The notes under the pieces are model-generated. The model had not been told where the DNA came from, made no database searches, and saw only the letters and a list, made by a program, of their open reading frames with translations. Both the position numbers and the translations under genes were made by a program. Of a DNA stretch of 40,378 nucleotides, positions 1 through 40,378 are shown piece by piece. The stretch's first letter is position 1. Each line of letters opens with the position of its first letter. The stretch is from a virus, in IMG/VR virus record IMGVR_UViG_3300050821_010422, positions 1 through 40,378 of that record; one strand, 5' to 3'.

Positions 1-1
1 T

Positions 2-523
2 CTTGGTCATGCCCTTGCTCCAGTAATCGACCTTCCGGTCGAGATTGTGAAGCAAAGCCACCACTTAACCAACTGTCCGAATTTCCTGAGCCACTTCTTT
101 GTTTCGCTGGGTCTCGATCTGCTACAGTACTTTGCGAAGGCTGTTGTATGGGGTTGGGTGCAACGCTATATCGAAAAAAAATTTAGCACGGACACCAGCA
201 AAAGTTACACGGTCGCTCCCTGGTTAAATTGGCCCGCATTAGGTCTATTCTGGGCAAAGCTCAGTGTTATGCTGGTCGCGTATGTTCTACTTTTTCTGTT
301 TGTGCTAACGCGTATTGATTTTGGTGAGGGTAATCCAGAATACGAGACCTTGTACCACAATAGCGTAATTGACCACAAAGCTCGCATCCACGTTTCTACT
401 TTTGATTCTAATAATGGTGCAGTGACCAACAAGGAAAATTGCGCCAATGCCGAAGATTTGCTTCAGATGCAACAAGGAACGAAAATTCGGTTCTGGTGCG
501 AAGCTGGACGATACAAAAAATAG
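2..523 (+). CDS. Partial hypothetical membrane protein
   Basis: The reading frame is open to the left edge of the window, so this is probably the 3' part of a longer gene; the first possible start inside is GTG at 47. The product has an aromatic, hydrophobic stretch (about residues 24-40 counted from the GTG) and a clear membrane segment at about residues 68-90, followed by a polar C-terminal tail of about 65 residues with two cysteines. I do not recognise a family. Base composition is AT-rich compared with the phage genes to the right, which suits an accessory or moron gene. It is followed by more than 600 bases without a convincing gene. Function unknown. Confidence 0.5.
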   Translation, partial: LGHALAPVIDLPVEIVKQSHHLTNCPNFLSHFFVSLGLDLLQYFAKAVVWGWVQRYIEKKFSTDTSKSYTVAPWLNWPALGLFWAKLSVMLVAYVLLFLFVLTRIDFGEGNPEYETLYHNSVIDHKARIHVSTFDSNNGAVTNKENCANAEDLLQMQQGTKIRFWCEAGRYKK

Positions 524-845
524 TTGTGCAGCTGGTCTGCAGAGAGCAGGGACATATCAGGTCCAAATTTGCGAAAAATTGATCAGTTCCGATATATTAT
601 TTTTTCGATTGATTCGCCGGGCGGGGACGTTTTCCCATTCGTGAGCGATTAGCCTTCGGTGGGATGGCTTTTCTTAAGAAATTACTTGCGCCGGAAAAAA
701 CAGTCCGGTATATTCCAGTTCCATATACACGTCATCGGTGCGACTAACCGAATTGATGGCGGATATTTGAGTAGATTCTTTCGTGGCGCGGTCACTTTGC
801 AGATAGCACTGGAACGCGCGAATCTCCTCAAGTATCGGAAGTTCG

Positions 846-872
846 AAAAGCTCGCTTCGGCGGGCTTTTTTG
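846..872 (+). terminator. Intrinsic terminator
   Basis: An 8-bp stem (848-855 with 860-867), extended by two A-U pairs, closes a TTCG tetraloop and is followed by a T tract. It lies 320 bases after the last gene, so it would end a transcript that continues past the stop codon at 523 or a small RNA that starts in between. Confidence 0.75.
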
Positions 873-921
873 TTTATGATTCATTTGTCCTTAGCTGATT
901 AGGGAGCATAGTTTCGATAGT

Positions 922-976
922 CAGCGAGGAGATAAGCCCGCACGTTCTTCGTAAAAGCGACTGCTCCTCGCCGCTG
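922..976 (+). ncRNA. Candidate structured RNA upstream of a terminator
   Basis: GCGAGGAG at 924-931 pairs perfectly with CTCCTCGC at 964-971, enclosing 32 bases. An alternative pairing of CAGCG (922-926) with CGCTG (972-976) is also possible. Thirteen bases later comes a terminator hairpin. A long stem followed by a terminator is the usual form of a small RNA 3' end. No family was recognised and no promoter is clear, so this is a structural observation only. Confidence 0.3.
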
Positions 977-988
977 GCACCAATTTCC

Positions 989-1024
989 AAAGCCTCGCAC
1001 CTTCACCGGTTCGAGGCTTTTCTA
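989..1024 (+). terminator. Intrinsic terminator
   Basis: AAAGCCTCG (989-997) pairs with CGAGGCTTT (1012-1020) over 9 bp, with a 14-base loop and a short T-rich tail. It lies just after the hairpin at 922-976. Confidence 0.65.
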
Positions 1025-1109
1025 TTTGAGCATATGCGGAGCTGATTTGGCGTATGCTGAACTTTAAGCGAGTAAGGGAGTTTGATGTAATAATGCAATT
1101 GTTTTTTGT

Positions 1110-1137
1110 TTGAATTATTGCAATAATGTGTCATAGT
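1110..1137 (+). promoter_or_regulatory. Candidate promoter with palindromic operator
   Basis: A possible -35 TTGAAT (1110-1115) and a weak -10 CATAGT (1132-1137) are 16 bases apart. The spacer contains the perfect 14-bp palindrome ATTATTGCAATAAT (1114-1127). A related half (AATAATGCAATT) lies just upstream. A dimeric repressor site inside the promoter of the gene starting at 1170 would explain this. The promoter elements are poor, so this is tentative. Confidence 0.35.
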
Positions 1138-1169
1138 TTCCTCTTGGATAAAATTTCCTTGGGGGAAGC

Positions 1170-2147
1170 ATGGTAGATCGAGTTACCGTTTCAAGCGAGC
1201 AGGATGCGTTCGATTTATTAAAGAGAGCGATCAATGACGAGCTTAGCGATCAACTGGTACTAAAGTTTGATAACTGGCCCAAACTTACGGTCACCCTAAA
1301 AGGTTCTGGTTACGACAGCACAATAACGCCGAGCTTGATGCAGGCGATGATTGATCTCCAGCATGGGATTAATAGGACATATTCCAAGCTAATTTATGAT
1401 CATCCAGACTCTAGGCATTTAAAAGATGCGGAACGCCAGCAGCTCGAATTCAAGGCAAAGGTGGAACAAGGCAGCTCAGTTGTTGAAATCAACTTAGCTG
1501 ATTTTGCACAAAAATTAGCTAGCGAACTAGTCGGGAAAATGGAACCTTCACAGATCGTTATTCTGGGAGTAGTAGGGGCTTCGTTATGGGCCGCAACCTC
1601 CATGTTTAAACATTACGTCAGCACGCAAGCAAAGCATAAAGAAGCGGAGATCGATGCTGACAAGCTAATAAAGCTGTCAACGCTAGAAACAGAGCGGCTG
1701 AGCATCGTTACTCAAGCGCTTCAAATGCAACCGCGTCTAGTGTCCGTAGAAAAGGACGCGCAGCTTACCAGCATGTCTTTTCTAAAGGGTATTTCGGATG
1801 CTGACTCAATTGATGTGAATGGCATCAAATTGACAAATGACGAGGTAAGAAAAGTTATTTCTACCAGTAGGTCGGAGTCTAGCGAGATTCAACTGAATGG
1901 TAATTATCGAATTTTGTCAGTTGATACGAGTAAAGAAGACGAGATCAAAATCAAAATTCGTCACCTTGAAAAAGCTAGGGATTTCTGGGCAAAATTTAAA
2001 GACAACAGCTTGGACAAGGAACATGTGCGAGCACTTCAAGACGCGGAATGGTCTAAAACCCCAGTTTATTTAAGCGTAAATGCTACTGAGTTGAGGGGCG
2101 AAGTAACAACAGCAGTAATTATATCTGCGAAGCCCCAGCCGACTTAG
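1170..2147 (+). CDS. Hypothetical protein with one membrane segment
   Basis: The product has 325 residues. ATG at 1170 follows GGGGGA closely. The N-terminal 120 residues are soluble and mixed. A hydrophobic segment at about 128-148 (VILGVVGASLWAATSMF) is the only likely membrane span, followed by a charged helical stretch and a C-terminal half rich in Ser, Lys and Glu that looks like an alpha/beta domain. I do not recognise the family. It is monocistronic: terminators lie upstream (989-1024) and downstream (2353-2385), and a palindromic site overlaps its likely promoter. AT-rich composition and isolation next to phage packaging genes suggest a prophage moron or accessory gene with its own regulation. 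Membrane anchoring with a large cytoplasmic domain would fit a sensor, exclusion or defence role, but nothing here proves that. Confidence 0.7.
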   Translation: MVDRVTVSSEQDAFDLLKRAINDELSDQLVLKFDNWPKLTVTLKGSGYDSTITPSLMQAMIDLQHGINRTYSKLIYDHPDSRHLKDAERQQLEFKAKVEQGSSVVEINLADFAQKLASELVGKMEPSQIVILGVVGASLWAATSMFKHYVSTQAKHKEAEIDADKLIKLSTLETERLSIVTQALQMQPRLVSVEKDAQLTSMSFLKGISDADSIDVNGIKLTNDEVRKVISTSRSESSEIQLNGNYRILSVDTSKEDEIKIKIRHLEKARDFWAKFKDNSLDKEHVRALQDAEWSKTPVYLSVNATELRGEVTTAVIISAKPQPT

Positions 2148-2406
2148 TAGCTTCCTTGTTAAATGGGATTGGAGGTTTTCGAGTGTTCCGTCACATTGAA
2201 AATAATAGGGTGTTTTCTCGCCAATTCGCGCTTCATTTTTGCTGATGTAAATAGCTGTTGCTTGAGTAAATATCTGTAACTAGGCATGGAGAGTTGATTT
2301 AGTTGGAGTACATTGAATTCGTCTCCTCCAATTCTCCCTAAGTTTTGGATTCAGCCCGCCACCGTAAGGTTCGCGGGCTTTTTTTCGCCCAAAAGAACAG
2401 GCATGT
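2148..2406. other. Intergenic stretch
   Basis: No gene seen. It contains the terminator at 2353-2385 and, before it, TTGGAG facing CTCCAA across about 20 bases (about 2300-2330), a weak inverted repeat that may be part of a structured transcript end. Confidence 0.4.
2353..2385 (+). terminator. Intrinsic terminator
   Basis: AGCCCGC (2353-2359) pairs with GCGGGCT (2373-2379) and is followed by seven T residues. It probably ends the transcript of the gene at 1170-2147 and insulates it from the phage late genes. Confidence 0.75.
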
Positions 2407-2616
2407 ATGTTGGCAACCACAGACCCATTCAATGCTTTATCGTTGGTAGAAAAACTGAACATGGATGGGGTTTGCAAAATGCATTTGACAGTACAGCTCG
2501 ATGAGCGATTGGCAGAACGATTCGCTGCGTTAGTAGGCATCTCCTATCTCGTAGCAGCCATTGGCGTTGCTTGTGCTGGAGCTGCTGCGCTCATTTTGGC
2601 TATTCGTTGGTGGTGA
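2407..2616 (+). CDS. Small membrane protein upstream of the HNH nuclease
   Basis: The product has 69 residues. The C-terminal part is one strongly hydrophobic helix (about residues 43-67, rich in Ala, Ile and Leu) ending in Arg-Trp-Trp; the N-terminal 40 residues are soluble. ATG at 2407 has AGG five bases upstream; in-frame ATG codons at 2461 and 2482 are alternatives, and the shorter forms keep the membrane helix. The stop is 6 bases before the HNH nuclease start, so the two are probably co-transcribed. Small one-span proteins are common at this place in phage genomes. Its role is unknown; no holin signature is present. Confidence 0.45.
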   Translation: MLATTDPFNALSLVEKLNMDGVCKMHLTVQLDERLAERFAALVGISYLVAAIGVACAGAAALILAIRWW

Positions 2617-2622
2617 CGTTAT

Positions 2623-3045
2623 ATGCCGCGCCGGCCGCGTAAGCCATGTGCTGCGCCTGGCTGTGGTGTGCTGGTCGATGGCGCTGAGCGTTGCTGTCCG
2701 AAGCACCAGAAGTTGCGTCAGCAGCAGGACTGCGAGCGGCGGGGCACGGCACACCAGCGCGGATACACCAGCGCCTGGACGCGAGCACGCTCGCATTACC
2801 TGCGAGCGCATCCGCTCTGCGCGCATTGCACCCACGATGGGGTCGTGACTGCCGCAACAGTCGTCGATCACATCACGCCGCCGCGGCTTCGAGAGGCGCT
2901 GGATAGTGGTGACGCTGGGTTTATCGCCAGAGCGAAGGCGTTGTTCTGGGACAGCTTGTGCAACTGGCAGTCCTTATGCAAGCGGCATCACGACATCAAG
3001 ACCGCGACCGAAGACGGCGGGTTTGGACGGAAAGCAAGGCACTAA
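2623..3045 (+). CDS. HNH endonuclease
   Basis: The product has 140 residues. The N-terminus is Arg/Cys/His-rich (CAAPGCG, CCPKH). The HNH core follows: CAHC zinc knuckle, then VVDHI (His of the first HNH element), then NWQSLCKRHHDIKT (Asn and His, with the second Cys/His zinc pair). This is the usual HNH nuclease layout. Small HNH nucleases lie just before the terminase small subunit in many HK97-like cos phages and take part in cutting DNA at the packaging site with terminase; the gene order here matches. Composition is GC-rich like the late genes. Confidence 0.85.
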   Translation: MPRRPRKPCAAPGCGVLVDGAERCCPKHQKLRQQQDCERRGTAHQRGYTSAWTRARSHYLRAHPLCAHCTHDGVVTAATVVDHITPPRLREALDSGDAGFIARAKALFWDSLCNWQSLCKRHHDIKTATEDGGFGRKARH

Positions 3046-3048
3046 TAT

Positions 3049-3252
3049 ATGGAAGCATGGAAACGGAAACGTTGGTCGCGCAATGTTGGCGCGCTTGACG
3101 TCATCGGACGCGGTCGCCTATGTGCGATCTGCCACGGCGGCGATCATCATGAAGACCACTGCGACGATGCGCCTGACCCATCGGCTGAGCGAGTGACTCA
3201 GATGGACCAGAGCGACGTCGCTGACGCTGCCACGGACCCGTCGCAGGGGTAG
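3049..3252 (+). CDS. Possible small Cys/His protein
   Basis: The product would have 67 residues, starting 3 bases after the HNH stop codon. It contains a compact Cys/His cluster (CAICHGGDHHEDHC) in the middle, a basic N-terminus and an acidic C-terminus. Third codon positions are GC-rich, which favours coding, but the upstream AAGG is 9 bases from the ATG and no family was recognised. It runs into the presumed cos region, so it may also be fortuitous. Confidence 0.35.
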   Translation: MEAWKRKRWSRNVGALDVIGRGRLCAICHGGDHHEDHCDDAPDPSAERVTQMDQSDVADAATDPSQG

Positions 3253-3300
3253 GGGGAGTCAAAAGTCTACAGACTCTCGTCGCCCAGACCGTCAGCTTAG
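3236..3300 (+). other. Candidate cos / packaging region
   Basis: Between the HNH nuclease and terminase genes lies a G-tract (CAGGGGTAGGGGGAGTC) followed by a dyad: AGTCT (3264-3268) and AGACT (3271-3275) around AC, with GAGTC/GACTC overlapping it. G-rich runs followed by short dyads between HNH and terS genes are the usual place of cohesive ends in HK97-like phages. The exact nick positions cannot be read from sequence alone. Confidence 0.4.
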
Positions 3301-3345
3301 TAATTTTTTTATTTCCACAAAATGAAATTTCAAAAGGGTTGACTT

Positions 3346-3747
3346 ATGGCAAGGCCTAGGACCCCATCGAACGTACTGCAAATGCGTGGCGCGTTCGACA
3401 AGAACCCCAAGCGCGGCCGTGAGCGGGAAGGCGAGCCCGAGCCCAATGGCGAGATCGGCGATCCGCCAGCGAGTCTCAGCGAGGATGCGAAAAAATGTTG
3501 GTTCGAAATTGTAGGTTTGCTGGCGCCGGGCGTCCTTTGCCGCTCTGATCGCCTCGCTCTTGAAATGGCGGCATCGCTGCTTGCCCAAATGCGAGGGACG
3601 CAATGGTTGGTGCCGGCGGCGGTGCTTACGCGCTACGAAACTCTGATCGGAAAGTTCGGTATGACGCCGTCCGATCGGTCTAAAGTCTCGGTGCCGAAGA
3701 CAGCCGCGGCCAATCCGTTCGCCAAGCTCATCAAGAAAGGAAAGTAA
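3346..3747 (+). CDS. terS: Phage terminase small subunit (P27 family)
   Basis: The product has 133 residues. It begins with the family's basic, proline-containing N-terminus (ARPRTPSNVLQMRG), continues with the ASLSEDAKKCWFEIVGLLA helix and ends with the typical GMTPSDRSKV motif. P27-type small subunits recognise the packaging site and load the large subunit. ATG at 3346 has AAGGG eight bases upstream. The length is slightly below the family's usual 140-160. It lies 9 bases before terL. The region after residue 75 is more diverged but still helical. Confidence 0.88.
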   Translation: MARPRTPSNVLQMRGAFDKNPKRGREREGEPEPNGEIGDPPASLSEDAKKCWFEIVGLLAPGVLCRSDRLALEMAASLLAQMRGTQWLVPAAVLTRYETLIGKFGMTPSDRSKVSVPKTAAANPFAKLIKKGK

Positions 3748-3756
3748 GCGTGTTCA

Positions 3757-5448
3757 ATGGCCAATCCACATGTAACAGCGGCAAATCGCTACGCGCGCGA
3801 AGTCGTGGCGGGAAAGATTGTCGCGTGCAAGTGGGTCAAATTGGCCTGCAAACGCCATCTCGATGACCTGGAATCGGCGAAAAAGAAGACGTCCAAATAT
3901 TTTTTCGACGCCGACGCCGCGGACGATGTCTGTGCGTTTATCGAGTTGCTGCCCCATACCAAGGGCAAATGGGCCAAGACTAAAGAGCTGATTGTGCTGC
4001 AGCCGTGGCAGAAATTCATTTTCTGCGTTCTTTTCGGTTGGAAGATTCGCAAGAATGAACGGCGGCGCTTTCGTAAAGCCTATATCGCGGTTCCCCGTAA
4101 AAACGGCAAATCCATCCTTGCTGCCGGCATCGCGCTGTATATGTTCGCCGCCGATGGCGAGTTTGGTGCCGAGGTCTACTCCGGCGCGACCACAGAGAAG
4201 CAAGCCTGGGAGGTTTTCCGGCCCGCCAAGCAAATGATTGAGCGCACGCCGGAACTGGCGGACGCCATCGGTGCCGAGGTATGGGCCAAGATGTTGCTGA
4301 CGCCGGCCGACGGCTCCAAATTCGAGCCCGTGATTGGCAAGCCAGGCGATGGCTCATCGCCGTCCTGCGCAATCGTCGACGAGTACCACGAGCATGATAC
4401 GTCCGAGCTGGTCGATACGATGGAAACCGGCATGGGTGCACGCGATCAGCCGTTGCTGGTCGAAATCACCACGGCCGGTTACAACATCGCCGGACCGTGC
4501 TATGACCAGGAACTAGACGCGAAGAAGGTGCTGGAAGGCGCGCTGGAGCAGGATGAACTGTTCGCCATTATCTACACGGTGGATGAAGAGGATGCCTGGG
4601 ACGATCCCAAGGCACTGCGCAAGGCCAATCCGAACATGGGAATCTCGGTCGATCAGGATTTCCTGCTCAGCCAGCAGCGCCAGGCAGTACAAAGTGCCGC
4701 CAAACAGACCCGATTCAAGACCAAGCACCTGAATATCTGGTGTTCGGCGAAGACGGCCTGGATGAACATGATCGAATGGGCCAAATGCGCGGATCCGACG
4801 CTACGCCGTGAACAGTTCATAGGTGACAAAAACTGGAAAGCGCTCGATCTGGCCTCCCGCTCCGATATTTGTGCCGACGTCGATTGCTTCATACGAGAAA
4901 TCGAGGGCAAGACCCACTATTACCTGTTCGGTAAATATGCGTTGCCGGAAACGGCCATCGAATCCGCGACTAAGTTCAAGAATTCCTATACCAAGTGGGT
5001 GATCGAGGGTTTTCTTGATCAGCATGAGGGTGCCGAGATCGATTTTTCCATCGTGCGCGATCTGGTGCTGGCAGACATGGACGTGTTTGCGCCGCAGGAG
5101 GTCGTATTCGATCCCTGGCGCGCCGCGCAGCTGGCGCAGGAGCTCATGAAAGAAGGCGCGGTTGCCGTCGAGTTTCGCCAAACGGTGCAGAACATGTCGC
5201 TGCCGATGAAGGAACTGGAGAGTGCGGTCAAGGCCGGACGGCTGCACCACGACGGCAATCCGGTGCTGACCTGGATGATGTCGAACGTGGTGGCGAAACT
5301 GGACGCCAAGGACAACATCTATCCCCGCAAGGAAAAGCAGGAAAACAAGATCGACGGCGTTGTCGCCGCGATTATGGCAGTCGGCCGCGCCATGCTGGCC
5401 GAACCCGATCAAAGCGACGACTGGATCAGCGACATCCTCATCGCCTAA
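3757..5448 (+). CDS. terL: Phage terminase large subunit
   Basis: The product has 563 residues. The ATPase domain fills the N-terminal half: Walker A VPRKNGKS at residues 112-119 and Walker B CAIVDE with the acidic pair Asp208-Glu209. The C-terminal nuclease domain starts near residue 360 (ALDLASRSDICADVD, with the metal-binding Asp) and continues past VFDPWRA to NKIDGVVAAIMAVGRA near the end, where an Asp typical of the RNase H-like fold is present. This is the HK97-type Terminase_1 family. The enzyme pumps DNA into the prohead and cuts it at the cos site. The gene is complete and has no frameshift. Confidence 0.95.
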   Translation: MANPHVTAANRYAREVVAGKIVACKWVKLACKRHLDDLESAKKKTSKYFFDADAADDVCAFIELLPHTKGKWAKTKELIVLQPWQKFIFCVLFGWKIRKNERRRFRKAYIAVPRKNGKSILAAGIALYMFAADGEFGAEVYSGATTEKQAWEVFRPAKQMIERTPELADAIGAEVWAKMLLTPADGSKFEPVIGKPGDGSSPSCAIVDEYHEHDTSELVDTMETGMGARDQPLLVEITTAGYNIAGPCYDQELDAKKVLEGALEQDELFAIIYTVDEEDAWDDPKALRKANPNMGISVDQDFLLSQQRQAVQSAAKQTRFKTKHLNIWCSAKTAWMNMIEWAKCADPTLRREQFIGDKNWKALDLASRSDICADVDCFIREIEGKTHYYLFGKYALPETAIESATKFKNSYTKWVIEGFLDQHEGAEIDFSIVRDLVLADMDVFAPQEVVFDPWRAAQLAQELMKEGAVAVEFRQTVQNMSLPMKELESAVKAGRLHHDGNPVLTWMMSNVVAKLDAKDNIYPRKEKQENKIDGVVAAIMAVGRAMLAEPDQSDDWISDILIA

Positions 5449-5458
5449 TAGGAAATCA

Positions 5459-6769
5459 ATGAGTCAAACTAAAACGAAGCCAGCAGGGCGCATCAAAGGG
5501 AGCGTCCTGAAATGGCTCGGCGTGCCGATAGCGCTGACGGATACGGACTTCTGGTCTGCCTATCTGGGTGGCGGCTCTTTTACTGGTCGCCGGGTAACGG
5601 TCGATGCTGCCTTGCAGCTGGCCACCGTATGGGCGTGCGTGCGCCTGCTGTCCGAGACGATCGCCACCTTGCCGCTGGGGTTTTACGAAAAACTCGCCGA
5701 TGGCTCCCGCGAACCGGCGACGGCTCACCCGCTCTACGATCTATTGCACAACCAGCCCAACGCAGACATGACCGCGGTTCAGTTCTGGGAAGCGATCATC
5801 GCCAGCATGCTTTTGTGGGGTAATGCCTATATAGAAAAGGCCAAGATCGGCAAACGCATTGTTGCCCTGAATTTTCTGCATCCTGGCCGGATGCAGAAGC
5901 GGCGGCTGCTCTCCGGCGCGATGGAATATAACTACCGCGACCTGGACGGTTCGCAGCGGACTATTGCGGAAGGCGACCTGGTCAACATTCCGGCTTTCAG
6001 CCTCGACGGCGTCAATGGGCTGACGCCCATGTCCTACGGCGCTAATGTGTTCGGCGCCGCTATGGCGACGGATGAGGCTAGCAGTAAAGTGTTTTCGAGC
6101 GGCATGCGGGCCGCCGGCTTTGTCAAAGTAACCGGCACGCTCAAGAAGGACCAGCGCGAGGATCTGCGCGCCAGCATTAAACAATTTGCCGCTGGCGGTC
6201 CAGAAGCCGGCAACGTCATGGTGTTGGAGAACGACTCCACTTACCAGCAGTTGACCATGAACCCTGGCGACTCGCAGATGCTGGAATCGCGCTCCTTCAA
6301 TGTCGAGGAAATGTGCCGCTGGTTTCGCGTTCCTCCCTTCATGGTGGGGCATTCAGCCAATTCGACCAACTGGGGCACTGGCATCGAGCAGCAGATGATT
6401 GGTTTCTTGACATTCTCCCTGCGGCCATGGCTGACCAGGGTCGAGCAGGCCATCCGCAAATCCCTGTTGTCGCCAGGTGAGCGCAGCAAATTCTTTGCAG
6501 AATTTGCCATTGAAGGCCTGCTGCGCGCCGACAGCGCCGCGCGCGCCGAGTATCTGGCAAAAATGACACAAAACGGGCTGATGACGCGCAACGAGGGGCG
6601 CGCCTACGATAATCGCGCGCCGCTCGCCGGCGGCGACGAGCTGACCGTGCAGAGCAATCTGGTGCCGCTCACCATGCTTGGCAAGATCACATCCACCGCC
6701 GGCGCGGCCAAGAACGCACTGCGGCAATGGCTAGGAATCAAAAACGATGAGGACAACGATGAAACGTAA
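5459..6769 (+). CDS. HK97-type portal protein
   Basis: The product has 436 residues. The start at ATG 5459 has AGGAA seven bases upstream; the frame is open further left into terL but without a ribosome site there. Portal hallmarks are ATVWACVRLLSETIATLPLGFYEK near the N-terminus, the LLHNQPNADMTAVQFWEAIIASMLLWGNAYIEK block and the VPPFMVGH motif. The dodecameric portal sits at one capsid vertex, docks the terminase and is the DNA channel. The 3' end overlaps the prohead protease start. Confidence 0.95.
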   Translation: MSQTKTKPAGRIKGSVLKWLGVPIALTDTDFWSAYLGGGSFTGRRVTVDAALQLATVWACVRLLSETIATLPLGFYEKLADGSREPATAHPLYDLLHNQPNADMTAVQFWEAIIASMLLWGNAYIEKAKIGKRIVALNFLHPGRMQKRRLLSGAMEYNYRDLDGSQRTIAEGDLVNIPAFSLDGVNGLTPMSYGANVFGAAMATDEASSKVFSSGMRAAGFVKVTGTLKKDQREDLRASIKQFAAGGPEAGNVMVLENDSTYQQLTMNPGDSQMLESRSFNVEEMCRWFRVPPFMVGHSANSTNWGTGIEQQMIGFLTFSLRPWLTRVEQAIRKSLLSPGERSKFFAEFAIEGLLRADSAARAEYLAKMTQNGLMTRNEGRAYDNRAPLAGGDELTVQSNLVPLTMLGKITSTAGAAKNALRQWLGIKNDEDNDET

Positions 6770-7457
6770 AAGCGGAACGATGCAAATCCGATCATTCGAC
6801 TATCAAGTGAAGGCCGTCCAAGAGGACGGCCTTTTTTCTGGGTACGGCTCGGTGTTCGGTACCGTGGACAGTTACAACGAGGTGGTGGCGCCAGGCGCTT
6901 TCCTGGACAGCATTGCGGAAACCAAGGCCAAGGGCCGCACGTTCCCGGTGCTGTGGCAGCACCGCTCCGGCGAGCCGATCGGCGACTGGGACATCAATTC
7001 GCTGAAGGAAGACGACCACGGACTGTTCGGCACCGGCCAGCTGTGGTTGACTGACGCCGCCTACGCCAAGATCGCCTACCGCGGCATGCAGTCGCGCTCG
7101 ATCACCGGTCTGTCGATTGGCTATTACGTTCGGGATTCCAGTTACGACGAAAAAACCGGCATCTTGACTCTCAAAAAACTGGATCTGGTCGAAATTTCCA
7201 TTGTCACCACACCGGCGAACGACGACGCCCGCATTGACGCTATCAAGGCTCGGATTGCCCACGGCAACCTGCCGAATCTCCCTGATTTTGAAAAGCTCCT
7301 GCGCGAGGCAGGCTTTTCGAAGACTCAAGCCACGGTGATCGCAAGTCGTGGCTTGAAGCACCTGCTCCGGAGCGAGTCCGAGGGCGACAGCGAACAAAAG
7401 GCAGCTCTTTCTGAAATGAGCCAACGCCTTGCCAGCTTTTCTCTCCCTCAACTTTAA
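6759..7457 (+). CDS. HK97-type prohead protease
   Basis: The product has 232 residues (peptidase family S78). ATG at 6759 is preferred because GAGG lies six bases upstream; ATG 6747 and 6780 are in frame. The catalytic His is H68 in LWQHRSGEPIGDW and the Ser is S119 in SITGLSIGYY, followed by LDLVEISIVTTPAN. The protease digests the capsid scaffold domain during maturation. About 60 C-terminal residues after the protease core carry FEKLLREAGFSKTQA, a helical tail often seen in these proteases. The gene overlaps the portal gene and precedes the capsid gene by 9 bases. Confidence 0.93.
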   Translation: MKRKSGTMQIRSFDYQVKAVQEDGLFSGYGSVFGTVDSYNEVVAPGAFLDSIAETKAKGRTFPVLWQHRSGEPIGDWDINSLKEDDHGLFGTGQLWLTDAAYAKIAYRGMQSRSITGLSIGYYVRDSSYDEKTGILTLKKLDLVEISIVTTPANDDARIDAIKARIAHGNLPNLPDFEKLLREAGFSKTQATVIASRGLKHLLRSESEGDSEQKAALSEMSQRLASFSLPQL

Positions 7458-7466
7458 GGAATCAAT

Positions 7467-8852
7467 ATGAAATTGAAACATGTATTTTTGCTCGCCGTCT
7501 TGGCGACGGTCGCCGCCGCCGGCTTCGCCGCTGAGATTGGGCCGGCCGTTCACGCGTCTCTGCATTCGGCGCTTTTCCCGAGCTTTGGTGACGGTGGCTG
7601 GATGTCGCTTCTGCCGTTTGCCGGTGCCGGCATGCTGCGTAAGAGCGGTGGCGAAGGTGGCGACGACATCGGTGCTGTGAGCAAGCGGCTCGGCGAAGTG
7701 ATGGACCAGGTCAAGAACTTCGGCGAGGACATCGCCAAGAAGATGGCCAGCGGTACTGCCGTTACGCAAGAGCTGAAAGACGCGACCGACAAGACGTTGA
7801 CCGAAATGAACGATTTGAAGTCGCGCATGGCTGAACTGGAGCAGAAGAGCGTCCGCCGCCCCGGCAATGACGAGCAGCAAGAATTCAAGACGGTCGGCCA
7901 GCGTGTCGTCGAAAGCGACGCCTTCAAGGGCATGAACAGCTCGGAACGTAAGAGCCTGCGTGTCAGCATGGAACGTAAGGATCTGATGAACGTGCCCGGC
8001 ACAGTTGGCGCCGGCGTCAGCTCCAGCAACTCTTTGGTGATGGCTGATCGCCAGCTGGGCATTGTGGCGCCGATCAATCGTACTTTGACCATTCGCGACT
8101 TGCTGCTGCCAGGTCAGACCGGTTCCAATTCGATCGAGTACGTCCGCGAAACCGGCTATACCAATAACGCCGCCCCTGTCGCCGAAGGCGCGTTGAAGCC
8201 AAAGTCGGACATCCAATTCGATCTGAAAAGCGCTCCGGTACGCACCATCGCCCACCATTTCAAAGGTTCGCGCCAACTGCTGGACGATGCTAAAGGACTG
8301 GCCAGCTACATCGATGGCCGTGCGCAGTACGGTCTGCGCTTCAAGGAAGAGCTGCAGCTCCTGAGTGGTGACGGAACCGGCGCCAATATTCTGGGGTTGT
8401 TGCCGCAAGCGATTGCCTTCAAGCCGGCGCTGGTGCTGGCGGATGCGACGCCCATCGATCGCCTGCGTCTGGCCATTCTGCAGGCCGTCCTGGCCGAGTA
8501 CCCGGCGTCGGCCTTCGTGCTGAATCCGATCGACTGGACCGGCATCGAGTTGACTAAGGACAAGGAAGGCCGCTACATCATCGCCCAGCCGGTCAACGGG
8601 TCCGGCGCACGCTTGTGGGGCTTGCCAGTCGCTGAAACGCAAGCCATCGCGCAAGACACGTTCCTGACAGGGGCATTCAACCTGGGCGCGCAGATCTTCG
8701 ATCGCATGGAGGTCGAAGTGCTGTTGTCGACGGAGAACGAAGACGATTTCGTCAAGAACATGGTCACGATCCGGGCGGAAGAGCGCCTGGCGCTGGCGGT
8801 GTATCGGCCGGAAGCCTTCGTGACAGGTTCGGTGTCGGGTCAAAAGCCTTAA
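7467..8852 (+). CDS. HK97-fold major capsid protein
   Basis: The product has 461 residues. After an N-terminal helical delta (scaffold) region at about 65-135, rich in charged coiled-coil sequence, the mature shell domain begins near residue 140, with IRDLLLPGQTGSNSIEYVRETGYTNNAAPVAEG and LLSGDGTGANILGLL as family signatures, ending with AEERLALAVYRPEAFV. ATG 7467 has AAGGA six bases upstream. The unusual part is the first 24 residues, which read as a bacterial signal peptide: basic start, hydrophobic core LLAVLATVAAAGF, then Ala-rich cleavage-like end. Most HK97-type capsids lack this. The whole N-terminal part would be removed by the prohead protease. Confidence 0.93.
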   Translation: MKLKHVFLLAVLATVAAAGFAAEIGPAVHASLHSALFPSFGDGGWMSLLPFAGAGMLRKSGGEGGDDIGAVSKRLGEVMDQVKNFGEDIAKKMASGTAVTQELKDATDKTLTEMNDLKSRMAELEQKSVRRPGNDEQQEFKTVGQRVVESDAFKGMNSSERKSLRVSMERKDLMNVPGTVGAGVSSSNSLVMADRQLGIVAPINRTLTIRDLLLPGQTGSNSIEYVRETGYTNNAAPVAEGALKPKSDIQFDLKSAPVRTIAHHFKGSRQLLDDAKGLASYIDGRAQYGLRFKEELQLLSGDGTGANILGLLPQAIAFKPALVLADATPIDRLRLAILQAVLAEYPASAFVLNPIDWTGIELTKDKEGRYIIAQPVNGSGARLWGLPVAETQAIAQDTFLTGAFNLGAQIFDRMEVEVLLSTENEDDFVKNMVTIRAEERLALAVYRPEAFVTGSVSGQKP

Positions 8853-8879
8853 ACCTACCTGGCGAAACAGTAAATCTAC

Positions 8880-8912
8880 CGAAAGGGCAGCGCATAGCGT
8901 TGCCCTTTCTCA
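8880..8912 (+). terminator. Hairpin after the capsid gene
   Basis: AAAGGGCA (8882-8889) pairs with TGCCCTTT (8901-8908) and the inner GCGC/GCGT bases extend the stem to about 12 bp with a 3-base loop. Only a short T tract follows. It may end part of the transcripts or protect the capsid mRNA 3' end. Confidence 0.5.
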
Positions 8913-8925
8913 TTTGGAGAGATGC

Positions 8926-9162
8926 ATGAGTACAGAAGACAACGAATTTCTGGTGCAACCCGTAAAAACGTTTCACGGCGAGGAGGGTTTCAAGACACCC
9001 GACAGCGAGCCGTTTGCGGTTTCTCGCCAGCGCATGGCCGATCTGAAGGCCAATGAGCTGGTGGTCGAAGTTGAGACCGACGGGAAAGTCGCGCCGGCAG
9101 CCAACAACAAATCGGCACCAGCACCGCGTACCAAGGGCAAGAATGGCGACGCCGCTGACTGA
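8926..9162 (+). CDS. Small head-region protein
   Basis: The product has 78 residues. ATG 8926 follows GGAGAG closely; an in-frame TTG at 8914 is unlikely. The N-terminal part is EFLVQPVKTFHGEEGFKTPDSEPFAVSRQRMADLKANELVVE-like in character, that is, a short beta-containing region with the ADLKANELVVE motif, followed by an Ala/Lys-rich tail. Short proteins with this pattern sit between capsid and connector genes in many HK97-like prophages, but their job is not established. It overlaps the next gene by 20 bases. Confidence 0.7.
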   Translation: MSTEDNEFLVQPVKTFHGEEGFKTPDSEPFAVSRQRMADLKANELVVEVETDGKVAPAANNKSAPAPRTKGKNGDAAD

Positions 9163-9472
9163 TAGTTTCGGTCTGACTCAGGCCCGGGCACACTTGCGCC
9201 TGGATCCAGACGACGATGATCCGATGATCGCTTTGTACATGGAAGCGGCCGTGGATCGTGTCGAGCAGCACATTCAGGCGCCGTTGAGTCGCAACGTTGC
9301 CGACGTCGGTGCGCAGGAAGACATCGGCATACCGCCCAGCCTGAAGGCTGCCGTCCTGCTGTTTTTGGGCGATTTCTGGGAGAATCGCGAAGCATCGTTT
9401 GATCACAAGATGATCGAGAATCGCGCAGCTGAGGCATTGATGGCGCCTTACAGAACTAATTTGGGGGTGTGA
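9143..9472 (+). CDS. Head-tail connector protein (gp6-like)
   Basis: The product has 109 residues. It starts with LTQARAHLRLDPDDDDPMIALYMEAAVDRVEQHI and continues with IPPSLKAAVLLFLGDFWENREA, the pattern of the gp6-like/QLRG head-tail connector family (mostly helical, around 100 residues). It forms the ring that attaches below the portal. ATG 9143 lies within the 3' end of the preceding gene; AAGGG lies 7-8 bases upstream. The stop codon overlaps the next start (TGATG). Confidence 0.88.
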   Translation: MATPLTDSFGLTQARAHLRLDPDDDDPMIALYMEAAVDRVEQHIQAPLSRNVADVGAQEDIGIPPSLKAAVLLFLGDFWENREASFDHKMIENRAAEALMAPYRTNLGV

Positions 9473-9798
9473 TGCAGGCCGGCCAGTTACGACATAAAAC
9501 GGTCATCCAGTCGCCCCCATCCGGACAGGATGATGACGGCAATCCACGTACGGAATGGCTGTTGGTGAGTAAGCCCTATGCCAAGAAGGAAGATCTGAGC
9601 GGGCGCGAGCTGTTTGCGGCGCAGGCGGCACAAAGCGAGGTGACTACTCGCTTCCGCATCCGTTACAGAACGGGTGTCACGGCAAAAATGCGGCTGCTGT
9701 GCGATGGCGTGATTTACAACATTGAAGCAGTGCTGGACCGCGATGGTCGTAAACGTGAGCTGCAGCTGATGTGCTCGTCAGGATTGAATAATGGCTAA
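9472..9798 (+). CDS. Phage head closure / head-tail joining protein
   Basis: The product has 108 residues. The sequence QAGQLRHKTVIQSPPSGQDDDGNPRTEWLLV, followed by FRIRYRTGVTAKMRLLCDGVIYNIEAVLDRDGRKRELQLMC, is the family pattern of head-tail adaptors related to SPP1 gp16 and lambda gpFII. It plugs the filled head and gives the docking surface for the tail. The start ATG 9472 overlaps the previous stop. Confidence 0.9.
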   Translation: MQAGQLRHKTVIQSPPSGQDDDGNPRTEWLLVSKPYAKKEDLSGRELFAAQAAQSEVTTRFRIRYRTGVTAKMRLLCDGVIYNIEAVLDRDGRKRELQLMCSSGLNNG

Positions 9799-10270
9799 CA
9801 TCCAATGGAGCGGCCTGGACCAGATCCAGCAGAATCTACTGCGGCTTCCGGCCATGTTCGCAGATTCGCTGCGGTCCGCGGCCAATACTGGCGCCACGGT
9901 CATCAAGAACGAGGTGATGGCGCGTGCACCGGAAGACAAGGGCATTCTCAAATCCGCCATCTATCAGAAACATATTGAAGAGCTGTCCGGAGCCGACAGG
10001 CAGGTCTATTACGTGTCTTGGCGCAAAGGCAAATCGTCCGAGCTGGACGCCTTCTATGGTAAATGGGTGGAATACGGTCACTGGTATGTCCCGAAGAAGC
10101 CCAAGGGCGTACGCGCCAAGGACCATCGGGCAGCCAACCGCAATGTGTTTGTGCCAGCGCACCCATTCCTGCGGCCGGCATTCGATACACAGAAGGAGGC
10201 CGCACTGTCGGCCATGCGCAGCAAGCTGGCGGAGAACGTGCGGAAGGCGATTGCGGAGATCAACCGATGA
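9791..10270 (+). CDS. HK97 gp10-like tail-completion protein
   Basis: The product has 159 residues. It begins MANIQWSGLDQIQQNLLRLP, has TVIKNEVMARAPEDKGILKSAI and ends with VPAHPFLRPAFDTQKEAALSAM, the three blocks that define the HK97-gp10/minor tail family. These proteins act at the head-tail junction. It overlaps the preceding stop by 8 bases and the next start by 4 (ATGA). Confidence 0.9.
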   Translation: MANIQWSGLDQIQQNLLRLPAMFADSLRSAANTGATVIKNEVMARAPEDKGILKSAIYQKHIEELSGADRQVYYVSWRKGKSSELDAFYGKWVEYGHWYVPKKPKGVRAKDHRAANRNVFVPAHPFLRPAFDTQKEAALSAMRSKLAENVRKAIAEINR

Positions 10271-10608
10271 TTGAAAAACAGATATGGGCGGCGACTAAGG
10301 CCTTGTTTGCCGGCGGCGTGCATTACGACGTGGCACCGGACAGCAGCACGCTGCCCTATGCAACGCTGCAGCAGGTCGGTGGCGCCAGTGTCAACGATCT
10401 CGACGGTCCGGATACCTTGGGGAATCCCCGCATCCAGATAGACGTATTCGCAAGAAGCCGCACGGAAGCAAACGAACTGTTGGCGGCAGCTGCGGCCGTG
10501 GTGTGCGTCGCGCCACTTCGGGGTGTTCCCCTTGGCGCGCCCATCAGCACCTATAACTCGGACATCAAGGTATTTCGGCGCAGTCAGGATTTCAGTTTCT
10601 GGGTTTGA
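10267..10608 (+). CDS. Tail terminator-like protein (DUF3168 family)
   Basis: The product has 113 residues and starts at ATG 10267 in a 4-base overlap. PYATLQQVGGASVNDLDGPDTLGNPRIQIDVFARSRTEANELL, read from about residue 30, is the DUF3168 pattern; members are structurally related to lambda gpU and cap the tail tube at the head end. Position between the gp10-like and tube genes agrees. Confidence 0.85.
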   Translation: MIEKQIWAATKALFAGGVHYDVAPDSSTLPYATLQQVGGASVNDLDGPDTLGNPRIQIDVFARSRTEANELLAAAAAVVCVAPLRGVPLGAPISTYNSDIKVFRRSQDFSFWV

Positions 10609-10646
10609 CCCGTGTTACATCATTTTCATTTTTTATTTTTCATTTC

Positions 10647-10671
10647 GCCACCTACGGGTGGCTTTTTCTTT
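10647..10671 (+). terminator. Terminator-like hairpin before the tail tube gene
   Basis: GCCACC (10647-10652) and GGTGGC (10657-10662) around TACG are followed by TTTTTCTTTT. The same 20-base sequence GCCACCTACGGGTGGCTTTT occurs again at 23882-23901. It lies inside the late operon, just before the highly expressed tube gene. Confidence 0.6.
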
Positions 10672-10682
10672 TGGAGAACAGT

Positions 10683-11096
10683 ATGACTTCGGTTGCTTTA
10701 TCCGCACAAGGTAGTAAGCTGGAAATCGGCGCCGCCGGCGCCGATCCCATCTTCACGCAAATCAAGGGCTTCAAGTCCTATACGGGCTTTGACGGCTCCG
10801 CGTCTGAGATCGACACCACCGACCTGAACAGCACGTCGAAGGAATTCCTGCTGGGCCTGGCGGACAGCGGTAACTTCAACTTCGAACTGCACATCAATCA
10901 TGCAGATCCCGGTCAGCTGGCGCTCACCGCCGCCAAGAAAACTGGCGCGCTGACGCCGTTCAAGCTGACGCTGCCGGATGGCTCGATCGCCACCTGGAAG
11001 GGACTTGTTAAATCCGTGCCGCTGCAGGGCGCCGTCGACGGCGTGCAAACCGGCAGTGTGACCACCCGCATCAGCGGCGACGTGGATTGGAAATGA
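10683..11096 (+). CDS. Phage tail tube protein
   Basis: The product has 137 residues. ATG 10683 has GGAGAA upstream; an earlier in-frame start at 10605 would run through the hairpin at 10647-10671 and is rejected. The sequence shows the tube-protein fold in outline: GFKSYTGFDGSASEIDTTDLNSTSKEFLLGLADSGNFNFELHIN, with the conserved TDLNST and the D-S-G turn, then two more beta blocks. It polymerises into the tail tube around the tape measure. It is the short form without an Ig-like C-terminal domain, unlike lambda gpV. Confidence 0.88.
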   Translation: MTSVALSAQGSKLEIGAAGADPIFTQIKGFKSYTGFDGSASEIDTTDLNSTSKEFLLGLADSGNFNFELHINHADPGQLALTAAKKTGALTPFKLTLPDGSIATWKGLVKSVPLQGAVDGVQTGSVTTRISGDVDWK

Positions 11097-11524
11097 AGAC
11101 TATGACAATCCTCAATCGCGATGCCATCCTGGGCGCCCAGGACATTAAGACCGAAGATATTCCGGTACCGGAATGGGGTGGTTCTGTACGAATCGGCCTG
11201 ATGTCAGGTGCCGGGCGCGACCAGTTCCTGTCCGGACGCGAAAAAAACATCTCCCTAAGCTGCTTTCAGGCCTCCATTCTGGCCGCCACGATCATCGACC
11301 CTGATGGCAAACGCCTCTTTACTGAAGCTGACATCGAGGCGCTGCAGCAGAAAAACGGTCAGGTGCTGGGCCGCCTGGCCGATGCTGCTTTTCGTATCAA
11401 CGCCATCGGGCCGGCTGCAGATGAAGCCGCCACAAAAAACTCCAAGACCGACCAGAGCGACGCGTCTGGCTCCGGCTCGCCAGAGACCTCGGTAAAAGCG
11501 TCCGACAAGTCCAGCAAGAAGTAG
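11093..11524 (+). CDS. Tail assembly chaperone (gpG-like)
   Basis: The product has 143 residues from ATG 11093, which overlaps the tube stop (ATGA); ATG 11102 is an alternative. The globular part is ILNRDAILGAQDIKTEDIPVPEWGGSVRIGLMSGAGRDQFL, the standard phage tail assembly chaperone pattern, with a disordered Ser/Lys/Asp-rich tail after residue 115. Like lambda gpG it should coat the tape measure before tube assembly. Near its end the frame contains the slippery heptamer at 11434-11440, so a fraction of ribosomes should make a longer gpGT-like product that ends at 11808. Confidence 0.88.
   Translation: MKTMTILNRDAILGAQDIKTEDIPVPEWGGSVRIGLMSGAGRDQFLSGREKNISLSCFQASILAATIIDPDGKRLFTEADIEALQQKNGQVLGRLADAAFRINAIGPAADEAATKNSKTDQSDASGSGSPETSVKASDKSSKK
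11434..11440 (+). promoter_or_regulatory. -1 ribosomal frameshift site A_AAA_AAC
   Basis: In the chaperone frame the codons are ACA AAA AAC, which gives the canonical slippery heptamer A AAA AAC. Slipping back one base joins frame 2 to the downstream frame, which is open from 11440 to 11808. This matches the G/GT arrangement of lambda-like phages, where both proteins are needed in a fixed ratio. Confidence 0.85.
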
Positions 11525-11808
11525 ATTCGGCCGAATTCTCGGAATGGAAGGCGTATTACGCGATGACGCCGGACCGAGAACGCGACGACGACTGGCGCCA
11601 CGCGGAGATGATGAGCCTCATGGCCAATATCAACCGCAACACCAAGGCGCGACCGGAGCCATTTACCACGACTGAGTTTCTGTCGTGGTGGCATGCGTCG
11701 CCGGCTGGCGCTGCATCGAATGAGCCGGTTGACCTGGGAGACGCGAAGGCCCAGTCCGACCTCATTAAAGCAATGATGTTCGGTAAGACGAAAGGAAATA
11801 GTGCATGA
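11440..11808 (+). CDS. T domain of the tail chaperone, made by -1 frameshift
   Basis: This frame has no good start near its true beginning. Read from the slip site it gives RVWLRLARDLGKSVRQV, then DSAEFSEWKAYYAMTP and LMANINRN, the recognisable gpT-type module (DUF4035-like) that binds the tail tube protein. The predicted fusion from 11093 to 11808 is 238 residues. An internal ATG at 11563 would give only the last 81 residues and would cut the conserved block, so a gene starting there is probably an annotation artefact. The stop overlaps the tape measure start. Confidence 0.8.
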   Translation, partial: LQDRPERRVWLRLARDLGKSVRQVQQEVDSAEFSEWKAYYAMTPDRERDDDWRHAEMMSLMANINRNTKARPEPFTTTEFLSWWHASPAGAASNEPVDLGDAKAQSDLIKAMMFGKTKGNSA

Positions 11809-14800
11809 GCGACGACGTACTCGGTAAAGCCACCATCATGATGGTGGCTGACCAGAGCGGCTTTAATGCCGATATGGTCAAATCCGCCCAGACGGTCGCT
11901 AAATTTGCCGATACCGCGGTCGATGCGGCGAGTAAGTCGTCTGCGGCGCTGACTTCGATCGGCGACGCCTCCAGTCAGGCTGCCGGCACGTTGACCGCAA
12001 CGCAGCAGCGCTATATACAGTCGTTGCAACGTCAAGTGGCAGCCATGGAGGGCGGGAAGCTGGCAGCACTGTCGCTGAAAGCTGAGCAGATGGGGCTGGC
12101 CGGCGCCGCCGCGCCGCTGATTGATCGAATGCGGCAGGTTGAGGCGACGCAGCGCGCCGCGTCCGCGGCAAACGATGCTGTATCAGGCAGCTTTACAGGG
12201 GCATCGGCTGCCGCGACCGCGTTCGCCGAATCGGAAGATCAGGCAGCCGCACGAATCCGCGCCATGGTCGCCGCCTCCGTGGCGCAGGCCGAGGCGCTGA
12301 ACAAGCAAACCGTCGCTGCCAGGGAGGCGGCCACGGCTGCCAGAGAGATGGGTTTGACCAGCGGTGCCGGATCCAATACAGGAGCGAAGGTCGATTATTC
12401 GACGCAGCAGCGCGGCATGCAGGCCACCGCCGACCAGATTGCTGAGGTCAACCGCGCCCTGGCATCGATTGGCCGCGGAGCCAGTTCGATGAAAGAAGTG
12501 CAGGCGCAAACCGATAAGCTGCTCGGTTTGTGGCAGAGCGGCCGGATTTCGGCAGAGCAGTACGACCTGGCTGTCAAGCGTCTGGACGCCTCGGAGGCAG
12601 GACTTGCCAAGTCGACCGCCGACGCGGCCGCCAAGGCGGATGCCTTTGTTGCCAAACTGAAGGACCAGGCAGCCACGGCGGGTATGACGACCAAGCAGCT
12701 GATGGAGTATCGCGCTGCCCAGCTGGGTGTGACTGCACAAGCAGCACCGTTCATAGAAAAGATCGGCGCCGGCGAGAAGGCACTGCACAGTTTCAGTATG
12801 GAGAGCGGCAGCGCCCGCCGAGAGCTGGGCGTGGTGGCGCGCGAGCTGGCGCGCGGCGATTTCGGTGCCGCCGCCCGATCCATGTCGATCTTGTCGGAAC
12901 GCACGGGGCTGACCGCCATGATGATGTCGCCTCTGGGATTGGCGGTCGGTGCCGTGGCTGGCGCGTTTGCCGTGTTGGGCTACGAAGCGTATGCCAGTCA
13001 TCAGCGCCTGGAGGAAGTGAACAAGTCGATTGCTTCGTCCGGCAGCTTTTCCGGGCTCACCGCCGACCAGATCTCCGGCATGGCTACTCAGCTTGCCGGT
13101 AGCTCGCGATTCATCGGCGAGGCCAATGAAGCCTTGGTCGGCCTGGTCAATACGGGACGTATCGGGGGCGACCAGCTGGGCAGCTTTGGCCAGGTGGCGC
13201 TGGAGATGGCGAAGGACACTGGCAGGAGCATTGCCGACGTTACTGCCGATCTTGGCGCTTTGGCGGACGACGCCGTCGCCTGGGCTGAAAAGTATCAGAA
13301 GCAGCACCATTTCATGAGTGCAGCCCAATATCAGCTGGCCGTCCAGTACGCGGAAACTGGGGACAAGGCGGGCGCCGCCAAAGTCGTGATCGATGCCTTG
13401 CACGACTCGCATCAGCGCATGACGACGGACGCCGGCAAGGATATTGGCCTTGTCATGACGATCTGGCAAGGTTGGAAAAGCCTGATTATCGAGGTCGATC
13501 AGTTGCTTGGGCGCGCCATTGGCCCGAGCACTTACGCCAGCCAGATGGAGGTGGCGCAAAAACGATACCTGGGCAGCACGGCACGCCTGGAAAATCTCAA
13601 GGCCGCCAAGGATGGCGGCAATAAGCAGCTCATCGAGCAGGTGCAAGCGGCCGTCGACGCCGATCAAAAGGAACTCAGCCGCATCAACGACCTGATTCTC
13701 AAAGAACACGCTAAGACGAAGGAGAGTCAGGCGCTGGGTAAGAGCGGTGACCAGGCGATGGCCCTGCGCAGCTACTTGAACGATACGAAATATGCGGATA
13801 AGGACAGCCGTAAGCGGATCGACAAGGACAAGGAAAAGAAAGATTTTGCCGACGCTACTGCCGGTCTGATCGAGGGCTCGAAAGAGTACGAGACCGCTTA
13901 CGCGCGCCATCAGGCCAACCTGAAGAAAATTGATGAGCAGTATCAGGACAAGAAAGCTGCCAAGCCGAAGGCTTACCACGATGACGCCGGCACCAAACTG
14001 TTGCAATCCTTACGCGAGCAGGAGGCAACGCTGCAGGCGCAGCTGGGTGGTGAAAATAAGCTAACCGAGGCGCAGCGTGAGCGCATCAAGTTTGAGCAGC
14101 AGATCGCTGATCTCAAAGAAAAGAAAGTTCTGACTGCAGATCAGAAAAGCTTGTTGAATGACGAAGCGGCGATCCGCGCGCAACTGGACAAAAACGTTGC
14201 TGTCGCCGAGGAAGTGCGCCTCAAGCAGGAAAAGCAGAAGCTCAGCGAGCGATCGGCGCAAATTGGTGAATCGATTAACTCGCAACGTGGTGGCCAGCAG
14301 GAACAATACGGTCGCACACTTGGTGCCTTCGGCATGGGCCGCGCCGAGCAGGAGCGGGTCGCCGCCTACAACCAGATCCAGAAGGAATACCAGCGCTATC
14401 AGGAGCAACTGACCAAGGCCACACCGAAGGACCTGCTCGGATCGCAGCAATTCCTTGATGCTCAGGCGAACATCCAGGCCGGCCTGGATGGTTCCCTGAA
14501 GGACTACGAGGCTTATTACGATCAGTTAAAGGATAAGCAGGGGGATTGGCGCAACGGCGCCATGCAGTCCTTCTACGACTATCAGGATGCGGCGAGGAAC
14601 GTCGCTGCGCAGGCTGGCTCGGCATTTACCAATGCCGCCAAGGGGATGGAAGATGCGCTTGTGAAGTTTGCGACGACCGGAAAGCTGTCGTTTTCTGATC
14701 TGGCCAAGTCCGTGATCGCCGATATTGCCAGGATGCAGGCCAAGGCCGCGATCTCAGGCTTGTTTAATTTTGCGATGAACGCTATCGGTGCGTACGTCGG

Positions 14801-15305
14801 GAGCACTGGTGCGGTCAATGCGGGTATGAGCATACCGTCCAGCGGTGGTGCCGGCGCCGGTTTCATTGACGCGGCCGCCGGTGGTTCCTTTGCGACGGGC
14901 GGCTTTGTCTCCGGCGAGGGGACCGGGACGTCCGACAGCATTGCGGCGTGGCTGTCGAATGGCGAATTCGTCAATAACGCCGCATCGACCAAGAGAAATC
15001 GCGGCCTGCTGGAATGGCTCAACAATGGCGGCGACGCATCCAAGCTGGGCCGCTTCGCCACCGGCGGGGTGGTCGGTTCCAGTCCAGCAGGCGTGGGCAT
15101 GCCAAGTCCTGCTGCTGGTGGCGGTATGAACATCGTTACCCACGTGACCGTCAGCGATGCCGGCACCAAGGCGGTGACGACCGGTGATAACAACGGTGTC
15201 GGAAAGCAGCTCGGCGCCATGATTACGCAGGTGGTCAAGGAGGTGATTGTCAAGGAGTCGCGCGACGGCGGCTTGCTGTCAAAGCAACGGATGGGATATG
15301 CCTGA
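11805..15305 (+). CDS. Tail tape measure protein
   Basis: The product has 1166 residues. It is Ala/Gln-rich and helical through most of its length, with a hydrophobic stretch at about 371-392 (SPLGLAVGAVAGAFAVLGY) and a lambda-type tape measure C-terminal block near 925-985 (NAAKGMEDALVKFATTGKLSFSDLAKSVIADIARM), then a Gly-rich tail. It fixes tail length and leaves the tail during DNA injection; by the usual ratio of about 0.15 nm per residue the tail would be roughly 170 nm. The ATG overlaps the preceding stop. Confidence 0.95.
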   Translation: MSDDVLGKATIMMVADQSGFNADMVKSAQTVAKFADTAVDAASKSSAALTSIGDASSQAAGTLTATQQRYIQSLQRQVAAMEGGKLAALSLKAEQMGLAGAAAPLIDRMRQVEATQRAASAANDAVSGSFTGASAAATAFAESEDQAAARIRAMVAASVAQAEALNKQTVAAREAATAAREMGLTSGAGSNTGAKVDYSTQQRGMQATADQIAEVNRALASIGRGASSMKEVQAQTDKLLGLWQSGRISAEQYDLAVKRLDASEAGLAKSTADAAAKADAFVAKLKDQAATAGMTTKQLMEYRAAQLGVTAQAAPFIEKIGAGEKALHSFSMESGSARRELGVVARELARGDFGAAARSMSILSERTGLTAMMMSPLGLAVGAVAGAFAVLGYEAYASHQRLEEVNKSIASSGSFSGLTADQISGMATQLAGSSRFIGEANEALVGLVNTGRIGGDQLGSFGQVALEMAKDTGRSIADVTADLGALADDAVAWAEKYQKQHHFMSAAQYQLAVQYAETGDKAGAAKVVIDALHDSHQRMTTDAGKDIGLVMTIWQGWKSLIIEVDQLLGRAIGPSTYASQMEVAQKRYLGSTARLENLKAAKDGGNKQLIEQVQAAVDADQKELSRINDLILKEHAKTKESQALGKSGDQAMALRSYLNDTKYADKDSRKRIDKDKEKKDFADATAGLIEGSKEYETAYARHQANLKKIDEQYQDKKAAKPKAYHDDAGTKLLQSLREQEATLQAQLGGENKLTEAQRERIKFEQQIADLKEKKVLTADQKSLLNDEAAIRAQLDKNVAVAEEVRLKQEKQKLSERSAQIGESINSQRGGQQEQYGRTLGAFGMGRAEQERVAAYNQIQKEYQRYQEQLTKATPKDLLGSQQFLDAQANIQAGLDGSLKDYEAYYDQLKDKQGDWRNGAMQSFYDYQDAARNVAAQAGSAFTNAAKGMEDALVKFATTGKLSFSDLAKSVIADIARMQAKAAISGLFNFAMNAIGAYVGSTGAVNAGMSIPSSGGAGAGFIDAAAGGSFATGGFVSGEGTGTSDSIAAWLSNGEFVNNAASTKRNRGLLEWLNNGGDASKLGRFATGGVVGSSPAGVGMPSPAAGGGMNIVTHVTVSDAGTKAVTTGDNNGVGKQLGAMITQVVKEVIVKESRDGGLLSKQRMGYA

Positions 15306-15643
15306 TGGCCATTGAAACATTTAGCTGGGTGCCGAAGATCGAATCGACCGGTGCAGTGAAATTTCGGGTCCTGAAGGCGCAGTTTGGCGACGGCTATGCG
15401 CAGACTGCGCCAGACGGTATCAATAATCGATCCACGTCCTGGCCGCTCAGTTTTACCGGTACGGCCGCCAAGGTCGGCGCAATTGCAGCATTTCTGGATC
15501 GGCACGCGGGCAGCCGCTCGTTCTACTGGACGCCACCACTTGGCGGCCAGGCGAGGTTTAAGGCTGGCGAATACCAGCCGACGGAGCACGGCGGCGGAAT
15601 TTTTACGATTGCAGTGACTTTTGAGGAATCTTTTAGCCCATGA
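15305..15643 (+). CDS. Minor tail protein M-like
   Basis: The product has 112 residues. The pattern FRVLKAQFGDGYAQTAPDGINNRSTSWPLSF followed by FLDRHAGSRSFYWTPP and EYQPTEHGGGIFTIAVTFEESF is that of lambda gpM-type minor tail proteins (PF05939). It joins the distal tail tip. The start overlaps the tape measure stop (TGATG), and its end overlaps L by 4 bases. Confidence 0.92.
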   Translation: MAIETFSWVPKIESTGAVKFRVLKAQFGDGYAQTAPDGINNRSTSWPLSFTGTAAKVGAIAAFLDRHAGSRSFYWTPPLGGQARFKAGEYQPTEHGGGIFTIAVTFEESFSP

Positions 15644-16365
15644 TTACGGCCGACATCCAATCCCTTGAACCTGGCGCCCGGGTGGAGCTATTCGAGCTCG
15701 ACGCCACGGAAATTGGCGGTGACGTGCTGCGGTTTCACGGTTATCAGCAGGCCGGCCCCATCTGGTGGCAGGGAAATGAATACACGCCTTGGGCGATTCA
15801 GGCAACCGAGTTTGAGGTTACCAGCGATGGCCAGCAGCCGTCGCCAACGCTGGCCGTCGGAAATATTGGTCTCGACGCCAACGGCGAGCCGGTCGCCGGT
15901 GTGATTTCCTCGATGTGCATCTATCTTGCCGACCTGGCCGGCGCAAAGGTGACCAGGCGCACAACCCTGGGTCAATACCTCGATGCCCGCAATTTCGAGG
16001 GCGGTAATCCTAGTGCGGATCCCGGGGAGGAATTCCCGTCCGACCTGTATTACATCGAGCAAAAGAAGAGCGAAACCAGCGAAACGGTCACGTTCTCCTT
16101 GCGCAACGCGCTCGATCTGAACGGCGAGATGCTACCCGGCAAGCAGATTATCGCCGGCCTGTGCTGGTGGGTACGCAACAATGGTTATCGCGGCGCGTAT
16201 TGCAACTATACCGGCGCGGCGATGTTTGACAAGGATGGCAACCCGACCGATGACCCCGCGAGAGATGATTGCGGCGGCTTGACCTCTGACTGCAAGAAGC
16301 GGTTTGGCGAATTCGAGGTTATCAACTGGGGCTCCTATGCAGCAGCCGGGCTGGTGCGATCATGA
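15640..16365 (+). CDS. Minor tail protein L-like, Fe-S type
   Basis: The product has 241 residues. The N-terminal domain is beta-rich (LEPGARVELFELDATEIGGDVLRFHGY). The C-terminal domain carries four spaced cysteines, C175, C188, C211 and C218. In lambda gpL the equivalent cysteines bind a [4Fe-4S] cluster, so the same is expected here (inference by homology and spacing). It is a structural part of the tail tip that closes the tube around gpJ. Start and stop overlap the neighbours by 4 bases. Confidence 0.92.
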   Translation: MITADIQSLEPGARVELFELDATEIGGDVLRFHGYQQAGPIWWQGNEYTPWAIQATEFEVTSDGQQPSPTLAVGNIGLDANGEPVAGVISSMCIYLADLAGAKVTRRTTLGQYLDARNFEGGNPSADPGEEFPSDLYYIEQKKSETSETVTFSLRNALDLNGEMLPGKQIIAGLCWWVRNNGYRGAYCNYTGAAMFDKDGNPTDDPARDDCGGLTSDCKKRFGEFEVINWGSYAAAGLVRS

Positions 16366-17114
16366 ACAGGGGTACTGAACGCGCTATTCGAGCGCACGCT
16401 GTCCGGGAATATCCACGCGAGTGTTGCGGCCTGATCCTCAAAGCAGGACGGATGACCAGGTATGTTCCCTGCGCCAATATTGCCAGGAACGATGAGGATT
16501 TCAGGCTGGCGAAGGAGGATTACGTTGCGGCCGCGGATATGGGCGAGATCTTGGCGGTGGTGCATAGCCATCCGGACCGTCCGCCGCTGCCGTCGCCGGC
16601 CGATCTGGATGCCTGTGAAGAAGGGGGCATACCGTGGCACATCGTCCATGTCGGCAAGGACGATGCCGGCGCCGTGGTCGCCAGCGAGATCCACACCTTC
16701 GCACCGTCCGGCTACGAGGCACCCTTGCTGGGTCTGCCGTTCGTGCACGGCGTCCATGACTGCTATGCGCTGATCCGGCGCTGGTACAAGCAGGAACGCG
16801 GCATTGTTCTGCCTGACTTCGAGCGGCGGGATGGCTGGTGGGACGACGGCGTCCAGAACCTGTACCTGGATAACTATGCAAAGGCGGGCTTCGAGGTCGT
16901 GCCCGATGGTGTCGCCGACCTGCAGGTTGGTGACGTCATCCTGATGCAGATTCGCTCCAAAAATCATCCGAATCATGCCGGGATCTATATCGACGGCGGC
17001 TGGCAATGGATGATCCACCATGAGTATGGCCAGCTTTCCTGCAAGGTGGTCTATGGCGGCCATTGGTTGCAGGTGACGCGTGCCGTGCTGCGGTATCGAA
17101 GCCAGGGGAGTTAG
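16362..17114 (+). CDS. Tail tip peptidase K-like (JAMM + NlpC/P60)
   Basis: The product has 250 residues and two enzyme domains. Residues 1-115 are a JAMM/MPN metalloprotease with the HSHP...S..D motif (H68, H70, S78, D81) and an upstream Glu in ECCG. Residues about 120-250 are an NlpC/P60 cysteine peptidase: C134 in HDCYALIRRWY and H205 in NHAGIYI. This is lambda gpK. The first domain is thought to act in tail assembly and the second to cut peptidoglycan on entry. All catalytic residues are present. Confidence 0.93.
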   Translation: MNRGTERAIRAHAVREYPRECCGLILKAGRMTRYVPCANIARNDEDFRLAKEDYVAAADMGEILAVVHSHPDRPPLPSPADLDACEEGGIPWHIVHVGKDDAGAVVASEIHTFAPSGYEAPLLGLPFVHGVHDCYALIRRWYKQERGIVLPDFERRDGWWDDGVQNLYLDNYAKAGFEVVPDGVADLQVGDVILMQIRSKNHPNHAGIYIDGGWQWMIHHEYGQLSCKVVYGGHWLQVTRAVLRYRSQGS

Positions 17115-17156
17115 GGTAGCAAGCAGGAACCAGTCCGCGTAAGCGGTTATGTCTAT

Positions 17157-17184
17157 AGCCAGCCGCGTGCTGGCTTTTTTTTTT
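17157..17184 (+). terminator. Terminator-like hairpin between K and I
   Basis: AGCCAGC (17157-17163) pairs with GCTGGCT (17169-17175) around CGCGT and is followed directly by ten T residues. By form it is a strong intrinsic terminator, yet the tail genes continue on the other side 10 bases later. Confidence 0.75.
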
Positions 17185-17193
17185 GGTAATGCA

Positions 17194-17760
17194 ATGGAAA
17201 AAATTCGCACTATCCGACTGTACGGAAAGCTGGGAACGCAGTTTGGTCGCGTGCATTGTTTTGCGGTCAGCAGCACCGGTGATGCGATCCGCGCGCTGTG
17301 TTCAATGCTGCCGGGTTTCGAACGGGAGCTGATGAGCAGTGCCGATCGCGGCATCGCCTATTCATGTTTTTTAGGCAGTCGAAATATCTCGAAAGACCAA
17401 CTAGATTGTCCCATTGGCAGCGACGAGATCCGCATTGCACCCATTTTGCAGGGCAGCAAGCGAGCAGGCATATTTCAGGTCATCGTGGGCGCCATTCTCG
17501 TTGTCGCCTCCTTTTATCCAGGTCTTCAAGGGTTGGCCCCAATGGGCTATGCAATGATGCTCGGGGGTGTCGTGCAAATGTTATCTCCTCAGCAAACCGG
17601 TCTTGGATCAAAGGACAGCGCGAATAACGGGGCGTCGTACAACATGAATGGTGCGGTCAACACGCAGGCGCAGGGAAACCCAGAACCCTTGCTATATGGG
17701 GAGGCGATTGTAGGTTCCGTGGTGGTGTCTGGGGGCATTTATGCAGAGGATCAACAATGA
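17194..17760 (+). CDS. Tail assembly protein I-like
   Basis: The product has 188 residues. ATG 17194 is preferred over 17149, which would translate through the terminator hairpin. The N-terminal ubiquitin-like beta-grasp domain (TIRLYGKLGTQFGRVHCFAVSSTGDAIRALCSMLPGFE) is followed by a hydrophobic segment (about 100-135) and a Gly/Asn-rich tail with NPEPLLYGEAIVGSVVVSGGIYAED, the standard gpI end. It acts in tail tip assembly with gpJ, and overlaps J by 4 bases. Its ribosome site is weak (GG at 17185). Confidence 0.92.
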   Translation: MEKIRTIRLYGKLGTQFGRVHCFAVSSTGDAIRALCSMLPGFERELMSSADRGIAYSCFLGSRNISKDQLDCPIGSDEIRIAPILQGSKRAGIFQVIVGAILVVASFYPGLQGLAPMGYAMMLGGVVQMLSPQQTGLGSKDSANNGASYNMNGAVNTQAQGNPEPLLYGEAIVGSVVVSGGIYAEDQQ

Positions 17761-20700
17761 CAACAATACTGGAACGCCAGGACATTATCGGCTCCGGAGG
17801 CGGCAAGGGCGGCGGCGGCAGCAGCGCGCCAATTGAATCGCCTGATAGCCTGCATAGCATTTCCAAGGCCAAGACCCTAGATCTGATCTCGACCGGGGAA
17901 ATTGTCGGCCCGGTCAACGGTTTGCAATCGGTGCTGCTCGGCGGCACGCCAGTGCAAAATCCGGATGGCTCGCTCAATTTCAGTAACGTGACAGTCGATT
18001 TTAGGCCCGGGACGCAAACGCAGGAGCCGATTGCCGGCTTTCCTTCGGTCGAGAACGAAGTCGGCGTCAGTGTCGAGCTGAAATCGGAAACACCCTGGGC
18101 CAGGTCGATCACCAATACGCAGTTGTCGGCGGTGCGGGTGCGCCTGTCCGTACAGGGGTTGAGCAAGACGGACACCAGCAACGGCAACATCAACGGCTAT
18201 CGTGTTGAGTATGCGATCGAGCTGTCTACCGACAACGGTAGCTATGTACCGGTGCTGCAGACGGCCTTTGATGGCAAAACAACTCAAACCTATGAGCGCA
18301 GCCATCGGGTAGAGCTCCCGAAAGCCAGTATTGGCTGGACGATGCGTGTGCGGCGGATTACGCCGAATGCCAATAGCGCCACGGTCGCGGACCGTACCAA
18401 TGTCGTGTCGGTGACGGAGATCATCGACGCCAAATTTCGCTATCCGATGGCGGCGCTTGTCGGTATTCAGATCGATGCATCCCAGTTTCAAAATATCCCG
18501 GTGCGCTCGTTCCACATGCGGGGTCGGATTATCCGCGTACCGACCAATTACGATGCGTCGGCACGAACCTACACCGGGATCTGGGACGGCACATTCAAGG
18601 TGGCCTATACGAACAACCCGGCGTGGATCCTGTACGACTTGATCTTGCATGACATTTACGGGCTCGGCCGGCGGATCACGGCCGCCCAGGTTGACCGGTA
18701 TGAACTGTACCGGATCGCCCAATATTGCGACGTGCTGGTGTCCGACGGCAAGGGCGGGAAGGAGCCGCGCTATACGTGCAATGTGTACCTGCAGCAACGT
18801 GTCGCGGCCTACAAGCTGGTGCAGGACATTGCAGGCATCTTTCACGGCGTGGCCTATTGGGCCGGCAGCCGCATCGTCATCAGCGCGGATATGCCGGACG
18901 ATCCGGTCTATACCTATACCGCAGCCAATGTCATCGACGGCAAGTTCTCGCGCGCCGGCAGCCCGAAAACGCAACGCTACACCGTCGCACTGGTGAGCTG
19001 GAACGACAATACCGACGGCGGCCGACAAAAGGTTGAACCGGTAGTCGACCGCGATGGATTGCGGCGATACGGCATCCAGCAAATTGAGCTGGCGCCGATC
19101 GGATGTACCTCACAGGCGCAGGCACATCGGCACGGATCATGGGCGTTGCTGACCTCCAATACGGAGACTGATGTTCTGACGTTCTCAACCGGGCTCGAAT
19201 ATTTGCGTGCCGCGCCCGGAAAAATCATTCGCATTGTAGATCCGGTACGGATGGGGCGCCGTAACGGTGGTCGCATCCGTTCGGCGACGGACCGCTCGGT
19301 GACGGTCGACAAGGCGCCGGTGATTGCCGTTGGCGACAAGATCACCTGCATGTTGCCGACGGCGGTACCGGAAACCAGAATCGTGCAATCGGTGGTTGGC
19401 AATGTCGTGACGGTAACGCAGAGCTGGAGCTTGACGCCGGTGGCAGAGTCGGTCTGGTCCGTCGACAATATCGACCTGGTCGCGCAGAAATTCCGCGTGC
19501 TAAGTGTCAAAGACAAGGGCGACTTGACCTTCGAGATCACCGCAGTGCAGCACGAATCCGGGAAATATGACTATATCGACAACGGCACGCGCATCGAGGC
19601 ACCACCGATCACGGTGATCCCTCCTTCGGTTCAGCCGCCGCCGGCGAACGTCACCATTGGCAGCTTTCAGGTCACGCATCAGGGAATCGCATCGACGATG
19701 ATGTCGATTTCCTGGGAGGCGGCGCGGGCAGCGATTGCCTATCAGGCAGAATGGAAGAAGGATGATGGTAACTGGATCTCCTTGCCGCGGACTGGCCAGC
19801 TGACGGTCGAGGTGCCGGGAATCTACGCCGGTCGGTACAACGCGCGGGTGCGGGCGATCAACCCGATGGACGTGCGTTCCACGCCGGCCTATGCGCCAGA
19901 GACCCAGTTGACCGGGAAAACAACACCGCCACCAACGGTGACCTCGCTTATCGCCACGTCGCTGGTGATGGGCATCGGCCTGAGCTGGGGTTTCCCGGCG
20001 CAGGGTGCATCGGACACGCAGCGAACGGAAATCTGGTTTAGCCGCACACCGGACCGTGCGGACGCTGCGAAGCTGGCCGACTTCGCGTATCCACAAAACT
20101 CCAATACGATGCCAGGGCTGGCCGCTGGCGTATCGCTGTTTTTTTGGGCACGACTCGTTGATCGGTCAGGAAACGAGGGTGCGTTTTATCCAGCGGGCGC
20201 CGGTGTGAACGGTCAGAGCAGCAGCGATGCATCACCAATTCTTGACTATTTGAAAGGACAAATCACCGAATCGGAGTTGGGTAAAGAGCTCTTGAAGCCG
20301 ATCCAACAGATTCCCACAATCGTTGCCAGAATGGAGAGTGACGCGGATGGCCTAGCGGCCACGCAATTGAAGGCGACGATTGCAGCCAACAACGCGGTGC
20401 TGCAGGAGGCTAAGCTGCGCGGCGCCGCCATCACTACCGAGCAGACCATACGGCAAAGTCAAACCGAATCGCTTGCAAATCAGATCACATTGCTGACCGC
20501 CTCTGTGAATGACAATGCGTCAGCGGTAAAGACAGAACAAACCGCCCGGGCAGACGGAGATTCGGCGCTTGCGTCCAGAATTGATACAGTCGTGTCAAAA
20601 GCGAATGACAATACTGCGGCAATCAATTCCGAGACCACAGCACGCACCACTGCCGATTCGGCGCTGGGACAGCGGATTGATGCGGTTAGTGCGAAAGCAT

Positions 20701-21479
20701 CAGGAAATGCGGCTGACATTCTCTCCGAGCAGGTGGCAAGAGCGAATGCAGATGGGGCGTTGAGCTCGCGGATTGATTCTGTCCAGGCAAATGCCGGTGC
20801 TGATGCGGATGCCTTGGCGGCGACGCAGATAAAGGCTCTCGTGTCGGCTAACTCAGCCGTAGCAATAACGCGGACCGAGCTGCAGGCAAGGATTGGTAAG
20901 AACGCAGCTGCGATCGTTTCCGAGTCCACAGCGCGGTCCACTGCTGACGGTGCTCTTAGTTCGCGAATTGACAGCGTGCAGGCTGTCGCCGGCAGTGCCA
21001 GTGCTACGGCACAAACGGCATTGTCGGCGAGCGCAACCACTGACGGAAAATTGACGACGATGTACACCGTCAAGATGCAGGTGCATGCGCCGACTGGCAA
21101 GACTTATGCGGCGAGCTTCGGACTGGGTATCGAAAACAATGGTGGCGTTTTTCAGTCTCAGTTTGTTGTGGCTGCCGATCGTTTCGCAGTCCTTGATGTC
21201 AATGGAACCACCGTGACGTCGCCGTTTATCGTGCAGGGCGGACAGGTGTTCATTTCTCAGGCATTGATTGGCACAGGCTGGATCACCAATGCGATGATCG
21301 GAAACACGATTCAATCAACCGCGGTCAATTCCTACACCGGACAACCTGTGTGGATTTTGGATAAGAATGGGACCTTTCAAATGAATGGCACTGGACAGGC
21401 GCGCCTGGTAATTAATTCGTCCCAAGTGCTGGTGTATGACGGCAATGGCACACTGCGTGTGCGATTGGGGCTCTGGTAA
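17757..21479 (+). CDS. Host specificity protein J-like (tail tip)
   Basis: The product has 1240 residues. It opens with the J-type start (Gly-rich GGGKGGGGS, then ISKAKTLDLISTGEIVGPVNGLQSVLLGGTPVQN). The hub and cap domains run to about 600, then two fibronectin-III-like domains at about 625-720 and 723-811. From 921 to 1081 there is an alanine-rich coiled-coil of four repeats of about 30 residues, each with an ARxxADxALxxRID core. The last 150 residues form a beta-rich tip with ILDKNGTFQMNGTG, likely receptor-binding. Acts in host recognition. The stop overlaps the next start (TAATG). Confidence 0.95.
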   Translation: MTTILERQDIIGSGGGKGGGGSSAPIESPDSLHSISKAKTLDLISTGEIVGPVNGLQSVLLGGTPVQNPDGSLNFSNVTVDFRPGTQTQEPIAGFPSVENEVGVSVELKSETPWARSITNTQLSAVRVRLSVQGLSKTDTSNGNINGYRVEYAIELSTDNGSYVPVLQTAFDGKTTQTYERSHRVELPKASIGWTMRVRRITPNANSATVADRTNVVSVTEIIDAKFRYPMAALVGIQIDASQFQNIPVRSFHMRGRIIRVPTNYDASARTYTGIWDGTFKVAYTNNPAWILYDLILHDIYGLGRRITAAQVDRYELYRIAQYCDVLVSDGKGGKEPRYTCNVYLQQRVAAYKLVQDIAGIFHGVAYWAGSRIVISADMPDDPVYTYTAANVIDGKFSRAGSPKTQRYTVALVSWNDNTDGGRQKVEPVVDRDGLRRYGIQQIELAPIGCTSQAQAHRHGSWALLTSNTETDVLTFSTGLEYLRAAPGKIIRIVDPVRMGRRNGGRIRSATDRSVTVDKAPVIAVGDKITCMLPTAVPETRIVQSVVGNVVTVTQSWSLTPVAESVWSVDNIDLVAQKFRVLSVKDKGDLTFEITAVQHESGKYDYIDNGTRIEAPPITVIPPSVQPPPANVTIGSFQVTHQGIASTMMSISWEAARAAIAYQAEWKKDDGNWISLPRTGQLTVEVPGIYAGRYNARVRAINPMDVRSTPAYAPETQLTGKTTPPPTVTSLIATSLVMGIGLSWGFPAQGASDTQRTEIWFSRTPDRADAAKLADFAYPQNSNTMPGLAAGVSLFFWARLVDRSGNEGAFYPAGAGVNGQSSSDASPILDYLKGQITESELGKELLKPIQQIPTIVARMESDADGLAATQLKATIAANNAVLQEAKLRGAAITTEQTIRQSQTESLANQITLLTASVNDNASAVKTEQTARADGDSALASRIDTVVSKANDNTAAINSETTARTTADSALGQRIDAVSAKASGNAADILSEQVARANADGALSSRIDSVQANAGADADALAATQIKALVSANSAVAITRTELQARIGKNAAAIVSESTARSTADGALSSRIDSVQAVAGSASATAQTALSASATTDGKLTTMYTVKMQVHAPTGKTYAASFGLGIENNGGVFQSQFVVAADRFAVLDVNGTTVTSPFIVQGGQVFISQALIGTGWITNAMIGNTIQSTAVNSYTGQPVWILDKNGTFQMNGTGQARLVINSSQVLVYDGNGTLRVRLGLW

Positions 21480-21760
21480 TGCCTCAAGGACTTCAAATAT
21501 GGGATGCGGCAGGCAACCTGACTCTGCAAGTGAGCGACCGGCTTGCCAGGATCCTCGGGATCGTTCAAACCGGCGCGGTTGATGGGAGCATTGCGCATGC
21601 TGGCTTTTTGACTGGAACACCTTTCTTTATTCAGCGCGCAACGCAAACCGGTGGCGCCATGCCAGCCAGCATCGGGATTAGTGGAACGACTCTCAGCTGG
21701 TCATATTCCAGTGGAGCGCCAGTGCGGCTCAACACGATGATTATTTACGGAGTGTTTTGA
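21479..21760 (+). CDS. Small tail-tip protein, GLQ module
   Basis: The product has 93 residues with a start overlapping the J stop. It opens with GLQIWDAAGNLTLQVSDRLARILG and ends in a beta-rich domain. The same opening occurs twice in the next gene, so these are related modules (about 90-110 residues each). Proteins of this type follow J in Burkholderiales prophages; a role as an accessory tail fibre or chaperone-like tip decoration is likely but unproven. It overlaps the next gene. Confidence 0.65.
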   Translation: MPQGLQIWDAAGNLTLQVSDRLARILGIVQTGAVDGSIAHAGFLTGTPFFIQRATQTGGAMPASIGISGTTLSWSYSSGAPVRLNTMIIYGVF

Positions 21761-22413
21761 TGGCAGCTGGCTTACAAGTGTTCGGCGATTCTGGGGTGGC
21801 CCAGATCGATCAGGACTATTTTAACTACGTGTTCAAACAATCTGGGGCGCTGTCGTTCCCGGATGCCGTGGCGGGCAGAACAGTCTCAGTTTCGGTGGGT
21901 GGGGTGTCCCCGATTGTTGTCATCAAGAGTCAGAATTTAGGTATCGCTATTTGGAGAGTGAGCCAATCCGGGAGCGCGTTTACGTTTGAGTTTGTTCAGG
22001 ACGCTGTGAGTCCGCCCGGTACGCCGTTTCAGTGGTACTTGTTCGACAAAGGGCCGCCATCACCGGGAAACTTCGGTTTGCAAGTGTTTGGGCCGGACGG
22101 TTCCCTGTCATTTGATTCGAGCAGCTTCAATCTGAAGATTGCGCAATTGTTACCCGGGGTCGCGTCCAGCGGCAATTCCAACAACGGCTTCTTCTATGCA
22201 AATGTGCCGGCGGGGAACTGGGGGTTTGTCATGACAAATCCCAGAATGCGTTATATGGGAAGTCCCAGCGGGGCAGGATTCGCGCAAGTTGAGAGCTGCC
22301 GAGTAACAAGCAATGCTGTGTACATTCACGAGGTTAGCGTGGGAGTGGCCAGTCAGAATATGACCCAGTCGGTCGGGGGGGATTTGTTGCTTGTCGATTT
22401 AACTGGGCTCTGA
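21760..22413 (+). CDS. Tail-tip protein with two GLQ modules
   Basis: The product has 217 residues; ATG 21760 overlaps the preceding stop (TGATG). It contains GLQVFGDSGVAQID near the start and GLQVFGPDGSLSFDSSSFNLKI near residue 107, so it looks like a tandem duplication of the module seen in the previous gene. Beta-rich, with Gly/Ser loops and no enzymatic motif. Position next to J suggests a tail-tip or fibre component. Confidence 0.65.
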   Translation: MAAGLQVFGDSGVAQIDQDYFNYVFKQSGALSFPDAVAGRTVSVSVGGVSPIVVIKSQNLGIAIWRVSQSGSAFTFEFVQDAVSPPGTPFQWYLFDKGPPSPGNFGLQVFGPDGSLSFDSSSFNLKIAQLLPGVASSGNSNNGFFYANVPAGNWGFVMTNPRMRYMGSPSGAGFAQVESCRVTSNAVYIHEVSVGVASQNMTQSVGGDLLLVDLTGL

Positions 22414-22441
22414 CGGTTTCGCTACTGGATAAATTATTTCG

Positions 22442-22476
22442 TCACTTCAACGGTCGCTTTCGAGTGATCTTTTTTT
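22442..22476 (+). terminator. Weak terminator-like hairpin before the tail fibre gene
   Basis: TCACT (22442-22446) pairs with AGTGA (22463-22467), only 5 bp, followed by a run of seven T residues. Weak, but it is another stem and T-run in a gap of the late operon. Confidence 0.35.
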
Positions 22477-22492
22477 CGTCTAAAGGATTTAT

Positions 22493-23857
22493 ATGGGCTG
22501 GTACAAAGTAGGAAAAATTGCAGTTACCAACGGCAGCAAGGCGATCACTGGGAGCGGGACAGATTTCGTGTCCAACATCAAACAGGGATTTGCGCTCTTG
22601 GGGCCGGACTTTCAGCTTTACGAGATTGATGCCGTCGTCAGCGCAACGTCGGTAACACTCGCGACGCCATATCGAGGCGCTACGGCGGCTGTGGCGGATT
22701 ATGGGATTTTCCAGACGCAAGGCATCATTGCGGACTTGTCGACGCAAGTGGCCGTATTGATCAATTCATACGGAGGAATTGTGCTGCAGTTCCCCGATGT
22801 TTTGGCTTCCATTACGGCGGCGCAAGCACGCGCAGATTTAGGGGTTGCGAATGCCGCTGCTGCCCAAAACACCGCTAATGCGGCGGTGCCAAAATCGGGT
22901 GGGGCCGCATACAACCTTACCTTGACTGGTGTTCTTCAGGCGACAGATACATTTTATGCAGTGAACCAGTATGCCTATCGGGTATTGTACGGAACCGGCT
23001 GGGGGCCTGAGATACAAGCGCGATGGGACGGATCCACAGTCAACAGGTGGCTGCAATTTGGATACCGAAATAATGCGAATGCCTACACATGCATTATGCA
23101 TATCGATACAAATGCTCCAGGCATTGTCATCTCTCCGAATGCAAGCCGAGTCATGGGCGGGAGCATGTTCGAGGTGAACAACACCATTGCCGTTGTTCCG
23201 GCGGTATCGCAGGGTGTAGGTGCGGCAAATCAATCAGCGTCGTGTTTATATGTTGGCGGCAGCACAGGGAGATCGATCAGTGCGTCCTCGACGATCAACG
23301 CATCGGGCTCCGACTACGCCGAATATATGACGAAGGCCGGAGAGTTTGTCATTGAGAAAGGTGCAATTGCTGGCCTCAATGCGTCCGGACAACTGACAAA
23401 TTCATTTTCTGAGGCACTCAGCTTCCTGGTGAAATCTACTGATCCGTCCTATGTCGGGGGCGATACTTGGGGCCACGCTGGAATTGTTGGTGTGCCGCCG
23501 ACACCAATTTTTCGGATGGAAGGAGCAGAGGCTACTGAAGATTTCCCAGCCAAAGCCCCTGAGTCAGATGCGGATTGGGGCGCGCGACAGGAAAAATACG
23601 ATCAAGAGATGGCAATTTTCCACGAGCGGATCGAGACCGTTCGAAAGCAGGTCGACCGAATGGCTTTCTGCGGTCAAGTTCCTGTCAATGTGCTCGGTGC
23701 TGCGCCGGGTGACTACATTATTCCGGTTGCAGATGCCGGTGGTATTAAAGGCATCGCGGTGCGAAGTCCGAACATTGATCAATACATGATTGCAGTCGGG
23801 AAAGTCGTGGCGATCGAAGATGATGGGCGCGCGCGCATTATTGTAAAAGCAGTGTAG
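22493..23857 (+). CDS. Tail fibre protein with autoproteolytic-type C-terminus
   Basis: The product has 454 residues. ATG 22493 has AAAGGA eight bases upstream. The N-terminal 75 residues (GWYKVGKIAVTNGSKAITGSGTDF, TPYRGATAAVADYGIFQ) are the tail-docking type seen in siphophage fibres, followed by an Ala-rich coiled linker and a beta-rich shaft. From residue 265 on is a peptidase-G2-like intramolecular chaperone domain: the marker SDYAEY lies at 273-278. Such domains trimerise the shaft and are cut off. The region 345-395 is charged and helical. Host range protein. Confidence 0.82.
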   Translation: MGWYKVGKIAVTNGSKAITGSGTDFVSNIKQGFALLGPDFQLYEIDAVVSATSVTLATPYRGATAAVADYGIFQTQGIIADLSTQVAVLINSYGGIVLQFPDVLASITAAQARADLGVANAAAAQNTANAAVPKSGGAAYNLTLTGVLQATDTFYAVNQYAYRVLYGTGWGPEIQARWDGSTVNRWLQFGYRNNANAYTCIMHIDTNAPGIVISPNASRVMGGSMFEVNNTIAVVPAVSQGVGAANQSASCLYVGGSTGRSISASSTINASGSDYAEYMTKAGEFVIEKGAIAGLNASGQLTNSFSEALSFLVKSTDPSYVGGDTWGHAGIVGVPPTPIFRMEGAEATEDFPAKAPESDADWGARQEKYDQEMAIFHERIETVRKQVDRMAFCGQVPVNVLGAAPGDYIIPVADAGGIKGIAVRSPNIDQYMIAVGKVVAIEDDGRARIIVKAV

Positions 23858-23877
23858 TTCCAATATTCCAACCATGA

Positions 23878-23901
23878 AAAAGCCACCTACGGGTGGCTTT
23901 T
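23878..23901 (+). terminator. Terminator-like hairpin between tail fibre and lysis genes
   Basis: GCCACC (23882-23887) and GGTGGC (23892-23897) around TACG, with A residues before and T residues after, identical over 20 bases to the hairpin at 10647. It separates tail from lysis genes. Confidence 0.65.
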
Positions 23902-23919
23902 CGCATTTTAAGGACTGAC

Positions 23920-24279
23920 ATGCCAGAACCAACTAGCTTTGCTGCGGCAACCTGGATGGCGGTGACTAAATATTTGTTACCGCTATTGCCCGGTGCCGTT
24001 GGATCTGCCGTTGCATTGAAATTTCTAGGAGAGGGGTTGAATTGGTGGCAGAAGCTGTCGAGCTTTGCCGCCGGCCTGGCATGCGCCATCTACGTCGCGC
24101 CTATCCTGATCGAGTGGTTCGCGATTACTGGCAGCCGTACGCATTCCGGTGTCGAATTTCTGGTGGGGTTATTTGCGCTCGCCACAGCACGCGAAGTGTT
24201 CAAAGAAATCAACGAAGCCGACATCATCGGCGCGCTCAAGCGCCGTTACCTAGGAGCGAGCAATGATCCAACTAATTAA
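23920..24279 (+). CDS. Holin-like protein (LydA type)
   Basis: The product has 119 residues. ATG 23920 has AGGA seven bases upstream; an earlier start at 23893 would include the terminator. Three hydrophobic segments are seen, about 20-40, 50-72 and 80-98, and the C-terminus is charged (EINEADIIGALKRRYLG). Size, helices and place directly upstream of another small membrane protein and an endolysin match LydA-type holins. It would form the membrane lesion that starts lysis. Overlaps the next gene by 17 bases. Confidence 0.7.
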   Translation: MPEPTSFAAATWMAVTKYLLPLLPGAVGSAVALKFLGEGLNWWQKLSSFAAGLACAIYVAPILIEWFAITGSRTHSGVEFLVGLFALATAREVFKEINEADIIGALKRRYLGASNDPTN

Positions 24280-24529
24280 TACGGTGGCCAACCTGGTGCT
24301 TGTGGCGTTCTGCCTGTGGGCAGTTCTGAACAAGCACTTGGAAACTCATGTGTTCGGCACATTCGCTTTGTCGCTGGTCGCGATCACGTCTTTCGTGAAC
24401 GTCATGCGGCCGGATGCGCTTGGCTTCTGGGCGGAACAATCTGAAGTGCTGTCTAACGTTGCTGTCGCCATTCTGGCGGTGTGGTTTTGGCGCCGGTGGC
24501 ACAAGTGCAATTGCAAGGGAAGGAAATGA
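24263..24529 (+). CDS. Second small membrane protein, possible antiholin or holin
   Basis: The product has 88 residues with three hydrophobic helices (about 5-23, 31-50, 60-78) and a basic, Cys-containing C-terminus (WRRWHKCNCKGRK). Starts within the first holin-like gene and ends inside the endolysin gene. Pairs of overlapping small membrane proteins before an endolysin usually act as holin and antiholin, or as two alternative holins. Which one is which cannot be read from sequence. Confidence 0.6.
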   Translation: MIQLINTVANLVLVAFCLWAVLNKHLETHVFGTFALSLVAITSFVNVMRPDALGFWAEQSEVLSNVAVAILAVWFWRRWHKCNCKGRK

Positions 24530-25182
24530 TCTTGACACCTATTCAGCTCTCAATGGCGTTGCTCACCCCGATTGCGCGGGCAACAGACTGGGTTGCGCCG
24601 CTAAACGCAGCCCTGATCGAGTTTGGTATCAATACCCCAGCCAGGGCAGCGGCTTTCATTGCCCAAATCGGACATGAAAGCGCCGCATTGTCGCGGACGT
24701 CCGAGTCCTTTGATTACTCGGTGCAAGGACTGATTACTACATTCGGGAAACGAATTGCTGCCAACGCCGCAGTTCTGGGCCGGCAGCCAGGTGAAAGGGC
24801 CGTTCCTATTGAACGCCAGATTCGGATTGCCAATATCGTCTACGCAAGCCGCTACGGCAACGGTGATGCGGCAAGTGGTGATGGCTGGCGCTATCGCGGC
24901 GGCGGGCTGAAGCAGATCACGTTTCACGACAACTACGCCGCGTGCTCTGCGGCGCTGGGCGTCAATCTTCTGGTACAGCCGGAGCTGCTCGTGACCGATA
25001 AAAAGTTAGCTGCACGCTCGGCCGGTTGGTTCTGGCTGTCGATCGGCGGCAACGCTTACGTCGATCGCGGTGATTTCGATGGCCTGTCGACCCGAATCAA
25101 CGGCGCCGGCATCACTGCCGATAGCCTGGCCGCGCGGCGCGCGCGGTGGACGTGCTGCAGGTCAGCATTGGGGGGAGCATGA
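24526..25182 (+). CDS. GH19 endolysin
   Basis: The product has 218 residues. ATG 24526 has AAGGA just upstream; the longer frame from 24481 is rejected. It is a glycoside hydrolase family 19 (chitinase-fold) endolysin: AAFIAQIGHESAALSRTSESFDYS contains the catalytic Glu (E51), followed by YASRYGNGDAASGDGWRYRGGGLKQITFHDNY, a hallmark of the family, and WFWLSIGGNAYVD. It cuts peptidoglycan glycan strands. No signal peptide, so it needs the holin. The C-terminal end (WTCCRSALGGA) is slightly unusual in its Cys pair. Overlaps the i-spanin by 4 bases. Confidence 0.93.
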   Translation: MILTPIQLSMALLTPIARATDWVAPLNAALIEFGINTPARAAAFIAQIGHESAALSRTSESFDYSVQGLITTFGKRIAANAAVLGRQPGERAVPIERQIRIANIVYASRYGNGDAASGDGWRYRGGGLKQITFHDNYAACSAALGVNLLVQPELLVTDKKLAARSAGWFWLSIGGNAYVDRGDFDGLSTRINGAGITADSLAARRARWTCCRSALGGA

Positions 25183-25700
25183 ATCTCTTGAACGTGGTTT
25201 TGCCGTGGTGGTCGCGCTGGCTGGTGCTGGTTTCAGCTGCGGCGGTGTTCGGCACCATTTGCTACAACAAGGGTAAGCAGGTGAAAGGGGAGGAGCACCT
25301 TGCCTACCTCGCCGAACAGGCTCAGCGCAGCGTTGGGATTGCGAAAGCGCAGCAGCTGGTCATCACCCAAACACAGATCAAGTATGTCGACCGCATCAAA
25401 ACCGTCTATGCCAAAGGTGAAACAATTGAAAAGCAAGTGCCTATCTACGTTACGTCGGCTGACGCCGCTCGTTTTGCTGTCAATGCTGGCTTCGTGCGCC
25501 TCTACGACGCCGCCTGGTCAGGTATCGATCCCGGATCTGCCGCCGATTCTGACCGAGAACCCGCCGGAATTTCGCTTGCTCAAGTCGCTGAAGTCGAGGT
25601 CTCCAACGCCACCGGTTGCCGCGCCTGGCGGGAGCTAGCTCTGGGGCTGCGTGAGCATTATCGGCAACTTCAATCGGTCACTAACGCAAATAACAAGTAA
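25179..25700 (+). CDS. Rz: i-spanin (Rz-like)
   Basis: The product has 173 residues. ATG 25179 follows GGGGGA. Signal-anchor helix at about residues 8-30 (WSRWLVLVSAAAVFGTIC), then a helical periplasmic domain with a heptad-like region (about 35-100) and a conserved end VEVSNATGCRAWRELALGLREHYRQLQ. This is the inner-membrane half of the two-component spanin. The o-spanin is nested in the +1 frame (25408-25638). The protein links inner and outer membranes to complete lysis. Confidence 0.85.
   Translation: MNLLNVVLPWWSRWLVLVSAAAVFGTICYNKGKQVKGEEHLAYLAEQAQRSVGIAKAQQLVITQTQIKYVDRIKTVYAKGETIEKQVPIYVTSADAARFAVNAGFVRLYDAAWSGIDPGSAADSDREPAGISLAQVAEVEVSNATGCRAWRELALGLREHYRQLQSVTNANNK
25408..25638 (+). 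CDS. Rz1: o-spanin (Rz1-like lipoprotein), nested in Rz
   Basis: The product has 76 residues from ATG 25408, fully inside the Rz gene in another frame. It has a basic N-terminus, hydrophobic core and lipobox LASC with lipidated Cys30; the mature part is 47 residues and rich in proline (TTPPGQVSIPDLPPILTENPP), as in other Rz1 proteins. The frame is open further upstream (to 25300), but only the short form has a plausible lipoprotein signal. It sits in the outer membrane and pairs with Rz. Confidence 0.85.
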   Translation: MPKVKQLKSKCLSTLRRLTPLVLLSMLASCASTTPPGQVSIPDLPPILTENPPEFRLLKSLKSRSPTPPVAAPGGS

Positions 25701-25820
25701 AATCACCGAGCCTCCGACGCTTTGCGCGAACCACGTGTAGATGCCGATTCCGAAGCAAGCCAGGGTTTCCGCGGCGCGTTCAGGGAGCGCTGCGCAGTGT
25801 CAAGTCTTTGAAGCGTTGGA

Positions 25821-26354
25821 TCAATTCTCTTCGACACCTTTGCCAGCAGTGTATGTGTATTCATATCCCCCATCTAATTTGATCAAGGATTGTTTTTTCC
25901 CCCATTTTGTACTTTTATAGTTATTGGCCCAATGATCATTTTTTCCGAACTTGTCAGAAATATACGGTTCCTTGCCTGTTAAATCCATTATTCTATAAAA
26001 AACTGGATTTTGAGACCTGCCGACTAAAACTAGCCGATAGACTTGCTTGCTGAAGTATTTTCTGTCGCCATATCGCTTCGTCTCTATTGCTGGAGAATTT
26101 TTATTAACTTGGAAATCTACAGCCGAATAGTCGATCGTCGTCCCAAAGTCGTCCTTTTCAGAATTACCCTTCAGTAGTATTTTCCCATTTAAAACAACGC
26201 TGCCATCATTGGTAAGTTGAATCATCCCAAATTGGGACGGATATTCATCCTTGATTAAACTGTCTTTGAGGTTTGATTTTTGACCATCTTCTGCAAAACC
26301 GATATGCGTCAAAGAACAAATAAATATAAAAATAAGAACTCTCATCGATTTCAT
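25821..26354 (-). CDS. Small secreted protein, probable T6SS immunity protein
   Basis: The product has 177 residues. ATG at 26354 overlaps the stop of the upstream LysM gene (ATGA). Residues 1-21 are a signal peptide (hydrophobic core, cut near AFAED-type end GFAED). The rest is a beta-rich domain with ISDKFGKNDHWANNYKSTKW. No family recognised. Very AT-rich compared with vgrG, typical of immunity genes. Periplasmic location and overlap with the cell-wall effector candidate support an immunity role (inference). Confidence 0.6.
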   Translation of the reverse strand: MKSMRVLIFIFICSLTHIGFAEDGQKSNLKDSLIKDEYPSQFGMIQLTNDGSVVLNGKILLKGNSEKDDFGTTIDYSAVDFQVNKNSPAIETKRYGDRKYFSKQVYRLVLVGRSQNPVFYRIMDLTGKEPYISDKFGKNDHWANNYKSTKWGKKQSLIKLDGGYEYTYTAGKGVEEN

Positions 26355-28003
26355 GCTGTTGCCCTGATCGCAATTGTAATTTCCAATAATTCTCTAACTT
26401 TCGGAGCATCGTCCGTCTTGCACATGTATTTAATTATACTTATTCGATCGTTGATAAAACCATTGAGCCAGGTTCTGTGTGCTAACAGATAATCATCGTT
26501 GGATTTTTCAGCTTTGTCAGCTGCACCATCTACACCAACCTGATTTTCTAGCAAATATTTTGCATGCGCAGCCGTCATGGTGTCATTGATAAACGCTTTC
26601 ACATCCGTCGGTCCCAAGTGGTGAGCCAGATATGCTATTTTGGCCTTTTCGCCGTCGTTGAGAGCGTCGAGCTTAAATTTTTCCTTCTTCAACATCGCCA
26701 GATTCTGCATGGCATAGTCTACTGCTGTGTGAATTGCGTATTCGGCTTCAAATCGCAAGTCGAGGATTTTTTGCAGATTCCCATCGCTGGCCGTAGCTCT
26801 TTTTGTTAGATACGGCTTGGAGGAAAGTTGTCTAGCGATGCTTATGGTGCCTTTTTTGGGCGTGAGTTTTGGCGTGACAAGCGATCCATTTTCGAGTTTG
26901 AATGCTTGAATCTCTTTGGTCTCGTCGCCTTTCTTATGCTTGATGGTCACCGTAGTGGTGGTCACCCATCCTTCCTTTTTTGCACGGGCATTTAAAAATG
27001 TGCCTTCGGTCAAAGCCAAATCGATCCAGGTCGCGTCCAAGAATTGCGTCATGCCACGAGCTGACGATAGTGACGATGCTGAGTTGGGATCCCACACAAA
27101 AGTGTCTTTGCGCTTCTTCTTGACGACAGGCTTTCCCTTTTTATCAAGTAGAGGTTTCCCGGTTTTTTTATCTTTTTGTGGCTCTTCCACTATCTCAAAA
27201 ATGGTGGCTGCCTCGGCGTTCATGATTGCCGCAATGGCCTGGGGAATGAGTCCGGCTCGATTGCCCGCAGCGACAATGTAGTCGTGATAAGTGAAGTTCT
27301 GTATTAACCTCAAATTCAGTTTGTTTGGGCATTCCAGCGAAACTTCTTGCACTGGATGGCCTGCCGCTGAGCGAGTGTCGGTGACGGTGCCAGGTGGCGT
27401 GGTCGTTTTTGTTGCTGAGCTGGCGGGAGTGTCGGTCGCGGGTGACGTAGCAGTGGCTGCTGGAGGAGCCGGGACTGGCACCGCTGATGGCGGTGTTACG
27501 GGAGCCGGGGGCTTGCCTTCGTGGGTACGTAGTTGCGATTGTACAGCCAGCTTGGGACTGTGCAATCGCACATAGGTGTTATCGCCCCTGGGGCTGACCG
27601 TGGCGATATGCTTGGATTTCCCGGTGACGGTCTTGACCTCGACCTTCACCTTGCTGGACTCGCTTTTTACATCGACGGGCGGTACTTCCCCTTCGCTGTT
27701 GGTGACATGTTCGACCGTTTCTCCGTCCAAATGCAACATCACCTTTAGATCTTTGATCGGTTGGTTGAGCACGTCCACAAACTGCATGAACAGTGTGCGC
27801 TCCTGGGGAGTTTGCTCGTGATGTCCTGACGCAGGGTGAGGTTCTGGAGTTTGTGCCGCAGGTACCTGCAGGTGCTGCCCGACGTGAATCAAATTGATGT
27901 TGGATAAATCATTCAACTCCGCAATGGCCTGCGGAGTACAGTGGTGCAGCTTTGCAATTTTCGTGAGTGTGTCGCCTCGTCGAACGGTATAGCTGGTGGT
28001 CAT
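26351..28003 (-). CDS. LysM lysozyme-fold protein, probable T6SS effector
   Basis: The product has 550 residues. Residues 3-49 are a LysM domain (peptidoglycan binding). Residues about 68-150 form a beta-sandwich module. Residues 165-225 are a Pro/Thr/Ala-rich linker. From about 240 comes a lysozyme or transglycosylase-like core: IPQAIAAIMNAEAA with a probable catalytic Glu264, and SSARGMTQFLDATW (313-326), interrupted by a Lys-rich insertion at 277-299. The C-terminal 200 residues are helical. No signal peptide, consistent with transport by VgrG. Overlaps vgrG upstream and the immunity candidate downstream by 4 bases each. Confidence 0.72.
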   Translation of the reverse strand: MTTSYTVRRGDTLTKIAKLHHCTPQAIAELNDLSNINLIHVGQHLQVPAAQTPEPHPASGHHEQTPQERTLFMQFVDVLNQPIKDLKVMLHLDGETVEHVTNSEGEVPPVDVKSESSKVKVEVKTVTGKSKHIATVSPRGDNTYVRLHSPKLAVQSQLRTHEGKPPAPVTPPSAVPVPAPPAATATSPATDTPASSATKTTTPPGTVTDTRSAAGHPVQEVSLECPNKLNLRLIQNFTYHDYIVAAGNRAGLIPQAIAAIMNAEAATIFEIVEEPQKDKKTGKPLLDKKGKPVVKKKRKDTFVWDPNSASSLSSARGMTQFLDATWIDLALTEGTFLNARAKKEGWVTTTTVTIKHKKGDETKEIQAFKLENGSLVTPKLTPKKGTISIARQLSSKPYLTKRATASDGNLQKILDLRFEAEYAIHTAVDYAMQNLAMLKKEKFKLDALNDGEKAKIAYLAHHLGPTDVKAFINDTMTAAHAKYLLENQVGVDGAADKAEKSNDDYLLAHRTWLNGFINDRISIIKYMCKTDDAPKVRELLEITIAIRATA

Positions 28004-30717
28004 GCTGAATCCTCATCGGGGTCCAAAGCTTCTTGGTCGTGCCAATCTGCCGTTTCTAGTTGTTGCGGGTCGTCTGCAAGGCTGGTATGTACTACCCAGT
28101 CACCGCTGCCCAGCAGTGCTTGATACACCGTCGGTGTATCCTCGTCCTTATGTCGATCATTTCTTCCGTCGCCGCCGGTATTGGCCACAATCGCAGCGCC
28201 GGTTGCTCCGAATTCGCGCGCGACTACATCGACACTTTGGCCAGGTGCGCTGTCAACGGCGCTAACAGCCTTCCAACGCAGGCTGTAGGGCGGGCCGCCT
28301 ATCGTGGGATCAGGAATCACAAAGGGCAAGTTCTTCGGCCCTGGCAGGCTGTGTGAGGCTGCATGCGCCACATAGGCGCCATTCGTTCCATGCTCGATGC
28401 CACCAGCATTGTATTTGACATAGCTACCGCCGCCGTTGATCACCACTTCTTCTTTTGCCGTGATTGTGATGCGGTTTGCCGTATGGGTGATATTAAGTTT
28501 GGCCAGCAGGTTGATGCTGTCTTTCAAAGCCTTGACGTCGACGTCGCCGGCAGCAGCTACCATCTTCATCCCGGCTTTTTGCACAAACAATCGAAAGGTT
28601 TTGCCGATACTGGCAAACACGCTATCACCGCTGGCGATCGATAGACTCTTGCCGGAGGTAATGGCGGTATGTACGCCGCTGGTGATGTGGGTCGATTGAG
28701 CGGTCGTGGTTTCGATGCCGGCCGGGCTGGCCAGCACCAGGTGCGGCTCCGACAACTCAGGGAAGGCGCCGTCGTCGCCGGCGCCGCTGCCTTTGATCGC
28801 TTCATTTTGCGTCTTCAGGACTTTTGCAACGTCTGCCTGCTGTCCCTGTTTATCTTGAGCACCAGCTTGTTCTGCGGTGTCCGCTAGCGTTTCATGCTGG
28901 TCGCGCGCCGCAGTTAGGCGGCTGACCGTCTCCCCCATGTCCTTGATATGCGAAGCCGCATTGCTGCGTGCCTCGGTGGTGATCAACATGCCCTTGGCCG
29001 AACGCGCCACGCCATGCCCGTCAGTGCGTAGCTCCCAGCCCTCGCCACGCGCATCCTTGCGCCCCGCATTGTCTTCAATCCGGGTAATGCTGCCCAGGCT
29101 CAGCTGGCTGTGCTGGTGATCGCTCTTCAGCTGGGCTTGAATTTTTCCATTAGTGTCGTCCAGAATCAGGTGGTTGCTTCTGCCCCCAGCCTGGTTGCCA
29201 CCGTTGGGCGTCAGTTCCCGGCTTCTGAAACCCATCAGGGACTGCTGGGTCGCCAGCTTCCATGGCGGCATATTGCGCTGGTTGTAGACACTGCCGGTGA
29301 CGATGGGACGGTCGGGATTGCCATCGAGCCATTGGACGAGACATTCCGAACCCACGCGGGGGATCGACTTCGCGCCCAGTTGCCCGCCAGCCCATGCGCT
29401 GGCGACACGCACCCAGGCCGAGCTGCGTTCATCGTTGTTGCCCATGCGGTCCCAGTGGAACTGCACGCGTATCCTGCCGAATTCGTCGGTGTGAACGCTG
29501 CCCTGACCGGAAGGACCGACCACGGTGACAGTTTGCGGAGCTTGGATCTTGGTGTTGACACTGTGATAGTTGCGGCCCGGACGCCAGGGGATGGTCTTGC
29601 GCAGGCAGGTCAGTTCATTGCGGTATTCGGCCTTCTGGTCGGCCTGCTGCAAGTAGTTGTTGCTAGCGATGTGGTGCACCGAGATGATCAGGAATTCATT
29701 CTTACCGGCGTCTTCGTGGCTGGCGAACGGGCTGTTGGAAAAATGGCCGGTAAGGCGGTACCAACGTCCTGGCAGCACGTAGCGGTTATTGCCTGCGGCT
29801 TCAAAGTGCTTGCCTGCGGCTTCGATCTCTTCCATGCGCAGCCGTGACAGCTTGTCGGCATCCTGAGCACCTTTGACACCATAAGCGCCGGTATATTCGT
29901 AGGATTCAACATCCTGCACATTGCCCTGCTTGTTCAGGGTTGGCACGCCGGCATTGATCGGCACCGGGCTTTTGAAATTGAAACCGGAGAGTGAGACGGA
30001 ACCGGGAACGATCTGGCGCACCGGAGAAAACTCGCCGATGCCGTCTTCTTCAAAGGCGCCGCCATGGCGCTGGAAGCGGATCTCTGCGCCACCGTCGATG
30101 GGCGCGGCCTGGGTGGAGTCATCGGTGATGATGAGTTTATGGCCCTTGTCGCTGTGCTCGTAGTAGTACAGCAGGCCGGCCGCTTCCAGGCGACGGTGGA
30201 CGTAGTTATGGTCGCTCTCATCGAACTGGATCGCGTCCGTCATGACCGGATCGGTGCCGCTGACACGATAATCCCAATCGGGCAAGGTGCCGTAATCGGC
30301 GCAGATGCTGTCGATCTGTTCGCGCAGGGTCTTGCCGTGAAAGATGTAGTTGTCTTTGCGCAGGCGCAGGTACTGGGTCCAGGGTCCCAGCTTGGCTTGA
30401 TAGAAGACGATATTGCCGTCGGTGCGGAGCAGGCGGAACTCGAAGCAGTAGCCGGTGAAGTAGCGCAGGCTGCCGTCGGCTCTCACCAGTTCTACACAGA
30501 ACAGCTTGCCTTGCAGATCCTTCAGGGCCAGCTCGGCCTCATCGGACAATAGCTCCACGGTGTAGCCGAAATCGCGCGACAGGCTTTCGACGGCATCGAG
30601 CTTGTTGACCAGCAGCTGCGCTTGCGGACCGTCGTCGTGCGGGAAGGAGAGGCGGAGAACACGGTTGTTCTGCCGGCCCTGGATCAAGGCGGACAGGGAT
30701 TGCAGCAAGCTACTCAT
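28000..30717 (-). CDS. vgrG: T6SS spike protein VgrG
   Basis: The product has 905 residues. N-terminal gp27-like part: LQGKLFCVELVRADGSLRYFTGYC, FHGKTLREQIDSICADYG and FDESDHNYVHRRLEAAGLLYYYEH. An OB fold follows (VTVVGPSGQGSVHTDEFGRIRVQFHWDRMG; RVASAWAGGQLGAKSIPRVGSECLVQWLDGNPDRPIVTGSVYN), and a DUF2345-type beta-helix (residues about 650-785). The last 118 residues (788-905) form an extra, more acidic domain, which may recruit the effector. SD GAGG lies 9 bases upstream of the ATG. The gene runs against the phage genes. No other type VI structural genes are in the window, so this is an orphan spike cassette. Confidence 0.95.
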   Translation of the reverse strand: MSSLLQSLSALIQGRQNNRVLRLSFPHDDGPQAQLLVNKLDAVESLSRDFGYTVELLSDEAELALKDLQGKLFCVELVRADGSLRYFTGYCFEFRLLRTDGNIVFYQAKLGPWTQYLRLRKDNYIFHGKTLREQIDSICADYGTLPDWDYRVSGTDPVMTDAIQFDESDHNYVHRRLEAAGLLYYYEHSDKGHKLIITDDSTQAAPIDGGAEIRFQRHGGAFEEDGIGEFSPVRQIVPGSVSLSGFNFKSPVPINAGVPTLNKQGNVQDVESYEYTGAYGVKGAQDADKLSRLRMEEIEAAGKHFEAAGNNRYVLPGRWYRLTGHFSNSPFASHEDAGKNEFLIISVHHIASNNYLQQADQKAEYRNELTCLRKTIPWRPGRNYHSVNTKIQAPQTVTVVGPSGQGSVHTDEFGRIRVQFHWDRMGNNDERSSAWVRVASAWAGGQLGAKSIPRVGSECLVQWLDGNPDRPIVTGSVYNQRNMPPWKLATQQSLMGFRSRELTPNGGNQAGGRSNHLILDDTNGKIQAQLKSDHQHSQLSLGSITRIEDNAGRKDARGEGWELRTDGHGVARSAKGMLITTEARSNAASHIKDMGETVSRLTAARDQHETLADTAEQAGAQDKQGQQADVAKVLKTQNEAIKGSGAGDDGAFPELSEPHLVLASPAGIETTTAQSTHITSGVHTAITSGKSLSIASGDSVFASIGKTFRLFVQKAGMKMVAAAGDVDVKALKDSINLLAKLNITHTANRITITAKEEVVINGGGSYVKYNAGGIEHGTNGAYVAHAASHSLPGPKNLPFVIPDPTIGGPPYSLRWKAVSAVDSAPGQSVDVVAREFGATGAAIVANTGGDGRNDRHKDEDTPTVYQALLGSGDWVVHTSLADDPQQLETADWHDQEALDPDEDSA

Positions 30718-30787
30718 GCGCGATACCTCGAAATTGAAGCGTTCCCAATAAACGGTTTGCCTGGATGTAGACAGGGCATTCTACTTG

Positions 30788-30799
30788 ATAAGATCTTAT
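30788..30799. promoter_or_regulatory. 12-bp palindrome upstream of vgrG
   Basis: ATAAGATCTTAT is a perfect palindrome 71 bases upstream of the vgrG start codon, in an AT-rich context. It could be an operator for the vgrG cassette; its regulator is unknown. Confidence 0.25.
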
Positions 30800-30890
30800 T
30801 AAATCATAACTGCGAGCAACTTTGAGCGGTTCGATGGTTTTTTGCAAAAATTAACATTTTTCCGATTTATGGTGTGGCTTTGAGGTCTAC

Positions 30891-30918
30891 TTGTCTTCTC
30901 TTTGCAGTGCGCTATACT
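30891..30918 (+). promoter_or_regulatory. dnaE2 promoter
   Basis: A -35 TTGTCT (30891-30896) and a -10 TATACT (30913-30918) are 16 bases apart. The LexA box overlaps the -10 end, which would block RNA polymerase when LexA is bound. Confidence 0.6.
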
Positions 30919-30932
30919 GTATATCCATACAG
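30917..30932 (+). promoter_or_regulatory. LexA (SOS) box
   Basis: CTGTATATCCATACAG matches the CTGT-N8-ACAG consensus of E. coli-type LexA, and the flanks continue the symmetry (TA at both sides). It lies 60 bases upstream of the dnaE2 ATG, so the dnaE2 unit should be induced by DNA damage. Confidence 0.9.
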
Positions 30933-30960
30933 TATAAAGATGTTGCTGTTGTCATAATAA

Positions 30961-30982
30961 GCCAAGGGAACATAACCTTGGC
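30961..30982 (+). promoter_or_regulatory. Leader hairpin before dnaE2
   Basis: GCCAAGG (30961-30967) pairs with CCTTGGC (30976-30982) around an 8-base loop, 9 bases before the ATG at 30992. It may affect translation start; the purine-rich ribosome-binding-like segment AAGGGAA is partly within the stem and loop. Confidence 0.35.
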
Positions 30983-30991
30983 AAGTGGCAT

Positions 30992-33900
30992 ATGCAATTG
31001 GCCGTTATGTCTACCGTCCCGCCAGTTCTCCCTGACTATGCTGAGCTTCAGTGTCTCAGTCATTACACATTTTTAAGAGGAGCTTCGGCGCCGGAGCACT
31101 TAGTTCAGCGTGCTGCCCAGCTGGGATATGCTGGCCTGGCCGTGACGGATGAATGTACGCTTGCCGGCGTGGTGAAAGCACATGTGGAGGCCAAGCGGGT
31201 AGGGTTGCACTTGGTGGTCGGTAGCCAGATACTCATCACGCCGGAGGACGGCAGCCCGGCGTTCACGGTGATTTTTCTAGCGACGAATCGCAATGGCTAC
31301 GGAAACCTTTCAGAACTGATCACCGTCGCCCGCATGCGGGCGGAGAAAGGCCATTATTTGCTCAGGCCGCGGGATCTCACCGAACCCTCTGACGACTTAG
31401 TTCACCTGAAGGGTTTGCCGGACTGCCAGTTGATTTTGGCTCCAAGTTATGGCGTCGGCAGCCAGGAGCTTCGGCGCCAAGTTGCCTGGTTGGCTCAGTG
31501 CGCACCAGGCCGCGCGCGTGTCGCTCTTGCGTTACATCTTCAATCGCAAGACGAACGGCACCGGGCGCGGGTTACTGCGGCGGCGGAAGAGTTCGCCTTG
31601 CCCGTCGTGGCGACCGGCGACGTTTGTATGCACAAGCGCTCATTTAAGCCCGTTCAAGACACCATGACGGCCATCCGGTTGGGTATTCCGCTCACCGAAT
31701 GCGGTTACCACCTTCCTCCGAATGCTGAGCAGCACTTGCGCTCACGGCTTCGGCTGGGCAATCTATATTCGCGCGAAGCACTAGATGAATCTGTTCGCAT
31801 CGCCAAGCTTTGCCAGTTTTCGCTTGATGAGCTGCGATATGAATATCCAGAGGAACTGATTCCCAAGGGGGAAACGCCGACAAGCTATCTGCGTAAGGAA
31901 GCCTACATTGGCGCGCAGGCACGATACCCGGCCGGTGTGCCCGCAAACGTTCAGAACCAACTGGAGTACGAGCTCGCGCTGATCGCGGAAATGCAATACG
32001 AAAGCTATTTCCTGACTGTCTTCGACATCGTTCGTTTCGCGCGTGCTCAGCAAATTCTCTGCCAAGGTCGGGGATCGGCCGCAAACAGCGCGGTCTGTTA
32101 TTGCCTTGGTGTGACGGAGGTTGATCCGGCGCGCGGCACACTTTTGTTCGAACGCTTCATTTCCAAGGAACGTAACGAGCCGCCAGACATCGACATTGAC
32201 TTCGAGCACCAGCGGCGCGAAGAGGTGATCCAGTACATCTATAAAAAATACGGTCGCATGCGCGCCGCCCTGACCGCGGTCGTCATTTCTTATAGGCCGC
32301 GCAGCGTGCTGCGGGACGTCGGTAAAGCACTTGGCGTTGACCCCATGGTTGTCGACAGAGTAGCAAAGGCTGGCCATGGCTGGGGTGGGAAGGCCGATCT
32401 GCGAGAGCGGCTGCTGGCGTGCGACTTTAATCCGGATTCCCACATATCGGAAATGTGGGGTGCATTGGCCGATAAGTTGATGCGCTTTCCGCGACATCTG
32501 TCCCAGCATCCCGGCGGATTCGTCATATCCCACACAAAGCTTTCTCGCTTGGTGCCAATCGAAAACGCGGCGATGCCTGAGCGCTCTATTGTGCAATGGG
32601 ACAAGGACGACCTCGACGCCGTCGGCTTACTCAAAATCGATATTCTGGCGCTGGGTATGCTGAGCTGCATTCGCCGCGCCCTGGAGCTCGTTGCTGAGCA
32701 GCGCGGGGAAGCGTTTGAACTCCGTGACATTCCCGCGGAGGACCCGGCTACTTACGAGATGATCTCGCAAGCAGATACTGTGGGCGTTTTCCAGATCGAG
32801 AGTCGGGCGCAGATGTCGATGCTGCCGCGGCTGCAGCCGCGCTGTTTCTATGACCTCGTAATCGAGGTGGCAATCATACGGCCTGGCCCGATTCAAGGCG
32901 GCATGATCCATCCGTACCTACGGCGGCGCCAAGGTATTGATCCGGTGACCTACCCAAGCCCCCAAATGGAGGCAGTTCTCTCGCGCACGCTGGGAGTTCC
33001 AATTTTCCAAGAGCAAGTAATGCAGATTGCCATGGTGGCTGCTGGGTTTTCAGCTGGTGAGGCGGATCGACTTCGCCGCGCAATGGCCGCCTGGAAGCGA
33101 AAAGGAGGCTTGGAACAATTCGAGGACAAGCTCATGACCGGCATGGCCGACCGAGGGTATTCGACCGAGTTTGCAACCTCGATCGTTGGACAAATTCGGG
33201 GGTTCTCAGAATATGGGTTTCCGGAGTCGCACGCGGCAAGTTTCGCGCTGCTCGCCTATGCAAGCAGCTGGCTCAAATGCCATGAGCCGGCGGCCTTTCT
33301 CACGGCACTATTGAATTCTCAGCCCATGGGGTTCTATTCGCCATCATCCCTGGTGCAAGACGCGGTCAGGCATGGGGTAGTGGTTCGCCCGGTCGACGTC
33401 TGCAATAGCACCTGGGACGCAAAGCTGGAGCCAATCGCGGGTAGCGGAGCCGCGGTCAGGCTCGGATTAAACAACATTCGGGGTCTGGAGCGCGACGCTG
33501 GCTGGCGCATCGAGGAGGCGAGGGCAGTACGGTATTTTAGCGATATTGGTGATTTATCTAGGCGTGCTCGGTTGAATGCCGGTCACTTACAAGCGTTGGC
33601 CGGCGCTAACGCGCTAGAGCCCTTGGTGGGGAATCGACGGCAGGCGGTCTGGCAAGCTGTGGCCGGCGTGCCTGACAAAGGCTTGCTGCGGGCGGCGCCG
33701 ATTCTGGAAGAGCCGCTGCTGCTGGAGGCACCGTCTGAGGCTGAAACGATCGTGTCGGACTATCACCACCTGGGGCTGACGCTCGGACGACATCCACTAT
33801 GCTTGCTGCGCACTCGGTTGGCAAAGATGCGCTTCTTGCCGGCAGTGATATTGAATCAATTCGAGGATGGCCGACTAGCCCGCGGATGCGGTATTGTAAC

Positions 33901-34153
33901 GGTACGGCAACGCCCGGAGACGGCGAAAGGGGTGATTTTCGTCACGCTGGAGGATGAAACAGGAAACGTCAACGTCATCGTCTGGCCGAATCTGGTCGAG
34001 AAGCAGCGCAAGGAATTGTTGAACGCGTCCCTGTTGGGCGTATACGGTAAATGGCAGTGCCATAGCAATGTGCGGCACCTGGTGGCGATGCGGCTGGTCG
34101 ATTTGTCGCATCTACTGGGCGAGCTGGAAACCCACAGCCGGGACTTTTCCTAG
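30992..34153 (+). CDS. dnaE2: Error-prone DNA polymerase DnaE2
   Basis: The product has 1053 residues from ATG 30992; the next in-frame ATG, at 31007, is an alternative start. Residues 1-290 are the PHP domain ([22 protein letters not shown]). The polymerase palm carries DIDIDF (399-404, catalytic Asp pair) and Asp550 in [10 protein letters not shown], as in DnaE-type polymerases; [18 protein letters not shown] and [37 protein letters not shown] are DnaE2 signatures. An OB domain lies near residues 930-1010. DnaE2 does lesion bypass and SOS mutagenesis. It normally works with ImuA and ImuB, which are not in the window. No beta-binding replicase tail is present. Confidence 0.95.
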   Translation: [1053 protein letters not shown]

Positions 34154-34184
34154 TCCGACTGTGACCTGCAGCGGGAGGTGGCCT

Positions 34185-34865
34185 ATGTGTGTAAATTACG
34201 AAACAGTATCGAGAGAAATTCTATACGACACTTTCGATGTCCAGATGGACCCCGACGTGGAGTGGCGTGGCGAGCTGTACAAGGACTACCTGGGACCGAT
34301 AATTGTCCACAATGCTGACGGAGCGCGCCAGGGACTGCTTGCGAACTACGGCATGCTACCTAAGCAGCACATGCGGCCGGGCGAGGCGTTTAGCACTATG
34401 AATGCCAGAGCCGAAACGATCGGCCAGCTGCGAAGCTATAAACCATACTGGACCGCCGGCAATCTCTGCCTGGTGCCTATGCACGCATTTTATGAGCCGA
34501 ATTGGGAGGGTGAGGAGCACGTCCGTTGGAAGATCGGAATGGCTGACGAATCACCATTTGCGGTGGCAGGTATCTATCGCCAATGGCAGGAGCACGATGG
34601 CGGGACCTCCTGGGCATTTACGCAAATAACGATCAATGCCGACGAGCATCCGCTGATGAAACGATTTCACAAAAAGAATGACGAGAAGCGGTCATTGGTG
34701 ATCCTATGTCCAAGCGAGTATGACGACTGGCTTTCATGCCGGGATCCAGAGAGAGCCCGTGCATATCTCCAGCAGTTTCCGGCTGAGTTGATGAATGCAG
34801 TTCCCGCACCGAAGGAAAGAAAACAAAAAAGAGAAGCCCTACCGGACAACCTGGATCTATTTTGA
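34185..34865 (+). CDS. yedK: SRAP/HMCES abasic-site protein (YedK family)
   Basis: The product has 226 residues. ATG 34185 follows GGGAGG at 6 bases, so the catalytic Cys is at position 2 after removal of Met (MCVNYE). The other catalytic residues are in place: N73 in MNARAET, E104 in HAFYEPNW and H155 in ADEHPLMKRF. The family forms a protective DNA-protein crosslink with abasic sites in single-stranded DNA. It starts 31 bases after dnaE2 and is likely in the same SOS operon, which fits its role. Longer starts upstream are out of place because they would move the Cys from the N-terminus. Confidence 0.93.
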   Translation: MCVNYETVSREILYDTFDVQMDPDVEWRGELYKDYLGPIIVHNADGARQGLLANYGMLPKQHMRPGEAFSTMNARAETIGQLRSYKPYWTAGNLCLVPMHAFYEPNWEGEEHVRWKIGMADESPFAVAGIYRQWQEHDGGTSWAFTQITINADEHPLMKRFHKKNDEKRSLVILCPSEYDDWLSCRDPERARAYLQQFPAELMNAVPAPKERKQKREALPDNLDLF

Positions 34866-34950
34866 TTCCTCCGTCTCGCGTAACTGATAGGTATGCACTT
34901 AACTAGGGCATCGCTGCTGAACTTCGATACTGATTGCAAGAGGATATTGA

Positions 34951-36075
34951 GTGGCTATAAACCGAGTTTGTTCTTCCTGCTTCGATGATAAAGACTTGCG
35001 TTCTTGGGTGCGCGAGGCCAACGGACGTAGGGGATGTGATGCGTGTGGAAAATTTGATTCGCCGACCTGCAAGTTATCCGAAATTTGCGAGCGTATTGAG
35101 TCTTGTTTGAAAAATTACTGGGGATTTGCAGTCGAACAACTGCCGTATGAATCCGCTGAAGGAGGGTATCAAGGTACCACATGGAACACGGGCGAACTTT
35201 TAAGCGACGAAGTAGGGCTGTTCCTTCCCCGTGACAATCGCAATCGTCTTTTTTACGCAATTATAGGTGGACTCACTGACGAGGCATGGTGCGACTACGA
35301 TTGGCTAACCTTAGATCATGATGTCGCGCTTGGAGCCAGTTGGGAAAGCTTCTGCGAGACTGTTAAGCATAAGCGGAGATTTTTCTTTCATTCTGAAGGT
35401 GCAGATGATCGTGACTCCTATACTGCACTGTCTCTCCTGGCAGCGATTGCGATAACGAGTGAGCGAATTGGACTAATTCGCGATTTATCTATAAACACCA
35501 AGCTATGGCGGGCTCGTCCTGATCTCGCCAAAGGGAAAAGGGTTTGCGCAGCTAGTTTTGGTCCGCCGCCCGAGGAGTTCGCTCTGCAAAGCAATCGAAT
35601 GAATCCTCCCGGTATTCCAATGCTCTATCTTGCATCTTCCGCCAAGACGGCGCTTAAGGAGACGCGGGCACGCGAAGCCCGAGTCGGCCAGTGGGTGGCC
35701 GCAAGGCCGCTGCGGGTGCTTGACTTGCGTGATCTACCAGACGTGCCAGGAATTTTTTCAGATACCGCTAGGAACGAGCGGCTTGAGTTGATTTTCCTCC
35801 ATCGGTTTGCCAGAGACGTTATGACTCCGGTCGAACGCGATCAACGAGTTCATGTCGACTACCTGCCGTCTCAAGTAGTGACAGAGTTTTTCCGTGACTT
35901 TGATTTTGAAAATGGAAGACTTGACGGTGTCGCCTACGGAAGTACCGTTCACCCTACTGGATGGAATGTAGCGCTTTTCGCCAATCTGGTCGATCTGGGC
36001 CTCGAGATACGAAAATGGGGAGCCCGGTCCGCGCCTTGGCTCCACTATATGCATTCAGTTCGGACTAGGCTATAA
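34951..36075 (+). CDS. HEPN/RES-domain protein with zinc ribbon
   Basis: The product has 374 residues from GTG 34951 (AGAGGA six bases upstream). A CxxC-CxxC ribbon (C7, C10, C29, C32) is followed by the N-terminal module seen in HEPN/RES proteins (ICERIESCLKNYWGFAVEQLPYES, SDEVGLFLPRD). The RES domain spans about 180-350: WRARPDLAKG (Arg187), NPPGIPMLYLASSAKTALKETRAR (Glu237) and VYLPSQVVTEFFRDFDFENGRLDGVAYGSTV-type end. RES domains include NAD-degrading toxins. Its neighbours and lower GC suggest a defence cassette. No separate Xre-type antitoxin gene is next to it, so it may be controlled by its own N-terminal part. Confidence 0.8.
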   Translation: MAINRVCSSCFDDKDLRSWVREANGRRGCDACGKFDSPTCKLSEICERIESCLKNYWGFAVEQLPYESAEGGYQGTTWNTGELLSDEVGLFLPRDNRNRLFYAIIGGLTDEAWCDYDWLTLDHDVALGASWESFCETVKHKRRFFFHSEGADDRDSYTALSLLAAIAITSERIGLIRDLSINTKLWRARPDLAKGKRVCAASFGPPPEEFALQSNRMNPPGIPMLYLASSAKTALKETRAREARVGQWVAARPLRVLDLRDLPDVPGIFSDTARNERLELIFLHRFARDVMTPVERDQRVHVDYLPSQVVTEFFRDFDFENGRLDGVAYGSTVHPTGWNVALFANLVDLGLEIRKWGARSAPWLHYMHSVRTRL

Positions 36076-36147
36076 ACTTCATTGTTCTACAATGTCCAAT
36101 ACACATAGTGCAACAGGGTTGAACCAACGAGGTAAGGGGAAAATGTA

Positions 36148-37782
36148 ATGGCTTGGGGAATGAAGGAGCAAATTGACCATTTGGAGAAGTTACTTGTCCC
36201 TGGCGTGGTTGGGATGTATCGAAGTTTTGAGGTGACCGAGATTGTCGGCTACCAGGCCGGCACTCCAGCTAGAAATTTCCTAAGTTTGTTAGTCGCTGAG
36301 CCAGGTGAACCATCTGCGACATCGCAAACTGCACCGTCCTTTATCAATTCGGCGCCCATTAAACTACGTGGGACCGCTTGGCAGTTTGGCGTCGTGAGAT
36401 ACCGCGTAGCGCCAGAGCAGGTGCTGGAAGCCCTTCGTCGCTTCGGGACGAGCGGAACTTGGAAACCTGGCGCCGCCACCTTGGAAGTAGGAAATCTCAT
36501 CGCGGTGCCGCCGCAGTTCGTACCTGCGGACTCGTATCGGCCACATCCTTGGAACGGTGTACTGAAAAATAACTACTGGGATGGTTCGCATGTCCTCGAG
36601 ATGTTCGATATTACAAAGAACGATGTACGTTTTCTATTGGATAAGCCGAAGTTGCTCGCCGAACTCGCAGCGCTCATTCGTCCGTGCGTTCCGATAGGAA
36701 TTGACGGGTTGTCGGACAGGTTGGGAAATGTCTTAATCCAGCTACCAGTCACTGTAGTCGTGACAAAAGTAGGTGGCCAGCAAGAAAGTGACTTTCCGCT
36801 TGAGCCGACCTGGCATCCAAACGCCGAACCGCGCCCGTTGCGAATATCTTGGGAGATGTACGAGGACGGCACGATGGAAGACTTCGCATCGACCGCTGTT
36901 GACGGTGGGCCTGCCAAGTTTCCATTTTACTCGCAGCGTATGGGCGCGCGGTATGTTGTATGGGACGACTGTAATAAGGTGATTCTCGGCGCCTCAGCGC
37001 AGACAGCTTTCTTTGGCGGTCGCGGGATGGTAAGCGTGACGATTTCGGGGATGAATTCTGAAACGCGTGATTTTAAGGTGCCTGGGGTCGATGGCAAGCT
37101 CGAGCCGATCAGCAAGATCCTTCACGAGTCGAATCCGCGTGGGGTCGTAACTGACATGCCGACCGGCAATCCACGTGAACCTTGGCGTTCTCGAAGAGTG
37201 TTCAGAGAAAGCCTTCACGCGCTCCAGCAGCGCAAGGAATTCGTTCAGTATGGAAGGCCGTCAAATGCAGGCCCCGTTGAAGCCTTTGCCGATATTCGCT
37301 GGCTACTTGAACAACACGGAATGAATGGTGCCTGGATTTGGGACCCTTTTCTCAATGCTAAGGATGTACTAAATACGCTCTTCTTTTGTCCACATCCAGG
37401 CGCAGATCTGAGGGCACTGTCATCAGGGAAAAAAGTGTCAAGCTGCAGGAAAGGTGTAGCTACTGAAGGGAAAGTTGGTCGTCCCTGGAAGGTAGAACAA
37501 CAGGAGCTCATGGAAGAAGCACAGGGCAATTGCGCAGGCTTGAATCTGGAGTTCCGCAGCCGCGGAGGAAGGGCCGGGTGGTCTTTCCATGACCGTTTCC
37601 TTATATTTCCGGGAGCAGCTGGTGGCGCCAGCGCATGGTCCCTTGGAGCCTCCGTCAACAGCTTGGGCAAGAAGCATCATATCCTGCAAAAGGTCTCTGA
37701 CGGCGAGCTAATTCGGCAATCGTTTCTGGAACTTTGGAACACACTTGCAGCCCCTGACTATCTTGTATGGAAGAAACCATGA
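36148..37782 (+). CDS. VPA1262-like protein with PLD-like half motif
   Basis: The product has 544 residues. ATG 36148 has AAGGGGA eight bases upstream. The N-terminal ~330 residues resemble the VPA1262 family, as I recall it (LVPGVVGMYRSFEVTEIVGYQAGTPARNFLSLLVAEP; VPPQFVPADSYRPHPWNGVLKNNYWDGSHVLEMF). The C-terminal part (about 390-530) looks like one phospholipase-D-type repeat: WIWDPFLNAKDVL, then FHDRFLIF with His481 and, 19 residues later, GASVNSLGKKHHIL (from Gly500). Only one HxK/R-like motif is visible, so activity would need a dimer, if any. The overlap with the next gene by 4 bases indicates a fixed partnership. Confidence 0.6.
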   Translation: MAWGMKEQIDHLEKLLVPGVVGMYRSFEVTEIVGYQAGTPARNFLSLLVAEPGEPSATSQTAPSFINSAPIKLRGTAWQFGVVRYRVAPEQVLEALRRFGTSGTWKPGAATLEVGNLIAVPPQFVPADSYRPHPWNGVLKNNYWDGSHVLEMFDITKNDVRFLLDKPKLLAELAALIRPCVPIGIDGLSDRLGNVLIQLPVTVVVTKVGGQQESDFPLEPTWHPNAEPRPLRISWEMYEDGTMEDFASTAVDGGPAKFPFYSQRMGARYVVWDDCNKVILGASAQTAFFGGRGMVSVTISGMNSETRDFKVPGVDGKLEPISKILHESNPRGVVTDMPTGNPREPWRSRRVFRESLHALQQRKEFVQYGRPSNAGPVEAFADIRWLLEQHGMNGAWIWDPFLNAKDVLNTLFFCPHPGADLRALSSGKKVSSCRKGVATEGKVGRPWKVEQQELMEEAQGNCAGLNLEFRSRGGRAGWSFHDRFLIFPGAAGGASAWSLGASVNSLGKKHHILQKVSDGELIRQSFLELWNTLAAPDYLVWKKP

Positions 37783-39215
37783 CGTTGAAAGCCAAAGAGC
37801 TAGCCAGGGCCACGTTCCGAATGGCCAACGGAGTCGGTCCCGCCGAGCAGCCCAAGTCCCTCCAGCAATTCGTTAGCCAAGTGCGCAGTACGGACGGGCC
37901 GTTAAGTACTCTGGATACTCAATCGCTAGCGCAATCAGTTTATGCAGAATTCCAATTTCTTGGACCACTAGTTCGAGACGGGATCATGCCAGACTCCGCG
38001 TCGATGGCTCGCTGGGAAGCCGCCGTGCGCTGGATTTTGACCGGCTTGCGCAATTGGAATTCGAACAAGACTAACGCGCTCATCGAGCTTCAGGCTTTGC
38101 TGACATCGGTACAAGCCCTAGATGCCGACTCTGCGGGGCTTGAAAATATAGCTGCCCTGTTAGATGGCGACGAGATGGAGGATGCTTTGCTGGGACTCGT
38201 TGAGAATGCGAATGTCGGCCCATTTGGGGGAGTTGATCGGCGCTTTCCTAATTTGGCTCAGGATCTAAAAGTGGCAACGCAGCAAGGTGAATATAGAGGG
38301 CTGGGTTACATTCTTCCACAAGTGATGCCAGAATTTCGTTCCGACCTGTCGGCGGCTGTCATCCTCTTGTGGAAATTGGTGCCAGGTAAGCTGGCGATAG
38401 CAGTGTCCAAGAAAGACGAGGTTCTTTTTTCAATGTTCGTGTGCCGAAGCTTAAGGGAGAACGCCGCCCATTTCGCGCTCGACGTCCCACTCGGGTCTTT
38501 CAAGTTCGTCAGTATTTCAGACATTCCATGCGGTCCAAAGATCGACCGTACGACACAGGTCTGGGGCGATCTGTTACGGCAAATACTCGTACAAGTTGCT
38601 GAAACCTCGGATTGGGTTGGATGGATGCTGGCTTTGTACAGATCGCCTCACAGCGAGTCGAACGCGGGGAGTGCGTTGGCCGACGCACTTGTAGATTTAG
38701 AGGAAGGGCATTGGTTTGCGTTCGTACAGGCCCTGTCTTTGGGGCATTCCCATGCGGCGGCGGGGCCGGTGGCGCAGATTATGGCTCGATTTGCCAGTCG
38801 TGTTGAAGCATCCAAGGCCAAAATAATGTGGTCTATTGCCTTCGCACGTTGGGACGAATGGAACTATGCTAAGGGCGAGCAGCAGACATATTTGTTCGCG
38901 CCCGCGAGTTGCGCACTAGATTACCCTGTATCGATGTACTACTCGCAATTGTCGGGCCCGGAACTTGACAAGGAGGACGCGAGGCTCACGAAAATCGTGG
39001 AGCAGATAGAGCAACAGTGGTTCGAGTCGGCTTCAGACCTCACCACTGAGCGGAACAGGCTATTGTCCCGCCTGCGGCTGGTGCGGCATGCGATGGAGCT
39101 AAGGGTATCTGATGCAAATCTGCTTCCTCCTGCTATCCAGCCAGACGCCGCCCCATATGCCCGCCTTCGCTATCTTTACTATGATATTCATCATCGTGAG
39201 TCACCTAGTGCGTAG
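37779..39215 (+). CDS. Unrecognised helical protein, partner of the VPA1262-like protein
   Basis: The product has 478 residues. ATG 37779 overlaps the preceding stop (ATGA), with GGAAG just upstream; ATG 37767 is also in frame. The sequence is mostly helical, with hydrophobic blocks in repeating order, many Trp/Leu residues (WEAAVRWILTGLRNWNSNKTNALIELQALL; SDWVGWMLALYRSPH) and no catalytic motif that I can see. No signal peptide or membrane segment. It probably acts in complex with the upstream gene product; function unknown. Confidence 0.65.
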   Translation: MTLKAKELARATFRMANGVGPAEQPKSLQQFVSQVRSTDGPLSTLDTQSLAQSVYAEFQFLGPLVRDGIMPDSASMARWEAAVRWILTGLRNWNSNKTNALIELQALLTSVQALDADSAGLENIAALLDGDEMEDALLGLVENANVGPFGGVDRRFPNLAQDLKVATQQGEYRGLGYILPQVMPEFRSDLSAAVILLWKLVPGKLAIAVSKKDEVLFSMFVCRSLRENAAHFALDVPLGSFKFVSISDIPCGPKIDRTTQVWGDLLRQILVQVAETSDWVGWMLALYRSPHSESNAGSALADALVDLEEGHWFAFVQALSLGHSHAAAGPVAQIMARFASRVEASKAKIMWSIAFARWDEWNYAKGEQQTYLFAPASCALDYPVSMYYSQLSGPELDKEDARLTKIVEQIEQQWFESASDLTTERNRLLSRLRLVRHAMELRVSDANLLPPAIQPDAAPYARLRYLYYDIHHRESPSA

Positions 39216-39247
39216 TTGACTGCAATAGCCGATGAGCAATTAAGCTT

Positions 39248-39287
39248 GGGGGAGGAATCGGGGGAAGAATTAGGGGATTTCAGGGGG
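39248..39287 (+). repeat. Four G-tracts, possible G-quadruplex or recombinase arm repeats
   Basis: G-runs at 39248-39252, 39260-39264, 39273-39276 and 39283-39287 are 10-13 bases apart, that is about one helix turn. Four runs of four or more G with loops of 6-8 bases could form a G-quadruplex. The regular spacing on one helix face also resembles binding-site arrays for a recombinase. C-runs follow at about 39327-39350, so the runs are mirrored on the other side. Confidence 0.45.
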
Positions 39288-39393
39288 ATGATTAGAATCT
39301 AGTCATAGACAAATTCAGCCCACAATTCCCCGTGATACCCCCGTCTACTTGGTTCGAGTCCAATCGTGAGAGTGAGCTTACTCAGGAAAATAC

Positions 39394-40011
39394 ATGAAAA
39401 AAAATATCGGAATACTACTTTCAAAATTGGTGTTGCTCTGCACTGTTCTCGCTTCATGCACGTCTTCTCAAGTACTAACCTCTCAAGCTCCTCCGTATCC
39501 TGAGGAGGCGTTACGCTATGGGTTAGAAGGTGATGTAGTTGTCGAGTACTATCTTAACAACGAAGGGCGTGCAGAAAATGTTAGGGTTACGAAAAGTAGC
39601 GGGTGGAAAATATTAGACGACGCGACTGTGGCATCAACAAGAAATTTGCACTTTCCAGTTGGTTCAGGAAATGACGCTCCGGCAAAGACACATAAGATCA
39701 AAACTTCTTGGAAATTGAATAACGTTCAAGCTTCGTCTCCTTCATATATCATTACTGGCAGCTGCGCTAAATCCGAGCGATTTATCGACTTTAGAAATTC
39801 GAAGGAAGGAGACGGATTGCTGGTCCGCTTTCTAACAGGTGTTGATGGCCGGCCTTTTGGAATTAAAATTGAGGACAGCGCGGTTGATCAAGTCACGATC
39901 GATTCCGCAGTGGCATTTATTCAAAACTGCAGTTTCACACCGAGCATAAATTTGCATGATGGGCACGTTGTCGTCGGAAGTGGCTTTGCACGACTCATTT
40001 CTAGGACATAG
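39394..40011 (+). CDS. Lipoprotein with two TonB-C-like repeats
   Basis: The product has 205 residues. ATG 39394 has AGGA seven bases upstream. Lipobox LASC with Cys22 and a preceding hydrophobic core predict an outer-membrane lipoprotein. Residues about 33-90 resemble the TonB C-terminal domain (PPYPEEALRYGLEGDVVVEYYLNNEGRAENVRVTKSSGWKILDDATV-like), and a second, weaker copy runs from about 130 (DGLLVRFLTGVDGRPFGIKIEDSAVDQVTIDSAVAF). No TonB membrane anchor, so it is not an energy transducer. Function unknown; it lies by itself between the cassette and the att site. Confidence 0.7.
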   Translation: MKKNIGILLSKLVLLCTVLASCTSSQVLTSQAPPYPEEALRYGLEGDVVVEYYLNNEGRAENVRVTKSSGWKILDDATVASTRNLHFPVGSGNDAPAKTHKIKTSWKLNNVQASSPSYIITGSCAKSERFIDFRNSKEGDGLLVRFLTGVDGRPFGIKIEDSAVDQVTIDSAVAFIQNCSFTPSINLHDGHVVVGSGFARLISRT

Positions 40012-40235
40012 CCTGTCCGGTAGCCGTGAGGTTAGATGGAAGACCATTTCGCCATCTGAAGAAAGCCCACATTGAGATCCTTGGGATTTATCGAACCGTG
40101 AATTCGAATCCGGGGGATGTATTCGAATTCAAGCCCCGGTGGCAAGGATTTGGTGGCACCAGGGTAGTGAAACACTGGTTATTTTCTTTGTGGTATGTTT
40201 TGTGGTATTTAATTTTAACTGATTGTTTCTAATAG
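40012..40235. other. Non-coding stretch before the attachment site
   Basis: No supported gene. Contains TTTGTGGTATG and TTTTGTGGTATT as tandem near-repeats at about 40187-40211, next to the att core. The weak open frame at 40026-40232 runs across the repeats and is considered spurious. Confidence 0.5.
40187..40211 (+). repeat. Tandem arm-like repeats TTTGTGGTAT
   Basis: Two copies of TTTGTGGTAT, 12 bases apart, lie about 30 bases upstream of the tRNA-Ser fragment. Direct repeats like this beside a tRNA-type core are the usual arm-type binding sites of a tyrosine recombinase. Confidence 0.5.
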
Positions 40236-40241
40236 ATATGT

Positions 40242-40261
40242 TGATTCCACCCTCTCCGCCA
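40242..40261 (+). other. Attachment site: tRNA-Ser 3' end
   Basis: TGATTCCACCCTCTCCGCCA has the form of the last 20 bases of a bacterial tRNA-Ser (end of the T loop, T stem, acceptor 3' side with CTCTCCGCCA). No tRNA body precedes it: the bases before are AT-rich and do not fold. A truncated tRNA end is the mark of a phage or island att site. The intact tRNA-Ser gene should lie beyond the left edge. Confidence 0.7.
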
Positions 40262-40295
40262 GATATTAGTTTCAAATAGATCTAAGAAGTCCCAG

Positions 40296-40332
40296 AACCC
40301 GCATATCTCACTATGAGAATGCGGGTTTTTCG
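40296..40332 (+). terminator. Intrinsic terminator after the tRNA-Ser fragment
   Basis: AACCCGCAT (40296-40304) pairs with ATGCGGGTT (40319-40327), with an inner CTCA/TGAG pairing, and is followed by T residues. It is in the place where the original tRNA-Ser terminator would stand, which supports a chromosomal flank here. Confidence 0.75.
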
Positions 40333-40378
40333 TTTCATGACGTCTCAGTTGGTTCATTGACATCCCAAAAAATCGGGG

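Follow-up and report, generated by a model that had tools for sequence, protein, structure and literature searches.

Near one end of a 40,378-nucleotide stretch of viral DNA (IMG/VR record IMGVR_UViG_3300050821_010422, analysed whole and called the window here), three genes on the plus strand stand in a row, and the question that they raise is whether they make up a single anti-phage system or contain a smaller one. An earlier note on this DNA had taken all three together as a cassette in which the first gene, encoding a RES protein, would be the effector and the other two would sense or activate. Our results point instead to the second and third genes, here called V and X (36148-39215), as a self-contained candidate anti-phage module of two genes, forming part of the cargo of an integrated element and lying close to one end of that element; we give this reading a probability of about 0.6. 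The arrangement itself is as the note had described it (Table 1), with a GC content of 0.51 in gene 1, 0.53 in V and 0.54 in X, below the 0.58 of the phage block, and with a 4-base overlap (ATGA) between the last two genes; an alternative in-frame ATG of X at 37767 would lengthen this overlap to 16 bases.

Table 1. Features of the three-gene stretch and of the nearby element end; positions are those of the window
Feature	Positions	Strand	Basis
Gene 1, Zn-ribbon + HEPN/RES-NTD1 + RES, 374 aa	34951-36075	+	PF18870 E 7e-36 (124 bits), PF08808 E 9e-20 (71.7 bits)
Gene V, VPA1262-family, 544 aa	36148-37782	+	NF040700 E 7e-81; AlphaFold2 model; 68-sequence alignment
PLD-like domain of V, residues 345-544	37180-37779	+	hhalign to P0001; P0001 to PLDc_2
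FHDRF motif of V, F480-F484	37585-37599	+	invariant in 68/68 homologues
G-x-S-x-N motif of V (G500, S502, N504)	37645-37659	+	invariant in 68/68 homologues
Gene X, 478 aa, all-helical (predicted)	37779-39215	+	X homologue 3' of V in 79/80 loci; AlphaFold2 model
tRNA-Ser-like 3' end, possible att core at element end	40250-40261	+	single exact match, 12 bases

Homologues of V were collected from 72,556 plasmids (6 loci), 84,980 genomes (79 loci) and viral contigs (4 loci), and the pairing with X was counted on the 80 non-duplicate loci, including the window, that continue for at least 900 bases after V, the other loci ending too soon. A homologue of X lies 3' of V in all of these except one (L080), which is a metagenome assembly. 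At 73 of the 80 loci, a codirectional open reading frame of at least 300 amino acids is found at the stop codon of V, mostly overlapping it; an iterative HMM search joined 72 of these frames to the X of the window, nearly all of them overlapping V or starting within 15 bases of it, while the 73rd (L001) proved to encode an IS630 transposase, X following it closely. Elsewhere, X was reached by profile as a miscalled or broken frame (L054 and L074) or is seen as a tblastn match only, at the right place (L019, L036, L043, and L044). The distance matrices of V and X correlate with r of 0.91, a value equalled in none of 2,000 permutations, although a mirror correlation of this kind is also expected from plain co-inheritance. 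V and X are tightly linked in an operon of two genes that has been inherited as a unit across several phyla, with a range covering Proteobacteria, Firmicutes, Bacteroidota, Acidobacteriota, and possibly an archaeal assembly, and the coupling of genes 2 and 3 in the earlier note is borne out.

Some individual loci deserve mention in their own right. On the Bradyrhizobium plasmid of L001 (8678-11473), the IS630 insertion splits V from X. Four further loci (L025, L058, L060, and L062) carry a V frame with one internal stop codon and are apparently decaying copies. A V homologue with 39% identity (L096:4928-6682) occurs in a 6.8-kb unannotated record from human faeces named 'Bacteriophage sp.', which is either a sign of the module on phage-like DNA or a record of host DNA.

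V belongs to the VPA1262 family, known from the Vibrio parahaemolyticus island VPaI-6 and represented by the NCBIfam models NF040700 and NF040699. It matches the first of these (VPA1262_N_dom) over 455 residues and model positions 17-477 of 478 with 272.4 bits, above the curated cut-off of 80 bits; against the 1,026-position model of the full-length protein it scores 17.4 bits, short of the cut-off of 325, through its PLD-like part only. The family is named in NCBIfam, and no function was described for it in the literature searched. The AlphaFold2 model of V (pLDDT 87, pTM 0.70) predicts an alpha/beta part at residues 1-185, a beta-sandwich at about 195-325, and a PLD-like alpha/beta domain at the C-terminus. 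Sequence and fold searches of the PDB returned no solved relative, the fold matches being mostly fibronectin-type beta-sandwiches. In the alignment of 68 homologues, 28 columns are invariant, and 32 of the 48 columns conserved in at least 95% of the sequences lie in the PLD-like domain; the N-terminal parts also hold invariant residues (K140, N141, N142, G146, D190, G193, and R307).

By sequence comparison, the last 200 residues of V are PLD-like, their homology to the PLD superfamily running through one relative, P0001, encoded on a Klebsiella plasmid. The V family aligns with P0001 at a probability of 98.3 and an E value of 1e-14 (hhalign), and P0001 in turn matches Pfam PLDc_2 above the curated cut-off (E value of 1e-9) at the residues aligned to V; neither the window protein nor the family consensus has a direct Pfam match to a PLD model. 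This bridge upholds the PLD-type C-terminus with an HxR motif that the earlier note had read in gene 2, the His481 that it had named being that of FHDRF. Among the fold matches of V are two PLD-fold proteins, the Orf virus major envelope protein (probability of 0.99, E value of 0.014) and polyphosphate kinase (E value of 0.02), both of them weak alone. The last part of V also resembles the C-terminus of the PADLOC candidate PDC-S05, a model of 306 positions that is matched by 38 of the 68 V homologues (best E value of 1e-5) and by the window protein over 49 residues (E value of 1e-3), only the C-terminal motif being common to the two.

The signature of this domain is altered. The HxK(x4)D pattern is absent from V, in which H481 and R483 of H481-D482-R483 stand for the His and the Lys, Lys being replaced by Arg, and P488 occupies the position of the Asp; the phosphate-binding part of the signature is kept as G500-x-S502-x-N504. 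Written out, the motifs are HDRFLIFP...GASVN in the window protein and HDRFIAVD...GSSLN in P0001, the latter corresponding to HxR(x4)D followed by G-S-x-N. Every one of the 68 aligned homologues has H481, D482, R483, G500, S502, N504, and H510; for FHDRF, this invariance is partly the result of selection, since the loci were found in part through conserved V motifs that include this pattern. Compared with the nucleases and phosphodiesterases of the PLD superfamily (PLDc_2), V keeps one half-PLD per chain, the His, and G-x-S-x-N, but differs from them in that its motif reads HDR with the Asp replaced by Pro, in the fusion to an N-terminal alpha/beta part and beta-sandwich, and in its pairing with a predicted solenoid.

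Catalysis by V is not certain, because it has Arg and Pro in place of the canonical Lys and Asp. The same two substitutions, together with a weak match of one V homologue to MIT_C, a PLD-fold domain (E value of 0.15), would suit a PLD-like domain that is non-enzymatic and serves in binding or at the membrane, an explanation compatible with any of the other readings of the locus. We consider it unlikely, however, given that H481, R483, S502, N504, and H510 are invariant throughout the alignment and that P0001 keeps HxR(x4)D.

X has no match in Pfam, NCBIfam, or PADLOC, in agreement with the earlier note, which had found no known domain in gene 3. Its AlphaFold2 model (pLDDT 91.7, pTM 0.90) consists almost only of helices in repeated pairs, and X is predicted from this model to be a solenoid; PDB searches by sequence and by fold gave no solved relative, the fold matches being mostly to unrelated solenoids. 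X diverges faster than its partner, with a mean identity to the window protein of 19% versus 36% for V.

Judged from the sequences, the most likely division of labor is that V acts as a phosphodiesterase in the form of a dimer of half-PLD domains and that X acts as its sensor or keeper. V would dimerize, each chain contributing one PLD half, and the dimer would cleave or transfer on a phosphodiester, most likely of a nucleic acid; X would bind V and either hold it inactive or sense a product of infection, and the fast divergence of X would then reflect an arms race. We infer the enzyme step from the conserved residues of V, and the role of X and the target are putative. More tentatively, and with somewhat less than even confidence, we suggest that V-X represents a new anti-phage type, in which a dimeric H-D-R PLD-like enzyme, with H510 as an extra invariant histidine and with a K-N-N...D..G site, also invariant, in its N-terminal part, is gated by a hypervariable solenoid sensor, and of which a fused one-gene form and a three-gene form with a second PLD-like subunit, the latter on a Klebsiella plasmid, would be variants.

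The fused form, found in a Vibrio genome (L100), is a protein of 908 amino acids that scores above the NF040699 cut-off and in which the PLD-like region (AWFDPF ... IHDRM) is followed by a long C-terminal part on the same chain. The three-gene form, on a Klebsiella variicola plasmid (L106:5858-10183), consists of overlapping or abutting genes for P0001, a protein of 213 amino acids, and a protein of 639 amino acids; the second of these has a further PLD-like motif, HDRFAIID (PLDc_2 E value of 0.05, below the cut-off), and the variant falls in no family beyond PLDc_2. X was considered as a homologue of the C-terminal part of the fused protein or of the third Klebsiella protein and was rejected in both cases, there being no detectable similarity; the parallel of these forms with V-X is therefore one of layout only. 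Paired, fused, and two-subunit arrangements of a PLD-like protein may represent an evolutionary series.

The argument for a role in defense comes from the neighborhood. Across 20 genomes, the six larger open reading frames lying closest to V-X matched 94 PADLOC models at an E value of 1e-15, versus 18 in control regions with the same number of frames elsewhere on the same contigs, a tally that counts models, several of which match one protein. The matches near V-X include Thoeris ThsA and ThsB, a CBASS cyclase and phospholipase, AbiEi and AbiEii, reverse transcriptases, SIR2, and a type II methylase, while those in the control regions are mostly general ATPases and GlgB; plasmid copies of V-X adjoin CBASS, type I restriction-modification, reverse transcriptase, and restriction genes. 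Since V-X neighbors are enriched in known defense models, a defensive role is supported by association. No described system in PADLOC-DB 2023 matches both proteins, V having only PDC-S05 and X no match. The V-X pair is thus widespread, previously undescribed, and placed among anti-virus genes, and it is probably anti-virus itself. Of the multi-gene anti-phage system envisaged in the earlier note, the part that holds is the V-X pair among defense genes, and the part that does not is the membership of the RES gene. What emerges is a concrete candidate immune system, located in defense islands and absent from the 2023 defense-system library.

The strict pairing could also be that of a toxin-antitoxin or element-maintenance pair in which X neutralizes V and any effect on phage is secondary, and the occurrence of the two overlapping genes on plasmids, on prophage-like contigs, and in islands next to integrases would be in keeping with this. 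Proteins of 544 and 478 amino acids are, however, large for a classical pair of that kind, and we regard this explanation as rather unlikely.

Gene 1 is a different matter. Its start codon is GTG, and the encoded protein has two CxxC pairs (residues 7-10 and 29-32) and passes the Pfam cut-offs for both HEPN_RES_NTD1 and RES, which makes it a HEPN/RES-NTD1-RES protein, a class in which the zinc ribbon is optional and here present; the zinc ribbon and RES domain read by the earlier note are confirmed, and the Arg187 and Glu237 that it had singled out fall in the RES part. HEPN/RES-NTD1 is a mostly helical N-terminal domain that occurs in fusions with either HEPN or RES domains, and the layout of zinc ribbon, NTD1, and RES has already been published (Anantharaman et al. 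2013, PMC3710099); gene 1 shares it with no difference that we could see and is an ordinary member. Because "HEPN" in the name of the model denotes an N-terminal domain common to HEPN- and RES-fused proteins, gene 1 is not a HEPN nuclease: Pfam gave no match to a HEPN domain in it, only to the distinct NTD1 model, and the label of HEPN protein has to be withdrawn. In RES-Xre modules, the toxin is the RES protein, which degrades NAD, according to Skjerning et al. 2019 as cited in PMC9503650, and the same activity may be supposed for gene 1. It shares the RES domain, with Arg187 and Glu237, with these toxin-antitoxin modules but differs from them by its extra N-terminal domains, and neither of its neighbors in the window, a SRAP gene upstream and V downstream, is an Xre or HTH antitoxin gene. 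Relatives of gene 1 occur on plasmids of Comamonas (59% identity), Agrobacterium (45%), Roseovarius (43%), and Vibrio and Gordonia (both 30%) as single genes, with no V or X alongside and in some cases near other defense genes. Gene 1 is a separate toxin made up of a single gene, one that probably depletes NAD, and shares its stretch of cargo with V-X.

A system of three genes, in which V and X would activate the RES protein as effector, is what the common strand and the 72-base gap between gene 1 and V, where a consensus for neither a promoter nor a terminator was detected, would suggest. A search of about 85 other V loci with gene 1 (tblastn) returned no homologue, and HEPN/RES-NTD1 proteins stand beside V in none of them. 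Searches with the Pfam RES model over 50 whole V-bearing genomes and with a home-made RES profile over all V loci returned the same single case (L030), so that RES and V-X, which the earlier note had expected to co-occur, almost never do, a result close to the complete lack of co-occurrence that the note itself had named as refuting its reading. In L030, a RES gene lies 96 bases upstream of V, in some agreement with the three-gene system, but it is a different, short toxin gene that overlaps an upstream HTH-containing partner gene of its own, in the manner of a toxin-antitoxin pair. The position upstream of V is otherwise taken by guaA (GMP synthase), gyrB, integrases, a resolvase, restriction enzymes, a Fic-like gene, and others, named from reading of the sequences and from plasmid annotations. 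As X is near-constant after V, while the upstream position varies and RES is near-absent from it, the unit is V-X and gene 1 is a neighbor; the three-gene cassette is rejected, with the RES protein as its effector very unlikely, also in view of its closest relatives, which have neither V nor X beside them. The restriction enzyme, DUF2971, and HEPN-like genes just upstream of V at several loci, on plasmids, had also raised the idea of a modular V-X with an exchangeable upstream effector (RES in the window), which we dropped as highly improbable, since an upstream frame within 300 bases is codirectional in 44 of 84 loci, close to chance for orientation, many of the genes in this position are housekeeping genes or integrases, and clustering in defense islands explains the remainder. 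The focus thereby moves off the RES gene: work on gene 1 as the effector of V and X would probably fail, whereas a clear answer could come from V-X by itself.

The setting of the three genes in the window calls for two corrections to the earlier note. The first concerns its placement of the cassette next to a phage: genes for VgrG, a LysM protein, DnaE2, and SRAP lie between the lysis genes and gene 1, so the cassette does not directly adjoin the phage structural genes. On the phage side, a lysis gene for a GH19-like endolysin is found at 24481-25182. It is followed on the minus strand (25824-30717) by three open reading frames, encoding a protein of 177 amino acids of no recognized kind, a LysM protein of 550 amino acids, and a VgrG protein with DUF2345 of 905 amino acids; this block resembles a spike cassette of a type VI secretion system more than it does phage genes. 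Between it and gene 1 (30992-34865) lie a DnaE2-type polymerase gene, with no full copy of imuA or imuB identified by it in the window, and then a SRAP (YedK-like) gene. The second correction concerns the tRNA-Ser att site, of which a 12-base tRNA-Ser-like 3' end remains: ARAGORN found no tRNA gene in the window, and neither an integrase nor the second junction of the presumed element was identified. The 12-mer gives at least one match with up to one mismatch in 18 of 100 shuffles, and a strong terminator follows it (about 40294-40330; z of -3.7 for the region); together, the two fit an integration junction in a tRNA-Ser gene without proving one. Between X and this att-like end, a lipoprotein-like gene with a TonB C-terminal domain (E value of 1e-16) occupies 39394-40011.
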